From NCBI GenBank assembly GCA_900696645.1, contig CAADGV010000004.1, positions 97,140 through 161,139 of the forward strand: a stretch of DNA of 64,000 bases, written 5' to 3'. Origin of the DNA: an uncultured Chlorobiota bacterium. GTDB lineage: Bacteria; Bacteroidota; Ignavibacteria; UBA10030; UBA6906. This document shows, in pieces, positions 1 to 64,000 of this stretch (position 1 is the stretch's first letter; every line of letters begins with the position of its first letter). Made by a program: the position numbers and the translations under genes. The notes under the pieces are model-generated. The model made no database searches and was not told where the DNA came from. It saw nothing but the letters and a program-made list of their open reading frames with translations.

Positions 1-833
1 CCGGATTCCACATGCTTAAAGCCCATCGCCTTTCCTCGTGTCCTGTACATCGCAAACTCATTGAGAGTCACGAAGCGGTCAACCGGAAGATGTTGTTTTG
101 TCGGCTGCAGGTATTGCCCGATTGTCATGATGTCGCAGCCCCATGAATGCAAATCCGACATCACCTGAAGAACTTCATCGGCAGTTTCGCCAAGTCCCAC
201 CATAATGCCGCTCTTCGTCACCATTCCTGCTTCCTTCGACCATTTGATTACTTGAAGCGACCGTTCATACTTCGCTTGAGGGCGAACCTTTCTGTACAGT
301 CGCGGAACCGTTTCGGTATTATGATTGAGAATGTCGGGCTTCCCGGCAAGTACAATATCGAGCGCCCATTTCTCTCCCTGAAAATCAGGAATCAGCACTT
401 CAATCGTGATTTCGGGATTGACAGCTCGCGCTTGCCGGATTGTTTCTGCAAAAATCTCCGCGCCACCATCGGAGAGTTCATCACGATTGACTGAAGTGAT
501 GACAGCGTGCTTGACGCCCATAATGCGGATCGCATCAGCAACACGGGCAGGTTCATCCTTGTCCAGCCACGTTGGCCGACCCGTCTTCACATTACAGAAC
601 CCGCACGAACGTGTACACACGTCTCCCAAAATCATAAAGGTAGCGGTTCCTGCGTTCCAACATTCCGACATGTTTGGACAGCGGGCTTCTTCGCACACCG
701 TGTGAAGATTGTGGCCAGTAATCAGATTCTTGAGACGTGCGTATTCCTCGCCGGAAGGAATCTTGATCTTCAACCAATCCGGACGTGAGGGCCGTTGCTG
801 CTGTTCCTGTGCCGGTATTTCTTGAATGATCAT
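1..833 (-). CDS. lipA: Lipoyl synthase (3' end outside window)
   Basis: Radical SAM enzyme that inserts two sulfurs into octanoyl groups on lipoyl domains, such as that of the E2 encoded just upstream. Reading the minus strand from the ATG at 833 gives about 277 residues with no stop before the window edge. The auxiliary cluster motif C-x4-C-x5-C (CEEARCPNMSEC) precedes the radical SAM motif CTRSCGFC, both diagnostic of LipA. The last visible residues (MGFKHVES) match the family C-terminal region, so only a few dozen residues are missing. The ATG lies 2 nt after the E2 stop codon, so the two genes are probably cotranscribed and coupled. It therefore supplies the cofactor for the complex encoded beside it. 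Confidence 0.95.
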   Translation of the reverse strand, partial: MIIQEIPAQEQQQRPSRPDWLKIKIPSGEEYARLKNLITGHNLHTVCEEARCPNMSECWNAGTATFMILGDVCTRSCGFCNVKTGRPTWLDKDEPARVADAIRIMGVKHAVITSVNRDELSDGGAEIFAETIRQARAVNPEITIEVLIPDFQGEKWALDIVLAGKPDILNHNTETVPRLYRKVRPQAKYERSLQVIKWSKEAGMVTKSGIMVGLGETADEVLQVMSDLHSWGCDIMTIGQYLQPTKQHLPVDRFVTLNEFAMYRTRGKAMGFKHVES

Positions 834-835
834 AT

Positions 836-2155
836 TCAGAATGAAAGACTCGTGTCGAAATTCTCCAACCCCTTCACAATCTCTTCGAGAAACATCCCTC
901 CGAGCGCCCCATCAACGATACGATGGTCGAAGGATAGCGTGAAGAACGCCATCGAGCGAATCGCAATCATATCATCAACAACCATCACACGTTTCTTGAT
1001 GGCGCCTGTTCCGAGAATCGCCACTTGCGGCTGGCTGATGATCGGTGTGCCGATGAGTGTTCCGAACACTCCGAAGTTGGAGATTGTGAATGTGCCGCCT
1101 TGAATATCGTCGGGTGTCAGCTTCTTGTTGCGAGTGCGTGTAGCAAGATCGTTGACGGCGCGGGCAAAACCGAGAAAATTCTTCTCTTCGGCATTCTTGA
1201 TGACGGGAACGATCAGTCCGTTCTCAGCCGCAACAGCGAGGCCGAGATTGATGAAGTTCTTCTTGATAATCTTATCCCCTTCAATCGACGTGTTGACGAG
1301 AGGATACTTTTTCAATGCATTCACTACCGCCTGCACAATGTACGGAGTGTATGTGAGCTTGAAGCCTTCCTTTGTCTCAAATGAGGCCGCGTGGGCTGCA
1401 CGATGTTTCACAACCTCCGTCATATCCACTTCGTGAATGGCAGCGACATGCGGAGAGGTATGCACACTCTTGACCATGTGCTCCGCCATTTTCTGCAGAA
1501 CATTACTCATCTGAATAATGTCGTGTTGCGGAGCCGGATACTTAGCCCGCAGTTCAGGCACATCAACTGTCTTGCCTGCAATCGCCATTGACGGTGCGGT
1601 GGGCGCTGTCTTTGCAGAAGTGGGCTTCGGCGTTGTGAGCGCGCCGCTTTTTTTTGCATTAACGTAAGTAAGAATATCTTTCTTTGAGACACGTCCTCCG
1701 TCGCCCGTACCCGGGATCAACTCCAATTCCTGCATCGCAATTCCTTCTTCACGCGCAATGTTCAACACGAGCGGAGAATAAAATCTTCCCGATGCTGGCG
1801 CTGACAGGGTCTGAGCGGCTGGTGCAGCAGCAACTGCAGGCGCGGGTGTTGACGCAACAGCTTGTGGTGCAGGAGCAGCGGGCTTCGGTTCTTCCGTAAC
1901 AGCAACCGCTCCGCCTTCTGTATCAAGAAACGCAATCACCGTTCTCACCGGAACTGTGGTTTGTTCCTGGACAACGATTTCCGTAAGCGTTCCTGATGCC
2001 GGCGAGGGAATTTCGGAATCCACTTTGTCGGTGGAGATTTCCAAAATCGTCTCGTCTTTCTTCACTTTGTCGCCGACCTTCTTGTGCCATTTCACAATGG
2101 TACCTTCGGCGATGCTCTCGCCCATCTGGGGCATGACGACTTCTACACGTGCCAT
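836..2155 (-). CDS. 2-oxoacid dehydrogenase E2 acyltransferase
   Basis: Core dihydrolipoamide acyltransferase of a pyruvate/branched-chain 2-oxoacid dehydrogenase complex, 439 residues. One N-terminal lipoyl domain (about 1-78) has its lipoylated Lys at K44 in TDKVD. An Ala/Pro linker follows (about 84-123), then an E3-binding domain (about 125-165) and the catalytic domain (about 210-439) with the active-site motif DHRIVDG (H411, D415). The ATG at 2155 has AAAGGAAGT upstream. The first 13 codons and a few upstream bases are duplicated perfectly at 3207-3247, on the far side of the TIR gene. This is the only E2 in the locus, so it probably serves both E1 types. The choice between pyruvate and branched-chain substrates cannot be made from the sequence alone. 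Confidence 0.93.
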   Translation of the reverse strand: MARVEVVMPQMGESIAEGTIVKWHKKVGDKVKKDETILEISTDKVDSEIPSPASGTLTEIVVQEQTTVPVRTVIAFLDTEGGAVAVTEEPKPAAPAPQAVASTPAPAVAAAPAAQTLSAPASGRFYSPLVLNIAREEGIAMQELELIPGTGDGGRVSKKDILTYVNAKKSGALTTPKPTSAKTAPTAPSMAIAGKTVDVPELRAKYPAPQHDIIQMSNVLQKMAEHMVKSVHTSPHVAAIHEVDMTEVVKHRAAHAASFETKEGFKLTYTPYIVQAVVNALKKYPLVNTSIEGDKIIKKNFINLGLAVAAENGLIVPVIKNAEEKNFLGFARAVNDLATRTRNKKLTPDDIQGGTFTISNFGVFGTLIGTPIISQPQVAILGTGAIKKRVMVVDDMIAIRSMAFFTLSFDHRIVDGALGGMFLEEIVKGLENFDTSLSF

Positions 2156-2156
2156 A
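2116..2156 (-). repeat. 41-bp direct repeat, copy A (E2 5' end)
   Basis: A 41-bp stretch covering the start of the E2 gene, from just before the ATG through codon 13. It is identical base for base to 3207-3247. Sequence on both sides diverges, although a GAAT..AAGGAA ribosome-binding region upstream is still recognisably similar in the two copies. The two copies bracket about 1.05 kb that contains only the TIR gene. Confidence 0.95.
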
Positions 2157-2253
2157 GTTACTTCCTTTTATTCTTTTCCTTTTACTACTTGTATCCGATT
2201 CTCTCGTTTCCGCCGCGTGCGGCATATTTCCCTTCCGCCTACGTCGGCACCCT

Positions 2254-3162
2254 TTAGGGTTTCTTGTCGTGGCCCGGCTCTTCTGTCGGAGAGGGATTTA
2301 GCACTTGCGCACCAACCGTAACGGTTACCGCATCAGATGCGCTTCCAGTAGTGTTGCTACAAATAATATTGTAAGTGGCGGTATGAGTTAAGTTTCCAGT
2401 GGAGAAAGATCCGGACAGGGCACGACTGCCAGTCCAACCATTCGATCCACCGTAGCTAGAACAGGAAATGGCATTGCTGGATGACCAGCGAATGGTCGTA
2501 ACTCCATTATAAGGAACATAAGCATTGTCTGCAAAGATTTTGACAGACGGCTTTACACCTTCATCTTGGATAGACATTTTGTGAATAATCCACACCACCA
2601 CGAACACAGTCATACTCGCGAGCACAATAATCGTCAACACAAGTAGAACATTCTTCCAAGAAAATTCTTTTGACTGGCCGGGCAGCAGCCCAACTTCTGG
2701 TACAACAATGCGAGGCGGCTGCTCAGTCCGGAGCGCCATCTTAATCTGGTTGCATATCTCGAAGAGCGCTTTATCCTGTTGCCATTTTTCCATGCTCTCG
2801 AGCGGATTTTGCGGATCATGTGTTGCCTGATAATCAGTTAGCTCGGTTTCATCGAACATGCAATAGGAAATCGGGACCCAAATAATTTTCAGCCCTCGAC
2901 TTTCAGCGGCTTTGAGTAATTGCGGAATCTCTTGGGCAGTGACAAACTCCGACGCAAGAAAATTCTGGCTCACGAGCATCACTGCAATATCGGCTTTGTT
3001 GAGCTCCTTTTCGATTTCCTCTTTCCATTTCGCCCCAACGTGAATCTTAGTATCATCCCACGCGGAGATGAGATTATTGCGCAGAAGCGGCTTCAGCGTC
3101 TTTTGAAGGCGCTCAAGCCATTCCTTGTCTTGATGACAATAGCTGATGAACACATTAGGCAT
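2254..3162 (-). CDS. TIR domain protein with TM helix and exported Ig-like domain
   Basis: A 302-residue protein. Residues 1-145 form a bacterial TIR domain (FISYCHQD at the start, then SQNFLASEFVTAQE). E78 sits where NADase-type TIR domains carry the catalytic Glu, so NAD+ cleavage is plausible but unproven. Residues 171-194 are a strong transmembrane helix. Residues about 205-284 form a Cys- and Ser-rich Ig/PKD-like domain (GWTGSRALSGSFSTGNLT) expected outside the membrane. A sensing ectodomain joined to a cytoplasmic TIR effector suggests signalling or defence, which is inference. The gene interrupts the E1 beta-E2 gene order and appears more AT-rich than its neighbours. Its ATG lies 24 nt after the stop of a 19-codon remnant of the E2 start, with no good Shine-Dalgarno sequence of its own. 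Confidence 0.85.
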   Translation of the reverse strand: MPNVFISYCHQDKEWLERLQKTLKPLLRNNLISAWDDTKIHVGAKWKEEIEKELNKADIAVMLVSQNFLASEFVTAQEIPQLLKAAESRGLKIIWVPISYCMFDETELTDYQATHDPQNPLESMEKWQQDKALFEICNQIKMALRTEQPPRIVVPEVGLLPGQSKEFSWKNVLLVLTIIVLASMTVFVVVWIIHKMSIQDEGVKPSVKIFADNAYVPYNGVTTIRWSSSNAISCSSYGGSNGWTGSRALSGSFSTGNLTHTATYNIICSNTTGSASDAVTVTVGAQVLNPSPTEEPGHDKKP

Positions 3163-3186
3163 CGCGCACCGTTTGCACTATACGAA

Positions 3187-3246
3187 TCAGTTTTCTCTCT
3201 CGAAGTTCTCGCCCATCTGGGGCATGACGACTTCTACACGTGCCAT
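3187..3246 (-). pseudogene. Captured 5' fragment of E2 gene (19-codon ORF)
   Basis: An ATG with AAGGAATG upstream opens an ORF reading MARVEVVMPQMGENFEREN and then TGA. The first 13 residues are exactly those of the E2 protein; the rest are unrelated. It sits where the E2 start would be expected after E1 beta, and it ends 24 nt before the TIR start. It is either the original E2 start severed by insertion or a copy carried by the inserted DNA. It may act as a leader that brings ribosomes to the TIR start. Confidence 0.75.
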
Positions 3247-3247
3247 A
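3207..3247 (-). repeat. 41-bp direct repeat, copy B
   Basis: Perfect copy of 2116-2156, in the same orientation, located downstream of E1 beta and upstream of the TIR gene. Together the two copies look like the junctions of an insertion that recreated the E2 5' end. No integrase or transposase gene lies between them. Confidence 0.95.
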
Positions 3248-3280
3248 ATAACATTCCTTGATTCACATGATTTTTCAACA

Positions 3281-3339
3281 CGAAGACGCAAAGGCACACA
3301 AAGGTTCACGAAGGGAAACTTCGAGTCTTAGCGTCTTCG
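3281..3339. repeat. Intergenic palindromic element after E1 beta
   Basis: Arms CGAAGACGC (3281-3289) and GCGTCTTCG (3331-3339) are perfect inverse complements. The interior carries CACAAAGG-type repeats. It lies between the E1 beta stop (3351) and the captured E2 start, and could form an mRNA hairpin. Its composition resembles the palindrome at 38024-38095. Confidence 0.6.
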
Positions 3340-3350
3340 CGGTTTTCTTT

Positions 3351-4328
3351 CTAAAAATTTGCCAACTCTCTCAAAACCGTTACTACCTTCTGTGTATTCG
3401 GCAAAACAAAATCCTCCAGCGTCGGCGCAAACGGAACCGGAACATCCAACGCACCCAACCGCTTGATCGGTGCGTCGAGATATTGGAACACATTATCTGC
3501 AATCAGTGCAGCAACCTCAGCGCCGATTCCACCGGTCACGTTGTCCTCATGAACAATCAACACTTTGCCGGTCGCTTTCACGGCTGCGAAGATTGCCTCC
3601 TTGTCAAGCGGGGCGAGCGTTCGCAAATCCAATACCATCACATCAATACCATCCTCTTTGGCGAGAGTTTCGGCGGCCTCAAGTGATTGATGCACAGTAG
3701 AACCATATGTAATGATGGCAATGTCGCTGCCATTGCGTTTCACATCTGCTTTGCCAATCTCAACGATATGATCGCCTTCGGGAACTTCTCCTTTGATGCG
3801 GCGGTAGAGATACTTCGACTCCAGATAAAGCACGGGATTATTGTCCCGCACGGCCGCCTTCATCAGTCCTTTTGCATCAGCAGGAGTTGACGGCGCAACG
3901 ATTTTCAGTCCGGGGAAATGATGAAACCACGCCTCCGTGCTTGACGAATGATACGGCCCGCCGCGTATGTAACCGCCGTTCGGCAGACGAATCACCATCG
4001 GTGCAGGAAGATTCCAGCGATAGTGAATCTTCGCGCAGTTGGTGATAATTTGATTGAAGCCGCACGAGACGAAATCTGCAAATTGAATCTCAACAATCGG
4101 TCGCATGCCAACAACTGCCGCACCCGCCGCAGCGCCGATGATTGCGGCCTCCGAAAGAACGGAATCAATCACCCGTTCTTCGCCAAAATGCTTTTGAAAT
4201 CCCTTCGTTGCCTTGAACGCGCCGCCGTAGGCCCCAATGTCCTCGCCAATCAGGAAGACGGACTCGTCACGTTCCATCTCCTCCCACATGCCTCTGGAGA
4301 GGGCTTCGATGTAGGTCAGGGTTGGCAT
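3351..4328 (-). CDS. 2-oxoacid dehydrogenase E1 component, beta subunit
   Basis: Beta subunit of the thiamine-diphosphate-dependent E1 decarboxylase, 325 residues, pairing with the alpha subunit at 5071. It has the family N-terminus (TYIEALSRGMWEEM), the FLIGEDIGAYGGAFKAT segment and the C-terminal transketolase domain (VLIVHEDNVTGGIGAEVA). The frame stays open upstream to 4430, but that part overlaps the toxin gene. The ATG at 4328 is chosen because it begins the conserved domain and follows the toxin stop by one base (TGA-G-ATG). Expression may therefore be coupled to the toxin gene. In uninterrupted operons it would follow E1 alpha directly. Confidence 0.93.
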   Translation of the reverse strand: MPTLTYIEALSRGMWEEMERDESVFLIGEDIGAYGGAFKATKGFQKHFGEERVIDSVLSEAAIIGAAAGAAVVGMRPIVEIQFADFVSCGFNQIITNCAKIHYRWNLPAPMVIRLPNGGYIRGGPYHSSSTEAWFHHFPGLKIVAPSTPADAKGLMKAAVRDNNPVLYLESKYLYRRIKGEVPEGDHIVEIGKADVKRNGSDIAIITYGSTVHQSLEAAETLAKEDGIDVMVLDLRTLAPLDKEAIFAAVKATGKVLIVHEDNVTGGIGAEVAALIADNVFQYLDAPIKRLGALDVPVPFAPTLEDFVLPNTQKVVTVLRELANF

Positions 4329-4329
4329 C

Positions 4330-4656
4330 TCATTTAATGATTGCTCTGAAAATGCTTCTGAACTTGCGAAGTTCCGATTTCGATAGTCTTCCAAGTGAGG
4401 TAATAACCGTGCTTTGTCGAAGCGTTGCAATCCGATCCACCTTCACGACTGATGGGACACGAAGTCCATTCGCCCGAGTTGGCTTAAGTATGAATTCGTT
4501 CTCGGATAACCTCGTTTCGATCACTGAACTCACCGCGCATACAATCACATCGTGATAACGATCCTGTGTGAGTCCAACGACAACAGCAGGACGTACTTTC
4601 CGCACCGGCACATCCGCGAACGGAAACGGGACTATGATGATGTCACCAGTCTTCAA
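4330..4656 (-). CDS. MazF/PemK-type endoribonuclease toxin
   Basis: A 108-residue type II toxin of the CcdB/PemK fold. The N-terminus GDIIIVPFPF followed by KVRPAVVV is the family signature, and the C-terminal half matches the usual SVVKVDRIATL block. Members cleave mRNA at short motifs; the target here is unknown. The start codon is TTG, overlapping the antitoxin stop by 4 nt (TTGA), so translation is probably coupled. The gene ends one base before the E1 beta ATG. It lies inside a central metabolic operon, between the two subunits of one enzyme. Confidence 0.88.
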   Translation of the reverse strand: MKTGDIIIVPFPFADVPVRKVRPAVVVGLTQDRYHDVIVCAVSSVIETRLSENEFILKPTRANGLRVPSVVKVDRIATLRQSTVITSLGRLSKSELRKFRSIFRAIIK

Positions 4657-4865
4657 GACTTTCTTGCCAAAAGGTCCTGATAAATGTCCTCGCGTTCATC
4701 ATTCCAGAAAGAGAATGCCTCACTCTGGGATGTGAACGTCCGCATATCCTCATCGTCCTCGATTTCTTCCAAGAATGTGATGACGACTCTGTACTTCTTT
4801 TTCCCGGGAAGTTTTTCGAGTAAGCGAACGCGTTCGCCATCATAAATTCCTCTTACCGAAAGCAT
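4653..4865 (-). CDS. Antitoxin partner of the MazF-type toxin
   Basis: A 70-residue acidic protein (MLSVRGIYDGE..., ending FSFWNDEREDIYQDLLARKS) of a kind often seen just before PemK/MazF toxins. The frame is open to 4898, but the ATG at 4865 is chosen because AAAGGAGG (4871-4878 on the minus strand) lies 5 nt upstream, one of the best Shine-Dalgarno sites in the window. The N-terminal half resembles a short beta-rich DNA-binding region and the acidic C-terminus probably binds the toxin. Both statements are inference by analogy with other antitoxins. The strong initiation site against the coupled TTG of the toxin would favour an excess of antitoxin. Confidence 0.78.
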   Translation of the reverse strand: MLSVRGIYDGERVRLLEKLPGKKKYRVVITFLEEIEDDEDMRTFTSQSEAFSFWNDEREDIYQDLLARKS

Positions 4866-5070
4866 GATCGCCTCCTTTACTATATTCGATTTTGCCATTT
4901 CCTAATTATCCCCCGCATCTGGCTCTTTGTTAGCCTTCTCTCACTGCCCATTTCAACTTGACGCTCAAGATTGGGATAGCCGGATGCATGTAAGTGTCAG
5001 AATTCAGCGTCAGTATCCAATTACGAAATTTGATTCTTCTGCACTGAAAAGCAACACTCACATTGCCACA

Positions 5071-6027
5071 TCACTCCGCAAACACCCCCTCCACCGCCTG
5101 CTCTCCCGGCGGATACGGTTGCGCCACCGCATAGTCAACCGCCTCCTGAATCTCCGCAAGAATCTTCTCTTGCATTTCTTTCTTGAGTGAATCGGAGAGG
5201 ACGCTGGCTGACTTCAATTTCTTCTCATACAACTCAACGGGATCTTTCTTCCTCCATTCTTCGACCATCCCTTTCGGAACGTATGACGCGTCGTCGGAAA
5301 GCGAGTGACCGTGCATCCGCATCGTTACCGTCTCGATAAGGGTCGGGCCTTCACCCTTGCGCGCCCGTTCAACAGCTTGCTGGCACGTTGCGTACACAAG
5401 TTCGACATCTGTGCCGTCAATCGTGAAGCCGGGAATTCCGTACCCGACTGCACGGTCAGAAAGTTTCTTCGCCGCAAACTGTTTGTGATTGGGGGTGGAA
5501 TACGCAAACTGATTATTCTCGATGATCATGATGAACGGAAGTTTCATCACCGAGGCCATATTCATCCCGTCATGAAACTCGCCGAGGTTGCAGCCGCCGT
5601 CGCCGATGTAGTTGATCACAACAGCGTTTTCCTTTCGCATCTTCGACGCAAGCGCAACACCGCACGCCATCGGGATCATTGCGGCAAGGTGGCTCACGTT
5701 GCCGTAGATTCTTCTCGACGGATCGGCATAATGTCCAGTGCCGTCACGACCACGAGCAAGCCCCTCTCCTCTTCCAAGTTGCATCAGGAAGATGTTGCGT
5801 AACGTTTGTCCCTTCACAAGATGCGCCCCCAAATCACGATGCATCGGAAAGAGGTAATCCTGCTCTTCAAGCGCGAACGCGCTGCCGACCGCCGTCGCCT
5901 CGTTTCCGTATCCGGTGAACGCGCCGCCGACCATCTTCCCCTGTTTGTAGAGTTTGATGATGGCGTTGTCTACTTCGCGGGAGAGAAGAAGATAGCGGTA
6001 GAGGCGTATTCTGTTTTCAGCATTCAT
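5071..6027 (-). CDS. 2-oxoacid dehydrogenase E1 component, alpha subunit
   Basis: Alpha subunit of the split E1, about 318 residues. The thiamine-diphosphate motif GDGG (142-145) through ENN (170-172) has the usual spacing, and the phosphorylation-loop-like segment TMRMHGHSLSDD is present. The frame extends 8 codons upstream to a TTG at 6051; the ATG at 6027 fits the family start better. A gap of 205 nt then separates it from the antitoxin gene, which holds no recognisable gene and may contain the toxin-antitoxin promoter. Together with the beta subunit at 3351 it would decarboxylate pyruvate or a related 2-oxoacid and acylate E2. Confidence 0.92.
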   Translation of the reverse strand: MNAENRIRLYRYLLLSREVDNAIIKLYKQGKMVGGAFTGYGNEATAVGSAFALEEQDYLFPMHRDLGAHLVKGQTLRNIFLMQLGRGEGLARGRDGTGHYADPSRRIYGNVSHLAAMIPMACGVALASKMRKENAVVINYIGDGGCNLGEFHDGMNMASVMKLPFIMIIENNQFAYSTPNHKQFAAKKLSDRAVGYGIPGFTIDGTDVELVYATCQQAVERARKGEGPTLIETVTMRMHGHSLSDDASYVPKGMVEEWRKKDPVELYEKKLKSASVLSDSLKKEMQEKILAEIQEAVDYAVAQPYPPGEQAVEGVFAE

Positions 6028-6050
6028 TGCGAAGTAAGCTCCGAATCGCA

Positions 6051-6170
6051 ATTTCCAAGCTCCAAGGAAATTTCAAAATCAAAATTCCAAATAATCCTCC
6101 TCCCGGAAAATTGAATTTTGGCATTTGGAGCTTCTTTGGATTCTTAGAGCTTGAATATTGGAGTTTCAAA
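6051..6170. repeat. Imperfect inverted repeat in E1-E1 spacer
   Basis: The 145-nt spacer between the fused E1 and E1 alpha is AT-rich and folds on itself. AAGCTCCAA (6057-6065) pairs with TTGGAGCTT (6125-6133), and flanking segments (CAAAATTCC, GAATTTTGG) extend the pairing imperfectly. No gene is visible. It may be a small mobile-type palindrome or an mRNA hairpin that modulates E1 alpha expression. Confidence 0.5.
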
Positions 6171-6171
6171 T

Positions 6172-8283
6172 CTAGTACTTAACTAACTCTTCCAGCGCCT
6201 TCACAATATCCGCCTCTTGCGGCAGCATTGCGTTTTCCAGTTCGGGTCCGTACGGGACGGGAGAATCCTTCGCCGCAACACGCTGAATCGGTGCATCAAG
6301 TCGCTCAAAAGCTTCGTTCGCGATGATGGCGGCAATCTCGGCACCGAAGCCGCTCGTAAGCGTGTCCTCGTGAACAATGAGAACCTTGCCGGTCTTTCGA
6401 ACCGAATTCAGGATCGTTTCTTTGTCAAGAGGAATGAGGGTTCTCAAGTCAATTACTTCAACACTTGCGCCTGTCTTTTCCTGAATCTTGTTCGCCGCAT
6501 CGAGTGAACGCTGCACCAACATCCCCCACGTGATAATTGTGATATCGTCGCCAGCACGTTTCACTTTTGCAAGGCCGAACGGAATCAGGTAATCCGCATC
6601 GGGTTCCGGCGATGATGCAAACCCTTGACGATACAGCCCTTTATGCTCACAGAAAATGACAGGATTATCTTCACGACATGCTGTCTTCAGCAATCCTTTC
6701 GCATCTGCAGCGTTTGATGGGAACACAACGTGGACTCCGGGAATGTGTGTGAAGAATCCGTCAATGGATTGGCTGTGATATAACCCGCCATGAATGTAGC
6801 CACCCACAGCAACGCGAATCACCATCGGGCATGCCCACTCGTTATAGGAACGGAAACGCAACATCGCCACTTCGTCGCGAATTTGCATGAACGCCGGCCA
6901 GATGTAGTCGCCGAACTGGATTTCAACAACGGGCTTGAAATCGCCACGAATCGCCAGGCCGAACGCCGTGCCGACAATGCTTGCCTCGGCCAGCGGAGAG
7001 TTGAAGACGCGATCCTCGCCAAACTTCGCCGTCAGTCCTTTTGTGGCCGTGAAGACACCGCCTTTGTTCCCTGCAACATCCTCTCCGTAAATCACCATCT
7101 TAGGATTGAATGCGAGTTCCTCTGCGAGAGCGTGGTTGATGGCGTCGACCAACACAATCTTGTTGCCTTTGTGCTCAGGTTCTGTAAAGCCGTCTTTCGG
7201 AACGACGACGCGGGGCGAGTACACGTACTTCTCCAAATCGTTCACGTCGGGGAGCGGTTGTTCTTCTGCCGATTCTGCTGCCTTGTCAATTCGTTCCTGA
7301 ATTTCCTTTTTGATTCGTTCGAAATCCGAATCCTTCAGAATCTTCATCTCCGCCAACAATTTCTCGAACCTCGGAATCGGGTCTTTCTTGCGATCTTCCT
7401 CCAACTCCTCGTTGCTCCGGTATTTCTTCTGATCGTCTGATGAAGAATGGGCAAGAAGGCGGACCGTGTCGGCCTCAATGACGCTGGGGCCTTGCCCGTT
7501 GCGCGCCTTCGAAACTGCGTCTGCAGCGACTTCATACATCTCTTTGAAATCGCATCCGTCGACGCGATAGCGGTTCAGTCCTTTGTATCCGGCAACCAGG
7601 CCGTACACGGATTCGCCCGCCATCTGATCCTTTATAGGGACTGAGATGGCAAACTTGTTATTCTGAATGAGAAAGATAACAGGGAACTTCCCCCGTGCAG
7701 CCCAGTTCACCGCTTCGTGAAACTCACCCTGACTCGTGGTCCCTTCGCCTGATGAAACGTAAACGACTTCATCCTTTCCATCTTTTACGGCACCCATCGC
7801 TGTTCCAACTGCTTCGAGAAATTGCGTGCCTGTCGGCGATGATTGCGCAATGATACGTTGCTTCTTGTGTCCGTAGTGGAACGGCATGGCAAAACCATTG
7901 CTGCTCGGCCCGCCTTTGCGGTGCAGCGCCTCAAGCATAATCTCTTCGATCGTGTAACCAAACTGCAACGAGAACGCAAGATCGCGATAGTACGGATACG
8001 CCCAGTCATAACCGGGCTTCATTGCAAGCGCCGTCGCCGTCTGCGCAACCTCATGCCCCGATCCGCCGATGTGGAAGAATACTTTGCCCTGCTTCAGCAA
8101 AACAAGAATTTTGTTGTCAAGCAAACGCGCAGCAACACAGTTCTTGTACGTGTTGGTAAGTTGGTCGTTTGTCAAGCTCGCCAGCGCGTTGCCCGCGACA
8201 ACTGCCGGACGGGAGCCGTTTGAGCCCTTGGGCGTTGTTTCAGTCTTAACATTCTTGATGGTTGACACGAATCGCTTCCTCAC
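6172..8283 (-). CDS. Fused 2-oxoacid dehydrogenase E1 alpha-beta subunit
   Basis: A 703-residue fusion. Residues about 35-350 are an E1 alpha domain and residues about 375-700 an E1 beta domain, as in the fused branched-chain-type E1 enzymes common in Bacteroidota. The thiamine-diphosphate motif is present as GEG (179-181) instead of GDG, followed by QNN (207-209) at the normal spacing. The Asp-to-Glu change is seen in this subgroup and should still allow Mg2+ binding. The start is uncertain: GTG at 8283 gives the longest form, while a second GTG at 8268 has GAGGAAG upstream. It follows lpdA by 33 nt. Having both a fused and a split E1 in one operon suggests two substrate specificities feeding one E2/E3 core. 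Confidence 0.92.
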   Translation of the reverse strand: MRKRFVSTIKNVKTETTPKGSNGSRPAVVAGNALASLTNDQLTNTYKNCVAARLLDNKILVLLKQGKVFFHIGGSGHEVAQTATALAMKPGYDWAYPYYRDLAFSLQFGYTIEEIMLEALHRKGGPSSNGFAMPFHYGHKKQRIIAQSSPTGTQFLEAVGTAMGAVKDGKDEVVYVSSGEGTTSQGEFHEAVNWAARGKFPVIFLIQNNKFAISVPIKDQMAGESVYGLVAGYKGLNRYRVDGCDFKEMYEVAADAVSKARNGQGPSVIEADTVRLLAHSSSDDQKKYRSNEELEEDRKKDPIPRFEKLLAEMKILKDSDFERIKKEIQERIDKAAESAEEQPLPDVNDLEKYVYSPRVVVPKDGFTEPEHKGNKIVLVDAINHALAEELAFNPKMVIYGEDVAGNKGGVFTATKGLTAKFGEDRVFNSPLAEASIVGTAFGLAIRGDFKPVVEIQFGDYIWPAFMQIRDEVAMLRFRSYNEWACPMVIRVAVGGYIHGGLYHSQSIDGFFTHIPGVHVVFPSNAADAKGLLKTACREDNPVIFCEHKGLYRQGFASSPEPDADYLIPFGLAKVKRAGDDITIITWGMLVQRSLDAANKIQEKTGASVEVIDLRTLIPLDKETILNSVRKTGKVLIVHEDTLTSGFGAEIAAIIANEAFERLDAPIQRVAAKDSPVPYGPELENAMLPQEADIVKALEELVKY

Positions 8284-8316
8284 ATTTGAATATTAGGATT
8301 CTCTTCCGAACGGCAT

Positions 8317-9714
8317 TCAGATATTAATCGCTTCCCCATACGCCGCCGCCGCCGCTTCCATCACGGCTTCGCTCAACGTCGGATGGGCATGAATGGTATG
8401 GAAGATGGATTTTCCTGTTGCTTCGAGCTTCTTTGCAAGCGCCAGCTCCGCAATCATCTCGGTGGCTTCGCTGCCCATGATGTGTGCGCCGAGAAGCTCG
8501 CCGTATTTCGCGTCGAAAATCAGCTTCACCATTCCTTCTGTCTCGCCGATGGCAATTGCCTTGCCGAGCGGGCGGAACGGAAATTTGCCAATCTTCACTT
8601 CGTAGCCCTCGGCCCTTGCCTTTTCTTCAGTCATGCCGACGCTCGCGATTTGCGGTTGACAATAGGTACAACCGGGAATCGCTGAGTAATCAATCGGCTC
8701 GGGGTTCATTCCCTTGATTGCTTCCACGCAGTGAATGCCCTCCGCACTCGCAACATGCGCAAGCCACGGCGCGCCGATCACATCGCCGACGGCGTACACG
8801 CCGGGCACGTTTGTGCGGTAGTGTTGATCGACTTTGATGTGATTGCGTTCAACAGCAACGCCGACTTTTTCCAACCCAAATCCCTCAACGTTGCCCTGCA
8901 CGCCGATAGCCATCAACGCAACATCTCCCTTCAACTCTTTCTTCCCTTCCGGAGTGTTCACCACAACTGTTACGTCGGTGGGAGAATTCTTCACGCTTTC
9001 GACTTTGGTGTCGGTCAGGATTTCGATGCCCTGTTTTTTGAAACTCCGCTCCATCTCCTTCGTCAATTCTCGATCTTCAATCGGAAGAATGCCGGGCATC
9101 ATCTCAACAACGGTGACTTTTGTGCCGAGGGCATTGTAGAAGTAGGCAAACTCAATCCCGATGGCTCCGGCGCCGACCACGATCATGCTTCCCGGCTGCT
9201 CGCTGAGCGACATCGCTTCGGTACTCGTGATGATGCGTTTGCGGTCGATTGTCACGCCGGGAATCGAGCGGGCACGGGCTCCAGTCGCCACGATGATATG
9301 CCTTGAACTGACCTTGAATGCCGCCCCTTCTTTGGGCTTCACCTGAATTCCGCTGCTGCCTGCCAACGTTCCGTACCCGGACATGTAATCAATCTTGTTC
9401 TTCTTCATCAAGAACTCAACGCCTTTGGAGATTTTGTCCGAGATGCCGCGGCTGCGCTGGATGATCTTCCCGAAATCAAACTTCAAATTGTCATACGAAA
9501 TCCCCCACTCGCTCGCCTTCTTGAACTGATGAAGAATCTCTGCATTCTTCAACAACGCTTTCGTGGGAATACATCCCCAGTTGAGGCAGATGCCGCCGAG
9601 TTTCTCTGCCTCAATAATGCCGGTGTTGAATCCGAGTTGCGCGGCACGAATTGCCGCCGTGTACCCGCCGGGTCCTCCTCCTAGAACAACAACATCAAAT
9701 GATTTTTCTGCCAT
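8317..9714 (-). CDS. lpdA: Dihydrolipoyl dehydrogenase (E3)
   Basis: Flavoprotein disulfide reductase that reoxidises dihydrolipoyl E2 with NAD+, 465 residues. It has the N-terminal FAD motif GGGPGG (12-17), the redox-active CLNWGC pair (C43, C48), a central NAD-binding motif (GAGAIGIEFA) and the C-terminal dimerisation domain with HAHPTLSE (H444, E449 as catalytic His-Glu). The ATG at 9714 has AGAGGAACTT upstream. It is the first gene of the minus-strand operon, ahead of the E1 genes. A palindrome and a terminator-like hairpin lie in its leader. Confidence 0.96.
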   Translation of the reverse strand: MAEKSFDVVVLGGGPGGYTAAIRAAQLGFNTGIIEAEKLGGICLNWGCIPTKALLKNAEILHQFKKASEWGISYDNLKFDFGKIIQRSRGISDKISKGVEFLMKKNKIDYMSGYGTLAGSSGIQVKPKEGAAFKVSSRHIIVATGARARSIPGVTIDRKRIITSTEAMSLSEQPGSMIVVGAGAIGIEFAYFYNALGTKVTVVEMMPGILPIEDRELTKEMERSFKKQGIEILTDTKVESVKNSPTDVTVVVNTPEGKKELKGDVALMAIGVQGNVEGFGLEKVGVAVERNHIKVDQHYRTNVPGVYAVGDVIGAPWLAHVASAEGIHCVEAIKGMNPEPIDYSAIPGCTYCQPQIASVGMTEEKARAEGYEVKIGKFPFRPLGKAIAIGETEGMVKLIFDAKYGELLGAHIMGSEATEMIAELALAKKLEATGKSIFHTIHAHPTLSEAVMEAAAAAYGEAINI

Positions 9715-9734
9715 AAGTTCCTCTAATCAGGGAA

Positions 9735-9751
9735 GCGATTTGACAAATCGC
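9735..9751. repeat. GTC-loop palindrome upstream of lpdA
   Basis: GCGATTT, a 3-nt loop, then AAATCGC form a perfect hairpin about 20 bp before the lpdA ATG. On the minus strand it is preceded by GTAG. It could be an operator or a REP-like repeat; compare 16365-16413 and 48958-48976. Confidence 0.5.
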
Positions 9752-9765
9752 CCTACTCGTACACA

Positions 9766-9791
9766 ACAAAAAAGGGAATTGCGGTTCCCTT
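9766..9791 (-). terminator. Terminator-like hairpin in lpdA leader
   Basis: On the minus strand AAGGGAA, a 6-nt loop and TTCCCTT are followed at once by a run of T. This is an intrinsic terminator shape about 55 nt before the lpdA ATG. The upstream ompA-like gene already has its own terminator at 10002-10025. Either the operon promoter lies downstream of this hairpin or it is an attenuator. Confidence 0.5.
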
Positions 9792-10001
9792 CTTGATATC
9801 ACTGAAGATTGGTATAAGAACGAATCCCCAAATTGTCTCCTGTTCGATTGCTTATGGGAGAAATCACCATTACAGGAGAGAAATGACGTAACTTTCGGGG
9901 AACAAAGTGGCAAAAATATACCCAAAGCGGGCTTGAAAGTCAACGAAACTGCCGGGTTTGAGAATCCACGAACGAAGGAAAGTTAGTCTGACGGGTCAAA
10001 A
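9792..10001. other. Intergenic region, no gene seen
   Basis: Gap between the lpdA leader and the terminator of the OmpA-like gene. No ORF with a plausible start and ribosome-binding site was found. It probably carries the promoter of the dehydrogenase operon, but no convincing -35/-10 pair can be named. Confidence 0.4.
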
Positions 10002-10025
10002 CGGGACGCTATTGTTGGCGTCCCG
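10002..10025 (-). terminator. Intrinsic terminator after OmpA-like gene
   Basis: CGGGACGC (10002-10009) pairs with GCGTCCCG (10018-10025) across an 8-nt loop, and the minus strand continues TTTT. It lies 50 nt after the OmpA-like stop codon. Confidence 0.75.
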
Positions 10026-10074
10026 ATTTTCTTATCTCAAAACGGAAAGGCTAAGCCGCGAGTACGAAATGTGT

Positions 10075-10515
10075 TTATTTCTTGACAATCTCGACGCGTC
10101 TGTTCTTTGCCCGCCCCTCTTCAGACTTGTTGTCAGCAATGGGCTTTTCCTGTCCCCAGCCTTTTGCCGAGAGCCGTGACTTGTCAATCCCTTTGGCGAT
10201 GATAGCATTCATCACCGATTTGGCGCGATTTTCGGAGAGGGTTTTGTTGGACGCGGCTGATCCGACATTGTCGGTATGGCCTTCGATGCTGACGTTCAAA
10301 GTTTCGTCATCGTTTAACAGCTCAACCACCTGATCAATAATGTACTGCGATTCGGGCTTGATATCTGCTTTGGCAGTTTCAAAATTGATCTGGAGGGTGA
10401 CAAAGCCCTTCGTTTCCATTTCATCCCTCAGTGTTTCCGAATCTGAGCAGGAAGAAAGGATGAGCATACAAAGCATCATACCGGCGATTGATAAGGAAAC
10501 GATTCTATGATTCAC
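10075..10515 (-). CDS. OmpA-family lipoprotein
   Basis: A 146-residue outer-membrane lipoprotein with a peptidoglycan-binding OmpA C-terminal domain. The frame is open to 10629, but a GTG at 10515 with CAGGAG 6 nt upstream begins a clean lipoprotein signal (hydrophobic stretch ending LSSC). The mature protein starts at Cys and is nearly all OmpA domain (about residues 40-146). It contains GHTDN and the helix NKTLSENRAKSV, which bind diaminopimelate in relatives. It probably anchors the outer membrane to the wall, as Pal-type proteins do. It is monocistronic, bounded by terminators on both sides. Confidence 0.88.
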   Translation of the reverse strand: MNHRIVSLSIAGMMLCMLILSSCSDSETLRDEMETKGFVTLQINFETAKADIKPESQYIIDQVVELLNDDETLNVSIEGHTDNVGSAASNKTLSENRAKSVMNAIIAKGIDKSRLSAKGWGQEKPIADNKSEEGRAKNRRVEIVKK

Positions 10516-10657
10516 GGCCGACTCCTGTTGTAATGTTGAATGAATTGTTTGCAGAACCGGAAAGAGATACAGGGAAACCCTGCTCTGAGAATAGCAAATC
10601 ATGAAGTCAGTTGCAACACAAAACGGCAAGCGGTGTGTGCAGGAAATCCCGACAAGA

Positions 10658-10690
10658 AGAAATCCCGCCCTTTTGCAAGGCGGGATTTCT
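10658..10690 (-). terminator. Intrinsic terminator after T9SS protein
   Basis: A perfect 12-bp stem (AGAAATCCCGCC / GGCGGGATTTCT) with a 9-nt loop lies 16 nt past the stop of the gene ending at 10707. It separates that gene from the OmpA-like lipoprotein. Confidence 0.8.
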
Positions 10691-10706
10691 CAGGAAGTGA
10701 ATCAGC

Positions 10707-13706
10707 TTAGCGTATTAGCGTCAGTTTTCTTGTTTGAACCAGACTTCCTGAGTGAAGTCTGTAGAAATAGACTCCGCTGGCCAAATTCCTGGCGTCAAGA
10801 ACGGTTTCATATCTGCCGGCATTCAAGTGCCCGTCCACCAGCGTCTGCACTTCCCTGCCGAGAATGTCGTACACTGACAGTCGTGTGTGACCCGCAACCG
10901 GAAGTGAAAACGTTATCGTTGTTGTAGGATTGAACGGATTGGGATAATTCTGCATGAGGGAAAATTCCTCAGGAACATCAAATCCCCAACTGATGGCCAT
11001 GCTTTCTCCCTTGTACAAGATGTTACCGGGCGGAATGATGCCCGAATTGATCTTGACTTTGTTGTTCACCTTCATTGCGAGGTCACGGGCAAGAGCATCA
11101 TTGGATGCTATGCCGTCGGTGACAAGAATCGAAATATACGTCAAAACATCACCCGCCGTCCGATTGTCTTTCGTTACGATTGTATGCTGCCCGATTTTCA
11201 ACGAAACAAAGTTCATTACAAGGGCTGCAAGCTGCTTCTTCGCCTTGTCGAGCATCGACGGATGTCGGCGAAGACTCAACACATCATCCCAATCATCTAT
11301 TGCCAACAGGTTTGCAAACACATCGAAATGCGGAGTGTAGTGCTGGTGTACAGCTGCTATGTAGGAATTCAATTGAATGAGCGTCTCATCCCATCGATGG
11401 CGACGGCAGCGATGCTCATCGAACTGATGCTTCCAATACCCGACACTTCGTGCCCGGTTTGCGATGACGGCTGCAGTCAACGTGAAGTTAACTGTGACGG
11501 AACCTCCGGCAGGAAGCGAAAACGCTTGCGGATTTGCATCGACCGCATAGCCGAGCGGCTCGATGATTATCACTTGGTAGTCGATACCGGAAGGTACATC
11601 TGTGAACGCATATCCTCCCGAAGCATCCGACATCACAGCGGGGAAATCCTCAATCGAGGCACCGTCAGCATCGAGCAGTTTCACGGTTACATTCGCCATA
11701 CCTCCGCCGGTCGATTTGCTGATGACACCTGAAATCGTCCCGTTCGGAACAGACGCGATCGAAACTGCAAGACTGCTCGAAGCTCCGGTGAAGCAGTTGT
11801 TGCGAGGCGTGACGCTGACATCTCCTGAAACAGCACCCCAATTAACTGTGATCGATGTTGTTCCTTGTCCTGATGCAATGCTCGCTCCCAACGGGATAGT
11901 CCACTCATATTCTTGCGCGCCTGCCACATCGGCAATCGAGTAGCCGAGGCCAAGTTGTCCCGATGTTACAGTTGTCGGACCGGAGATGGAGCCTGCCGCA
12001 GCTACGTTGGGAATGACTGTCACAGCCAGCGTGCCGGAGGCTGCGCTGTTTCCTTTAGCGTCTGTCACAGTCACGGAGTAACTTCCATCTCCGGAGACGG
12101 CAATTGATTGTGTTGTCGCGCCGGTTGACCACAAATAAGTTGCAGCCGAGCTCGATGTAAGCGTTACAACTCCACCTTCACAGAGTGTAGTCGAGCCGCT
12201 TGCGGTAATTGTCGGACTTGCGGCATTGTTTCTCAGCAGTACATCGTCGAGCCGGTATGCACCGCTGGCAGAACTTCGGAATCTGATTCTCAGATTGGAA
12301 GCAGCAGGAATTGTGCCGCTTGCCGTTCTGTAGTACCACCCGGTTGAACCGGACACAGTTGGTAGTCCGGTGAATGTCAATCCTGAATAGCTCAAGCCAT
12401 CGGTGCTTACTTCCGCAATGAAGTCCGAGCCGTCCAACGAAAGGGCGTCTTTTCGAATTCCGAAAGAGAGTTCGAGATCATTCAACCCTACAGTATTGAT
12501 TCCGGAAATCTCAAACGACGCGTTGGCACCTGAGGCGAAAAACACATTTGCGCCTCCCGATGCTCCTGAATAGCCCGTCGAGAAAGAGGAAATCCGAAGG
12601 TCTGACGTACCGCTGAATGAGAGGTTGTCGTTATCAAAACCACCCGCAGAGACATGCGCGGCTATCGAAGTGTTTGCCGATACACTCCCCATCGTTTCAT
12701 GAAATACAACTTGGAAGGGAATAGGCATCACGCCTGTCCCGCTAACAGGAATGTTCTGTGTTGCCGCGCCTGTGCTTGCACACGAGATGTTGCCGGAGAA
12801 CGGACCTTCGAGTGCAGGCGAGAAGCGCACCTCGATTGCTGTTGCGCTGACAACAACCCCCGAGCGCGCAAGAACAATCGGGCTTGACGAGAATGGATCA
12901 ACGCCGGTTCGGATTTCAAATCCGGCGGACGGCGTTATCGTAATATCATCTATCAGTTCAGTTCCGCTAACAACAAAACTCGATGAGGGAGATGACCCGC
13001 CAACCGATGCGCTGCCGAAACTTCCACTGAACGATGATGTGTTTAAAAGAATGGTTGCACCACCGGTCAACTCAAACGTTCCGATGATTGTAATGTTTCC
13101 CTGCAACCCTCCGGTACCTCCCGTTCCTTCGGCGTTGAATCCGTACAGCCTGAATTCGGCAGTGCCGGTGAGTTCCTCGTACTCGACACCGAGTCCGAGA
13201 ACATTGCCCGTCCAATTGACATCTGTGTCAGGTGTGGTCAGAATTCCGGATGAATGTGTCAGCCCTGCATTCAACACTGTGAAGTTGGTAAGTGGATTGG
13301 TGTACCCGTCATCGCTTCCCCGCCATTGCCATTGTCTCGGGCCGGTTGCGCTGCGGCCAATTCCAAATGAAATCGATGTGACGGTAAACTTGTATCCCGG
13401 GACTGCCGTTACGGTTACGCCGATGTACTTGGCAAGGTCAACAGAGCCTGTAAAGAGATCACTGCCGTTTGTTGCACCTGTCGGCCAGTTACTTCCTCTG
13501 AAGTTCCCGGAGCTGGAGGAACTTGATATGCCTTCCTTTACAAGACTTCCCGCCGAAATGCCTGCATACGAAGTCCCGTTGTAGGCAAACGAGGTTACAT
13601 TGTTTCCGTCGCCCGCAAGATTGTATGTTGCGGTGAACGGCGTTTGTCCCCTTGCCAATCCCATCCCCAACAATAAAGCAAGTGTGGCCCAAGCGATCTT
13701 TTGCAT
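10707..13706 (-). CDS. Large T9SS type A exported multidomain protein
   Basis: About 999 residues. The frame is open to 13814, but the ATG at 13706 has GGAGGGTAT upstream and starts a signal peptide (MQKIAWATLALLLGMGLARG). The body is beta-rich: an N-terminal choice-of-anchor-like domain, a region resembling Bacteroidota Ig repeats, a PKD-like segment and a carboxypeptidase-regulatory/SdrD-like domain (MANVTVKLLDADG). A more helical domain follows that starts RARSVGYWKHQF and has many His, Arg and Trp. The end is a type IX sorting domain (QNYPNPFNPTTTI ... VYFYRLHSG). It should cross the outer membrane by T9SS and be surface-attached or released. Function is unknown; no catalytic signature was recognised. 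Confidence 0.85.
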   Translation of the reverse strand: MQKIAWATLALLLGMGLARGQTPFTATYNLAGDGNNVTSFAYNGTSYAGISAGSLVKEGISSSSSSGNFRGSNWPTGATNGSDLFTGSVDLAKYIGVTVTAVPGYKFTVTSISFGIGRSATGPRQWQWRGSDDGYTNPLTNFTVLNAGLTHSSGILTTPDTDVNWTGNVLGLGVEYEELTGTAEFRLYGFNAEGTGGTGGLQGNITIIGTFELTGGATILLNTSSFSGSFGSASVGGSSPSSSFVVSGTELIDDITITPSAGFEIRTGVDPFSSSPIVLARSGVVVSATAIEVRFSPALEGPFSGNISCASTGAATQNIPVSGTGVMPIPFQVVFHETMGSVSANTSIAAHVSAGGFDNDNLSFSGTSDLRISSFSTGYSGASGGANVFFASGANASFEISGINTVGLNDLELSFGIRKDALSLDGSDFIAEVSTDGLSYSGLTFTGLPTVSGSTGWYYRTASGTIPAASNLRIRFRSSASGAYRLDDVLLRNNAASPTITASGSTTLCEGGVVTLTSSSAATYLWSTGATTQSIAVSGDGSYSVTVTDAKGNSAASGTLAVTVIPNVAAAGSISGPTTVTSGQLGLGYSIADVAGAQEYEWTIPLGASIASGQGTTSITVNWGAVSGDVSVTPRNNCFTGASSSLAVSIASVPNGTISGVISKSTGGGMANVTVKLLDADGASIEDFPAVMSDASGGYAFTDVPSGIDYQVIIIEPLGYAVDANPQAFSLPAGGSVTVNFTLTAAVIANRARSVGYWKHQFDEHRCRRHRWDETLIQLNSYIAAVHQHYTPHFDVFANLLAIDDWDDVLSLRRHPSMLDKAKKQLAALVMNFVSLKIGQHTIVTKDNRTAGDVLTYISILVTDGIASNDALARDLAMKVNNKVKINSGIIPPGNILYKGESMAISWGFDVPEEFSLMQNYPNPFNPTTTITFSLPVAGHTRLSVYDILGREVQTLVDGHLNAGRYETVLDARNLASGVYFYRLHSGSLVQTRKLTLIR

Positions 13707-14100
13707 ATACCCTCCGTGAAGATTTGTGAGAAATAGTGGATTGTAGTGGAACCGTTGTGGTATAAGATCGAATGCAATCTGATTGTCAAGAGAATCCAGA
13801 ACGTGAAGGCGCATTACGCCGCCAGCTTGAACGACTCTGATCGCCTGACAAACAGCTTAACAGCAAACAGAATGTATGGATGCAGCGGGTTCAGCTACCC
13901 CGGGCAAACGACAATTGATTGACAAACGTGAGTTGTGAAAAGGAAGAAAGAAGAAAGGCTCGATCAGAAGGCGCATCGCCATCGAGTAGAGAACATCTGA
14001 AGAATGTGAAGAACGGCAACATGTTGACAAGTTCGCAGGTCGTGGACAATGTCAGAACTACATGCTGCCGTTAATATAAAAACGGCCGGACAAATGTCAA
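13707..14100. other. Intergenic region, no gene seen
   Basis: About 390 bp between two minus-strand T9SS genes. No credible ORF, tRNA or strong repeat was seen. It probably holds the promoter of the gene starting at 13706. Confidence 0.4.
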
Positions 14101-14133
14101 GCGGCAAGTTCATTTTTTTCTCTGACTTGCCGC
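14101..14133 (-). terminator. Hairpin after propeller T9SS gene
   Basis: GCGGCAAGT (14101-14109) pairs perfectly with ACTTGCCGC (14125-14133) across a 15-nt loop, 10 bp past the stop codon at 14143. There is no clear T run after it on the minus strand, so its role as a terminator is uncertain. Confidence 0.45.
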
Positions 14134-14142
14134 CGGAATCCG

Positions 14143-16233
14143 CTATTTCAACAAGATCATCGTTTTGGTCTGCCGGCGCCCGGCCGCGTCGAGAGTATAG
14201 TAGTACACGCCGCTTGCCAGACCCGTGGCATTGAAGACTGCTTCGTATCGGCCGGCCGGCAGCATTTCGTCCACCAACGTGGCAACTTCGCTGCCGAGCA
14301 GATTGTACACCCGCAGGGATGTATAGCCACGCATCTCAACAAAGAATCTGATCGTCGTAGTCGGATTGAACGGATTGGGATAGTTCTGCTCAACCGCAAA
14401 ACGGCCGGGAACGTTTACTCCCATTTCTTTGACTGATGTCAATTGCGAAAAGGGCCTTCGCCATGCCCCGTTGCCGTTCGTCCCTGTCATCAAATCGCTT
14501 CCGCTGATTATAAGCGATTGAATTGACGTGTTAGTAAGTCCGGTGTTTGCAGGAGCCCAGTTTGCCCCCGTATTTGTGGAAACGAAAACACCGAGCGACG
14601 TGCCCGCAACAATTGTTGAGCCCGATGCCAAAAGAGTCCGGACATTTGTTCCCGTCAGTCCTGAATTTGATGAAGCCCAGTTTGTTCCGCTGTTTGTGGA
14701 AATGAAGACTCCGCCATTCGAAGTTCCCGCAAAGATTGCCGTGCCGTTTGATGCAAGAGTCTGCACAACTAACGATGTCAATCCGGTATTCGAGACAGCC
14801 CAGTTCTGACCGGTGTTTGATGAAATGAAGATTCCTCCGTTTGTTCCCGCAAGAACGTTCGAACCGGCAAGAAGCAATGCGCTGACAGTCGCGTTCGTCA
14901 AACCCGAATTCGATGCAGCCCAGTTTGCTCCGCCGTTCGTTGAACGGTAAATGCCGCTACTCTGACTGATCCCGGCAATGATCGTCGTGCCCGTTACCGC
15001 CAATGCTCGTACGTCTCCTGAAAATGCAAGGCCTGTTCCCGAGAAGCTCCACGTTGCGCCACCATCGGTCGAGCGATGCACACCTCCTGCCGATGTAACA
15101 GTTCCGAGAAGCATGTCGGTCCCGTTTTGCGCCAAGGAAAAGACTCCTCCTCCAAAATTCTTCACCGGAAGCCACATTGTTCCGTTGTTCGTGGTTCGAT
15201 ATAACGCCCCGTCCGAATTGCCAGCAAAGAGGTTTGGCCCGTTTACAAGAAATGCATTTACAAATGTATTGATATAACCATCGTTCCTCTCAACCCAATT
15301 TGCACCGAGATCAGTCGAACGATAGATGCCGGCTTTGTCTCCGTTGTTTCCCATCCCCACAACAAGAGTTGTTCCAAGAACACCAAGCGAGCGCGTGTTG
15401 TTTGTTGGCGGGATGCCGGCATTCGCGCTGTTCCACGTTAAGCCCGCATCAGTTGAACGCATTACGCCGCCGAGTGTCGCTTGAAATGCATCGGTGCCGA
15501 TGACAGCAAGAGCAAGAGTAATGTCAATTCCTCCTCCGCTCCAATTCGCCCCATCGTTCGTCGAACGGAATACGCCGCCACCTTGAGTGCCTGCAAGGAG
15601 AACCCCGTTTACAACGGCAAGAGTATTGATAAGCGGACTTGTTAAACCGGCATTCGACTGCGTCCATGTGGTGCCGTTGTTTGTTGATCGATAAACTCCT
15701 CCCGAACTCGTTCCAGCGAAGAGGATGGATCCGATGGACGCGAATGATGAAATACCGAAAGCGTTGTTCCCCAAACCCGCGGTGTCAAGCTGCCAGCCCG
15801 TCCCTGCATCCGTCGAACGGTAAAGTCCGAAGCCGGTACCGGCAAACACTGACCCATTAAACACGAAAACTGCGGGCACGGAGCTGTTCACCATTCCGGT
15901 TGCGGATAATGACCACGAATTTCCGTCATTTGTTGATTTGTAGACGCGCGAAGATGTACCTGCGTAAAGATTCGCTCCGTCGGTGGCCAATGACCGCACT
16001 TGTGTGCCCATCGGCAAACCCGATCCCGACCATACCCAATTATCGCCGTTGTTCGTTGACTTGAATACTCCACCTGCAAAGGATCCAGCATAAATTGTCG
16101 AGCCGACAGAAACGAACGACATCGGGTAGCCTCCTTCGGGGCCGGAGGTTTGAACCCATTGCGCCCCGGCTGATTTGACGAGGAGAGAGAATGCAAACAG
16201 CAACGCAGCGCGTATTGCAGAATGCTTCGACAT
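14143..16233 (-). CDS. T9SS-exported beta-propeller repeat protein
   Basis: A 696-residue protein with a signal peptide ending near SAGA. It is made of about fourteen repeats of roughly 40 residues carrying YAGT...GVFRSTNNGTTW, the BNR/sortilin/YCF48-type propeller blade. The C-terminus is a type IX sorting domain (QNYPNPFNPTTTI). The ATG has AAGGAGTATCAC upstream. Such proteins are usually surface-exposed binding or structural modules, and no enzyme residues were recognised. The 20-bp palindrome at 16310-16329 lies 77 bp upstream, and the adjacent two-component system may regulate the gene. Confidence 0.88.
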   Translation of the reverse strand: MSKHSAIRAALLFAFSLLVKSAGAQWVQTSGPEGGYPMSFVSVGSTIYAGSFAGGVFKSTNNGDNWVWSGSGLPMGTQVRSLATDGANLYAGTSSRVYKSTNDGNSWSLSATGMVNSSVPAVFVFNGSVFAGTGFGLYRSTDAGTGWQLDTAGLGNNAFGISSFASIGSILFAGTSSGGVYRSTNNGTTWTQSNAGLTSPLINTLAVVNGVLLAGTQGGGVFRSTNDGANWSGGGIDITLALAVIGTDAFQATLGGVMRSTDAGLTWNSANAGIPPTNNTRSLGVLGTTLVVGMGNNGDKAGIYRSTDLGANWVERNDGYINTFVNAFLVNGPNLFAGNSDGALYRTTNNGTMWLPVKNFGGGVFSLAQNGTDMLLGTVTSAGGVHRSTDGGATWSFSGTGLAFSGDVRALAVTGTTIIAGISQSSGIYRSTNGGANWAASNSGLTNATVSALLLAGSNVLAGTNGGIFISSNTGQNWAVSNTGLTSLVVQTLASNGTAIFAGTSNGGVFISTNSGTNWASSNSGLTGTNVRTLLASGSTIVAGTSLGVFVSTNTGANWAPANTGLTNTSIQSLIISGSDLMTGTNGNGAWRRPFSQLTSVKEMGVNVPGRFAVEQNYPNPFNPTTTIRFFVEMRGYTSLRVYNLLGSEVATLVDEMLPAGRYEAVFNATGLASGVYYYTLDAAGRRQTKTMILLK

Positions 16234-16309
16234 GTGATACTCCTTAAATGTGAATGAAGGGATGGGATTCTGATTGGAAGAAATGTATTACGAAACGGAG
16301 GGTTGGTTC

Positions 16310-16329
16310 AATGACTCAAGTGAGTCATT
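16310..16329. promoter_or_regulatory. 20-bp palindrome, candidate operator site 1
   Basis: AATGACTCA, a 2-bp centre and TGAGTCATT form a perfect inverted repeat 77 bp before the propeller gene ATG. A 16/20 match with the same length lies at 17088-17107. The size and symmetry suit a dimeric LuxR-type regulator such as the one encoded at 16415. Confidence 0.5.
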
Positions 16330-16364
16330 CTTGCATTGTGGAATTTGACGGAGGGTAATTTGTA

Positions 16365-16385
16365 GAACGAATCTCCAATTCGTTC
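16365..16385. repeat. REP-like palindrome with GTAG head
   Basis: GTAG overlaps the start of GAACGAAT, a 5-nt loop and ATTCGTTC. It is followed 11 bp later by the palindrome at 16397-16413, which looks like a paired REP arrangement. Confidence 0.5.
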
Positions 16386-16396
16386 AGACAAGGATG

Positions 16397-16413
16397 GCGA
16401 GACGGAGTCTCGC
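16397..16413. repeat. REP-like palindrome (GCGAGAC-GGA-GTCTCGC)
   Basis: A perfect 7-bp stem with a GGA loop lies 1 bp after the regulator stop codon. On the minus strand GTAG precedes it by a short distance. It may also help end the transcript of the two-component operon. Confidence 0.5.
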
Positions 16414-16414
16414 G

Positions 16415-17047
16415 CTACACAAGGCCCTGCTTAATCGCCTTGGCGACAGCTTGCGACTTCGAGTGAACGTGAAGCTTTTCGTAGATGTGCTTGATGTGAT
16501 TGCGGACGGTTTCGGGGCTGATGAACAGCTTGTCGCCAATCTCGCGGCTGTCTAAACCAAGAACAAGCTGCTGAAGGATTTCCGATTCCCGCTTCGTCAG
16601 CGAGTAATTCTCCTTACCGCTTGGCGCAAAGTGCTTGAACAGTTCGATAACACGGCGCGCAATGTAGGGCGTCATCGGAGTCCCGCCTGCAGCAGCATCC
16701 TGAATTGCGCTCAAAACCTGAGTTGGCGGAGTCTTTTTCAGAATGTAGCCGTCGGCGCCGTTCACGATTGCACGAAACACATTTTCGTCATCATCAAACA
16801 CCGTGAGCATGATGATGTAGGCGGAAGGCATGAGATGCTTCAATTCCGCGATGCCCTCTGTGCCCGACCTCCCCGGCAAATGAATATCCAGCAGAAGTAC
16901 ATCCGCTCCGGGCAAATCCGCAGCCGCTTCTTCGACGCTGGAAAACGACCCTGCACATGTGAATCCCTCAGTGAAATTGAGAACGTGAACGAGTCCCTCG
17001 CGGAAATCGTCATGATCCTCTATGATTGCTACCCTGATCGGCGTCAT
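16415..17047 (-). CDS. NarL/FixJ-family response regulator 1
   Basis: A 210-residue regulator with an N-terminal receiver domain (acidic pocket E10/D11, phosphoacceptor D54 in LLLDIHLPG) and a C-terminal LuxR-type HTH (LTKRESEILQQLVLGLDSRE...). The frame extends to 17089, but the ATG at 17047 begins the receiver directly (MTPIRVAIIEDHDD). It follows the sensor kinase gene by 55 nt and should be phosphorylated by it. It may bind the 20-bp palindromes at 17088 and 16310, which would imply autoregulation and control of the propeller protein. That is inference from position. Confidence 0.92.
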   Translation of the reverse strand: MTPIRVAIIEDHDDFREGLVHVLNFTEGFTCAGSFSSVEEAAADLPGADVLLLDIHLPGRSGTEGIAELKHLMPSAYIIMLTVFDDDENVFRAIVNGADGYILKKTPPTQVLSAIQDAAAGGTPMTPYIARRVIELFKHFAPSGKENYSLTKRESEILQQLVLGLDSREIGDKLFISPETVRNHIKHIYEKLHVHSKSQAVAKAIKQGLV

Positions 17048-17087
17048 GATGGTTGGATAGAAATTCGCAAAACGTGAGCGCGCATTC

Positions 17088-17107
17088 AATGACCCGTTTG
17101 AGTCATT
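17088..17107. promoter_or_regulatory. 20-bp palindrome, candidate operator site 2
   Basis: AATGAC, 8 bp, then GTCATT. It matches site 1 (16310-16329) at 16 of 20 positions and has the same length. It overlaps the kinase stop codon and lies 41 bp before the regulator ATG, where it could control regulator transcription separately from the kinase. Confidence 0.45.
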
Positions 17108-20100
17108 CCTTCTTGCCTGTCGTTGACCCGGCTCGTTGAGCGGGCAGGCACCCCTTCAGCCTCACAATCGTTCCCGACGGGTTTGCCTGTTCGAAGAAAA
17201 GTTCTGCGTGAACTTCATCCGCCCTTTTCGTCATATTGCGCAAGCCGTGCCCGCGTTTTGTCAGAGTTAAAGATTCTTCAGGCGAAGGCATTCCCTTTCC
17301 ATTGTCAGCAATGGCCAGTTCGTAACAACTGTCGGTCACAGCAAATTCAACGCGGATAGCTGAGGCGCCGGCATGTCGCACGGCATTCGACAACGCTTCT
17401 TTGAAGATGAGATAGATGTTCCGCCGAACATCTTCGGCCAGTGTGAAGCTTTCTACGTTTTCGGCAAGAGCAACCTCATATTTGATTTGGTTTGTCCTGC
17501 AGAGATCGGCGGTGGTCAGACGTATGCGGGCAAGCAGACTTTCAAGTGTGTCGTGCTTCGGCGAAACCGACCACACGATGTCGCTCATTGCTTCCTCCGC
17601 TTCCGTCAGAAGAGAACTCGTTTTGTCGAGAAATTCTTTCGATTGTGCCGGAATATCCTTGAGTTGCCCCTTTACCGATTCAATAAAGAAACCGGCGCTA
17701 CCGACAGTGGAGGCAAGATCATCATGTAAATCGCGGGCAATACGCTCACGTGTCCGCAGGCGTTCTTCCTGGATCTCCTTCTCCCGCTCAAGCTGGCGGA
17801 TTCGTTTTTTCAGCTTCTGCGTCGAGATGAAGCGAACTGTTCCGCCAAACGTGACGACGCCCAAACCGGCCATCAATCCAATAAACCAACCGGTTCGCCA
17901 AAACGGGGGGACAATCGTGACATTGATCGATGTTGCTGCCTCATTCCATACACCATCGTTGTTACACACCTTCACCCGAAACACATACTCACCCGGGTCG
18001 AGATTTGTGTAACGCGCCTCCCTCCGTTTTCCGCAGAACACCCATCCCTTGTCGAACCCTTCCATCATGTACGCGTACCGGTTCTCCTGCGGATTGGTAA
18101 ACTCGAGCCCGGCAAACTCGAACGAGAAAACCGATTCGTCGTACGACAAACTGACGTCTTCGGCTACCGAGATATCCTCATCGAGGTGTGCGGGCTGGTC
18201 GAATTTCTTGAAGCGTGTAAGCACGACTTTCGGCAGAACAGGATTATCCCTTACACTATCAGGAAAGAACGCATTGAAGCCATTCACGCCGCCGAAGAAC
18301 ATCTCTCCTTCCGGAGTCTGAAAAAAAGTGTTGGTATTGAATTCGGAGGATTGTAACCCGTCATGCACAGCATAGTTGCGGAACCGGGGGTTTTCAGGAT
18401 CAGCGGCTGCCATCCTGGAGAGGCCTCGATTTGTGCTGATCCACAAATTCCGGTGATGGTCCATCAACACACCATAAACAAAATCATTCGGCAATCCGTC
18501 CGCACTCCCGTACCGTCGCCATGATTCCTTGATGGGGTCAAACCGGTTCAACCCATCTTCCGTCCCGATCCAAAGAATACCATCAGGGTCAATGCAGATC
18601 GTTTTCACGGAATTGTGTGAGATGGAATTTGCATTGCGGGGATGAGATTTGTACTGCTTGACAAGGTGTCCCTCCGGGGAAAACCTCAACAGTCCGATTC
18701 CCAGCGACCCGCACCAAATGCCGTTCCGGTCGGCGGCAAAACACAGCGCGCTCGGCGCAACGTAGGATGTATCTATACGATCGAGTGTAAGCACGTTTTC
18801 GACAACATCGCGTTTGCGATCATAGCGAAGCACGCTGGTGGCCGAGCCAATCCACACATCTCCCGACGAATCTTCACAGAAGGCAGTGATAATCCGGCCT
18901 CTTGTATCATCGCGAGTAATGCCGCGAAACTCATACTTTCTGAACCGATTCGTTGAAGCGTCAGAACGATACAGCCCTTTCATCGTTCCGATCCACACGA
19001 ACCCGCGACTGTCTTCAAACAGCGCGAAGACACTATTGGCGCTACCTTCTCCTGAACCTGAGAATTCGTCGTAGAACCGTTTGACGTTTCCGTTTCTTCG
19101 GTCAAGAACAGCAACACCCTGATTGTACATTCCGAGCCACACACGATTGTTCCGGTCGACCATCAGAGCTTTGAAGAAGTTGTCTCCCGTATCCTTCCTT
19201 CGTGATGGAGGGAGAAGAATGTGTTTGAACTTGTTGCGGTGAGGATCAATCTTGACAACCCCGGCCCCGTCATATCCAACCCAAATCAAACCGGAACGAT
19301 CGCGGTAGATCGAAGCAACTTTGTCATAGAACGTATTTGTTGGAGAATGCGGAACAACCCGCGTGAACTCATCTCTTTTCTCGTCAAAAACATTCAGTCC
19401 GCCAGAAGTTGTACCAACCCACAATCTGCCTTCTTCGTCAGCACACAACGTTTTTATGAAATCGCTGCTTACAGAACGGGGATTCTTCGGATCGTGCATC
19501 CATCGCCGCCACGAATTGTTGGCCTTTGAGTACGCATACAGGCCCGTTGCCGCAGCAGCACTTCCCAGCCAGACTACGCCGGAGCCATCGACATAGAGAG
19601 TTGGTGATGCTGTAGGGTACCTCTCAGGAAAAGGAATCTTCACAAAACGTTTTGTTGAATACTCGTATTGCATCAGCAGATCGGAACAGGTAAGCCACAC
19701 ATTTCCAGCTTCATCTGCACAATGTGCCCGCAACGCCAGGCCCTCGTCCTTCCGCCCGAAATCAGCAGCACGGTATTCACGAAATGTGTCCGTCGATGGA
19801 TTGAGCACTGTCAATCTCCTGCTTGAAGTTACCCAGATCTTGCCGTCGCCATCTTCAGCAAGAGAATAGATGAGGGTATTGAGACGGGCTGAACGATAGG
19901 AGGGATCGTCGGGGAGGTACGTGAACGTTTCCGTCCGACGGTCAAAGCGGTGAAGTCCCTCCAGCGTACCGACCCAGATCGTTCCGTGTCGATCTTCAAG
20001 CAATGACCAGACAGTATTGCTTCTCAGTGACGTGGAATCGCTCGCATCGTGCCGGTAGACTTTGAATGTGTATCCGTCAAACCGGTTCAGCCCGTCGGCA

Positions 20101-20285
20101 GTACCGAACCACATGAACCCTTGACTATCCTGCATGATGCACCAGATGGAGCTTTGCGAGAGGCCGTCTTCGACGGAGTAGGTTTGGATTCGGTGGTCGC
20201 GAATGTTGAATTGGGCTAATGTTTCTTGACGCGTAAAGAGAACGCCAACAAGCAGACTCGCCCGTGCAACCAGTGCCAGCGCCAT
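17103..20285 (-). CDS. Two-component regulator propeller sensor histidine kinase 1
   Basis: About 1060 residues from the ATG at 20285 (GGAGCGC just upstream; signal peptide MALALVARASLLVGVLF). The frame is open to 20408. A long periplasmic sensor of repeated blades (GFMWFGTADGLNRFDG type) forms two beta-propellers. A Y_Y_Y domain and one transmembrane helix (WFIGLMAGLGVVTFGG) follow, then a coiled coil, a HisKA_3 dimerisation domain with the phosphorylated His in ARDLHDDLAST (about residue 854) and an HATPase domain (NAVRHAG; DNGKGM; GHGLRNM). The regulator lies 55 nt downstream. Unlike Bacteroides hybrid systems, kinase and regulator are separate proteins. The ligand is unknown; polysaccharides are typical for relatives. 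Confidence 0.93.
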   Translation of the reverse strand: MALALVARASLLVGVLFTRQETLAQFNIRDHRIQTYSVEDGLSQSSIWCIMQDSQGFMWFGTADGLNRFDGYTFKVYRHDASDSTSLRSNTVWSLLEDRHGTIWVGTLEGLHRFDRRTETFTYLPDDPSYRSARLNTLIYSLAEDGDGKIWVTSSRRLTVLNPSTDTFREYRAADFGRKDEGLALRAHCADEAGNVWLTCSDLLMQYEYSTKRFVKIPFPERYPTASPTLYVDGSGVVWLGSAAAATGLYAYSKANNSWRRWMHDPKNPRSVSSDFIKTLCADEEGRLWVGTTSGGLNVFDEKRDEFTRVVPHSPTNTFYDKVASIYRDRSGLIWVGYDGAGVVKIDPHRNKFKHILLPPSRRKDTGDNFFKALMVDRNNRVWLGMYNQGVAVLDRRNGNVKRFYDEFSGSGEGSANSVFALFEDSRGFVWIGTMKGLYRSDASTNRFRKYEFRGITRDDTRGRIITAFCEDSSGDVWIGSATSVLRYDRKRDVVENVLTLDRIDTSYVAPSALCFAADRNGIWCGSLGIGLLRFSPEGHLVKQYKSHPRNANSISHNSVKTICIDPDGILWIGTEDGLNRFDPIKESWRRYGSADGLPNDFVYGVLMDHHRNLWISTNRGLSRMAAADPENPRFRNYAVHDGLQSSEFNTNTFFQTPEGEMFFGGVNGFNAFFPDSVRDNPVLPKVVLTRFKKFDQPAHLDEDISVAEDVSLSYDESVFSFEFAGLEFTNPQENRYAYMMEGFDKGWVFCGKRREARYTNLDPGEYVFRVKVCNNDGVWNEAATSINVTIVPPFWRTGWFIGLMAGLGVVTFGGTVRFISTQKLKKRIRQLEREKEIQEERLRTRERIARDLHDDLASTVGSAGFFIESVKGQLKDIPAQSKEFLDKTSSLLTEAEEAMSDIVWSVSPKHDTLESLLARIRLTTADLCRTNQIKYEVALAENVESFTLAEDVRRNIYLIFKEALSNAVRHAGASAIRVEFAVTDSCYELAIADNGKGMPSPEESLTLTKRGHGLRNMTKRADEVHAELFFEQANPSGTIVRLKGCLPAQRAGSTTGKKE

Positions 20286-20554
20286 GCGCTCCGAATCCGA
20301 GTTGAGTTGGGTAAAAGGTGGAAAGTGCGGAGCTAAAGTAGGGAGAGAAGCGAGCAAATGCAAGAACTGCCTTCTCGGCAGAATCCCCCGGTAACGATGA
20401 GGATTCACATCTTGGGGTCACTTTTTCCCTCAGCAAGGTCAGATTTACCCGGTCAGAACCAAGGCTTGCCAAAAGCGACATATTCTTGAAAGCAAAACAA
20501 TGGCACGGTGTGGGAGTAGTCGATGGTCGGGAACACTCAGGAGGAAACCACTAA

Positions 20555-20743
20555 ATGAAACGTAGTGAAAAAGCACTTCTTGCGCTTCTCTGCACAATTC
20601 TCTTGCTTGCCATTTTTTCGACACGAGTCTCGGGAACAACTACTCAGAACGATGCGCCGTCGAAGACAGTATTGGAATCTGAAAAGCGCGATGATAGTCC
20701 TCACCGTCATTCAAAAATGAAGGCGAATACTCTGTTTCCTTGA
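20555..20743 (+). CDS. Small exported or membrane-anchored peptide
   Basis: A 62-residue ORF starting MKRSEKALLALLCTILLLAI. It has a positively charged N-terminus and a hydrophobic helix that suits a signal peptide or single membrane anchor. The tail of about 35 residues is hydrophilic and charged. AGGAGG (20539-20544) lies 10 nt upstream. It is the only plus-strand gene in this part, divergent from kinase 1 and convergent with regulator 2, whose stop is 8 nt away. No family was recognised. The clean start site makes it more credible than a random ORF, but its shortness leaves doubt. Confidence 0.5.
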   Translation: MKRSEKALLALLCTILLLAIFSTRVSGTTTQNDAPSKTVLESEKRDDSPHRHSKMKANTLFP

Positions 20744-20750
20744 TCCGGCG

Positions 20751-21428
20751 CTACACCAACCCCCGGTCGAGCGCCACTCGAACTGCAAGCGCGCGCGAAT
20801 GTACGTGCAGCTTCTTGTAGATATTCTTGATGTGAGTCTTGACGGTATGAGGTGAGATGAAGAGCTTCTTTGCAAGAGTTTGATAGGTTTCGCCGTGAAC
20901 GAGTCCCTGCAACAATTCAAGTTCACGTTCGGATAGGTCGAACTCAACCGGCGCGGGCGCGGGAATGCTTACTTTTGAATTGCCTACAGATTTCTCGCGA
21001 AGAAACGACAATACTGTACGGGCAATTGATTGCGACATGGGCGCGCCGCCTGCATGCAATTCCCTGATGGCATCAACAACCTTCTCAATCGGGTCGTCTT
21101 TCAACAAATAACCGGCGGCACCGGCCTGGATTGCATGGAAGATTTTTACTTCGTCTTCAAATACGGTAAACATCATGATCTCTGCTTCGGGGAATAACTC
21201 TTTGGCGGCTATTGTGGTTTCGATGCCGCTCATTCCCGGAAGCTCGATGTCCATAAGAACGATGTCGGGAATCTGGCTGGGAGGCAGTTTGCGCAATCCT
21301 GAGAGCGCCCCCTCCCCTGACGCGTAAGTCGCAACAAGCTTGATGTCTTCGAAGAACTCGAACTGTTCTTCGAAGCGTTTCCGCAATGATGAATTATCCT
21401 CAACAAATGCAACTTTTATGATATTCAT
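20751..21428 (-). CDS. NarL/FixJ-family response regulator 2
   Basis: A 225-residue regulator. The receiver domain has E10/D11, phosphoacceptor D60 (IVLMDIELPG) and the conserved Lys in YLLKDDP. The C-terminal LuxR HTH reads LSERELELLQGLVHGETYQTL and ends in SPHTVKTHIKNIYKKLHVH. It is closely similar in layout to regulator 1, and the two probably arose by duplication. It follows kinase 2 by 70 nt. Targets are unknown. Confidence 0.93.
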   Translation of the reverse strand: MNIIKVAFVEDNSSLRKRFEEQFEFFEDIKLVATYASGEGALSGLRKLPPSQIPDIVLMDIELPGMSGIETTIAAKELFPEAEIMMFTVFEDEVKIFHAIQAGAAGYLLKDDPIEKVVDAIRELHAGGAPMSQSIARTVLSFLREKSVGNSKVSIPAPAPVEFDLSERELELLQGLVHGETYQTLAKKLFISPHTVKTHIKNIYKKLHVHSRALAVRVALDRGLV

Positions 21429-21498
21429 AGTGATTGAAGTTGCTGATTCATCAAAAAACCTTCAATACCCCAAAGGCGGTATTTCCGGTACGACTTGC

Positions 21499-24400
21499 TC
21501 ACCTCGCAACGCCTTCGTCGGGAACACGAACGGGGATTTCGAATTTCGCCTCCGTGCCTCGTCCGCTTGACTCAACCGAAAACGAGCCACCCAATTCTTC
21601 CGCCCGCCTGCGCATATTGGTTACGCCGTTCCCTTCGAGTGAACCACCTGTCGTCCGTTGCATGCCGGTACCATTATCCTTCACTGAAATACAGAATCTG
21701 TCGGGACTTGAGGAATTCAATGTCACGGATATGTACGATGCACGCGCATGCTTCATGCAGTTCGTCAGTGCTTCCTGCACAAAGCGGAAACAATTGAGAG
21801 CCTGTGTCGGGCTCAGTTCAATCGCTGGATTGCTCGAGAATTCAAAATTCAGTTCTGTCGCATCCTGCAATTCCATTTGCCTGCGTGAGTATGCTTCGAC
21901 TTCGGAAGCAAACCGGTCGAGAGTCATTGACTGGGTTTTCATTGCCCAGATTGTTTCGCGGAGTTGCAGCATACTTGATCGGGCATCCTGTTGCAGAGCT
22001 TTCAGCAGACGCTGTGCACGGGTTTCCGTGGGGGGCGAGTATTTTCCCACAAGATCAAGTCCTGAAATAATATTCACAAGCTGAGCCCCGACATGATCAT
22101 GCAGGTCTCTGGAAATTCTCTCGCGTTCTTCCTGAATTGCCCGCTCACGTTCCAATTCCTCCACCTTCTTCCTCAATTTTCTGACCGAAACATACCGGAC
22201 AATCCCTCCAAATGTTCCGGCCGCGAGAAGAACCATTGAACCAATAAACCACCACCGCTTCCAGAAAGGAGGCAGAATAGTGAACGAAATAGTCGCCGGA
22301 GAAGCCGAGATAACATTGTTGCCGTTGATTGCCAGAACGGAGAATGTATACTCGCCGTCATTCAAGTTGCGGTAACGAACCTCCCGGTCTTTTGTTAGCC
22401 GCGACCAATCCTCTTCGAGCGGTTCAAGCCTGAAACGATAGCGAACATCTTCCTCATCCAGATAGCTCAACCCGGCGAAACTGACGCTGATGTTGTTCTG
22501 GTAATGTTCGAGATGTATCGGCTGAGGATGCGGAAGTGTCCGAGTGAGCATATGAGAAAATACCCGCAACGTGTCATTCAGTAATCCTGTGATTCGGACA
22601 CGGGGCGGAATCGTGTTCTGCTCGAGTTGGTCAAGGTCGATTTTAGAAACACCTCCCGTCGTTGCGATCCACAGCGAATTGTCCGAGGAACGATAGTCGG
22701 CTTGCGTAATGCTGGCGGCAGGAGTGGGCCGCAGCATTGACGAACCGAAGGATATCAACTCGCCTTCGCGGAGTTGGTGAAGCGAGCTTTCCGTCAGTAT
22801 CCAGAGCGCATCGTTCAACCCTTTGACCTTTCCCATCCACAACACGGAGTTGCCCTGCAGCCCGGATTTTTCGTTAATCACAGCAACTCTTCCTTTGTGC
22901 ATTCGTGCCAATCCTTTGCCTGTACCGAACCAGATTGTTTCCTCCTCCTCCAACACCGAGTAGATCTCGTGGGATGGAAGTCCCTGTTCCACGGAGAACT
23001 TCTCAAACACCCCATCCCGCAGACGCGAAGCGCCATTGTCGCGAGAAAGAAACCAAAGCGAGTTGTAGCCCTGAACAATTCCCTCGATCATCTGCGATGG
23101 CATCCCATCAGCTACGTCGAGACGACGCGTCCGGCCATTGGTCATGCGATACGTACCCGACCCATACGAACCGCTCCAGCGCACGCCGGCTGAGTCGAAG
23201 CAAATAGCAGAAACTCCGCCGCCGACCCTTAGCCCGTCCTCGCGTCGAAGAATTCTTCGAAACACATCACGCTCATAAGGCCCGTAGAGAAACTCAAAAG
23301 TCCCCACCAGAATTTTGCCTTGCGGGTTTTCGGCAATGGCCCGGACTTCGGCGAACGAACTGTTGCGCAACGAAAGCCGTCCCTCGCGATCCAGCATTCC
23401 CAGAAAGCTGTTGCCGCCAAGCCAGACGTTCTGTTTGGAATCACAAAACACAGCGGAGATGTTTGCGGTGGGAAGTCCCGATTCAATTGTGAAGAAACTG
23501 ATATGATCGTGTGAAAGCCTTTTTGCGCCACCGCCGAAGGTTCCAAGCCACAACGAACCTTCATGATCACGAAGCATTGCCTGCAGGAATTCCGGGACAA
23601 TTCCCTCTTCTTTCTTGTACAAACGCATCGAATCGCCGGAGATTCGGAAAAGCCCGATCCGCGTTGCAGCCCAGATTGTCGAGTCATTTTCTTCGGACAT
23701 GCCGTACACAGTTGGCAGTGAGCCGGGAAGAGAGATGGTCTTTTTCAATCTGACGGAAGCCCCTTTGCCTTCTATCTCAATCACGCCTATGGAATTGAGT
23801 CCGCCCAACCATACCTCGCCGCCTTCCCGAACCAGAACACTTGAGGTGTTTCGACTAAAATGGTGGGAAGCTTGCGGGGGGACTTCAATTGAGTGGGATT
23901 CAATGTGATGATTGTTGGTCGGTGTAATGCGGGTCAACTTTCCTTCACCGACATAGTAGATCACGCCATTGTGCAGAAAAAGAAGCCCGGCATCGCCCGA
24001 TGAACCTGTACTGTCCACTGAGACACTGTCTCCAAAGAGAACGCTCACGCCGCTTTGACTCTGAAGATAAATTCTCCCGAACTTGTCTTCTGTAATTCTG
24101 GAAACAACAGAATCAGGGAGACCATGTTGTGTGGAATACGTTCTGAATTGCCTTCCGTCGAAACTGCAAGCCCCTCCCTTGTAGGTGCCGAACCACATCG
24201 TTCCGTCGGAAGATTGAAAAATGCTGTATATCAGATTTGCCGACAGTCCGTCGAACGTGGAGTAGTTCTTGAAATGATGTCCGTCGTACACCGAAACGCC
24301 GCGATCAGTGCCGAACCACATGAACCCGTCACGATCCTGATACATCGAGAAGATGTAGTTGCTGGCAAGACCAGTTGCTCTGTTGTATGTTCTGAGAGCA

Positions 24401-24540
24401 AGCTGTTGCGGGAAGGAAAGGCTCGGCAAGACAAGATTCAAGAGAACAGCAGCAAGCAAGATACCTTTGTGCCTCTTCGGCCTGTATACGCGACCATCAT
24501 ACGGCCGCAGGGCTTCGTTTGCAGACCTATGCCTCAGCAA
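21499..24540 (-). CDS. Two-component regulator propeller sensor histidine kinase 2
   Basis: Up to 1013 residues. After a hydrophobic N-terminal segment (GILLAAVLLNLVLPSLSF) come propeller blades of the DGFMWFGTDRGVSVYDG type, a Y_Y_Y domain and a transmembrane helix (WWFIGSMVLLAAGTFGG). HisKA_3 follows with the phosphoacceptor His in SRDLHDHVGAQ (about residue 814), then HATPase (NCMKHAR; DNGTGM). The start is uncertain: the longest form begins with TTG at 24540 and no ATG lies near the signal segment. It shares architecture with kinase 1 but not its blade sequences, so a different signal is likely. It pairs with the regulator at 20751. Confidence 0.9.
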   Translation of the reverse strand: MLRHRSANEALRPYDGRVYRPKRHKGILLAAVLLNLVLPSLSFPQQLALRTYNRATGLASNYIFSMYQDRDGFMWFGTDRGVSVYDGHHFKNYSTFDGLSANLIYSIFQSSDGTMWFGTYKGGACSFDGRQFRTYSTQHGLPDSVVSRITEDKFGRIYLQSQSGVSVLFGDSVSVDSTGSSGDAGLLFLHNGVIYYVGEGKLTRITPTNNHHIESHSIEVPPQASHHFSRNTSSVLVREGGEVWLGGLNSIGVIEIEGKGASVRLKKTISLPGSLPTVYGMSEENDSTIWAATRIGLFRISGDSMRLYKKEEGIVPEFLQAMLRDHEGSLWLGTFGGGAKRLSHDHISFFTIESGLPTANISAVFCDSKQNVWLGGNSFLGMLDREGRLSLRNSSFAEVRAIAENPQGKILVGTFEFLYGPYERDVFRRILRREDGLRVGGGVSAICFDSAGVRWSGSYGSGTYRMTNGRTRRLDVADGMPSQMIEGIVQGYNSLWFLSRDNGASRLRDGVFEKFSVEQGLPSHEIYSVLEEEETIWFGTGKGLARMHKGRVAVINEKSGLQGNSVLWMGKVKGLNDALWILTESSLHQLREGELISFGSSMLRPTPAASITQADYRSSDNSLWIATTGGVSKIDLDQLEQNTIPPRVRITGLLNDTLRVFSHMLTRTLPHPQPIHLEHYQNNISVSFAGLSYLDEEDVRYRFRLEPLEEDWSRLTKDREVRYRNLNDGEYTFSVLAINGNNVISASPATISFTILPPFWKRWWFIGSMVLLAAGTFGGIVRYVSVRKLRKKVEELERERAIQEERERISRDLHDHVGAQLVNIISGLDLVGKYSPPTETRAQRLLKALQQDARSSMLQLRETIWAMKTQSMTLDRFASEVEAYSRRQMELQDATELNFEFSSNPAIELSPTQALNCFRFVQEALTNCMKHARASYISVTLNSSSPDRFCISVKDNGTGMQRTTGGSLEGNGVTNMRRRAEELGGSFSVESSGRGTEAKFEIPVRVPDEGVAR

Positions 24541-24698
24541 AATAGACCATGTTGTGTGAAACAGATGAATCCCCCCAAGGAGAGATGATAGCTACACCAA
24601 TTAATTGCTAACCGGTTTGAATTGCAAGAAACAGGATTGAAAAGTCGGCAATTCTGTTCTATCTTGACAAAGGAAAACGAACAGTTCAGAGGATAAGA

Positions 24699-25118
24699 AT
24701 GGAAATCAGAACCGAACAATTCTCCGTCTCCACGAAAGGCGGCTCGGAAGTGCTCGACATAACGCAACACGTCGGGAAGATACTCCTCCGGCACAAGATG
24801 CAGGAAGGAAATGTCACGGTTTTCGTTGTCGGATCGACGGCCTCGATTACGACAACGGAATTCGAGCCCGGCTTGAGAAAAGACATTCCCGAAGCCCTCG
24901 ACAAGCTTGCGCCCAAGAACCACCGCTACCATCACGATGATACGTGGCACGACGGCAACGGGCATTCGCATGTTCGTGCTGCAATGATGGGCTGCTCGAT
25001 CACCATCCCTTTTGTGAATGGAACACTGATGCTCGGAACGTGGCAGCAAATTGTTCTCATCGATCACGACAACAGGCCGCGGGAGCGAACAATCGTCGTT
25101 CAGGCAATCGGACACTAA
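24699..25118 (+). CDS. yjbQ: YjbQ family protein (UPF0047)
   Basis: 139 residues, full length for the family. The conserved core HHDDTWHDGNGHSHVRAAMMG, followed by GTLMLGTWQQ, is diagnostic. Some homologs show weak thiamine-phosphate synthase activity and share a metal-binding fold; the physiological role is unclear. The ATG has AGAGG 6 nt upstream. It is divergent from kinase 2 and ends one base before the stop of the convergent membrane protein gene. Confidence 0.92.
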   Translation: MEIRTEQFSVSTKGGSEVLDITQHVGKILLRHKMQEGNVTVFVVGSTASITTTEFEPGLRKDIPEALDKLAPKNHRYHHDDTWHDGNGHSHVRAAMMGCSITIPFVNGTLMLGTWQQIVLIDHDNRPRERTIVVQAIGH

Positions 25119-25119
25119 C

Positions 25120-25923
25120 TTACTCGGGTAACTCTCCGTAGTCCAACTCCGAGCCGAAGAGGCTGTGCGGTATCAGAAAGACAATCAACGTTATCATCGC
25201 CGCCGCAAACACCCATGTCTTTGGTTGTTTGGATTTGAAGAGCGCAATTGCAGCAACAATCCACGCAACAAAAGCAATCAGAGTCTTGTTGTCGGTCAGA
25301 TCAGTCCCGAAGGGAATGCCCGTCCAATATTCGCCGAAAGCGTACTTCTGAACAATCGGGCCGAGTATCATCCCCCCGACCGTCATCAGGCCGAGCGTCC
25401 AGAACGTAAGTCCCTTCAGGCTTGGCTTGCTGCTGAAGAATTCAATGCCTGCCCGGTTTGAAAACAGCATCGCTGCAAACATTGCTATCACGTGAGGAAT
25501 GAGCGCACCCCCCGGCACATCCCCCTTGAAGCGAATTATTACAGTGCCGGACGAGGGGATCTGTGCGTGTGCCGAACCCTTCGTCAGATGCAGCTTGTAT
25601 TCGAGTTTGCCTGCCGGAGGCTGGTGCGGAAGTTCTGCCACGAGTTCATTCGCCGTTCTTGTCATCGGCACCTCGGTCCATTCGTCCTTCGTTTTGAACC
25701 GCTTCCACTGCAACACTCCGGCTATTGATTCATCCGGCACAGGGATACTCACGAGGGCGTTGCCATCCCCGCCGTGACTCCGTAGCAAGTCGTATGTAAC
25801 TGTGCGGCCGTCAATAACAACCTTTCCCGAAAGTGGATACGTCGGGCCGGTTGTCCGCTGGTAGTATGCGGCCGCGAGGGTTATGACTAACGATATGATC
25901 CAGAACAGTAGCGAGCGTGACAT
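25120..25923 (-). CDS. Conserved membrane protein of unknown function
   Basis: 267 residues. An N-terminal helix (SLLFWIISLVITLAAAYY) is followed by an exported beta-rich domain (about 25-130, starting TGPTYPLSGKVVIDG). Four more hydrophobic helices fill the C-terminal half (HVIAMFAAMLF, TFWTLGLMTVGGMILG, TLIAFVAWIVAAIALF, WVFAAAMITLIVFLI). Similar proteins are widespread and unnamed in FCB bacteria, from general recall only. No catalytic motif was seen. It is convergent with yjbQ. Confidence 0.75.
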   Translation of the reverse strand: MSRSLLFWIISLVITLAAAYYQRTTGPTYPLSGKVVIDGRTVTYDLLRSHGGDGNALVSIPVPDESIAGVLQWKRFKTKDEWTEVPMTRTANELVAELPHQPPAGKLEYKLHLTKGSAHAQIPSSGTVIIRFKGDVPGGALIPHVIAMFAAMLFSNRAGIEFFSSKPSLKGLTFWTLGLMTVGGMILGPIVQKYAFGEYWTGIPFGTDLTDNKTLIAFVAWIVAAIALFKSKQPKTWVFAAAMITLIVFLIPHSLFGSELDYGELPE

Positions 25924-26072
25924 AAGAAACTGTGTTTTTTTTTGTTATCAGAATGCGGGATTGATTCATCTCTTAAAGAAAGGTAAGAAAAACCTGATTG
26001 GGGAGGAAGGGGAGATTGATCGGGGCAACTCCATTGACTGATGCGAAGAGCCCGAGGATTCTCCGCCAAAGG

Positions 26073-26112
26073 TCGACGACTCGACTCGTCGAGCGGATGA
26101 GCCTCCGGCTCA
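26073..26112. repeat. Two adjacent short palindromes near tRNA-Ser
   Basis: TCGACGA/TCGTCGA (26073-26079, 26086-26092) is followed by TGAGCC-TCC-GGCTCA (26098-26112). The second has a GGA loop on the minus strand, like 16397-16413. They resemble a REP pair in a 240-bp gap without genes. Confidence 0.45.
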
Positions 26113-26162
26113 GAACCTCGAACCTGTGGTGGGGAAAATTCTATAAACTTATCTGGAAGGTG

Positions 26163-26245
26163 CGGAGAGCCGAGGATTCGAACCTCGAAGCCCTTGCGGG
26201 CGCCAGTTTTCAAGACTGGTGCAATAGCCGTTCTGCCAGCTCTCC
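26163..26245 (-). tRNA. tRNA-Ser (anticodon UGA)
   Basis: On the minus strand the acceptor GGAGAGC (26239-26245) pairs with GCTCTCC (26164-26170). The anticodon stem-loop CCAGT-CTTGAAA-ACTGG gives anticodon TGA. The long variable arm is typical of class II tRNA-Ser, and the T arm GAGGTTCGAATCCTC is intact. The 3' CCA is not encoded. Confidence 0.96.
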
Positions 26246-26723
26246 AAAAATCTGAACCAAATCTACTCAATTGGGAGGCTCGTTTCAAGAAGAAAATTGT
26301 GTTTTGCGTGGCATACGTCACGAACATCGTTTGTGGATTTCGTACGTTTGGTCTGACTCTTTCATCCCTCGTTGTACAAAGGTTCAATGCAGGCCTTCGA
26401 TTTCTGCTGAACACAGAGAGAGCCGTTCCGGCAAAAAAAAAGACTTCAGGTTCTTTAAAATAGGGAGAATGCAAGTTTCCTTCTGTGCTTCGCCGCGCGC
26501 AACACGAGTTTCGACGATCCTCCGCAAGAAGGCAAGTTTGTATTCTCCCGACCCATTTCATACCCGCTTCCAAGAAGTTCTTCCGCCAAAATAATCACAG
26601 ATCTCACCACCTGTATACGATGTCCGCTCACTCTCACTTGATGCATGTCAAGTAATGCTATGGTTTTTGCCGATATATTGATGATAGGGGCTCGTCTCAT
26701 CACGTAATCGCGAAACAAAGGAC
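26246..26723. other. Intergenic region, no gene seen
   Basis: About 480 bp between tRNA-Ser and the glycosyltransferase gene. It has an A9 tract near 26435 but no supported ORF. It should hold the tRNA promoter (minus) and the polysaccharide operon promoter (plus). Confidence 0.4.
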
Positions 26724-27680
26724 ATGAATATTCAATCTCCCCTGCCATTAGTCAGTATCGGACTGCCGGTGCATAACGGGGAGCGGTTTCTTGCATCCGC
26801 TATCGAGTCTATTCTCTCCCAAACCTATTCCCACCTTGAATTGATTATCTCCGACAATGCGTCGACGGATGGTACGCAGGCAATTTGCAGGGCATTTGCA
26901 GCTTTGGATAACCGCGTACACTATGTTCGGAACAAAACAAACGTCGGCGCGGCGAGAAACTACAACGCAACAATCGAGCGCGCAACGGGAACGTACTTCA
27001 AGTGGGCGGCGCACGACGATCTCTGCAAGCCAACGCTCATTCAACGGTGTGTTGACCTTCTCGAAACACATCCCGAAGTAGTGCTGGCGTATGCGAAAAC
27101 GACCATCATCGATGAATCCGGTAAAGTGATTAATGATCGATTTGAAGATCTATACAATCTTCGCTGGAAGAGAGCCTCGCGACGCTACAAAGCATTTACG
27201 AAAACTCCGTTGGATTGCAATCCCGTGTTCGGGGTTATGCGGTTGAGCGCCCTGAGAAAAACTCCGGGCATCGGCCCGTACGAATCGTCGGACCGGGTGT
27301 TGTTAGGCGAACTCGCATTGTTGGGCGAGATTGCAGAAGTACCCGAACGGCTCTTCCTCCGGCGCTATCATTCGGATGTCTCGACTTTTGCCTGCAAATC
27401 AAAAAAGGAAATTGCCGCGTGGTTTGACCCCGAATCTAAAGGACGGTTCACAAGGCTGCGTCGATTCCGCGAGTACATCCGGTCCCTCTATCGAGTACCG
27501 CTTTCAATCGGGGAACGGTTTGTGTGCCTTGCGTATCTGATTCTGTTTTATGCACGGACTTACACACAACCTGCCCGGTGGGGCCGGATCGTGAGACAAG
27601 AGAATGCAAAATTCTCCCTTGCAACATATCTGCAGCACAATCCCGCAAAAACCGTGCATGAAAAAGAGGAAATCTATTGA
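26724..27680 (+). CDS. Family 2 glycosyltransferase
   Basis: A 318-residue GT-A-fold enzyme. The N-terminus VSIGLPVHNGERFLASAIESI, the nucleotide-binding SDNASTDGT and the metal-binding AAHDD are typical of GT2. The C-terminal part has a hydrophobic stretch (RFVCLAYLILFYA) that may associate with the membrane. It transfers a sugar to a growing surface glycan; donor and acceptor are unknown. It overlaps the next gene by 4 nt and begins a four-gene polysaccharide operon. Confidence 0.9.
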   Translation: MNIQSPLPLVSIGLPVHNGERFLASAIESILSQTYSHLELIISDNASTDGTQAICRAFAALDNRVHYVRNKTNVGAARNYNATIERATGTYFKWAAHDDLCKPTLIQRCVDLLETHPEVVLAYAKTTIIDESGKVINDRFEDLYNLRWKRASRRYKAFTKTPLDCNPVFGVMRLSALRKTPGIGPYESSDRVLLGELALLGEIAEVPERLFLRRYHSDVSTFACKSKKEIAAWFDPESKGRFTRLRRFREYIRSLYRVPLSIGERFVCLAYLILFYARTYTQPARWGRIVRQENAKFSLATYLQHNPAKTVHEKEEIY

Positions 27681-28450
27681 AAGTGGGAATCCTCGCAGGC
27701 GGAGTCGGGAGCAGGCTTGCCGAAGAAACCGAAATAAAGCCCAAACCGATGGTGGAAATTGGCGGCAGGCCGATTCTGTGGCACATCATGATGCATTACT
27801 CGTACTACGGTTTCAATGACTTCGTCATTGCTGTCGGTTACAAAGGCGAGCAGATCAAGAAATATGTTGTTGACTACTCATCTCTCACCGGAAACTTGAA
27901 AGTGAGTGTCCGAACACGGCACGTTGAGACGAGCGGGGGGTATCGGCCCGACTGGAACGTCGACCTCGTTGACACAGGAATCGCTACGCTGACCGGCGGA
28001 CGGATTAAACGTCTGGCACCGTACTTCGACAACGAAACATTCATGCTGACGTGGGGCGATGGAGTCTCCGACGTGAATCTGAACAAGCTCATCGATTTTC
28101 ACAAGAGTCACGGAAAACTCGCAACGCTGACTGCCGTCCGACCCCCTGCGCGGTTTGGCCATCTTCAGTTCGAGGGCAACCGGGTTTCCTCGTTCGAGGA
28201 AAAGCCGCAAACATCCGAAGGTTGGATCAACGGCGCCTTCTTCGTCCTTGAGCCCGGCATCTTCGACTATATTGACGGAGACGATACTCAATGGGAAGGC
28301 GAACCGATGAAACGCCTCGCTGCCGACGGGCAACTCATGGCCTACAAACACGAATCGTTCTGGCAGTGCATGGATACACTGCGCGACAAGCGAATGCTGG
28401 ATGAACTCTGGCGCCGTAACCAAGCCCCATGGAAGATCTGGAATGATTAG
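27677..28450 (+). CDS. rfbF: Glucose-1-phosphate cytidylyltransferase
   Basis: 257 residues forming CDP-glucose from CTP and glucose 1-phosphate, the first step to CDP-deoxysugars. The N-terminal LAGGVGSRLAEET loop and KPKPMVEIGGRPILWHIM are diagnostic, as are TWGDGVSDVN and GGYRPDW. The start codon is TTG, sharing TTGA with the preceding stop and preceded by AGAGGAAA. Its product probably feeds the SDR encoded next. The usual partner, CDP-glucose 4,6-dehydratase, is not in the window. Confidence 0.93.
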   Translation: MKVGILAGGVGSRLAEETEIKPKPMVEIGGRPILWHIMMHYSYYGFNDFVIAVGYKGEQIKKYVVDYSSLTGNLKVSVRTRHVETSGGYRPDWNVDLVDTGIATLTGGRIKRLAPYFDNETFMLTWGDGVSDVNLNKLIDFHKSHGKLATLTAVRPPARFGHLQFEGNRVSSFEEKPQTSEGWINGAFFVLEPGIFDYIDGDDTQWEGEPMKRLAADGQLMAYKHESFWQCMDTLRDKRMLDELWRRNQAPWKIWND

Positions 28451-28462
28451 AGGGCACTGTTG

Positions 28463-29506
28463 ATGCGGGTATTAGTAACAGGACATCTCGGTTACATCGG
28501 AACAGTACTCGTTCCGAAGCTCCTTGAGCAGGGACATGAAGTTGTCGGCCTTGACAGCAACCTGTTCAGGCGTTGCACGTTCTGTGAGGGAATTCGTGAC
28601 ATTCCGGAATTGCTGAAGGATGTGCGAGATATTCAACCGGAAAATCTCGACGGATTTGATGCAGTCATACATCTTGCAGCTCTCTCGAACGATCCGTTGG
28701 GAGATTTGAATCCCGAACTGACGCTCGACATTAATTATCGGGCTTCGGTTCGTCTTGCAGAGATGGCAAAAGAAGCTGGCGTGAAGCGTTTCATCTTCTC
28801 ATCATCGTGCAGCAACTACGGAGCAAGCGACGGGCATTTGCTCGACGAGACATCTCCCGCAAATCCTGTTACTCCCTACGGCCGTTCGAAGGTTCTCGTC
28901 GAGCATGATGTCTCTCAACTTGCCGACGCCGCATTCAGCCCGACGTTTCTCCGCAATGCAACAGCCTACGGAATCTCGCCCCGCCTGCGGTTTGATCTCG
29001 TTCTGAACAACCTTGTTGCCTGGGCATTCACAACCGGAAAAGTCCTCATCAAAAGCGATGGCACACCGTGGCGCCCGATCATTCACGTTGAGGATATTGC
29101 AAGAGCATTTGTCGCCGTGTTGCAAGCCCCTGCGGATGTTGTTCACAATCAGGCGTTTAATATCTGCTGTACTGAAGAGAATTACCATGTAAGCGAGCTG
29201 GCTGAGATTGTACGTGAGATTGTTCCGAACTGTGAGATTGAATATGCGTCGGGTGGCGGGCCGGACTTACGCAACTACCGCGTTGACGGAACCAAGATCA
29301 AGAATGCAATTCCCGCATTCACTCCATTATGGGATGCACGCAAAGGCGTTGAACAACTTTACAGCACATACAAGAACATAGGATTGGAACTTGAGGATTT
29401 TGAAGGCCCGAGATTCAAGCGAATCGATCATATTCATTATCTCATCAAAACAGGGATGTTGGACGAAACGCTGAGATGGAATCATGAACAGCTTGTCACA
29501 ATCTGA
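28463..29506 (+). CDS. NAD-dependent epimerase/dehydratase (extended SDR)
   Basis: About 347 residues from the ATG at 28463; a TTG one codon earlier is possible. The Rossmann motif VTGHLGYIG and the extended-SDR catalytic set (SSSCSNYG, then YGRSK with Tyr-x3-Lys) are intact. [13 protein letters not shown]-type segments match nucleotide-sugar epimerase/dehydratases found beside cytidylyltransferases and C-methyltransferases. Exact chemistry is unknown; it may act on CDP-glucose or a derivative. It starts 13 nt after rfbF. Confidence 0.88.
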
Positions 29507-29507
29507 G

Positions 29508-30791
29508 ATGATGATACACGACTTAACAGGCTGTCTTTCGTGCGGCCATGGAAATCTGCAACCGATCATCAACTTTGGCGAAACCCCGCTGGCCGATGCT
29601 CTGATACGCGAGGAAGATCTGGATAAGCAGGAAATTTTGGCGAAACTTGAGCTTGTGTTTTGCCCGGCATGTTCCCTCGTCCAGATAAACCAGGTAGTCT
29701 CGCCTGAAGTTCTTTTTTGTCGAGATTATCCTTACTACTCGTCGGTTTCCCCATCGTTGATGAAGCATTTTCGAGATAGCGCATACCGCATCATTGCATC
29801 ACGCAATCTCAATTCAAACAGCCTCGTCATCGAAGCAGCCAGCAACGACGGATACATGCTAAGGACATTTTCGGATGCCGGAATTCAGGTAATCGGTATC
29901 GACCCTGCGGAAGGTCCTGCAACAATAGCCCAACGTAGAGGCATTTATACACTCAACACGTTCTTCTGCCGCGCTCTTGCACAAGAATTTGCTCGATACG
30001 GCAAGCGTGCGGATGTCTTTCTGGCAAATAACGTTCTGGCACATGTCCCGGAGTTGAATGATTTCGTTGAGGGAATTCGGATCGTTCTTAAGGATACAGG
30101 AATTGCGGTGATCGAAGTCCCCTACGTTGTCGATCTCGTTGATCATGTGGAATTCGATACAATCTACCATCAACATCTCTGCTATTTTTCGGTAACGGCG
30201 CTCGACAACCTGTTCCGGCGCCATTCGCTTTTCCTCAATCACGTAGAGCGCACGACAATTCATGGCGGCTCGTTGAGGCTTTTTGTAGAATTGCGGGAGA
30301 ATGTAGGCCCATCGGTTTCCGATGTGCTTGCGTCCGAGCGTGAGCGAAAAGTGAGCGGTATTGAGTTCTATCAGGATTTCGCGGCAAAGGTGCAGAATGT
30401 CCGTGACGAACTCCGGGAAATGCTTACAACACTCAAGTCTGCCGGACACAGTATAGCAGGATACGGGGCCGCCGCAAAAGCGACTACCATGATGGCTTAC
30501 GTAGGCATTGACAGGTCACATCTCGATTTCATTGCCGACCTGAGCCCTGCCAAGCACTTCAAGTACATGGGCGGGAACAGGATTCCGATTGTGCCGCCAT
30601 CGGAGATCATGGAAAGAATGCCGGACTACGTTCTTATTCTGGCATGGAATTTCGGAAGAGAGATCATGCAGCAACTGCGCAAGTATGCAGAACAAGGCGG
30701 AAAGTTCATCATTCCCCTTCCCGAACCGACCGTAGTTGAGTATGATGAGATGACTAAGGATTTTGCATTACTGGCCGATAACCGAACATAG
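29508..30791 (+). CDS. NDP-sugar C-methyltransferase
   Basis: About 427 residues. It has an N-terminal zinc-ribbon-like domain (CLSCG ... CPAC), a SAM-binding Rossmann domain (VIEAASNDGYML) and a C-terminal Methyltransf_14 domain (GYGAAAKATTMM), the order found in TylC3/NovU-type sugar C-methyltransferases. It probably adds a C-methyl to the deoxy-sugar made by this operon. The ATG at 29508 follows the SDR stop by one base; an earlier in-frame ATG at 29484 would overlap it. The TAG stop merges into a run of eight G (30791-30798). Confidence 0.88.
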   Translation: MMIHDLTGCLSCGHGNLQPIINFGETPLADALIREEDLDKQEILAKLELVFCPACSLVQINQVVSPEVLFCRDYPYYSSVSPSLMKHFRDSAYRIIASRNLNSNSLVIEAASNDGYMLRTFSDAGIQVIGIDPAEGPATIAQRRGIYTLNTFFCRALAQEFARYGKRADVFLANNVLAHVPELNDFVEGIRIVLKDTGIAVIEVPYVVDLVDHVEFDTIYHQHLCYFSVTALDNLFRRHSLFLNHVERTTIHGGSLRLFVELRENVGPSVSDVLASERERKVSGIEFYQDFAAKVQNVRDELREMLTTLKSAGHSIAGYGAAAKATTMMAYVGIDRSHLDFIADLSPAKHFKYMGGNRIPIVPPSEIMERMPDYVLILAWNFGREIMQQLRKYAEQGGKFIIPLPEPTVVEYDEMTKDFALLADNRT

Positions 30792-30798
30792 GGGGGGG
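30791..30798. repeat. G8 homopolymer upstream of T9SS gene
   Basis: Eight consecutive G beginning at the last base of the methyltransferase stop codon, about 50 bp before a surface-protein start. It is of slippage-prone length and could vary promoter spacing. There is no direct evidence of variation. Confidence 0.5.
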
Positions 30799-30849
30799 TA
30801 CTTGGAAACCACCACATTTACATCTAATTCGTAACCTGGGGGACAATAT

Positions 30850-32175
30850 ATGAAACAAGGAGTACTTCTGTCGTTGGCGTTACTTGCTGTGCTTGTGATG
30901 GCATTCACTCACCCGGCACAGGGACAGGGAATTCGATCGAGCGAGTTTGACGGAGCCGTTCCGGACACATTCTGGACATTCGTCGATCCGCGGGGTGGCT
31001 GTACACTGACGATGACCGGAACACATGCGAACATCAGCATCCCTGCAGGGCTTTCACGAGATCCCGTCTCTTATGGTCAAGGAGGAAACAGGGCTCCCAG
31101 GCTTGTCCAACGGGTCGGGCCTCCCGGTTCGGATGTAGGCGATTTCGGGCTCATCGCAAAGTTTGATGGCGTTCAAACTCGTCAATACCAGATTCAAGGC
31201 ATCCTTGCGATTCAGGACGAATACAATTATGTCCGGTCCGAGTTCTTTAGCGACACTTCCGGCATCAACGCATTACTCTTCACGTTTGATAACGACGGTC
31301 AGTACGTTGCACAAAAAAGGCATTTGTTGCCCGATCTTCCGAGCGGTTGTGTTCCTCTCCTTCTCCGCCTCGATCGCTGGGAGAATATCTTCACGCAATA
31401 CTACTCCACCGATGGTGGCGGAAGTTGGATTCGAGTCGATTCGGTTATGCACACAATCAACGTCGATTCGATTGCTGTGTATGCTGCAAGTTCCGACTCT
31501 GTTCAAGTGCCTCGCGACCCCGACATTCACGCCCCGGCATTCGAAGGATTCGTCGACTATTTGAGATTTGTCCCCATTCTTCCCGTTCAATTGGCAAGCT
31601 TCACGGCTACAGCTCAGGGCCTTGATAATGTCGTCCTCAACTGGATGACGATTTCCGAAACGAATAACTACGGATTCAATGTTCAGAAGGCTCTCGACGC
31701 CCCGACAGGTTTCCAAACAGTGCCGAACAGCTTCGTGCCGGGTCATGGTACAACGCTTGAACCGCGACACTACACGTACACCGACAGGGGCGTATCCGCA
31801 GGTAACTGGTACTACAGGTTGCAACAAATCGACTTGAACGGAACGATCCATTATTCGGAACCGGTTCACACAAATCTGCTGACAGGCGTCGGCGAGCCTC
31901 AGCTCCAGCCGACACGACTTGCGCTCGGGCAGAACTATCCGAACCCGTTCAACCCGTCAACGGCAATAGCCTATGAAGTGCCGCAGGAGGGTCGTGTTAC
32001 ACTTGAAGTGTTCAACCTGATCGGTCAGAAGGTAGCAACCGTCCTCGATGAAGTGAAGCCGGCGGGTTTCTACTCGCTTGAGTTCGGCGCCACGCAACTG
32101 ACAAGCGGCGTGTATATGTACAAGCTCACGGCAGGAAACTCCTCTATCGTGAGGAAAATGGTTTTGTTGAAATAA
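30850..32175 (+). CDS. T9SS-exported protein with LamG-like domain
   Basis: 441 residues with a signal peptide (MKQGVLLSLALLAVLVMAF, cleavage near AQGQ). Residues about 30-240 form a concanavalin-like jelly roll (SEFDGAVPDTFWTFVDPRGG; DYLRFVP at the end) as in DUF1349/LamG proteins. A short linker domain follows (PVQLASFTATAQGLDNVVLNW) and a type IX sorting domain (QNYPNPFNPSTAI). The ATG has a GGGGGACAATAT leader. The C-terminal half is closely similar to that of the next gene, so the pair is a tandem duplication with diverged N-termini. A sugar-binding role is a guess. Confidence 0.85.
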   Translation: MKQGVLLSLALLAVLVMAFTHPAQGQGIRSSEFDGAVPDTFWTFVDPRGGCTLTMTGTHANISIPAGLSRDPVSYGQGGNRAPRLVQRVGPPGSDVGDFGLIAKFDGVQTRQYQIQGILAIQDEYNYVRSEFFSDTSGINALLFTFDNDGQYVAQKRHLLPDLPSGCVPLLLRLDRWENIFTQYYSTDGGGSWIRVDSVMHTINVDSIAVYAASSDSVQVPRDPDIHAPAFEGFVDYLRFVPILPVQLASFTATAQGLDNVVLNWMTISETNNYGFNVQKALDAPTGFQTVPNSFVPGHGTTLEPRHYTYTDRGVSAGNWYYRLQQIDLNGTIHYSEPVHTNLLTGVGEPQLQPTRLALGQNYPNPFNPSTAIAYEVPQEGRVTLEVFNLIGQKVATVLDEVKPAGFYSLEFGATQLTSGVYMYKLTAGNSSIVRKMVLLK

Positions 32176-32212
32176 GGACATTTGTCCTGCTCGCGTAGAT
32201 TCATTTGCGGCT

Positions 32213-32246
32213 TGCCCCGTTCACTCAACGGGGCAGCCTGCTTTTT
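32213..32246 (+). terminator. Intrinsic terminator
   Basis: TGCCCCGTT (32213-32221) and AACGGGGCA (32227-32235) form a perfect stem, followed by GCCTGC and six T. It ends the transcript of the preceding T9SS gene. Confidence 0.85.
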
Positions 32247-32312
32247 TGGACTCGACACGGGACCCGAAGAAATTGCTCTGCGATGATTGATTTTCTGAAG
32301 ACGAGATCGTAC

Positions 32313-33935
32313 ATGAAAGGAATTCTTGCCGCCTCATGCCTTTTGTTTGCGACAGGCATCGCATCTGCATCGGGTCCGACAATCACAATTTGGTCGGGAC
32401 TGAATCAATCATTCGGGCAGATCGGAAATCCGCAAGCCGCCATAAACATACTCGGAAATGTCACCGACGCGAATGGTGTAACGGATCTCTCCTACACACT
32501 GAATGGCGGATCATCTGTTCAGCTCTCACAAGGGCCGGATACGCGAAGGCTTCTCGCCGCCGGCGACTTCAATATCGACATCAACATAAGCCTGTTGAAC
32601 GCCGGCTCAAACACTATTGTCATTACTGCTCGTAACGGCCTCGATCAACTCTCAACCGAAACGGTAAACGTCCAATACACACCAGGCCAGACATGGCCGC
32701 TACCCTACACCATCGACTGGAACACAGCAGGGTCAATCGAAAACGTCGCGCAAATCGTTGACGGGCATTGGACTCTTGACAGCGGAAGAATCTACAGCAC
32801 GTACTTGGGCTACGACCGGCTGGTAGCAATCGGCGACACAGCGTGGACAGACTATGAAGTGACCGTTCCGATCACAATCTGCAGCCTCGACTCATCCGGC
32901 TTCAACAATGTGAGTCAAACACCGGGAGTCGGGTTGCTTTTCAGGTGGACAGGACATACCGACTATCCGATTTCGGGAATGCAGCCGAAATCCGGCTATC
33001 TCCCCCTCGGCGCCATTGGCTGGTACAGTTGGGAGTATATGAACCCCGCAAATGTCAGACTGAATATTGTTGGGAACAACCTTCACGTTCTGCAAACAGA
33101 CTATAGCGGTTTCCATCTCACATTTGGTGTGTCGTATTATTTCAAGATGAGGGTTGAGACAATTCCGAACGTCGGTGGCCGCTACAGACTGAAGGTGTGG
33201 CAGGTCGGAGATGCGGAACCTTTCGAATGGAGGTTGGAAGGACAACAATCCTTAAGCGACCCGCAAAAAGGAAGCGTCCTTCTTCTCTCGCATCACGTCG
33301 ATGCACGATTCGGCAATGTTGTAATCACGCCGGTACCCGACCCTGTTCCGGTGCAACTATCAAGCTTCACAGCAACATTGCAGGAAGGAAATACTGTTCG
33401 ACTGAATTGGTCAACGATCTCCGAAACAAACAACTACGGCTTTGAAGTGCAGAAATCCGGCAACGGAACTCCGTTCGCAACACTGCCGAACAGCTTCATT
33501 CCCGGCCACGGAACCACACTCGAGCCTCGCTACTACAGCTTCGTTGACTCCTCTACTGCTGCCGGTGATTGGAGCTATCGTCTCAAACAAATCGATCTTG
33601 ACGGGACGTTTCATTTCACCGATCCTGTTCACATCAGCGTAACAACGGGAGTTGATGAATCACGCAACCCAGGAGAATTCGCTTTGCATCAGAATTATCC
33701 GAATCCGTTCAATCCATCTACTATCATTATGTATGATGTTCCAGCGGATAGTCGCGTACGACTGGATGTATTCAACACTCTCGGACAGCATATCGCATTA
33801 CTTGTTGATGACACGGTTTCCAAGGGTCGCCACACAACAACGTTCGACGCATCTTCTTTAACAACCGGCGTGTACATCTGCCGCCTCACAACATCGCGTT
33901 CATCCATCTCCCGGCGGATGATGGTCGTGAAGTAG
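32313..33935 (+). CDS. T9SS-exported protein, paralog of preceding gene
   Basis: About 540 residues from the ATG at 32313 (signal peptide MKGILAASCLLFATGIASA). The frame is open from 32205, but that part overlaps the terminator. It has an Ig-like N-terminal domain (about 18-120), then a LamG/DUF1349-like domain (DWNTAGSIENVAQIVDGHW). The shared linker domain follows (PVQLSSFTATLQEGNTVRL, GHGTTLEPRYYSF) and a sorting domain (QNYPNPFNPSTII). The last 190 residues align well with the preceding protein. Surface function is unknown. Confidence 0.85.
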   Translation: MKGILAASCLLFATGIASASGPTITIWSGLNQSFGQIGNPQAAINILGNVTDANGVTDLSYTLNGGSSVQLSQGPDTRRLLAAGDFNIDINISLLNAGSNTIVITARNGLDQLSTETVNVQYTPGQTWPLPYTIDWNTAGSIENVAQIVDGHWTLDSGRIYSTYLGYDRLVAIGDTAWTDYEVTVPITICSLDSSGFNNVSQTPGVGLLFRWTGHTDYPISGMQPKSGYLPLGAIGWYSWEYMNPANVRLNIVGNNLHVLQTDYSGFHLTFGVSYYFKMRVETIPNVGGRYRLKVWQVGDAEPFEWRLEGQQSLSDPQKGSVLLLSHHVDARFGNVVITPVPDPVPVQLSSFTATLQEGNTVRLNWSTISETNNYGFEVQKSGNGTPFATLPNSFIPGHGTTLEPRYYSFVDSSTAAGDWSYRLKQIDLDGTFHFTDPVHISVTTGVDESRNPGEFALHQNYPNPFNPSTIIMYDVPADSRVRLDVFNTLGQHIALLVDDTVSKGRHTTTFDASSLTTGVYICRLTTSRSSISRRMMVVK

Positions 33936-33958
33936 TTTCTTCAACCTAAAGATCACAA

Positions 33959-33988
33959 ACGGCAGGCGAGCCTGTCGTTTTCTTTTTG
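33959..33988 (+). terminator. Intrinsic terminator
   Basis: ACGGCAGG (33959-33966) pairs with CCTGTCGT (33971-33978) with one G-T pair, followed by a T-rich tract. It ends the T9SS gene transcript. Confidence 0.75.
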
Positions 33989-34043
33989 TGACGGAAACTA
34001 CCGTGCATTCTTCGCCAAAATCACTATATTCGGGCACGAATTC

Positions 34044-35243
34044 ATGCACACGGAAGACACCATAGCGCCCTGCCAATGTCCGGCTTGCTTCGCAAACGGA
34101 ATGCAAGTCTTCTACGAAGCGGCAAACGTACCGGTTCACAGCGTACTTCTAATGCGGTCGCGTGAGGAGGCTCTCGCCTATCCGAAAGGTACGATACGGC
34201 TCGGCTTCTGCAATTCGTGCGGGTTCATTTCCAACACATCCTTCGATGCCTCGCTGCATGAATATTCCTCACAGTATGAAGAAACTCAAAGCTACTCTCC
34301 CACCTTCAACGAATTTCATACGTCGTTGGCTCAACGACTCATTAACACATACAACCTGCACGGGAAGATTATTATCGAGATCGGCTGCGGCAAGGGCGAG
34401 TTCTTGATGATGCTGTGCGAGATGGGAAACAACCGCGGCGTTGGCGTTGACCCTGCTTATGTTCCGGAGCGGAATTCAAGCCCGGCAAAGGATCGTGTTA
34501 CGTTCATCAACGATTTGTATTCCGAGAAGTACACATATTTGAACGGTGATTTCTTCATCTGCAAAATGACGCTCGAACACATTCATTCCGTGAACGAATT
34601 CGTCGGCATGATTCGAAGATCCATCGGAACGCAGAAGGATGCCGTTGTCTTCTTTCAGATTCCCAACGTTGCGTATGTTCTCCGTGACGTTGCCTTCTGG
34701 GATATTTACTACGAGCATTGCTCATATTTCAGCGCGGGTTCCGTTACCCGGCTGTTGCGACGATGCGGGTTTGATATTCTCTCACTTTCAACAGCATATA
34801 ACGATCAGTATCTTACCATCGAGGCAAAACCATCCGCAGGCAGGGTCCAATCTGCGCTTCCGGAAGAAAACGATCTTGACGAAATGCGCAGTCTCCTTCA
34901 GCGCTTTACCACTGAATACCCGAAGCGTTTGAAAGTCTGGAACGGGATGTTGCAGGAGATTGTCGATTCGCGAAAGAAGTCTGTCATTTGGGGAGCCGGA
35001 TCGAAAGGTGTTTCATTTCTGACAAAACTCAACGTGCAGTTCGAAACAATGCCATACGCGGTTGATGTCAATCCGTACAAACGTGGAACATTCATGGCGG
35101 GTACCGGCCAGCAAATTGTAGCGCCGGAATTTTTGAGAGAATACCAACCCGACACGATTATCATCATGAACCCGATCTACAAAGACGAAATTCGGGAAAC
35201 ACTCGACACGCTCGGCGTCCGTTCTGAATTGGTGACAATGTGA
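34044..35243 (+). CDS. SAM-dependent methyltransferase A (C-methyltransferase family)
   Basis: 399 residues: an N-terminal Cys-rich zinc-ribbon-like domain (CQCPAC, then CNSCG), a class I SAM domain with IIEIGCGKGEFL, and a C-terminal Methyltransf_14-like domain (SVIWGAGSKGVSFL; TGQQIVAPEFL). It resembles the methyltransferase at 36853 over its whole length. The substrate is probably a nucleotide sugar or glycan, by family only. It overlaps the following VanZ-like gene by 4 nt. Confidence 0.85.
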   Translation: MHTEDTIAPCQCPACFANGMQVFYEAANVPVHSVLLMRSREEALAYPKGTIRLGFCNSCGFISNTSFDASLHEYSSQYEETQSYSPTFNEFHTSLAQRLINTYNLHGKIIIEIGCGKGEFLMMLCEMGNNRGVGVDPAYVPERNSSPAKDRVTFINDLYSEKYTYLNGDFFICKMTLEHIHSVNEFVGMIRRSIGTQKDAVVFFQIPNVAYVLRDVAFWDIYYEHCSYFSAGSVTRLLRRCGFDILSLSTAYNDQYLTIEAKPSAGRVQSALPEENDLDEMRSLLQRFTTEYPKRLKVWNGMLQEIVDSRKKSVIWGAGSKGVSFLTKLNVQFETMPYAVDVNPYKRGTFMAGTGQQIVAPEFLREYQPDTIIIMNPIYKDEIRETLDTLGVRSELVTM

Positions 35244-36856
35244 ATCGTAGTCCCGTCATCTTGCCTCAGGCTCCGGAGAATCGGCTGCTCTCCGAACTAA
35301 AGGTAAGACATCTTGCCAACGTGTTCATTATTGCCAGCGTGTTTGTCGTGCTGGGAACAACATTGTATCCCTTTGATTTTACCTTTGATGAATTCCAGGA
35401 ACGGCTCGAACATTTTCTCAACCAGGATTACAGGTATGTTCGCGGCCACAGAAATGATATCATCACAAACATCATTCTCTTCCTTCCTATCGGTTTCAGC
35501 TTCGGGATTCTCGCAACGCGCACGATGGCGGGTTTCCTTCGGGGATTGTTCGGAGTGACAGTTGCCGGAGGATTACTGTCCCTCACCGTTGAATTATTGC
35601 AATTGTTTCTTCCGTTTCGCTTTTCGTCAATACTAGATATCACTGCCAATGCTGCGGGCTCGGCCTTCGGGTACATTGGCTACAAGATTGTTGCGCGAAC
35701 TGCCTACCGCTCCCTCACTTCAGCAATTGAAAAAATCAATAAAGGACACAAAGTCGGTTGGTTGGCCGCAATGTACCTCCTGTATGTTGCCTGTTTGCTT
35801 TTGGGATCGTGGCCGTTGCAGGTCTCATCGTTCATTGCCGAATTTAATCCTTCATTCCCGTTGCTTGTCGGTAACGAGCCCAGCGGTACGTGTCCGTGGA
35901 ATGGCTCGATCAACGAGTTGCTTGTTGCGAAATACCCGTTCTCCGTTCAGGGTGTGGAGGAGTATCTGGCCGGACGTGAATTAAATACAGATGATCGGAA
36001 GGATGTAATTGCTCACTACACCTTCGAGGGCAACGCGCCGTATCACGACAAATTGAATCTCAACCCGCCGTTGGAATGGAAAGGCAGCCTCTCCGAAGCT
36101 ACAGACCCGGAGGAAAACGCCCGAATTGTACCCGACAGATGGCTACAGACGAACGATGCCGCATCTGCGCTTTCTTATTCAATAATGCGGACGCTTCGTT
36201 ACACGGTTTGCTTCACGGTTTCGAGCAAGGATGCGAAGCATCAGCATATTGCGCGCATGATTGCCGTCGCATCCGATCCGTACCGGCAGAATTTTTCCAT
36301 CGTGCAGATTCGCGATGATCTTGGCATACGCTTCCGTTCAATGACTACAGGCGTCAACGGCACAAATCCACAATTCATGGTTAATGGCGTATTTGCAGAT
36401 ACGATGACGCACCGCATTGTCGTATCTGTCAGCCCAGCTCAGGTTCGAGTGTTCGTTGACAGCCTTGAGAATGCCTACGCAATCGAGCTCGGTCCCGGCT
36501 TTGCAATGCTCAACAAGTTCTTCCCGAACAACGGCAAGCTCTCCATTACCTCACCGATGAAAAATTTTCACCGGGTACTTTTTGCCGTCGTGGTGTTTGT
36601 TCCCCTCGGATACCTGCTTGCGTTGCTTGTGAACGAGATACAACGGGGAGTCGTTTTCCGGGCCCTCGTTGCCTGCATCGGCATTGCCGTGCCGCCGTAC
36701 TTGCTTGAGCGGATGCTTTGTTATATGGTTGGGAGAGAAATCAGTTGGGCGAATCTTGCAATCGGGCTTGCGTTGATATTCGGGACTCTCCTCATTACAC
36801 TCAGTTCAAAACTCTACAGCGTGAAATCGGCTGCAGCCATCAAAGAACCGCGATGA
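35240..36856 (+). CDS. VanZ-like membrane protein with internal LamG-like domain
   Basis: 538 residues. The N-terminal part (about 25-155) has four hydrophobic helices matching VanZ-like proteins (TLYPFDF; NIILFLPIGFSFG; LTVELLQLFLP; DITANAAGSAFGY). A fifth helix (about 177-195) leads to an exported LamG/concanavalin-like domain (about 250-440, starting VIAHYTFEGNAP). Three more helices close the protein. The start is GTG within the preceding stop (GTGA); its own stop overlaps the next ATG (ATGA). VanZ members affect glycopeptide resistance or envelope traits, and the lectin-like insert suggests glycan contact. Function is unknown. Confidence 0.8.
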   Translation: MNRSPVILPQAPENRLLSELKVRHLANVFIIASVFVVLGTTLYPFDFTFDEFQERLEHFLNQDYRYVRGHRNDIITNIILFLPIGFSFGILATRTMAGFLRGLFGVTVAGGLLSLTVELLQLFLPFRFSSILDITANAAGSAFGYIGYKIVARTAYRSLTSAIEKINKGHKVGWLAAMYLLYVACLLLGSWPLQVSSFIAEFNPSFPLLVGNEPSGTCPWNGSINELLVAKYPFSVQGVEEYLAGRELNTDDRKDVIAHYTFEGNAPYHDKLNLNPPLEWKGSLSEATDPEENARIVPDRWLQTNDAASALSYSIMRTLRYTVCFTVSSKDAKHQHIARMIAVASDPYRQNFSIVQIRDDLGIRFRSMTTGVNGTNPQFMVNGVFADTMTHRIVVSVSPAQVRVFVDSLENAYAIELGPGFAMLNKFFPNNGKLSITSPMKNFHRVLFAVVVFVPLGYLLALLVNEIQRGVVFRALVACIGIAVPPYLLERMLCYMVGREISWANLAIGLALIFGTLLITLSSKLYSVKSAAAIKEPR

Positions 36857-38010
36857 CACCTTCCCTGAACGCCTGCCCTGTGTGCGGAGAGAACAGCATT
36901 GAGATGTTCTTTGAAATGCAGAACATTCCCGTCCACTGCAATGTCTTGCACAACTCACGGGAGTCTGCAACAGGCATTCGCAAAGGCGATCTGCAACTCG
37001 GGTTCTGCAGGGTGTGTGGACACATCTACAACTATGCTTTTGAGAAGTCACTCGTTACCTACACTCAGGCATACGAAAACTCCCTCCACTTCTCCCCCCG
37101 TTTCCAACGTTACGCGGAAGAGTTGTCAAACGATCTGATCGACAGATACAATTTGCACAACAAAACAATCATCGAGATCGGTTGCGGCAAGGGAGATTTC
37201 TTGAAGATGATGTGTGAGATTGGCGGCAACCAAGGCATCGGATTTGACGAGAGTTTCCAGCCGGATTTGATTGAAGAGAAAAGTGAACTTGTCACTGTCA
37301 TTCAGGACTTCTATTCCGACAAATATCTCAAGTACAAACCGGATTTTGTCTGCTGCCGTCACGTACTTGAACACATTCCGTTGCCAGCAGCGTTTCTGAA
37401 AAATATTCACAAGCTGATACCGCCCGAATGCTCGCTCTACTTTGAAGTCCCGAATACGCTCTTCACCCTGAAAGATCTCTCCATTTGGGATTTGATCTAC
37501 GAACACTGTTCGTACTTCACGCCGCAATCGCTGGAATACCTCTTTACCTCGTGTGGTTTCGAAGTAATGAGATTGGAAGAGAAATACAACCGACAATTCC
37601 TCGGCATCGAGGCCAAAGCTGTAAGGCGGATCTCCCGATTCGCCAACTCAAGAGATACCGCAACGCTCTCTCAGCTCGTAACATCCTTCTCCGATAACTA
37701 CAAAAGAAAGATTCAAGAATGGTCGCAGCGCATACAGGAATGGAAACAAAAACGCATCGTTGTTTGGGGCAGCGGTTCGAAAGGCGTTACGTTCCTCAAC
37801 GTGCTGCATCCCGACGCTGAATATGTTGTTGATGTGAATACGCGCAAGCAGGGAATGTTCGTCGCCGGAACAGGCCAGCGCATTGTTGCGCCGGACTTCC
37901 TGATTGAATACAAACCCGACGTCGTCATCGTCATGAACTCGATTTACCAAGAGGAGATTGCGGGGCAACTCCGGCAGATGGGAACAAGAGCAACGATTGT
38001 TGTTGCCTGA
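36853..38010 (+). CDS. SAM-dependent methyltransferase B (C-methyltransferase family)
   Basis: 385 residues from the ATG at 36853; the frame is open further upstream inside the VanZ-like gene. The layout equals methyltransferase A: zinc-ribbon-like CPVCG/CRVCG, SAM motif IIEIGCGKGDFL and C-terminal VVWGSGSKGVTFL with TGQRIVAPDFL. The two are clear paralogs flanking one membrane protein with 4-nt overlaps at each junction, so all three are likely made together. The substrate is unknown. Confidence 0.85.
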   Translation: MTPSLNACPVCGENSIEMFFEMQNIPVHCNVLHNSRESATGIRKGDLQLGFCRVCGHIYNYAFEKSLVTYTQAYENSLHFSPRFQRYAEELSNDLIDRYNLHNKTIIEIGCGKGDFLKMMCEIGGNQGIGFDESFQPDLIEEKSELVTVIQDFYSDKYLKYKPDFVCCRHVLEHIPLPAAFLKNIHKLIPPECSLYFEVPNTLFTLKDLSIWDLIYEHCSYFTPQSLEYLFTSCGFEVMRLEEKYNRQFLGIEAKAVRRISRFANSRDTATLSQLVTSFSDNYKRKIQEWSQRIQEWKQKRIVVWGSGSKGVTFLNVLHPDAEYVVDVNTRKQGMFVAGTGQRIVAPDFLIEYKPDVVIVMNSIYQEEIAGQLRQMGTRATIVVA

Positions 38011-38023
38011 TTTTCGTCTTATT

Positions 38024-38095
38024 ATCCACTAAGGGCACGAAGAACACGAATGAGAAAACGGAGAACTCTTCGTGGCCTCCGTGCCCTTAGTGGAT
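38024..38095. repeat. 15-bp-arm palindrome between convergent genes
   Basis: ATCCACTAAGGGCAC (38024-38038) is a perfect inverse complement of GTGCCCTTAGTGGAT (38081-38095), with a 42-nt interior containing GAAG/CTTC pairs. It sits between the stops of convergent genes and could terminate both. It resembles 3281-3339 in style. Confidence 0.7.
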
Positions 38096-38108
38096 GAACA
38101 TTCTTTCC

Positions 38109-38726
38109 CTACCTCCTTAGCACTTTGAACGCGATTCCCCGACCTAATCCTGTACCATAGGCGAGACTACTCCACAAAGCAGCGGCGTTCTCAATAAGCT
38201 GTTCCTTGTCCATCCCGCCGATATCATATACTACAAAGCCGCATTCTTCGGCAAGACGTTGTGTGACGGATTTGTCCGCGGCGTAGTTGCCGCAAAGAAT
38301 CATATCCGCCGCGACGTTGCCGTACATTGGGTTCTCGATGTTCTCGGCACCGATCCAATTGAAGCACTTTACAATATGATCGTTACCGGAGGCGGCAACA
38401 ATTGCTTCGCTCGTTCTCGTGTAAGGCTCCGGCTTACGGAAAACGGCGTTCATTGCATCAATGATGATTCTTCCCTTGATATCGCCAAGTTCCTGCACCG
38501 CGTTGAATGCAGCGGAAGCCGGCACCGAAATGAGAATTGCCTCGGCGTGTTGCGCCGCCTCCCGAGGCGAGTGTGCTGTTATGCGCTCAGGAGAAGTACG
38601 CATTAGTGCGACAATTTTCTCCTCTGCCGGATTCCTTGTCCCGACGAGAATGCGATGCCCCTTCGCCGCCCACACGCGGGCCAGCCTGCCGCCGATGTTC
38701 CCTGCACCAACAACTGCAATGTTCAT
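38109..38726 (-). CDS. NADPH-dependent F420 reductase-like oxidoreductase
   Basis: 205 residues of the F420_oxidored family. The Rossmann motif VVGAGNIGGRLA is followed by VGTRNP, which suits NADP(H) preference. The hydrophobic ILISVPASAAF and KCFNWIGAENIENP segments match small dinucleotide oxidoreductases. The physiological substrate is unknown. The ATG has AAGGAATACGT upstream. It lies 28 nt after the DJ-1/PfpI gene, and both are divergent from the HxlR regulator gene. Confidence 0.85.
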   Translation of the reverse strand: MNIAVVGAGNIGGRLARVWAAKGHRILVGTRNPAEEKIVALMRTSPERITAHSPREAAQHAEAILISVPASAAFNAVQELGDIKGRIIIDAMNAVFRKPEPYTRTSEAIVAASGNDHIVKCFNWIGAENIENPMYGNVAADMILCGNYAADKSVTQRLAEECGFVVYDIGGMDKEQLIENAAALWSSLAYGTGLGRGIAFKVLRR

Positions 38727-38754
38727 ACGTATTCCTTCGCGTATACTTCGTGAA

Positions 38755-39543
38755 TCAGTTCTTTGTCAGCGCCTTCAGCACAAGTCTTGCTGCTTCGGTG
38801 CCGGAATTCTGCTGCTGCCCCGTAATCAGATTTCCATCTGCAATAGCAAACGGGGTGAACGCCGGCTTCACGAGAAAATTCGTCTTCTTCATCTTACGCG
38901 CTTCCTCTTCTATCCAAAACGGCTGAATGCGCTTGCCGACAAAGTTATCCGCGAACTGCTCTTCTGCATCGGCAAAACCAGTCCACTTCTTTCCTTCAAC
39001 AAGATATTTGCCGTTGGGCAGCTTCGCATCCAGCAAGATGCAGGTCGAGTGACACACCAACGCCGTCGGTTTCCCCGTGAGATAGAAATTCACGACAAAA
39101 TCCATCAGTTGTTTGTTGCCCCGGAATGTGTACATCGGGCTCTGTCCGCCGACGAGAAATATTGCCTTGTATTCAGCCGGATTGACATCAGCGAGCTTTC
39201 TCGTGCTGGCAATCATTTCCATATGCTTTATTGAGTTCAGCCAGCCAAGCGAGAGCAAGTCGTCTGCAGAGTAGCCGCTCGGGTCGGTGGGATTGCTGTA
39301 TCCGTCGAATTCGAGCTTACCGCCGTCGGGACTCACGATCTCAACTTCGTAACCGGCGTGCGTGAACTCCCAATACGGGTGCGTCAGTTCCGCCGCCCAA
39401 CAGCCGATAGGCCAACCGGTGGTTTCCGACACCGACGGATTGGCGGCAATCATCAGGATCTTTCCGTTCGACGCTCCGCCGTGTTGGGCTTCGGCCAGGA
39501 ATGTTGTGAGAGAAATAAGGAACGCAACGATGAACGTTCTCAT
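38755..39543 (-). CDS. Exported DJ-1/PfpI family protein
   Basis: 262 residues from the ATG at 39543, chosen for AGGAGGTATC upstream; the frame is open to 39624. A signal peptide (MRTFIVAFLISLTTFLAEA) precedes a DJ-1/PfpI domain of the Hsp31-like type. The nucleophile elbow ALVCHST gives C164-H165, and GCWAAE gives a candidate catalytic Glu at 52. Relatives act as glyoxalases or chaperones, mostly in the cytoplasm, so export is notable. It is probably controlled by the divergent HxlR regulator. Confidence 0.88.
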   Translation of the reverse strand: MRTFIVAFLISLTTFLAEAQHGGASNGKILMIAANPSVSETTGWPIGCWAAELTHPYWEFTHAGYEVEIVSPDGGKLEFDGYSNPTDPSGYSADDLLSLGWLNSIKHMEMIASTRKLADVNPAEYKAIFLVGGQSPMYTFRGNKQLMDFVVNFYLTGKPTALVCHSTCILLDAKLPNGKYLVEGKKWTGFADAEEQFADNFVGKRIQPFWIEEEARKMKKTNFLVKPAFTPFAIADGNLITGQQQNSGTEAARLVLKALTKN

Positions 39544-39716
39544 GATACCTCCTGTATTTATATTGAGAGTTGATTCAGTTTTGTCTAAATTTATGCAGTT
39601 GCATCGCGCAGCACAAGAACGCACGGTTTAGTCAGATACTTCCCTGCAGGTGAGTATTGCGGTGTGCGGCGCAAAAAGTCCGAAACTCATCTCAAAAAAA
39701 TCAACCCGAATCCAAC

Positions 39717-40079
39717 ATGCCGGAGTTCAAACACAACGGAAAATCATACAACAACGGTGTTGAACTTGCCCTTGATCTTATTGGTGGAAAGTGGAAAATG
39801 CCGATTCTCTGGCGGATCAAAGAGAAACCGAAACGCTACGGGGAGATCAAGCGATCTCTGCCGCGGACTTCCCACAAGATGCTTGCGCAGCAATTGCAGG
39901 AATTGGAGAAGGAAGGGTTCATCAAGAGGAAAGTGTTTCCGACTGTTCCTCCCGCCGTTGAGTATTCGATTACCGCGAAAGGGCAGCAGACTATTCCCGT
40001 GATTGAAGCACTGCGTGATTTCGGGGAAAAGATACGCAAGGGAGGCAATCGAAAAGGTACGGATGAGAAGAAGACATGA
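39717..40079 (+). CDS. HxlR-family transcriptional regulator
   Basis: 120 residues, a winged-helix regulator (LDLIGGKWKMPILWRI; YGEIKRSLPRTSHKMLAQQLQELEKEG-type wing region). The ATG at 39717 fits the family start; an in-frame TTG at 39657 is less likely. HxlR proteins often sense electrophiles or redox changes and control a divergent gene, here probably the DJ-1/PfpI operon through the 173-bp shared spacer. It overlaps the following SDR gene by 4 nt (ATGA). Confidence 0.9.
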   Translation: MPEFKHNGKSYNNGVELALDLIGGKWKMPILWRIKEKPKRYGEIKRSLPRTSHKMLAQQLQELEKEGFIKRKVFPTVPPAVEYSITAKGQQTIPVIEALRDFGEKIRKGGNRKGTDEKKT

Positions 40080-41020
40080 ACCAACGCATCGTCATCATCA
40101 CCGGGGCGAACTCGGGAATCGGCAAAGTAGCGGCGACAAAGTTCGCAGCCGAGGGTCATCACGTTGTTATGGCGTGCCGCAATCTTGAACGAAGCCGGAA
40201 GGCGCTGGACGACATCCGCCTACAGACAGAGTCCGATCAAGTCGAACTGATGCAAGTGGATGTTTCTTCATTTGCTTCCATTCGCCGGTTCTGTCCGGAG
40301 TTTCGGGAGAAGCATGCCAGGCTGGATATCCTGATTCACAACGCAGCGTATTTTGAGTACGGAAAGAAAGAATATCAACTCAGCCCGGACGGCATCGAAC
40401 TGACATTCGCAACCAACGCATTCGGCCCGTTTCTGATGACGCATCTTCTGAGAGATAGTCTGAAGAAATCGGATGACGCGAGAATCCTGAACGCCTGCAC
40501 AGATAACGTGATGCACTTTCTCGATCCGAAGCGGAAGATCGAGTTCGACAATCTCAGGGGCGAACATAGAGACAACAGACCGTACAGTGTCTATAAAATG
40601 TACGGCGATTCGAAAATGGCCCTGCTGCTGCTGACATTCAAACTGGCCGAGGAATACCGTACCGACGGGATCAAAATCAACGCAATTATCATTCCCGGCG
40701 TGAAACTCTCGACGGAAACACGAAAGAAACTCAGCTTCCGCTACCGTTTTATCGCCACTATAATGAACCCGTTCTGGCTGCCGGTTAAAGTTATGGCAAA
40801 CAACTATGTTCATATCTGCACAGATGACGGGTTCCGCTCTGTTACCGGACAGGCAATCGGCAAGAAGAACAGCATCCTCCCTCCAGCCCGACAGCAAAGC
40901 GCTTCCGACAAAATCCGTGAATTCATAACGTTCGGATATGTGCCGAAGTACGCACACGATCCCGGGAATGTTGAGACGATATGGAAGATGGCGACGGAAT
41001 TGATCGATAAACCGACTTGA
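40076..41020 (+). CDS. Short-chain dehydrogenase/reductase
   Basis: 314 residues, similar to retinol dehydrogenase/WW-domain oxidoreductase-like SDRs. It has TGANSGIG for cofactor binding, NAAYFEYG in place of the usual NNAG, and YGDSK carrying the catalytic Tyr and Lys. The usual catalytic Ser position reads NACTDNV, so activity may be altered. It is cotranscribed with HxlR (4-nt overlap) and with the transporter downstream. The substrate is unknown. Confidence 0.85.
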   Translation: MNQRIVIITGANSGIGKVAATKFAAEGHHVVMACRNLERSRKALDDIRLQTESDQVELMQVDVSSFASIRRFCPEFREKHARLDILIHNAAYFEYGKKEYQLSPDGIELTFATNAFGPFLMTHLLRDSLKKSDDARILNACTDNVMHFLDPKRKIEFDNLRGEHRDNRPYSVYKMYGDSKMALLLLTFKLAEEYRTDGIKINAIIIPGVKLSTETRKKLSFRYRFIATIMNPFWLPVKVMANNYVHICTDDGFRSVTGQAIGKKNSILPPARQQSASDKIREFITFGYVPKYAHDPGNVETIWKMATELIDKPT

Positions 41021-41037
41021 CAATCTTCTCTAAAAGC

Positions 41038-42195
41038 ATGAAGAACCCCTTCAACAACTCGACACGTTCATTGCGCTTCGATCGCAACGAACTCTCGGGA
41101 AGCTTCGGCGATATCGGAACGGACTTTCCGCTCATTGCGGGAATGATCATCGCCTGCGGACTCGATACAGCCAGCACACTGGTGATGTTCGGCGTAATGC
41201 AAATTGCCACAGGGCTTCTCTACGGACTGCCGATGCCCGTGCAACCGCTGAAGGCAATGGCAGTGTTGATGATCGCCCAGAAGTTGGATGGCAGTATTCT
41301 GTACGGCGGCGGACTTGCCATCGGTATTATGATGATGTTGTTGACTGTGACAGGCCTTTTGGAATGGCTGGCGAAGTTGATTCCCAAAACCGTTGTTCGG
41401 GGTATTCAATTCGGCCTCGGCCTGTCTCTCGCTTCGCTTGCCCTTAAGAATTACATCGTTGCGGATGCCACAGCAGGCTACATCCTGGCGGCGGTCGGCT
41501 TCATCATTTCTCTCTTCTTGATCGGAAACAGAAAATATCCGGCTGCGTTGTTCATCATTTTGATGGGCTTTGCGTACGCGTTCTTCTTCACCATCGACTT
41601 CCCGGCTATTGCCGGTGGCATCGGGCTTGCATTGCCGGAAATACATACTCCGACAATGAGTGACATTCTTCAAGGATTTCTGTTGCTTGCGCTTCCGCAA
41701 CTTCCGCTTTCACTTTCGAATTCCGTCATAGCAACACGGCAAACCGTTGCCGATTTCTTTCCTGAACGGCCGCTGACCATCAAGAAAATCGGTTTGACGT
41801 ATTCGACGATGAATCTCGTTCTCCCCTTCTTCGGCGGTATCCCGAACTGTCACGGCGCCGGCGGATTGGCAGGCCACTATACATTCGGCGCGAGAACAGG
41901 CGGCTCGGTGATCATCTACGGTTCGCTGTATCTTGTTCTCGGACTTTTCTTCAGCGATAGTTTTACCGAAGTGCTGAAAGCGTTTCCGCTACCAATTCTC
42001 GGTGTAATTCTTCTGTTTGAAAGTCTCTCATTGATGGTATTGATGAAGGATATAGCGGCCTCGAAATCCGACCTCTTTATTGGTCTGCTCGTGGCTCTTG
42101 CAGCTTTCGGCTTGCCGCACGGATATGTGATCGGGCTTGTCATGGGAACGGCCGTGTGGTATTTAGTACGGAAAGGAATTCTTTGGAAAGAATGA
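41038..42195 (+). CDS. MOT1-type sulfate/molybdate transporter
   Basis: About 385 residues, 10-12 transmembrane helices. The two MOT1 signatures are present: GLPMPVQPLKAMA near residue 65 and GGIPNCHGAGGLAGHYTFGAR near 265. Plant and algal members carry molybdate; bacterial members are putative. The ATG at 41038 is chosen; a TTG at 41017 overlapping the SDR stop would add 7 residues. Being last in the HxlR-SDR unit suggests shared regulation. Confidence 0.88.
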   Translation: MKNPFNNSTRSLRFDRNELSGSFGDIGTDFPLIAGMIIACGLDTASTLVMFGVMQIATGLLYGLPMPVQPLKAMAVLMIAQKLDGSILYGGGLAIGIMMMLLTVTGLLEWLAKLIPKTVVRGIQFGLGLSLASLALKNYIVADATAGYILAAVGFIISLFLIGNRKYPAALFIILMGFAYAFFFTIDFPAIAGGIGLALPEIHTPTMSDILQGFLLLALPQLPLSLSNSVIATRQTVADFFPERPLTIKKIGLTYSTMNLVLPFFGGIPNCHGAGGLAGHYTFGARTGGSVIIYGSLYLVLGLFFSDSFTEVLKAFPLPILGVILLFESLSLMVLMKDIAASKSDLFIGLLVALAAFGLPHGYVIGLVMGTAVWYLVRKGILWKE

Positions 42196-42276
42196 AAGGC
42201 CGAAGGTGTGGAAGTGAATTGTTTTCGAATTCAAAAATGGGTAACCTTTAGCGCAAACATCCGGAAGGAAGCCAAA

Positions 42277-42504
42277 ATGCAGAAGATCCATCAATTCACT
42301 GCTGTTATCGAGCGGGAAGACAACATGTACGTTGCACTCTGCCCGGAACTTGACATCGCCAGTCAGGGGGATACAGTAGAAGAGGCCCGCGGCAACCTTA
42401 AAGAGGCTATTGAGTTGTTTTTTGAGACGGCATCCCGGGAGGAAATCCGGGAACGTCTGCACGACGAGGTTTTCGTCACTCGTCTTGAGGTCGTCGTTGG
42501 GTAG
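42277..42504 (+). CDS. hicB: HicB-family antitoxin
   Basis: 75 residues with the partial RNase H-like fold of HicB (FTAVIEREDNMYVALCPELD, then GDTVEEARGNLKEAIELFFE). The ATG has GGAAGGAAGCCAAA upstream; the open frame begins earlier at 42208. No C-terminal DNA-binding domain is present, as in the short HicB group. It precedes its toxin gene, with which it overlaps by 8 nt if the toxin begins at the TTG at 42497. Confidence 0.88.
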   Translation: MQKIHQFTAVIEREDNMYVALCPELDIASQGDTVEEARGNLKEAIELFFETASREEIRERLHDEVFVTRLEVVVG

Positions 42505-42717
42505 GCTGCATAGATTGTCGGGCAAGATGTTTGCATGATATTGGCCCGACACGGCTTTGAGAACGTGAGACAACGAGGAAGCCATATTATCATGCAGAAG
42601 AAGACACCTGCCTCAACGATAGCAGTGCCTGTCCCCAATCATAAAGAACTCAAATTTGGGACCTTGCGGTCGATTATCAGGCAATCGCAGGTTCCGTCGG
42701 CAGAATTTGAGGCATGA
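42497..42717 (+). pseudogene. hicA: HicA-family toxin, apparently frameshifted
   Basis: HicA is a small double-stranded-RNA-binding mRNA interferase. The frame from a TTG at 42497 reads MGRLHRLSGK, the usual HicA start, then hits a stop (42536-42538). The next frame continues DVCMILARHGFENVRQRGSHI, with the catalytic His in GSH, and runs to 42717. One missing G near 42526 would join the two into a normal protein of about 73 residues. The gene is therefore probably inactive, unless this is a sequencing error or the toxin starts internally at the ATG at 42535. Confidence 0.75.
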
Positions 42718-42747
42718 CTTGTCACCTCTTTCTTCCATCCATCATCT

Positions 42748-43374
42748 ATGTTTCAATTGAAGAGATTCTTCGCGAGTGCGCTCCTCATCTGCTCCTTCGG
42801 AAGATCAGGAAATGCTCAAGAGTTTACATCGTCAATCGACAGGCAGTGGAGCGTAAAGCAACTCGTCGAACATCACATCGCAACCAAAAAGAATCTCGCC
42901 GTTCAGGATGTGTACAAGATGCTCTATCATGCACACTTCGGAGTCGAGCATCTTCTCACGGATACGGCAGGCGTCCGTTCGTACCTTCTGCGGGAATTGG
43001 CCTCAATGCCTGCAACGCCGGAGAACGAGCCCCTTGTTGAACGGATCTCGACGACCAACACAATGGTGCGCATCAATCTCCGCCCCTTCAAAGCGCAGAA
43101 TCTCGACCCTGAAGCGCTCTTGCAGGCAATGTTTGCTTCAGCGGCTGAAACGAAACCCGATACATTCCAGTTTGGGCGGGAATGGAATATGTTCGTTGAC
43201 CTTGTGCGATACGGTTTCCTCCACTTTCCGATGAACGAGGTGAATGAATTCAACCGCCTGATCGAGGGAAAGGGGATCGTCCCCGTCCATCACAGCGAGG
43301 CATACAAGGAGGCAAATCACCCGGCCTACAGGGTTGTACAACGCGGTGTGTTTGAGCGGCTCTTCAGCAGGTAA
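42748..43374 (+). CDS. Secreted protein of unknown function
   Basis: 208 residues with a signal peptide (FFASALLICSFGRSGNAQ). The mature part is mostly helical, with the distinctive segments YKMLYHAHFGVEHLL and MVRINLRPFKAQNLDPEALL. I recall similar unnamed proteins in other bacterial phyla but no function. It lacks a T9SS sorting domain, so it is probably periplasmic. The ATG has no clear Shine-Dalgarno site. Confidence 0.7.
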   Translation: MFQLKRFFASALLICSFGRSGNAQEFTSSIDRQWSVKQLVEHHIATKKNLAVQDVYKMLYHAHFGVEHLLTDTAGVRSYLLRELASMPATPENEPLVERISTTNTMVRINLRPFKAQNLDPEALLQAMFASAAETKPDTFQFGREWNMFVDLVRYGFLHFPMNEVNEFNRLIEGKGIVPVHHSEAYKEANHPAYRVVQRGVFERLFSR

Positions 43375-43428
43375 CCAAGCCGCAAAGGTTATTATTGCAT
43401 CTCTCTTTTGTCCTCTGTAATTTTGATT

Positions 43429-45195
43429 ATGAAACGGTTCTTGACATCCGTTCTCCTTCTCTCCTCATCAAGCCTTTTGGCGGGCAGCAAAACTGACGCC
43501 CGCCTTGCAGAAGTTCTTCAATTTCTTCAACCAAACGAACCGATTGTTGCGTGGGTTTTCTTCACGGACAAAGGTTCACAGGAAACTTACAAATCCGCTG
43601 TTCCCCGTTCGGTTGTTTCTCCCCGATCCTTTTTGAGAAGATTGAAGGCCCGCCCGGCAGAATCGGCAGTTGACTACACAGACCTTCCGGTCGAGCAGCG
43701 CTATGTTGAACAACTGGCTTCTCATGTCATTTCAATTCGTCAGACCTCAAAGTGGTTCAACGGCGCAAGCGTACGAGCAACGAAGGAACAGCTTGCCCAA
43801 ATTGAAACTCTTCCCTTCGTTCGGAGTATAGAGCTGCTTGCACGGTTCAAAAGGGATCGCATTGAAGAACAGCCGGAAATATCAACTCCACTATCAACCC
43901 AAAAATCAGCGTTGGGTTCGGTAACGAATTTTGACTACGGATTGTCGTTCGGCCAGTTGAATCAGATTAATGTCCCGGCTGTTCACAACATGGGTAACTA
44001 CGGGCAGGGAGTCATCATCGGTTCGTTCGACAACGGGTTCCGTCTTTTGAATCACGAGGCGTTCGATACGCTGCGCACACGCATAGTCGCCACCTACGAT
44101 TTTGTTGACAATAAAGAGAGTGTCGTTCCGAACAATCCCGATCCGTCATTCGGCTCTCACGGCATTGTGACACTTTCGGCACTTGCCGGGTTCAAACCGG
44201 GCGAGTTGATCGGGCCAGCGTTCGGGGCAAGCTTCATTCTCGCCCGCACGGAAAACGACAGCAGCGAAACGCCGATCGAAGAAGACTACTGGGTTGCCGC
44301 AATCGAGTGGGCGGATAGTATCGGCGTGGACGTCACATCGACTTCGCTCGGATATCTCACTTACGATCCGCCCTATACAAGCTGGACGTGGGAAGATATG
44401 GATGGCAACACGACGGTGATTACTCGTGCCGCCGACATGGCTGTGAGCAAGGGCATCGTCGTGTGCAACTCGGCGGGAAACAACGGATTCAATGCATCGC
44501 GCAATACGTTGAACGCCCCCGCAGATGGCGACAGCGTGCTTTCGATTGGAGCAGTAAACTCCGACGGAAGCCGCACGAGCTTTAGCTCCGTCGGGCCGAC
44601 GACCAGCAATCCTCCCCGCATCAAACCTGATGTCATGGCGCAGGGCTCCAACGTGCGATGCGCCAGCGCCACCGACCCGACTACATATATTTACTCAGGC
44701 GGCACTTCGCTCTCGTGTCCGCTTGCAGCCGGCGTCGCCGCGCTGTTGATTCGTGCAAAGCCGACTGCAGGCCCGCTCGAAATCATGAACGCAATGAAGG
44801 AAACCGCCAGCAACGCAAGCTCCCCGAACAATGAGATGGGCTGGGGAATTCTGAATGCCCTTCGGGCAGTCACCGGCGTCAGTGGTTCCGGCAACGTGCC
44901 CGGAACGTTTGCGTTGTATCAGAACTATCCCAATCCGTTCAATTCGGGAACAACAATCAAGTATGAAGTGGGAGAATCGAGCCGCGTCACGCTGACCGTG
45001 TACAACCTTCTCGGTCAGCAGATCAAATCCCTGGTAAACAACACTCAAACGGAAGGCGTGAAGGCGGCGTTCTGGGACGGAACAAACAATAACGGTATTA
45101 CCGCAGCAACCGGAACGTACTTCTACAGGCTCACGGCAACTTCGCCTTCAGGAAGAACCTACGTTGAAACACGTAACCTTGTTTTGCTCAGATGA
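43429..45195 (+). CDS. T9SS-exported subtilisin-like serine protease 1
   Basis: 588 residues from the ATG at 43429. A signal peptide is followed by a propeptide-like region (about 25-165) and an S8 catalytic domain (about 180-490) with D201 (SFDNG), H244 (GSHG), oxyanion N351 (SAGNN) and S427 (GGTSLSCPLAAG), so the triad is complete. The C-terminus is a type IX sorting domain (QNYPNPFNSGTTI). It is probably a surface or secreted protease. The next gene encodes a close paralog, arranged in tandem. Confidence 0.92.
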   Translation: MKRFLTSVLLLSSSSLLAGSKTDARLAEVLQFLQPNEPIVAWVFFTDKGSQETYKSAVPRSVVSPRSFLRRLKARPAESAVDYTDLPVEQRYVEQLASHVISIRQTSKWFNGASVRATKEQLAQIETLPFVRSIELLARFKRDRIEEQPEISTPLSTQKSALGSVTNFDYGLSFGQLNQINVPAVHNMGNYGQGVIIGSFDNGFRLLNHEAFDTLRTRIVATYDFVDNKESVVPNNPDPSFGSHGIVTLSALAGFKPGELIGPAFGASFILARTENDSSETPIEEDYWVAAIEWADSIGVDVTSTSLGYLTYDPPYTSWTWEDMDGNTTVITRAADMAVSKGIVVCNSAGNNGFNASRNTLNAPADGDSVLSIGAVNSDGSRTSFSSVGPTTSNPPRIKPDVMAQGSNVRCASATDPTTYIYSGGTSLSCPLAAGVAALLIRAKPTAGPLEIMNAMKETASNASSPNNEMGWGILNALRAVTGVSGSGNVPGTFALYQNYPNPFNSGTTIKYEVGESSRVTLTVYNLLGQQIKSLVNNTQTEGVKAAFWDGTNNNGITAATGTYFYRLTATSPSGRTYVETRNLVLLR

Positions 45196-45302
45196 TTTTT
45201 TCAGCAATTCAGCAACGCTGCTTCCTTGATTCTCAATTATAGCTTGAGTATACTCAACGCATTCAAAACTCTCTCATCCATTTACAAAACAGGAAAGGAG
45301 CA

Positions 45303-47072
45303 ATGATGAAGGTTGCTCGCCTATTAGCATCTTTTGTGTGTGTCGTGTTGTTCTCCCTGCCAGGGTTTTCTGCGGACAAAACGGGCCCGAAGCTCACGGC
45401 GGCATTCACCGCCCTTAATGATAACGATCAGGTTCTTGCCTGGGTGTTTTTTACGGATAAGGGATCGCGGGAACATCTCCGGTCAGCCGTGCCGCTCGAT
45501 GTTGTCTCGGCCCGTTCAATTCAGCGTCGCCTGAAAGTCAGGGCTGCGAACAACGTGGTGGATTACACGGATCTTCCCGTTGAGCGGCAATACGTTGAGC
45601 AGATAGCTCAACATGTACTTCTGGTCCGGCAGCAATCAAAGTGGTTCAATGGCGTGAGCGTGCTTGCAACAAAGGCACAACTCAGAACCGTTGAAACACT
45701 TCCCTTCGTCAGCAGCCTCGAATTGCTGTACCGCGCAAAAACCAACCGTGAACTCGAGCAGGAAATCCCCGATACCGATTCGCCAGAAGGTCATGGCGGT
45801 GGAGGCGGAAATCAGATTTACAGCTTCAACTATGGAACGTCCCTCAACCAGAATCAGCAAATTAATGTCCCTGCTTTGCATGACTTGGGGAATTTTGCCC
45901 AGGGTGTGATCGTCGGAGTGTTTGATAACGGATTCCGGTTGCTCACGCATCAGGCGTTCGACACGCTGCGCCCGCGTATCATCGCAACATACGATTACGT
46001 CGACAAGAAAGTCAGCGTTGTCCCCAATGATCCAAGATCGAACTTCGGCGGACATGGCGTCAACACACTCTCAACAATAGGCGGATTCAGAGAAGGGCAA
46101 CTTATTGGCCCGGCGTTCGGAGCAACGTATATTCTTGCCAGAACAGAAAATGACAGCAGCGAAACTCCGTTTGAAGAGGACAACTGGGCTGCCGCAATAG
46201 AATGGGCGGATAGCCTCGGCGTTGAAGTCACCAGCACGTCACTCGGTTACAACACTTACGATGCGCCATACCCCAGTTGGACATGGCAGGATATGAACGG
46301 CAACACAACCGTTATTACCCGCGCCGCGGATATGGCAGTCAGCAAAGGAATTGTCGTGCTGAACTCCGCCGGTAACTCCAGCAGCTCAAGCGTCAACACG
46401 CTTGGCGCCCCGGCGGATGGCGACAGCGTTCTTGCAATCGGCGCGGTGACAGCGAGCGGAATCAGGTCGAGCTTCAGTTCGGTGGGGCCGACGACGAGTG
46501 TACCGCCGCGCATCAAGCCCGATGTGATGGCTCAAGGGTCGAGCGTCCGGGTTGCAAGCGCAACGAATACGACGGGGTACGGAAGTTCATCAGGAACATC
46601 CTTCTCCTGCCCGCTCGCGGCCGGTGTTGCTGCCCTGATCGTAAAGGCCCGCCCGAACGCTACGCCGGTACAAATTGGCGACGCAATGCGTTCGACGGCA
46701 AGCAATGCTTCATCTCCCAACAATCTGATGGGCTGGGGGATTGTCAATGCGGTTGCTGCAATCAATGCCCTGCCGCTGACAAGTGTCGACAACCGGGAAG
46801 CGCAACCGGAGGGCTTCATGCTGGAACAAAATTATCCGAATCCGTTCAACCCGACAACAACAATCCGCTTCACGCTTCCTGCAAACGGCTTCACAACGCT
46901 GAAAGTGTTTGATGTGCTTGGTCGTGAAGTTGCCACGCTTCTGAACAATGACATGCAGGCGGGAAATCACCAGCTTACACTCGATGCGAGCAATTTTTCC
47001 ACAGGCACATACTTCTACAAGCTACAGTCCGGCAGCAACATTGCTGTTAAGAAACTCATGGTCGTGAAATAA
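45303..47072 (+). CDS. T9SS-exported subtilisin-like serine protease 2
   Basis: 589 residues, a paralog of the preceding protease along its whole length. The catalytic residues are D208 (VFDNG), H251 (GGHG), N358 (SAGNS) and S433 (SGTSFSCPLAAG). A Gly-rich linker (GHGGGGGN, 163-170) separates the propeptide-like region and the catalytic domain, a difference from copy 1. It ends in a sorting domain (QNYPNPFNPTTTI). Two adjacent ATG codons follow AAAGGAGC; the second (45306) has better spacing. Confidence 0.92.
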   Translation: MMKVARLLASFVCVVLFSLPGFSADKTGPKLTAAFTALNDNDQVLAWVFFTDKGSREHLRSAVPLDVVSARSIQRRLKVRAANNVVDYTDLPVERQYVEQIAQHVLLVRQQSKWFNGVSVLATKAQLRTVETLPFVSSLELLYRAKTNRELEQEIPDTDSPEGHGGGGGNQIYSFNYGTSLNQNQQINVPALHDLGNFAQGVIVGVFDNGFRLLTHQAFDTLRPRIIATYDYVDKKVSVVPNDPRSNFGGHGVNTLSTIGGFREGQLIGPAFGATYILARTENDSSETPFEEDNWAAAIEWADSLGVEVTSTSLGYNTYDAPYPSWTWQDMNGNTTVITRAADMAVSKGIVVLNSAGNSSSSSVNTLGAPADGDSVLAIGAVTASGIRSSFSSVGPTTSVPPRIKPDVMAQGSSVRVASATNTTGYGSSSGTSFSCPLAAGVAALIVKARPNATPVQIGDAMRSTASNASSPNNLMGWGIVNAVAAINALPLTSVDNREAQPEGFMLEQNYPNPFNPTTTIRFTLPANGFTTLKVFDVLGREVATLLNNDMQAGNHQLTLDASNFSTGTYFYKLQSGSNIAVKKLMVVK

Positions 47073-47083
47073 CCTTCTGACGA

Positions 47084-47109
47084 GGTGTCCCGTTTTCGGA
47101 CGGGACACC
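47084..47109 (+). terminator. Intrinsic terminator after protease 2
   Basis: GGTGTCCCGT (47084-47093) and ACGGGACACC (47100-47109) form a perfect 10-bp stem with a 6-nt loop, followed by a T/C-rich tract. Confidence 0.8.
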
Positions 47110-47186
47110 CCTTCTTCTAACCAATTCTACTGCTTTTTCTCATACACATCTTCTTTCGCCCCTACGTTTATCAATGGAGGTTTACT

Positions 47187-48950
47187 ATGCGTACATGCTC
47201 CTTTGCTTTGACGACTCTTCTTCTTGTCGTTTGTCTGTCTGCGTACAGTCAAACAACATTCACGGATGTGACCACAACTGCGGGAACCGGCTTGGGGGAT
47301 GGCACTGCACGCGGATTCAGTTGGGTGGATTTTGACAATGACGGCCTGCTCGACCTGTTCATCCCGACAGCGGGAAACGTTCCGAACAAAGTCTACAAAA
47401 ACAACGGCGACGGCACGTTCTCGGAAATCGCCGCCGCTCTCGGTCTGAACGATATGGTAAACACCATCACCTGTTCGTGGGCTGATTTTGATAATGACGG
47501 CGACCTTGATTTGATCACAACCGCAACGGCAGCGGCAACCGTATTATGGCGGAACAATTTCTTTCCCGGCGGGGACACTTCATTCACCAACATTACGGCA
47601 AGTTCCGGTATTGCAATGACCGGGGCACAAATGCCTGCATGGACTGATTACAACTTGGATGGATTTCTTGATGTGTATTCTTCCATCTCAAACTCCTCGG
47701 TCTCATCAGATGCGTTGTATCGGAACAACGGCAACGCCACATTCACGAATATGGCCGACAGCGCAGGAGTCAATCACCAGGTTTCCGGAATCCTCGAGCA
47801 GGCAGTCCATTGGGGAGATTACAATAAGGACGGCTACCCCGATTTGTTCATCGGAAACCTCCAGACGGGCGGACCCAGCTTCTTTCATCATAACAATGGC
47901 GACGGCACATTCACGGAAATTGCTGCTTCGCTCGGTTTTCAAGGCGCGGCACGGGGCTCGCAGTGGGTTGATTACAATAATGATGGCTTGTGGGATTATT
48001 CAGTTGCAGGATATGCGGGCGGCACGAATGCAGTTCCCGTTAAACTGTACCGCAACAACGGCAACGGAACATTCACGGATGTTGCCGCGCAAGCCGGCAT
48101 TACAGACGCAGTCATCTCCTGGGGAGTGACATGGGCCGATTTCAATAATGACGGGTATGAAGATTTCTTTGTTGCCGTATCGGGTCAAAGTACATCGTGC
48201 CTCCTTTACAAGAACAACGGCGACGGCACGTTCACGAATGTTACATCGCAAGCCGGACTTCCTGCATTTGCCCAACTCAGCGCAGCGTGGGGCGATTATG
48301 ATAATGACGGCGATATGGACTTGTACACATCGGGTGCAGCCTCGGCGGGCAACCATCTCTTCAGAAATAATTCAGACACGACAAACAAATGGCTCAAGGT
48401 GAATCTCGTCGGATCCATCGCCAACAGGTTTGGCGTTGGAGCCCGGATTGAAGTGTATGCCGGCTCGCTTCGTATGATGCGTGAAGTGAACACGGCAATC
48501 GGATATCGTTCACAGAATATGTTGACAGCCCACTTCGGACTTGCAGGCAATACGCTCGTTGATTCCATCGTTGTACGATGGCCGAACCGGCAACAAACCG
48601 GAACTGTTCTGCGAAATGTCGGTGCCAATCAAGTCCTTGCCCTGACAGAAATCCCCGGCCAGTATGTTGAAGAACTGAACAGCCCGGGAACGTGGCGGCT
48701 TGAACAAAATTATCCCAATCCCTTCAATCCCGCAACGGTAATCACGTTTACTGTGCCTGTAGCGGGCAGTGTTCGATTGAGTGTTTTCGACATTCTTGGA
48801 AAAGAAGTGGCGGTATTGGTTCATGAAACGAGGGCAGCAGGAACCTATACAGTTTCATGGAACGCGGAACGAATCGGATCAGGCGTGTATTTCTACCGAT
48901 TGGAGGCTGACGGAATAAGGCTTGCAAGAAAAATGCAATTGCTGAAATAA
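47187..48950 (+). CDS. T9SS-exported FG-GAP/ASPIC-UnbV protein
   Basis: 587 residues with a signal peptide. Seven repeats carry a calcium-binding loop of the type DFDNDGDLDL, forming an integrin-like FG-GAP/VCBS propeller (about 25-400). An ASPIC/UnbV domain follows (WLKVNLVGS ... GYRSQN ... SIVVRWPNR), as in CRTAC1-like proteins. A type IX sorting domain ends it (QNYPNPFNPATVI). The ATG has TGGAGGTTTACT upstream. Extracellular, probably calcium-stabilised; role unknown. Confidence 0.9.
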   Translation: MRTCSFALTTLLLVVCLSAYSQTTFTDVTTTAGTGLGDGTARGFSWVDFDNDGLLDLFIPTAGNVPNKVYKNNGDGTFSEIAAALGLNDMVNTITCSWADFDNDGDLDLITTATAAATVLWRNNFFPGGDTSFTNITASSGIAMTGAQMPAWTDYNLDGFLDVYSSISNSSVSSDALYRNNGNATFTNMADSAGVNHQVSGILEQAVHWGDYNKDGYPDLFIGNLQTGGPSFFHHNNGDGTFTEIAASLGFQGAARGSQWVDYNNDGLWDYSVAGYAGGTNAVPVKLYRNNGNGTFTDVAAQAGITDAVISWGVTWADFNNDGYEDFFVAVSGQSTSCLLYKNNGDGTFTNVTSQAGLPAFAQLSAAWGDYDNDGDMDLYTSGAASAGNHLFRNNSDTTNKWLKVNLVGSIANRFGVGARIEVYAGSLRMMREVNTAIGYRSQNMLTAHFGLAGNTLVDSIVVRWPNRQQTGTVLRNVGANQVLALTEIPGQYVEELNSPGTWRLEQNYPNPFNPATVITFTVPVAGSVRLSVFDILGKEVAVLVHETRAAGTYTVSWNAERIGSGVYFYRLEADGIRLARKMQLLK

Positions 48951-48957
48951 GAAGTTG

Positions 48958-48976
48958 ACATTGCAGTCTGCAATGT
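48958..48976. repeat. GTC-loop palindrome
   Basis: ACATTGCA, GTC, TGCAATGT form a perfect hairpin 7 bp after the stop at 48950. There is no T run, so it is probably a REP-like repeat. It has the same loop as the palindrome at 9735-9751. The rest of the gap to 49212 shows no gene. Confidence 0.5.
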
Positions 48977-49212
48977 GCATATTCATGTAGTATCCTCTGC
49001 CTCTATCGGATAGCCGCGTAGTCGCCTTGGGGACATCGGTCTGGTTTCTCCACTCGGGTCATTATCACAACATCCTTGAGTATTCCATCAGCGTGGAACT
49101 TTGCGCAACAGAAGAGCAACGTGTGCAACCCACACTTTGCCTGCTACGGAATCATCATTTCATCTTCACTCTCACAATCACCCTAACCATTCACCAAATC
49201 TAAGGAGGCTTC

Positions 49213-52200
49213 ATGTCTCGTAGGTTGCTATTTTCTTGGTGCATCGTTCTCAGCTTTGTTGTACTGGGAACATCGTTCGCGCAGGATTATTCCGCAATGT
49301 GGAATAATGCAAAGCGAGCGAAACTCGGTCTTGATGCATCACCAGCCCGTCCGATTCAGTCCGAGGGACAGGCAACAATGAACCCGCTCAGTCCGCCGAA
49401 CACGCCGGACATCCAGGTGTTCAATCCATCGAACTTCTGGCAGAGCGAAAATTCCATCGGCATTAACTACTCGAATCCGAACCAGTTGATGGTTTCGACC
49501 AATGGCCAGATTCCGGGCTCGAATCCGGTTGTTCAACAGCCGTGGGCGTTCAGTACCGATGGCGGTGTAACATGGCCTGCATCAATGCAGAGCGAGAGCA
49601 TACCGCCGGGCATTGTCGATTGTTTCGGCGATCCGGTCGCATACTTCGACGTAAGTGGCAGGGCATATTACTCCACTCTCGGGTCACCCAGCGGAATCTA
49701 TTTCGTGACCACGACAAACTTCGGCGCCACTTGGAGCGCCCGCTCGAATGCTGACAACCTTAACAGCACCGGCGACGACAAGCAACATGCGACGGCAGAT
49801 TTCTCCGGCACATTCCCGAACAACGTGTATACCGCGTGGACGGATTTCAACGTGACCGGTACGCCTATCCAATTTGCGCGTTCAACTAATCAGGGTACGT
49901 CATGGTTACCGCGAGTTGCGCTTCCTATTGGCTCGAACCGCGGACAGGGCGTACATATTGCGACCGGCCCGAATGGTGAAGTGTATGTAATGTGGGCTCA
50001 CTACACAACCGGCACCGCCGAAGTCGGTATCGGCTGGGCAAAATCCACCGATGGCGGCGCAACGTTCACGACGCCCGCAATCGCCTTCCCGATTAATGGC
50101 GTGAGAATTTCGAACGGCGGTATCGCTGCAATCAATAACGTGCGTACAGCAAGCTTCCCGTATCATGATGTCGATCGCTCCAACGGCGCCCGTCGCGGAT
50201 GGGTGTATGTTGTTGTGCCGGAACTTGATGTTGCAAACACCGGGCAGGCGGACATCTATTTCTACCGCTCAACCAATGGCGGAACAACATGGAGTTCGCG
50301 CATGAAGGTCAACGGACCCGACGTGCAGGCGGGCAAATGGCAATTCATGCCATCCATTGCAGTTGACCCGACAACAGGCGGCATTTCCATCAGCTACTAC
50401 AGCATGGATTCCACGGGCAGCAATTTTATGACAAACCGCTATATGGCATACTCAGTCGATGGCGGCGACACGTGGGATAATTTCGTCATCAGTGATGTGC
50501 GTGCCTTGTGGGCACCCCAAGGAACGCCCAGTACAAACACAACGTACAATGGCGACTACTACGAAACTGTTGCAATGAACGGTAAAGCCTGGGCAACATG
50601 GACCGACCGGCGCCTTGGTGCCTCAGGAACATTCAATAGAGCCTATGTCGGCATCGTCACCTACGCCGAGAACTTCGGATGGGTTCGCGGAACTGTATCG
50701 AACCTTAGCGGCGGCACTCCGTTGCAAGGAGTAGCCATTGATTTTGTACAGAACGTTTTGCAGCAAGGAGCAACAACTGCCGCAAACGGCTCATATCTTG
50801 CGGGGGCGCAAGTTGATACTCCAGGAACAACGGCAAACCTGACCCTACGGGGACGCAAGTTCGGGTTTGTTGACACCACAGTCGCTGTAACGCTTACACG
50901 ATTCGACACGTTGACACGCAACTTCTCGATGCGTCCCGCACCGAGCGGAACGCTGAGTGTGCACTCGCGCCACCCCGGCGGAAATCTTCGTTCATACGTG
51001 GAAGTGAAGTTCGGGGCACTTGTTGTTGCAAGCGATTCGACAAACGCAACAACCGGATTGTTCTCGACAACTCTCCCGACGGGAACGTACAGCGTCAAGG
51101 TGGACGCTCCGCCTCCGTACCGTACTCTCAACTTCCCGAGTGTTGCAATAACACAAGGCGCGACAACGAACGTGGACGCCCTTACACGAGCAGTGTTCGA
51201 GTTTACGCCTACGGCGGTTCGCGATACACTCCCCGTTGGCGGCTCCCGAGTCAAGAATTTGACAATTGCGAATACGACACCCGATACCGTACAGTATCGA
51301 ATTACCGACGACAACGCATTGCGCATTCAAACCCGGACAATCGACTACAGCTTGCCGTCAGTGAAACGGAGTATGGAACTGCAGAACACTTCGGTTACGC
51401 CAAAAGGTCAGGCTGATCCGATTTCTCCGGTAACCGATTCTCCCGATGGCCGCGGTGGACCGGATGCTTTCGGATATCAGTGGGTTGATTCCGATGAGCC
51501 GGATGGTCCGGTTTTCGACTGGTTCGATATTTCGACAATCGGCACGCAAATCACGGTAATGACTTCGGGAACATTGGATGATGGTTTTGCGACCATTCCG
51601 TTCCCGGCATCATTCCCTCTGTATGGCAACACGTATTCTTCAATTAACGTCGGCACGAACGGTTTCGTGAACTTCGGAACCGGATCGACATCGCTTTCCA
51701 ACGGAGCCATCCCCTCGGTAGCCGCACCCAACAACGCGATCTACGGCTTCTGGGATGACCTTGATTTCCGCACGAGCGGTAAGCTCCTGTACTATCATGA
51801 TGTCGCAACCGGTCGCTTCATAGTTCAATATGATAAGGCACCACGGTTTGGCTCAGCCTCTGTTGATACGCTGACATTCCAGATTATCATGAAGCCGAGC
51901 GGCGAAGTATTGATTCAATTCCTCCGCGTCGTCGGAACTGTACTAAATTCAGGAACAATCGGCGTCGAGAATTCATCAGGAACCGTTGCGCTGCAGGTTG
52001 TCAACAACGCAGCGTATGTGCACAACAATCTGGCGATTCGTATTTACCTGCCTGATGCTCCCTGGATTAGTGAGAACCCGTCATTTGGCGCTATTCCACC
52101 GAACAGTAACCAGATAATTCAATGTGCGTTCAATGCGACAGGGCTTCTTGCAGGAACGCTCTATAACGCGAACATTTTTGTCGAGGCAACACATCCCGAC

Positions 52201-55200
52201 GTGGCGGTGCCGTTCGTTGTTCCTGCAAGTCTGAAGGTGAACGCGGCAGATTCTGCAGTGATGAACCTCAGCAAAACCAGCATCACCTATCCTGCAACGC
52301 AGGTGAACACCAGCCGTGCGGACAGTCTCTATGCACGCAATGGCGGTGCGCTCCCACTGGTCATCAGTTCCATCACCAGCAACAGTGCCCGCTACGTGGT
52401 AACGCCGGCAAGCGCGAACGTTTCTCCGGGCGATTCGGTAAAGATCCGGGTTACGTACACGCCAATTGCAGTTGGCACTGATACGGGTCGCGTGATCATT
52501 CTGAGCAACTCGCAAGGCACACCGCGACGCGATGTAATGCTGAGCGGATCAGGTATCGGCGCTCCGTCAATCGTCGTGAGTGTTACCACAATTGCAGATA
52601 CGCTTCAAGTCGGGCAGACAAACACCAAGCAGTTCACGATTACCAACTCCACAGCTCCGCCCGTTTCTCCGTTGTATGTCAGCATTACCGATAGCGGAGC
52701 GTGGGTCAATGTGACACCGGCGCTCGATACTCTTGCAGGAAGCCAGACGAAGAACTATGCCACTGCTTTCAATGCAACGGGCCTTACTGTTGGCACCTAT
52801 ACCACAAACATCCGCATTGCGAGCAACGATCCGGCAAACCCGCTGAAGATTGTTGTAGCGACGTTGCGGGTTATCGGTGGACCGGTGATCAGCGTCAGGC
52901 CTGATTCAGTGGTTCGCACGCTTGCCGCAGGTGCAAGCGGAACCGACACGCTGACCATTCGCAATACAGGTGTCTCGGCACTCAACTGGTCTATGTCCGA
53001 AGCACCGGGTGAGCCGGCTGATATGAGCAACGCCATAAAGAAATACCATGCGGCATTGCCTCCTGTTCCGAAGGGCGTGGACTTCCCCATGACCGACAGC
53101 CCTGATACATCGGGCGGCCCGGATGCGTTTGGCTATCGTTGGATTGACAGCGATTCACCGGGAGGACCGACGTTCAGCTGGATTGATATTTCCACGACAG
53201 GTGCTTCGCTTGACTCGGCGAGCGACTGGGTCCCGACCGGCACAAACCGGAAGGGCGATGAGGGTTACTTTGCTGTACGAATGCCATTCTCCTTCAACTA
53301 TTACGGGGTGGCATACGATACACTCTTCATCGGAACGAACGGAAACGTGATGTTCCAGCGCCCGACGGCGGACATCTTCACAAACGCCATCTTCCCGACG
53401 GCCGGCGGCCCGATTGATAATCACATCGGAGTCTTCTGGGATGATCTGGAAGTGCGTGCCGGTGCCCGTGTGTATTATGGCGCAAGCGCCGGGAAGTTCG
53501 TCGTTCAGTATCAAGGAATGGCGCGCTTTGCAGGCACGGTGCCGAACTACACCTTCCAAGTCATTCTTTCGCCGACTGGCGAGATTCTGACACAATATCT
53601 CGCAATGTCAATAAGCGGCGGTGTTCTGAACTCGGCATCTATCGGTATTGAAAATGCCAACGGTACGGTCGGTTTGGGTGTGTTGTTTAATGCAGCTCCC
53701 CCCGGCTACATGCACAACAACCTCGCTATTCTCTTCTCACGAGGAGTTTCCTGGCTGGAGGAATCACCCACCAGTGGAGCCATCAATCCGGGCGACAGCG
53801 CAAAGGTTGTGTTGACATACAATACCACAGGTTTGACGGCGGGATTGTATCGCGCCATCCTTTCGATCACCAGTAACGACTTCAGCAACAATCCGAAGAA
53901 CGTGCCGGTACGATTGACGGTAACCGGAGGAGCAACCAGCATTACGGTTACCTCCCCGAACGGCGGCGAGCAATGGAATATCGGACAGGCCTACAGCGTC
54001 ACGTGGAACCAGAACGGCGTTGATTCGGTAACCATCTCCTACTCCACCACAGGCCGGACCGGAACGTATACCACTATCGCCTCTGTACCTGCACGTCCTG
54101 ATATGTGGAAACATCCAAAATCATTCGCACGGCCGATGGCGGGCGGTGAGTTTGATGATCCGCTCGGAACCTTCGCTTGGACAATTCCGAATACGCCATC
54201 AACAAACTGCTTCGTTCGTATCGTAAGAAAATCAACCGGAACGCCGGGCGACACCAGCGATGCGGCGTTTACGATCCAGACAGCACCGGTACCCGGTGAC
54301 ACAAGCTGGGTTGTACAGCCCAGCGGCTCGACATCAACGTTCTATGCTGTAAAAGCAATCAACAACAATGTTGCCTGGGTTGCCGGAATAGGAGGCGTTG
54401 TTCTGCGCACAACAAATGCCGGAGCCAACTGGACACCTGTTGGCGGCGGAGCAATTGGAACTGCCGATATCTACTCGATTGAAGCACTTGACGCAAACAC
54501 TGCCTTCGTCACCACATCACCCTCTGCGACGTTCATTTATAGAACAACCAACGGCGGCGCAAGCTGGACGCAAGTTTACACACTAGCTGGCGGATTCATC
54601 AACGGCATGATCATGGTGAGTCCAACTACCGGCTTCGCAGTCGGAGATCCTGTTGGAGGAAAGTGGACAGTCCTCGCTACGACCGATGGCGGAGCAACGT
54701 GGGCAAGAATGCCGACAGAGCCCAATCAAGTCGGCACCGAGGCCGGATGGAACAACTCCTTTGTGATCGCTGGAAACAACGCGTGGTTTGGGACGAATAG
54801 CACGAAGGTCTATCGTACAACAGACGTCGGCTTAACCTGGACTTCTTCTGCGACAACCACGCTGAACAGTTACGGCCTGCACTTTAACGACGTCACGAAC
54901 GGAGCATTAGTAGGCTCTGCTGGTGCGACAAACTACTCCACTAATGGTGGTACATCGTGGGCGGCGGGTGGTGCAGCTGGCACAGGACAAGGTAGTGGCG
55001 TATCAGGTGTGAACGGATCCGAATTCTGGGCAACTGTTGGCACCAGCGTCTACTATACCACAAATGGCGGTGTTACATGGTCGAATGCAGCCAAGAACGG
55101 ATATCCGGGAACAGCTGCATTGTGGGCATTAGACATCACAAGCGCAGCGGGTGGTACCTATGGCTGGGCGGCGGGAGCCACCGGAACAATTGTCCGGTAC

Positions 55201-55539
55201 AGGAGAACTGTCACCGAAGTAGCGAACGGACCCGCTGCCGTTCCGACGGTATATGCGTTGGATCAGAACTTCCCGAATCCATTCAATCCTTCGACAACAA
55301 TTCGCTTCTCATTGCCTGAGCAGGCAACGGTCAGCTTGAAGATCTTCAACATGCTCGGACAGGAAGTGGCGACATTGGCTGAAGGTGATAGGTCCGCCGC
55401 ATTCCATGAGGTTGTGTGGAATGGACGCAACAGCACCGGCGCACAAGTTGCAAGCGGCATGTATTTCTACCGCATTGAAGCAACAGGCGTTTCCGGAGCG
55501 AACTTCACGAACATGAAGAAGCTGATTCTCCTCAAGTAA
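49213..55539 (+). CDS. Giant T9SS multidomain surface protein (2108 aa)
   Basis: It has a signal peptide, then a sialidase/BNR-like propeller (about 60-490; FSTDGGVTW, RSTNGGTTW). A carboxypeptidase-regulatory-like domain (about 495-570) follows. Two copies of a beta domain begin SPDGRGGPDAFGYQW and SPDTSGGPDAFGYRW, about 550 residues apart. Abnormal-spindle-like/choice-of-anchor-D Ig domains lie between them, and a Ser-Thr-rich Kre9/KNH-type domain comes later (SPNGGEQWNIGQAYSVTW). YCF48-like blades (about 1700-2010) precede a sorting domain (QNFPNPFNPSTTI). It was probably assembled by domain shuffling and internal duplication. No enzyme active site was recognised with confidence. Adhesion or substrate binding is likely. 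Confidence 0.87.
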   Translation: MSRRLLFSWCIVLSFVVLGTSFAQDYSAMWNNAKRAKLGLDASPARPIQSEGQATMNPLSPPNTPDIQVFNPSNFWQSENSIGINYSNPNQLMVSTNGQIPGSNPVVQQPWAFSTDGGVTWPASMQSESIPPGIVDCFGDPVAYFDVSGRAYYSTLGSPSGIYFVTTTNFGATWSARSNADNLNSTGDDKQHATADFSGTFPNNVYTAWTDFNVTGTPIQFARSTNQGTSWLPRVALPIGSNRGQGVHIATGPNGEVYVMWAHYTTGTAEVGIGWAKSTDGGATFTTPAIAFPINGVRISNGGIAAINNVRTASFPYHDVDRSNGARRGWVYVVVPELDVANTGQADIYFYRSTNGGTTWSSRMKVNGPDVQAGKWQFMPSIAVDPTTGGISISYYSMDSTGSNFMTNRYMAYSVDGGDTWDNFVISDVRALWAPQGTPSTNTTYNGDYYETVAMNGKAWATWTDRRLGASGTFNRAYVGIVTYAENFGWVRGTVSNLSGGTPLQGVAIDFVQNVLQQGATTAANGSYLAGAQVDTPGTTANLTLRGRKFGFVDTTVAVTLTRFDTLTRNFSMRPAPSGTLSVHSRHPGGNLRSYVEVKFGALVVASDSTNATTGLFSTTLPTGTYSVKVDAPPPYRTLNFPSVAITQGATTNVDALTRAVFEFTPTAVRDTLPVGGSRVKNLTIANTTPDTVQYRITDDNALRIQTRTIDYSLPSVKRSMELQNTSVTPKGQADPISPVTDSPDGRGGPDAFGYQWVDSDEPDGPVFDWFDISTIGTQITVMTSGTLDDGFATIPFPASFPLYGNTYSSINVGTNGFVNFGTGSTSLSNGAIPSVAAPNNAIYGFWDDLDFRTSGKLLYYHDVATGRFIVQYDKAPRFGSASVDTLTFQIIMKPSGEVLIQFLRVVGTVLNSGTIGVENSSGTVALQVVNNAAYVHNNLAIRIYLPDAPWISENPSFGAIPPNSNQIIQCAFNATGLLAGTLYNANIFVEATHPDVAVPFVVPASLKVNAADSAVMNLSKTSITYPATQVNTSRADSLYARNGGALPLVISSITSNSARYVVTPASANVSPGDSVKIRVTYTPIAVGTDTGRVIILSNSQGTPRRDVMLSGSGIGAPSIVVSVTTIADTLQVGQTNTKQFTITNSTAPPVSPLYVSITDSGAWVNVTPALDTLAGSQTKNYATAFNATGLTVGTYTTNIRIASNDPANPLKIVVATLRVIGGPVISVRPDSVVRTLAAGASGTDTLTIRNTGVSALNWSMSEAPGEPADMSNAIKKYHAALPPVPKGVDFPMTDSPDTSGGPDAFGYRWIDSDSPGGPTFSWIDISTTGASLDSASDWVPTGTNRKGDEGYFAVRMPFSFNYYGVAYDTLFIGTNGNVMFQRPTADIFTNAIFPTAGGPIDNHIGVFWDDLEVRAGARVYYGASAGKFVVQYQGMARFAGTVPNYTFQVILSPTGEILTQYLAMSISGGVLNSASIGIENANGTVGLGVLFNAAPPGYMHNNLAILFSRGVSWLEESPTSGAINPGDSAKVVLTYNTTGLTAGLYRAILSITSNDFSNNPKNVPVRLTVTGGATSITVTSPNGGEQWNIGQAYSVTWNQNGVDSVTISYSTTGRTGTYTTIASVPARPDMWKHPKSFARPMAGGEFDDPLGTFAWTIPNTPSTNCFVRIVRKSTGTPGDTSDAAFTIQTAPVPGDTSWVVQPSGSTSTFYAVKAINNNVAWVAGIGGVVLRTTNAGANWTPVGGGAIGTADIYSIEALDANTAFVTTSPSATFIYRTTNGGASWTQVYTLAGGFINGMIMVSPTTGFAVGDPVGGKWTVLATTDGGATWARMPTEPNQVGTEAGWNNSFVIAGNNAWFGTNSTKVYRTTDVGLTWTSSATTTLNSYGLHFNDVTNGALVGSAGATNYSTNGGTSWAAGGAAGTGQGSGVSGVNGSEFWATVGTSVYYTTNGGVTWSNAAKNGYPGTAALWALDITSAAGGTYGWAAGATGTIVRYRRTVTEVANGPAAVPTVYALDQNFPNPFNPSTTIRFSLPEQATVSLKIFNMLGQEVATLAEGDRSAAFHEVVWNGRNSTGAQVASGMYFYRIEATGVSGANFTNMKKLILLK

Positions 55540-55581
55540 TTCTCGAATCAACGAGAGTTCGTTCTGTTCGTTGTTTGATTT

Positions 55582-55626
55582 ACCGAAGGCCCGTTCCTGA
55601 GAAGGAGCGGGCCTTCCGGTTTTTTT
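55582..55626 (+). terminator. Strong intrinsic terminator
   Basis: AAGGCCCGTTCCT pairs with AGGAGCGGGCCTT (13 bp, one G-T pair), extended by ACCG/CGGT around a bulge and followed by seven T. It ends the transcript of the 2108-residue protein gene. Confidence 0.92.
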
Positions 55627-56004
55627 GAGATTGTCCGGGCTGTTTGCTCGCTCTCATGCACAATTCGCATACAGCTACAACCCCGTTCCAGACCTGATCC
55701 AACCTCTTCCAACCACCAAATCTTTACGGAAATTGACTTGACATTGTGTTGTCCGATGATTAAGTTCAAGTGGTTACTCAAGCGAGAAATTTCTTCTACC
55801 TCGCCCGGGGGGATTCTTTCCAAGAGTTTTTCTACTCTACGTTCTCTGTCAAGTTGGTTCGTGCGATGATGAATGAATAATGCATTCAGAAACACCGTAT
55901 TGTCTTTGTTCCAATCAAGCAGTAACGATCAACTAAAACTGACCTGTTTATTTAGTAATACACTCTCACAACACAATCCAATCACCCTTCCTTTAGGAGG
56001 AATC
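55627..56004. other. Intergenic region, no gene seen
   Basis: About 380 bp between the terminator and the last gene. A minus-strand ORF of 115 codons here overlaps the terminator, lacks a ribosome-binding site and is judged spurious. The promoter of the giant beta-helix gene probably lies here. Confidence 0.4.
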
Positions 56005-59000
56005 ATGCGGCGACCTTCAACTATTTTGTTGCTCGCAGTTGCGCTCCTTGTTGCAACCGCAACATCGTTTGCCCAGCTGACAGGGACAAAAACCATTCCC
56101 GGCGACTACGCGACTATCGCGGCAGCCATCGCGGATCTGAACACCAATGGTGTGGGTTCGGGCGGCGTCACGTTTAATGTTGCATCCGGGTATACTGAAA
56201 CAATAACAGCTACCCTTTCGCTCACCGCAACAGGAACGGCGGCAAACCCCATTACGTTTCAGAAGAGCGGTGGCGGCGCAAACCCCTTGATTACTGCATA
56301 TACCGGGGGCACCGGAACACCTGCTACCGCAGTGCAGGACGGTATCTGGCAGTTAGTGGGATCCGACTATGTAACGATAGACGGGATTGACTTGCAGGAC
56401 AACCCGGCAAACGTCGCGAATCCTGAAACGATGGAATTCGGCTACGCCCTCTACAAGGCGAGCGAAACGAATGGCTCCCAGAATGTTACGATTAGGAACT
56501 GTACGATCACGCTGAACCGGGTGAACAATATCTTAGGTTCAGGTCCGGCCGTTGACGGTTCACGGGGTATCAACGTTGTCAATGCAATTCCCACGGCAGC
56601 CACGACGAATCTCACCATTACAGACGCCGCCGGCTCCAACTCCAACAACAAATTCTACTCAAACACAATCCAGAACTGCAATATTGGTGTTGCGTTGATT
56701 GGCTTTGCCGACGTCACGCCGTTTACCTTTGCAGATCAGGGTAATGATGTGGGCGGCGCCTCGCTTGCAACAGGTAACACAATCAGGAACTACGGCGGCG
56801 GCGGAACAACAAGCCCGGCAGCTGCGGTGCGTACGCTGGCCCAGTACGGAGTGAATATTTCGTACAACACCATCAACAATAATGATGGTGCCGGCGTCAA
56901 TCATGCAACCACGTTGCGCGGTATCTATACCAATACAGCAACGAGCGCAAGCGGTACAATCAACAATAATGCAATAACTCTCAAAGGAGGCGGGACAACC
57001 ACCGCTTGGACGGCTATAGAGAACGTTGCAGGCTCGACTGCAGCCGGCAATACGATTACCATCAACAACAATACTATCACCGGCGACTATCTGACTGCCA
57101 CGACAGGTTTGCTGTATGGCATTTTCAACAGTGCTACACCTGCCACAGTGAATATCCAGAACAACACGGTTACCGGAATCAACTACAGCGGGCTTGCTCT
57201 AACGGGAACCGGTGTCGTGTATGGTATTTTCAACTCCGGCGCAGCGACCAACGTCAATATTCGCGGCAATACGGTGAGCAACATAGCTCGCTTGGGCACC
57301 ACGGGAGGTACGACAATCGGTATTTATGCGAGTAACGGCGCAAATCAGACCGTCAAGCAGAACACCGTGAACAACCTGAGCATTGATGGGACCGGCACGA
57401 CAAGCACGATGTACGGTATTCAGACTTCGACGGGCACTATCGTTGTGGACAGCAATATTGTCACCAACCTGAATGTCATCAAGACGACCGGCACCAGTGC
57501 TTTGTACGGCATCTACAATATTGCATCTCCTACGAACGAGAACTACAACTACAACCAGGTGTACAACATCACTCACAGCGGAACAGGAACGACGTACGGC
57601 ATCTACGCGTTCACGACCACCGGCGTGAGAACTGTTTCCAATAATCTCGTACACACACTCAGCACAGGCGGAACGACAATCGCAGGCATCAACCAGTCAA
57701 GCAGCTCGCCTTCTATTTTCAAGAATAAGATTTACAACCTCCAAAGCAATTCCACGGGCGCGCCTACCGTTGCAGGTATCGGCCTCACGAGCGTGGGTAC
57801 TGCCGGTTCTGCAAAGATCTACAATAATTTGATCGGCGACCTGAAGGCACCAAACGCCAGCACCTCTGCTGCAACTGCACCGACACTTCGTGGTATCAAC
57901 ATTACTTCAACAACCGCCACGTCAACGGTGGAAATCTCGTATAACACGGTGTATCTGAACGGATCCTCTACGGGAACAAATTTCGGAACGACCGCTCTCT
58001 GGGCTACCACATCGGCCACTGCAACTTCGGCGGCCCTGACGCTTCGCAATAATATCTTCGTCAACACTTCGACACCTGCCGGGACAGGATTTACTTCGGC
58101 ATACCAACGATCAAGCACGGCACTTGCCAACTACACCGATGCTTCAAACAACAACCTGTTCTATGCGGGAACACCCGGAGCGGCAAACCTGATTTTCTTT
58201 GACGGCACGAACGCGGATCAGACTCTTGCTGATTTCAAGACAAGAGTCGCCCCGAAAGAAGCGGCCTCCGTCTCTGAAAACCCGGCATTTCTCAGCACAA
58301 CGGGTGCGGATGCGACATTCCTGCACATGAATACAACAATCCCCACTCAAATTGAAAGCGGCGGTATCCCGGTTGCAGGCATCACCGATGACTTCGACGG
58401 CGACACGCGAAACGTCACGACTCCTGATATCGGTGCGGACGAATTTGCCGGTATTGGTATCGATCTTTCGCCGCCGGCTATTGCATACTCACCTCTGCTC
58501 AATACAAGCAGTCTGACAGCACGGACGCTTACTGCCACAATCACTGACGTGTCGGGTGTGCCGACTGCGGGTATCGGGCTTCCGGTTCTCTATTGGCGAA
58601 TCAATTCAGGAAGCTATGCAGCGGCAACAGCTACCTCGCTCGGCAGTAATCAGTATCAATTCAGTTTCGGCGGCGGCGTGGCGCAGGGTGACACCGTCCG
58701 TTACTACGTTGTGGCTCAAGACAACGCTACAACGCCCAACGTTGGTGCATTTCCGTCTGCAGGTGCGGGAGGCTTCACGGCCAATCCACCGGCAGCGGCA
58801 ACCCCGCCGACAAATCCAAGCAGCTATCTCATTGTCCAGCCGCCGCTGGCAGCGGGAGACTACACAGTTGGTCTGACGCTCTTCGAGAAAGCTGTCGGCA
58901 AGAAATTTACAACGGAGACATTCACGAGACGTGTCATGAGGGAAGTGCCTGTTGGTCCTGAAATTGACCATAAGGCAAACGGAGGAAATGAGCAGACAAG

Positions 59001-62000
59001 TTTAATGACTCCATACACGCAAACAGAACTTCGCGAGGTTGAAGAAACTTACTCTGTTTTGATGGAAAATGGACTGCCGTATGCCGGTCCGACGAGAGTA
59101 TTGCTCGATAATGCCCAGAGAGCGGGACTTGGATTGTCGGCAGAAGTGCTGGCGGTCTATCCCACAATCACGGCTGCGGTAAACGACCTTAACCTCAGAG
59201 GCGTCAGTGGCTCAATCCGTTTCTTGTTGGTTGACGCTGCATACCCGACAGAGACGTTCCCGATTACCATTAGTGTAGTCAGTGACAGTGTGCCGACAGC
59301 GTCGAAAACAGTGACAATCAAACCCTCAACGGGCGTGAATGCAACTGTGTCCGGAGCGTCTGCAGCCGGTCCGATCTTCAGAATACTCGGAACAAACTAC
59401 ATCACGATTGATGGGTCGAACACCGTTGGTGGCACAACACGCAATCTGACGATAGAAAACACCAGCATAACGACTCCTCAGGTGGTCTTGTTTGCGTCGG
59501 TCGGAACAACCCCGATCACCAACGGAACACTGAAGAACACGGTTATTATTAATGGTGTGGTGACTTCCAGCGCAGTTGTGATCTCGGATGGCGCAACCGC
59601 CGGAAATCCGGGCTATTTCAACAACATGCTTGTTCAGAACAACCATATCAGGAAGGCTTACATCGGCGTGTACTCCAACGGAGGTACGGCACCGCAGGGT
59701 GGCACAAACCTTACCTACGAGAACAACTCGCTTGCTGCCACGGAGACTGACTCAATCCGTTATGTGGGTCTCTACATGCAAGGCGTAAATGGCGCCACCG
59801 TCCGGGGCAACCTGATGAGTAGTTTCAGCGGAGTGTCCAACGAGGATGACAAGGGCATGTGGCTGGCAAGCGGCACGACCAATGCGGTTGTGGAGCGGAA
59901 CACCATTCGTGACCTTGTCTACTACGGCACCGGCGGATACGGCGGCCACGGCATTTACGTCTCGACCGGTCTGTCGCCGGCTAATGTCGCCGTTATTAAC
60001 AACATGATCTCCAATTTGGCAGGTGATGGCTGGAGCCACACATCCATACCGACAGATAACACCATCGGTATCGTGTTTACGGGAACCCAAACAGCTCTCG
60101 GTGCATATTATAACTCGATTCACCTGTTTGGAAACAGGCTGAATCAGACTGGCGCACTGTCCATGGGTATCTACCTCGGCGCGGGCAGCGTGGCAGACAT
60201 CAGAAACAATATCATCGTTAACAAGCTGGGTCTTCTTGCAGCCACCGGGTACGGTGCGACCGGCATTTATGCCGTAACGAGTAATGCGCAGTTCTCGGCA
60301 ATCAATTACAACAATTACGTCACCGACGCTGCTGCACCCACGCTGAATATCATCGGAAAGATCGGTACGTCTGACTACACCACGCTTGCTACTTGGGCGG
60401 CTGCGTCGGGAGGTGATGCGAACTCGATTAATAGCAATGTGAACTTCGTCGCTCCGACAGATCTTCATATCGTTACGACAGCCCCGTCGCCTGTCGACAG
60501 CGCAGCAACTCCCATCGCTGGCATCACCAATGATTTCGATGGGCAGTTGCGCAACGCAACGCATCCCGACATTGGCGCCGACGAGTTCACATACGTTGCT
60601 CCCACGCCTCCCGTGGTGAGCAGCATTGCGAGGTCGACGCGAGTACCCGCTGCAGGCGATACAGTTGTAGTGACGTGTACCATTACCGATGTTGTTGGAA
60701 TCGCATCGGCGAACCTGATCTACAACGTCAATGGCGCGCCGAACTCGGTTCCGATGGCACTGACAGGCGGCACACCGCTGAATGGCACGTACCGCGGAGT
60801 GGTTCCGGGAAGCGCAAATCAGGATGGCAACCGCATCGAGCTTCAGATTGAAGCGAACAGCTCAAGCTCGCTGACAACAACAACGCCGATTGCTGCTGCA
60901 CGCAGCTACTACGCGGGCATTAGCACACTTTCACTGACGGGTCCGAGGAGAATGCATCCAAACGGCAGAGTGATGGATAGCCTCTACTACGCACGGGTCA
61001 CGGGTACGGTTAACGGCCCGAACTTCCAGACAACGAATCTCGGCTATCACTTCCAGGATGCACAGGGCGGCATTCAGTTGTTCGGATTCGGGATTCTTAT
61101 TCCGCCGCTAAATCTTGGCGACTCGATTATTGTCACCGGAAGGATTGCACAGTTCCGCGGCTTGACGGAAATCATTCCCGACACGCAATCCGTGGACATT
61201 CAGGTTGTTGCAACGGGTCGTACAGTTACGCCAATTACGGTTACTGTTCCCGACTTTCAAGCAAACCCTGAACTGTACGAATCACGGTTGTTGCGCATGA
61301 CAAGCCTGAACCGTCGCGATGCCACCCCACCCTGGCCGGCCGCCGGTGGAAGTGCAAACATCGTGATGTACCAGGGTGTCGTTACCGATACTATCATCAT
61401 GCGTATCGACAGTGATACGCAACTTCCGGGCACGCCCGAGCCGGCATACCCGACAAACGTAACGGGTGTTGTCAGTCAGTTCTCGTCTGCGACGAGCGTG
61501 TACAACAACGGTTACCAGACTCAGCCCCGATACTTGACAGACTTCACCTCCTCGACGCCGGGTCTTGCCGGAACGTACACGATTGGAACAGGCGGAAATT
61601 ATGCAAATCTGAAGGCCTTCTTTGATGCCATCAACGCCGACTCTGTTGCCGGCAATATAACGGGCAACATTATCAGCGATGTGACAGAAACTGCAACGGC
61701 CGTGTTGAATGCAGTTCACTATGTCAACGGCGGCCCGTGGACGATCACGATCCGGCCTTCGGGCGGAGCCCGGACGGTTTCAGGCGGTATCGCAGGTCCG
61801 CTCGTTGATCTGGACGGCGCAGCAAACGTGGTGTTTAACGGAGATATCGGTAGCGTCAAGAGCCTGACACTCCGCAATACCACGTCGGGCACAACGGCAG
61901 CGGTCGTTCGCATGATCAATAATGCAAACAATAACAGCATCATGAATTGCATTTTGGAGGGAGCCGGAACATCGGTATTGACAGGCGGAGTTATTGCTTT

Positions 62001-64000
62001 CAGTACGTCCGCAACCGATACCATCGGCAACAGTAACAATACGATCTCCAACAATAACATTCGTGATGTCTCCACGACGGGTAGCCGGCCCTCGGCAGGT
62101 ATTTCGTCGAACGGTACTGCTACGGCCCGCAACCGCAACAATACAATTTCGAACAACAATATCTTTAACTTCGTCACGAACGGAGTCAACGTCAGCGCCA
62201 CGGGCAACGGCCCCGGCTGGGTGGTTTCGGGCAATAGCTTCTATTACAACAGCGATACTATTCCTACTGCTGCCCAGACGGCATTGAACTTCAACCCGGG
62301 CCTCCTTGCGGGCAATCACTGGATCTACGGTAACTATGTTGGCGGTTCTGCGCCGATGGCAGGTGGCTCGCCTTGGACAAACAACGGAAACGTCCAGATC
62401 GCGGGTATCTTCGTTACGGTAGATACAACATCTCAATCTACTATAATCAGAAAGAACACTGTCAGAAACATCGTCAAGGCCGGAACCGGAGCGGGAGGTG
62501 TATTCCCGATCGCGCTGATCAATGGCTCGGCGATTGTTGACAGTAATACGATTGGTGGTCAGATTGTGCTGTCGCAACCGGTTGTTGTGCCGATTCCGGC
62601 AATCAGGCCTGCCACAAACACCGAGTTGAACAGGTCTGGCACTATGGCAGCGGGAGTTGAGTTCGACATTCCGTCAGAACACACGTTTGCTTCCGCATCG
62701 CCTGAAGAAGGTTACACAAATGACGGTCCGTCAGTTCCTACAGTCCCGTTTGTTGTGAACGGTCCTTGGAGCATCATTAATGGCGGAACCGGCGTCACAA
62801 CCGGAATCCAGAATCAAGCAGCCGGCGTCGTGGCAATCAGGCACAATGAAGTATCGCACATGTTGAACACGTGGATTGGTTCAACAAGCGGCGCACGCGG
62901 CATCAACAATGGAGGCACTGCAGCTTCAAGGACGACAGTTGCCAACAACGTTGTTCATGACATTGATTCGTACACTACAGGCACATTGACTACACCTGCG
63001 GCAGGAGGAATCACATGGTTCCCGGCCAGCTTTACCGGACCCGGCAACGGAGCAACCGGTAATGTGGTGTATGCAATCAGCGCCCGCGACTCCGGTACAG
63101 TTGCCTCGAATGCAATGGGAATACTCGTGACCAACAACACGGCATCCGTAACCCGGAACCTGATCTACGACGTACGGAATGCCTCGACGGGGACAACGGC
63201 CACTGCGCCGCCGACGGCAACAGGTATCTACATGCGAGCGCAAAGCGCCTCTCTCATTGCCAACAACATGGTATCTATTGGCAGCGATCAAAGTTCGAAT
63301 ACGGTGTTCTCGGCATTTTGGAATGGCTCCGGAACTCTTAACACCGGGTTCCTGTACCACAATTCCGGTCTTGTCGCAGGCGCTGCATCGGGTGGTTCGC
63401 TCGGGTCATGGTCGTTCCTCCGTGGAAACCACACCGCAACATCGGTTTTCACGAACTGGACTCTGCGCAACAATATCTTCGTGAACACCCGCACAGGAGG
63501 TTCGGGAAAACACTATGCCATCGGCAACCAGGGTACACGCCCGGATTCAATGTGGTTGTCCACAACATCCGACTACAACGTCTTTAACAGCGCCAGTGCA
63601 GCTACAATCGGCCTGTGGGGAACAGACGACCAAACTCTGGCTCAATGGCAGGCAACATCAACGGGTGATGCCATGACGGTTGAAGGAGATCCCGGTTTCA
63701 TCAGCAATACCGACCTTCATATTGATCCGGCATCACAACTCCCAAGCAATAATGGAACACCGATCGCTGAAGTTCTTGATGATTTCGACGGTGACACACG
63801 AAGTGCGACAACTCCTGATCGCGGTGCAGATGAGTACACTGCCCTGCCCCCCGGTCCGCTTCTCTTCGAGAACTTCGAGAGCGGCGTCTTCCCGCCGGCA
63901 GGTTGGTCGACGTATATTGCAGCAGGCGACAGCGGCTGGCGTTCATCGACGGTGGCGCCGTTCAGCCCCGTGACGCATGCGTTCAACCGGTATCAGCCTG
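56005..64000 (+). CDS. Giant exported right-handed beta-helix protein (3' end outside window)
   Basis: The ATG at 56005 has TTTAGGAGGAATC upstream. Over 2660 residues are read with no stop before the window edge. A signal peptide (MRRPSTILLLAVALLVATATSFA) precedes three large modules of Asn/Thr/Gly-rich parallel beta-helix repeats (NNTITGDY, GIYASNG type). Each module closes with DFDGxxR and then PDIGADEF or PDRGADEY (near codons 810, 1530 and 2605). An OB-fold-like insert (about 1650-1850, DSIIVTGRIAQFRG) breaks the pattern. The visible end begins a cleaved-adhesin/choice-of-anchor-J domain (FENFESGVFPPAGW). A T9SS sorting domain is expected beyond the edge. It is probably a surface adhesin or glycan-binding protein; no lyase residues were identified. 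Confidence 0.88.
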   Translation, partial: MRRPSTILLLAVALLVATATSFAQLTGTKTIPGDYATIAAAIADLNTNGVGSGGVTFNVASGYTETITATLSLTATGTAANPITFQKSGGGANPLITAYTGGTGTPATAVQDGIWQLVGSDYVTIDGIDLQDNPANVANPETMEFGYALYKASETNGSQNVTIRNCTITLNRVNNILGSGPAVDGSRGINVVNAIPTAATTNLTITDAAGSNSNNKFYSNTIQNCNIGVALIGFADVTPFTFADQGNDVGGASLATGNTIRNYGGGGTTSPAAAVRTLAQYGVNISYNTINNNDGAGVNHATTLRGIYTNTATSASGTINNNAITLKGGGTTTAWTAIENVAGSTAAGNTITINNNTITGDYLTATTGLLYGIFNSATPATVNIQNNTVTGINYSGLALTGTGVVYGIFNSGAATNVNIRGNTVSNIARLGTTGGTTIGIYASNGANQTVKQNTVNNLSIDGTGTTSTMYGIQTSTGTIVVDSNIVTNLNVIKTTGTSALYGIYNIASPTNENYNYNQVYNITHSGTGTTYGIYAFTTTGVRTVSNNLVHTLSTGGTTIAGINQSSSSPSIFKNKIYNLQSNSTGAPTVAGIGLTSVGTAGSAKIYNNLIGDLKAPNASTSAATAPTLRGINITSTTATSTVEISYNTVYLNGSSTGTNFGTTALWATTSATATSAALTLRNNIFVNTSTPAGTGFTSAYQRSSTALANYTDASNNNLFYAGTPGAANLIFFDGTNADQTLADFKTRVAPKEAASVSENPAFLSTTGADATFLHMNTTIPTQIESGGIPVAGITDDFDGDTRNVTTPDIGADEFAGIGIDLSPPAIAYSPLLNTSSLTARTLTATITDVSGVPTAGIGLPVLYWRINSGSYAAATATSLGSNQYQFSFGGGVAQGDTVRYYVVAQDNATTPNVGAFPSAGAGGFTANPPAAATPPTNPSSYLIVQPPLAAGDYTVGLTLFEKAVGKKFTTETFTRRVMREVPVGPEIDHKANGGNEQTSLMTPYTQTELREVEETYSVLMENGLPYAGPTRVLLDNAQRAGLGLSAEVLAVYPTITAAVNDLNLRGVSGSIRFLLVDAAYPTETFPITISVVSDSVPTASKTVTIKPSTGVNATVSGASAAGPIFRILGTNYITIDGSNTVGGTTRNLTIENTSITTPQVVLFASVGTTPITNGTLKNTVIINGVVTSSAVVISDGATAGNPGYFNNMLVQNNHIRKAYIGVYSNGGTAPQGGTNLTYENNSLAATETDSIRYVGLYMQGVNGATVRGNLMSSFSGVSNEDDKGMWLASGTTNAVVERNTIRDLVYYGTGGYGGHGIYVSTGLSPANVAVINNMISNLAGDGWSHTSIPTDNTIGIVFTGTQTALGAYYNSIHLFGNRLNQTGALSMGIYLGAGSVADIRNNIIVNKLGLLAATGYGATGIYAVTSNAQFSAINYNNYVTDAAAPTLNIIGKIGTSDYTTLATWAAASGGDANSINSNVNFVAPTDLHIVTTAPSPVDSAATPIAGITNDFDGQLRNATHPDIGADEFTYVAPTPPVVSSIARSTRVPAAGDTVVVTCTITDVVGIASANLIYNVNGAPNSVPMALTGGTPLNGTYRGVVPGSANQDGNRIELQIEANSSSSLTTTTPIAAARSYYAGISTLSLTGPRRMHPNGRVMDSLYYARVTGTVNGPNFQTTNLGYHFQDAQGGIQLFGFGILIPPLNLGDSIIVTGRIAQFRGLTEIIPDTQSVDIQVVATGRTVTPITVTVPDFQANPELYESRLLRMTSLNRRDATPPWPAAGGSANIVMYQGVVTDTIIMRIDSDTQLPGTPEPAYPTNVTGVVSQFSSATSVYNNGYQTQPRYLTDFTSSTPGLAGTYTIGTGGNYANLKAFFDAINADSVAGNITGNIISDVTETATAVLNAVHYVNGGPWTITIRPSGGARTVSGGIAGPLVDLDGAANVVFNGDIGSVKSLTLRNTTSGTTAAVVRMINNANNNSIMNCILEGAGTSVLTGGVIAFSTSATDTIGNSNNTISNNNIRDVSTTGSRPSAGISSNGTATARNRNNTISNNNIFNFVTNGVNVSATGNGPGWVVSGNSFYYNSDTIPTAAQTALNFNPGLLAGNHWIYGNYVGGSAPMAGGSPWTNNGNVQIAGIFVTVDTTSQSTIIRKNTVRNIVKAGTGAGGVFPIALINGSAIVDSNTIGGQIVLSQPVVVPIPAIRPATNTELNRSGTMAAGVEFDIPSEHTFASASPEEGYTNDGPSVPTVPFVVNGPWSIINGGTGVTTGIQNQAAGVVAIRHNEVSHMLNTWIGSTSGARGINNGGTAASRTTVANNVVHDIDSYTTGTLTTPAAGGITWFPASFTGPGNGATGNVVYAISARDSGTVASNAMGILVTNNTASVTRNLIYDVRNASTGTTATAPPTATGIYMRAQSASLIANNMVSIGSDQSSNTVFSAFWNGSGTLNTGFLYHNSGLVAGAASGGSLGSWSFLRGNHTATSVFTNWTLRNNIFVNTRTGGSGKHYAIGNQGTRPDSMWLSTTSDYNVFNSASAATIGLWGTDDQTLAQWQATSTGDAMTVEGDPGFISNTDLHIDPASQLPSNNGTPIAEVLDDFDGDTRSATTPDRGADEYTALPPGPLLFENFESGVFPPAGWSTYIAAGDSGWRSSTVAPFSPVTHAFNRYQP

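Follow-up and report, generated by a model that had tools for sequence, protein, structure and literature searches.

A single TIR gene inserted at the start of the E2 gene, with duplication of that gene start, in two Ignavibacteria genomes

The window analysed here is a stretch of 64,000 nucleotides from an uncultured bacterium of the Ignavibacteria, in the Bacteroidota (source genome G000), which was compared with two congeners (G001 and G002) and with more distant relatives. Near its beginning it carries a pyruvate dehydrogenase (PDH) operon on the minus strand, in the order E1 alpha (5071-6051), a MazF-like pair (4330-4898) placed in the gap between E1 alpha and E1 beta, E1 beta (3351-4328), an upstream copy of the E2 start, a TIR gene, E2, and lipA, the last named from its sequence. 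Both neighbours of the TIR region are intact: E1 beta matches Pfam Transket_pyr and Transketolase_C and keeps the same order in relatives, and E2, the dihydrolipoamide acyltransferase (836-2155), matches 2-oxoacid_dh, Biotin_lipoyl and E3_binding. Comparison within the window shows that positions 2116-2156 and 3207-3247 form a direct repeat identical at 41 of 41 bp, each copy consisting on the minus strand of a T, the ATG and the first 13 codons of E2. The downstream copy is the working start of E2, and the upstream one is a displaced 5' fragment, separated from E1 beta by a spacer (3248-3350). Between the copies lie, all read on the minus strand, a linker from the upstream core to the TIR start codon that forms the left end of the cassette (3163-3206), the TIR gene (2254-3162), which is the sole credible gene there, and a noncoding tail that forms the right end and contains the E2 ribosome-binding site AAAGGA (2157-2253).

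By simple expectation, an exact 41-bp repeat within 3 kb would not arise by chance. The core is present in two copies in total in the 4.2-Mb genome, a 23-mer search with up to 3 mismatches having found no third one there, and neither the linker nor the tail recurs in the 1.79 Mb of the genome that was searched; with cassette ends in single copy and a core in two, a repetitive element was rejected as the cause. No inverted repeat pairing the ends of the insert was found, and the insert holds the TIR gene with no mobile-element or recombinase gene beside it. A preliminary description made from the window alone had proposed a lone TIR gene bracketed by a perfect repeat of the E2 start and devoid of a recombinase of its own, and all of this was borne out. 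The spacer next to E1 beta contains a repetitive palindrome (about 3275-3345) with approximately 10 related sequences, whole or fragmentary, in the 1.79 Mb searched, and other palindrome-like sequences, unrelated to that of the window, occupy the same position in G001 and G002.

The TIR gene encodes a protein of 302 amino acids that matches Pfam TIR_2 (1.6e-15) and the PADLOC profile for ThsB-type TIR proteins (2.3e-19). It has one strong transmembrane segment at about residues 167-198, and the approximately 95 residues C-terminal of this segment are probably located outside the cytoplasm. Residue E78 aligns with a glutamate of solved bacterial TIR structures, the glutamate being kept, at what we take to be the catalytic position of TIR NADases. 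The TIR-TM-Ig architecture first suggested for the protein is thus confirmed for its TIR and transmembrane parts, while the C-terminal part matches no Pfam family and gave no convincing match to any solved structure; judging by its pattern, the Ig label is a reasonable reading. Between G000 and G001 the TIR part has a dN/dS ratio of 0.25 and the whole protein one of 0.38, and the gene is therefore under constraint. An AlphaFold model built from 3 sequences was set aside (pLDDT 41). With its TIR domain and catalytic-type glutamate the predicted protein resembles ThsB-type and other bacterial TIR NADases, from which it differs in being membrane-anchored, in its extra C-terminal domain and in having no adjoining partner gene: the ThsA effector of Thoeris is absent from the locus, where the flanking genes are E1 beta and E2. 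It is likely to be an NADase that is anchored in the membrane and has a sensor facing outward, and the lone gene probably acts in defence or as an NAD-cleaving receptor.

Comparison with relatives provides both the empty and the filled state of the site. In G002 the junction of E1 beta and E2 has a single E2 start and no TIR gene, and the more distant relatives with a readable junction likewise have one E2 start and lack the gene. G001, whose E2 is 86% identical, carries the TIR gene at the same site; upstream of the gene lies a duplicate of the G001 E2 start, which matches the working start at 93% over 45 bp. The junction of core and cassette aligns base for base and without gaps between G000 and G001, and in G001 the homology to E2 runs about 5 bp past the 41-bp core (GAGAGCATC), which puts the original duplication at about 45 bp. 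Since an independent genome has the identical structure, an assembly artefact was rejected. The claim that an insertion had recreated the E2 start is therefore upheld, with exact one-core sites in relatives lacking the TIR gene, and the only other carrier at this site also has the repeat.

The distribution of the cassette is narrow. Among 98 genomes of the order and a sample of 395 of the phylum, only G000 and G001 encode full-length relatives of the TIR protein, and no other copy of the core, beside other cargo or alone, and no other full-length cassette was found in the genome, the order or the phylum sample. G002 does encode a TIR homologue (54% over the TIR domain), which is located elsewhere, has a different C-terminus and has no repeated gene ends around it. 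Across about 110 E2 loci, no short duplication of the E2 start around cargo was seen beyond G000 and G001, nor was a second cassette or a larger element using this repeat; one candidate (L060) was rejected as its spacing is that of a lipoyl-domain duplication. The cassette had no match in viral contigs or phages, and matches in plasmids were almost all to the TIR domain only. A unit mobilised through a recombination core, as the preliminary description envisaged, is thus not established.

The boundaries of the cassette are visible in the identity between G000 and G001, which is 36% in the spacer, meaning unrelated sequence, 89% in the linker (3163-3200, without indels), 83% in the TIR gene and 79% in the noncoding tail as far as the ATG of E2. 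Homology stops at the left edge, where the spacer gives way to the linker, and the profile as a whole indicates that the cassette includes the tail with the E2 ribosome-binding site, and that each host has its own sequence ahead of the upstream core. On this pattern the leader of E2 would have been replaced by that of the cassette: the tail would now provide the E2 start, and the original leader, together with the displaced first codons, would precede and serve the TIR gene.

The history of the cassette differs from that of its flanks. Divergence at fourfold sites between G000 and G001 is 0.26 in the TIR gene (25 of 96 sites) versus 0.52 in lipA, E2, E1 beta and E1 alpha pooled (Fisher p=1.8e-6). 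Across 104 genes of the genome pS has a median of 0.39, with the TIR gene (about 0.30-0.31) at the 10th percentile; the divergence of the cassette is thus ordinary for the genome, and the operon is the more divergent part. Given this, the cassette has a different history from its flanks, yet by this measure alone it does not clearly postdate the separation of the species. The idea that it is far more recent than the species lost support, as it is the operon that departs most from the median. The 45 bp of the core were compared between both copies of each carrier genome (G000 and G001) and the one start of G002. Not one of the 45 positions unites the two upstream copies, and at positions 9 and 21, and less cleanly at 27, both G000 copies agree with each other against all others, so that two to three positions group the copies by genome. 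Taken together, core grouping and divergence imply that the cassette was exchanged or re-inserted after the flanks had diverged, or that the copies were homogenised. We prefer insertion or exchange after divergence of the operon alleles to conversion combined with an odd operon history. The PDH-lipA operon as a whole (window 1-9714; G000:C4 97-107 kb) has a pS to G001 of 0.54-0.63, approximately 1.5 times the median of 0.39, and its allele was possibly exchanged with another lineage.

We modestly favor an origin in which the cassette was inserted with duplication of the E2 start and was moved or maintained by general recombination, with no dedicated recombinase. Entry could have occurred by break repair or by integration of a circle (Campbell-type) at short homology, recombination between the repeats would allow precise loss, and homologous recombination could homogenise or exchange the copies. 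Mobility of the cassette is plausible, because its divergence is discordant with that of the flanks and because a second probable cassette with a duplicated gene end exists in the genome (see below). As it is present in two genomes only and always at one site, movement itself was not seen.

The nearest competitor, which we consider a real possibility though short of even, is a single insertion before G000 and G001 split, followed by vertical inheritance, with conversion from E2 overwriting the upstream copy of G000 and the cassette remaining a fixed, non-mobile member of the operon. The two genomes share site and junction, and a cassette at the 10th percentile of genome divergence (pS 0.30, inside the genome range) also fits descent from the common ancestor of the species; on that view it is the operon, with a pS of about 0.6, that would stand out, and the identity of the copies would be accounted for by gene conversion. 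Against this stand the two-fold gap in synonymous divergence between the cassette and both flanks (p about 2e-6), the need for a conversion limited to about 41 bp, and the lack of any core position that retains a shared, upstream-specific state.

Whatever its origin, the repeat might have been retained because selection favors it as a leader that initiates translation of the TIR gene, a tentative proposal that is compatible with the insertion and general recombination favored above. The upstream copy opens an ORF of 19 codons, made up of the duplicated E2 start and 6 cassette codons (3246-3187, minus strand; MARVEVVMPQMGENFEREN-stop), which is followed by 24 nt and the TIR ATG. In G001 the corresponding ORF (MARAEVVMPQMGESIKRED-stop) has the same length, stop and 24-nt spacing without indels. 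The leader ORF lies in the frame of the TIR gene with TGA and TAG between them, and is therefore not fused to it. A good ribosome-binding site precedes the leader in G000 and E2 in both species, and the match before the TIR gene is weak. The leader probably feeds ribosomes to the TIR gene by termination and re-initiation downstream. Less favorable to selection are the use of Shine-Dalgarno sequences in the genome, which is only modestly above background, and the RNA structure of the leader, in which nothing unusual was found (z 0.66); moreover, selection on translation leaves the identity at silent sites unexplained.

Elements that integrate at gene ends and restore the gene suggest another route, in which the cassette is a recombinase-less integrative element and the E2 start is the att core of a tyrosine recombinase encoded elsewhere. 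Cis-mobilizable elements carry cargo between direct repeats, have no recombination genes and keep the att sites of known ICEs; the cassette resembles them in its repeats and its lack of such genes, unlike them in that no ICE or IME using the E2-start core was found. Cores at gene ends that rebuild the gene are typical of integrative elements; SXT, for example, targets the 5' end of prfC and encodes an integrase for this purpose (PMC10866021). Like SXT, the cassette targets a gene end and rebuilds the gene with a new leader, but SXT measures about 100 kb and encodes a tyrosine recombinase, and the TIR cassette is about 1 kb with none found. We regard this route as improbable, since no recombinase was found in the cassette, the core is absent elsewhere in the genome, and the about 110 E2 loci examined hold no larger element or second cassette with the repeat. 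Least likely of all, and quite doubtful, is that the E2 5' end was tandemly duplicated first and the TIR gene landed or was trapped between the copies: two-lipoyl-domain E2 genes arising from tandem 5' duplication do occur in several Ignavibacteria (L009, L052, L057, L059, L064, L065, L068, L070, L071), but these duplications span approximately 110 codons with no start codon before the second copy (L009), whereas at the E2/TIR locus about 45 bp are duplicated from the ATG onward and the tail brings its own ribosome-binding site.

The closest parallel is an insertion mode with long target duplication. Its primary descriptions, for restriction-modification (RM) genes, are reportedly those of Nobusato et al. 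2000 and Furuta et al. 2010. Three articles present the mode for Helicobacter RM genes, with a duplication "in the order of 100 bp" (PMC1643837, PMC3031569, PMC3874152). As in the RM units, a defence-type unit without a recombinase and unlinked to known mobile elements is flanked by a long direct target duplication, recognised through comparison of related genomes. With 41 exact bp in G000 and about 45 bp in G001, the duplication of the E2 start falls within the range of tens to about 100 bp, one-copy empty sites exist in G002 and other relatives, and mobile-element genes and terminal inverted repeats are absent. The cargo is TIR rather than RM, being a single TIR-TM gene here and a HEPN-MNT pair in the second case below, the host belongs to the Ignavibacteria and not to Helicobacter, and the duplicated gene start has become a leader ORF. 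The cassette would work like a long-target-duplication insertion with a new cargo. The preliminary view of the arrangement as new was too strong in the light of the published work on RM genes (PMC3874152, PMC1643837); compared with the published Helicobacter cases, what is added is a new cargo, a new phylum and a gene start as target. The movement of single defence genes without carriers is largely unexplained, and the locus shows the states before and after insertion, with their exact junctions, in sister species. It extends the mode from RM genes to a gene resembling a TIR receptor and, probably, to a HEPN-MNT pair. A duplicated gene end beside one or two cargo genes is also a signature that can be searched in all genomes.

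The gap between E1 alpha and E1 beta is a separate hotspot of small cargo, which differs between relatives (window 4330-4898; L042 9351-10460; L043 9959-10590; L045 1600-2135): a MazF-like pair in G000 and G011, a response regulator with a RAMA-type protein in G001, and an HNH protein with a small partner ORF in G002. No repeats were found around this cargo. Minimal mobile elements of Neisseria are alternative small cargoes between conserved genes, swapped by homologous recombination in the flanks, a description that the gap matches. Target duplication is not part of their definition, which sets the TIR cassette apart from them. The term itself occurs in PMC1538595.

A scan for short direct repeats 0.2-10 kb apart, covering 1.79 Mb of the 4.2-Mb genome, found few two-copy repeats at gene ends. 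One of them, 97 bp long and 92% identical, duplicates the 3' end of glgA, a gene named from its sequence, and surrounds a HEPN-MNT pair (L171, G000:C5, 255-1261; Pfam HEPN 6.7e-12, nucleotidyltransferase 9e-12), and glgA of G001 lacks the pair. This toxin-antitoxin pair is a probable second target-duplicating cassette in the genome; it sits at a contig end, and the flank past its displaced copy is unmatched in G001. No other two-copy gene-end repeat around a single cargo was recognised in the 1.79 Mb. It is conceivable that cassettes free of any recombinase carry individual defence or toxin-antitoxin genes through this genus and copy a host gene end as they insert, with the TIR gene inserted or exchanged separately at the E2 start in two species and the HEPN-MNT pair at the end of glgA. 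If true, defence genes would have a general, minimal way of moving that rebuilds the host gene and leaves a duplicated end to serve as a leader and as a handle for precise loss. Two further candidates were rejected as similar cases: a 100-bp repeat in G001 (C5), which involves no gene-start duplication, and repeats in an RND operon (C22), which are tandem duplications that include the cargo. Between its repeated AraC-type and propeller genes, this RND efflux cluster (L224, G000:C22, 589-12185) retains gene remnants, namely an AcrA-type 3' end and 5' starts of the AcrB type.

Follow-up and report, generated by a model that had tools for sequence, protein, structure and literature searches.

A PemK/MazF-type toxin–antitoxin pair inserted between the E1 alpha and E1 beta genes of a 2-oxoacid dehydrogenase operon

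A toxin–antitoxin gene pair was found between the genes for the E1 alpha and E1 beta subunits of a 2-oxoacid dehydrogenase complex in the window, which is the whole 64,000-nt stretch of DNA analyzed here. By comparison with related sequences, the pair is an insertion, acquired after the operon had formed, at a point where the two subunit genes once overlapped stop to start. The explanation that fits best, to which a probability of about 75% was given, is that a type II module, consisting of an AF2212-like antitoxin and a PemK/MazF-type toxin, was acquired at this formerly overlapping junction and that related modules have accumulated at tight junctions of other operons.

The gene pair within the dehydrogenase operon

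The genes of the window operon are all on the minus strand and run from dihydrolipoyl dehydrogenase through fused E1, E1 alpha, antitoxin, toxin, E1 beta and the TIR gene to E2. The features used in this study are as follows:

9714-8317, minus strand, dihydrolipoyl dehydrogenase
8283-6172, minus strand, fused E1
5071..6051, minus strand, E1 alpha of the 2-oxoacid dehydrogenase complex (PF00676, E=3e-84; exact start codon not settled)
5069..5073, minus strand, TGATG at the end of E1 alpha (compared with empty-site relatives)
4905..4933, minus strand, promoter-like CTAACA-17-GATAAT (from a consensus scan only, 9/12 matches)
4871..4878, minus strand, putative antitoxin ribosome-binding site AAAGGAGG (from sequence; AAGGAGG present in G011 too)
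4653..4865, minus strand, antitoxin of 70 aa (from alignment with seven partner antitoxins)
4330..4656, minus strand, PemK/MazF-family toxin of 108 aa with a TTG start (PF02452, E=3e-14; MazF-like predicted structure; invariant Arg22 and Ser43/Ser44)
3351..4328, minus strand, E1 beta of the same complex as E1 alpha (PF02779/PF02780; NCBIfam NF006667 above its cut-off)
2254..3162, minus strand, TIR-domain gene (PF13676, E=2e-15; junction comparison)
836..2155, minus strand, E2 acyltransferase of the operon (PF00198, E=3e-78)

An earlier note on this DNA had described a toxin–antitoxin pair between the two E1 genes, and the gene calls, the PF02452 match and the coordinates bear this out. Its reading of the gene boundaries was likewise confirmed: the TTG start of the toxin (4656-4330) overlaps the stop codon of the antitoxin, whose reading frame ends at 4653, and the ATG of E1 beta at 4328 is located one base past the toxin stop (TGA-G-ATG). 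The longest antitoxin reading frame starts at 4898; the true start is best placed at 4865, as suggested by AAAGGAGG and by conservation of this start among the homologues, and this position fits the 205-nt non-coding stretch (4866-5070) that the note had given. Co-direction of the genes alone carries little weight because 25 of the 28 neighboring pairs in the window are co-directional (10/28 are co-directional within 60 nt).

The TIR gene that the note had placed in the operon was also present there, between E1 beta and E2 (3162-2254). Its product has a hydrophobic, membrane-like segment and an additional C-terminal region, and its top PADLOC match is ThsB (E=2e-19). The gene occupies the same place in the genus mate G001 (71% identity) and was not found there in G002. 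The note's view of it as a second toxic module is not supported by these data.

The toxin scored 53.5 bits against PF02452 (PemK_toxin), for which the cut-off is 23.1. Its structure was predicted with five models, of which the best had a pLDDT of 88 and a pTM of 0.80 (the remaining four, pLDDT 46–56). When this model was used for a Foldseek search, the top matches were all MazF proteins (E down to 1.6e-7), and its alignment with the solved structure of MazF-mt3 (VIA-align) gave a Z-score of 15.7 and an rmsd of 1.7 across 97 residues. The profile of the toxin homologs matched solved MazF sequences (E=2e-4); neither the single toxin sequence nor the single antitoxin sequence gave a useful match among the sequences of solved structures. 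Conserved Arg and Ser/Thr positions have a catalytic role in MazF. In eight toxin homologs Arg22, Ser43 and Ser44 are unchanged, with the Arg following the first strands and the Ser/Thr in the next strand. The protein is therefore best explained as a toxin of the PemK/MazF type and a predicted mRNA endonuclease. A plasmid origin of the pair was rejected, as just three plasmid matches were obtained, all of them distant (34–38% identity).

The window antitoxin and its seven partner antitoxins combine an AF2212-like N-terminal half with a conserved C-terminal segment, FxFWxDxREDxYQDxL. Against PF01954 (AF2212-like), the window antitoxin gave no match, and the homolog in G011 was the sole one to reach the cut-off (21.9 against 21.6). 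No match of the window antitoxin to MazE, PemI or AbrB was found with Pfam (up to E=5) or with NCBIfam, the 8-row antitoxin profile had no relevant match among PDB sequences, and the structure model was of too low quality for a fold comparison (pLDDT 61, pTM 0.26). The antitoxin and toxin are kept as a unit in eight genomes (the window and seven others), at differing loci; their pairing is not due to chance, given this joint conservation and the shared junction in G011. Moreover, a second type of antitoxin with a different N-terminus retains the same C-terminal segment beside related toxins, so this segment may be where the toxin is bound. The antitoxin would probably bind and silence the toxin through it, and if the antitoxin were lost, the toxin would probably cut RNA.

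The pair resembles the PemIK, MazEF and Kis-Kid type II systems in its PF02452 toxin, MazF fold, antitoxin-then-toxin order, overlapping genes and conserved Arg and Ser/Thr residues. It differs from them in its antitoxin, which Pfam does not assign to the MazE, PemI or AbrB families and which is AF2212-like with the FxFWxDxREDxYQDxL C-terminus. Makarova and colleagues (PMC2701414) described AF2212-type proteins as antitoxins beside PIN-domain toxins, mostly in thermophiles. The window antitoxin resembles this family (AF2212-like/COG2880, DUF104) in its N-terminal half, and its homolog in G011 reaches the PF01954 cut-off, whereas the partner in the window is PemK/MazF.

Insertion at the E1 alpha/E1 beta junction

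The earlier note had proposed an insertion rather than a gene order universal in the phylum, and the operon comparison with relatives agrees with this, as the E1 genes abut in most of them. Throughout the order, E1 alpha and E1 beta lie within a few tens of bases of each other at most loci. In nearly all empty-site members of the family, the two genes overlap stop to start as TGATG or TAATG, and an SD-like sequence is present within the E1 alpha tail. G000 and G011 were the sole genomes among the 21 of the family to have a close toxin homolog, and the empty junction is the common state. G011 belongs to another genus and was independently assembled, and it carries the same pair at the same junction (JACQVJ010000153.1). 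A wider profile search of the phylum gave just two genomes at the strict threshold. The TGATG at 5069..5073 is possibly a remnant of the ancestral overlap, although it is partly expected by chance, TGA being the stop codon here. No convincing target duplication or terminal inverted repeats were found at the insertion.

In the genus mates, the point between E1 alpha and E1 beta is occupied by other genes, which encode a RAMA/DUF4357-like protein and a response regulator in G001 and an HNH nuclease and a small protein of 74 aa in G002. In G028 (L065:5482-6926) the junction contains a pair of genes for a DUF4258 and a YgiT-finger protein, together with one whose product matches PDC-S18, a candidate defense protein in PADLOC (E=4e-106), and in G023 it contains a gene for an uncharacterized 217-aa protein. 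Inserts of at least 500 nt were seen at 6 of the 34 loci within the order, and the roughly 50 loci outside it had none (Fisher p=0.003); the loci were counted by hand over related, non-independent genomes, and the p-value takes no account of relatedness. Gene calls in the survey of gene contexts were simple. In G001, the RAMA/DUF4357-like protein has a weak SeqA-N-like start, and the insert (L058:5504-6613) is preceded by TTGACA-17-TATACT and the palindrome TTAGCGCTAA.

The insertion also bears on how the pair and E1 beta may be expressed. The pair would probably be expressed from its own promoter together with read-through from the dehydrogenase operon. CTAACA-17-GATAAT, at 4933-4905, is only suggestive as the antitoxin promoter because the consensus scan of the region upstream of the antitoxin gave 3 sites against 2.1 expected by chance. 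No SD-like site was found in the bases ahead of the E1 beta start, and such sites precede 10 of the 33 long ATG-started reading frames of the window, a count that includes spurious ones. The ancestral SD-like site stays in the E1 alpha tail, now apart from E1 beta. With the insertion, E1 beta was parted from the ribosome-binding site that it had ancestrally, and its translation may now depend on the toxin stop, with reinitiation there as a plausible route.

Related modules at other operon junctions

Recurrence of such modules was observed at other operons of related genomes. The gapA/pgk junction of G289 and the sufC/sufD junction of G186 hold close homologs of the pair, and in G028 one lies upstream of an RNase R gene. 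More distant PemK toxins (25–36% identity) separate trpB from trpA (G027), guaB from guaA (G028) and an M29-family peptidase gene from prfB (G023), and in G002 and G056 such a toxin precedes hemB; trpB was called from sequence and position, Pfam yielding the general PALP family only. In relatives the corresponding junctions are empty. Most of the nearest relatives have 104–183 nt between gapA and pgk, the closest has 14 nt between sufC and sufD, and a genus mate has 20 nt between trpB and trpA; between guaB and guaA the lengths are 14 and 163 nt. Some relatives have different inserts at gapA/pgk and sufC/sufD. At the sufC/sufD loci L236 and L237, in sister genomes, the inserts are small genes for a protein of 126 aa and for two proteins of 59 aa.

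From these junctions, in a survey confined to PemK modules and to the genomes of relatives, the module is best read as belonging to a type that has inserted at tight operon junctions time and again. Insertions that spare both neighboring reading frames and downstream expression would survive selection, and related modules would therefore accumulate at the tight junctions of expressed operons.

Insertion of a toxin–antitoxin module in a metabolic operon has already been published. In Thermus thermophilus HB8 a HEPN-MNT module lies within the lysine biosynthesis operon, and HB27 is without it (Makarova and colleagues, PMC2701414). That case is alike in its metabolic operon and in the empty site of a close relative, and it differs in its toxin and antitoxin families. 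The genes that the window insertion parts encode two subunits of a single enzyme and overlap in relatives, and similar insertions are found again at other core operons. The newer part is accordingly the recurrence at junctions of near-zero length, even between subunits; a search of the open-access literature, with most subscription papers outside its reach, gave no earlier account of PemK recurrence at core operons.

Competing explanations and the question of addiction

The E1 junction could be open to small accessory or defense genes in general, with the pair as one passenger and nothing specific to its family. This has a little less than an even chance of being correct. The differing inserts in G001, G002, G028 and G023, the large inserts confined to the order (relatedness ignored) and the other inserts at sufC/sufD all agree with it, but alone it gives no account of PemK pairs recurring at several core junctions. 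It overlaps with the preferred explanation, acquisition at a formerly overlapping junction, and the two are not mutually exclusive. It is very unlikely that the pair was present in the operon of a common ancestor and was then lost repeatedly. G000 and G011 do share it at the same place, and the tree of operon proteins did not reject a clade of the window genus with G011 (AU p=0.36), so descent within this small clade is neither shown nor rejected. Against an older origin, however, most other relatives have a short or overlapping empty junction, the outgroup phyla carry no insert of this size, and repeated exact loss restoring TGATG or TAATG is improbable; as the ancestral order of the phylum, the arrangement was rejected given these empty junctions. 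An assembly artefact joining unrelated sequence is scarcely credible, even in a draft genome of 46 contigs, as the independent assembly has the same arrangement, the contig is 161 kb long, and every reading frame and junction is intact.

The earlier note had seen in the arrangement an unusually strong form of addiction, since loss of the segment could upset both an essential enzyme and the antitoxin. As a rival explanation, this would mean that the pair is kept for that reason and that selection acts on its operon position itself. Deletion could affect translation of E1 beta, which starts one base past the toxin stop without its ancestral SD-like site, and several related modules are located in core operons. 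Genus mates nevertheless live without the pair and have other genes in its place, the site is empty in most relatives, and as just two family genomes have the pair, its absence seems to be tolerated. Moreover, pyruvate:ferredoxin oxidoreductase is present in the genome in intact form (TIGR02176, 1914.7 bits against 911.35), so that essentiality of the dehydrogenase is not supported. Such a device is therefore unlikely, and the claim is not supported as it was worded; one part of it has indirect support in the separation of E1 beta from its ribosome-binding site. Pairs placed between closely linked metabolic genes in related bacteria look like a recurring habit of such modules, which does not amount to proof of a special addiction mechanism. 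The broader idea that PemK/MazF modules of Ignavibacteria-related lineages prefer core-operon junctions of near-zero length, where the downstream subunit is coupled to the toxin and the operon shields the module from deletion, is doubtful.

Chromosomal toxin–antitoxin modules are often regarded as mobile or island-borne, and here they recur at tight junctions of central operons. The empty sites in relatives provide natural before-and-after pairs, which bear on whether operon position stabilizes such modules and on how insertion between overlapping genes is tolerated. Two PemK copies in G028 (L054 and L056) contain an internal stop codon, which suggests that some of these modules are decaying.
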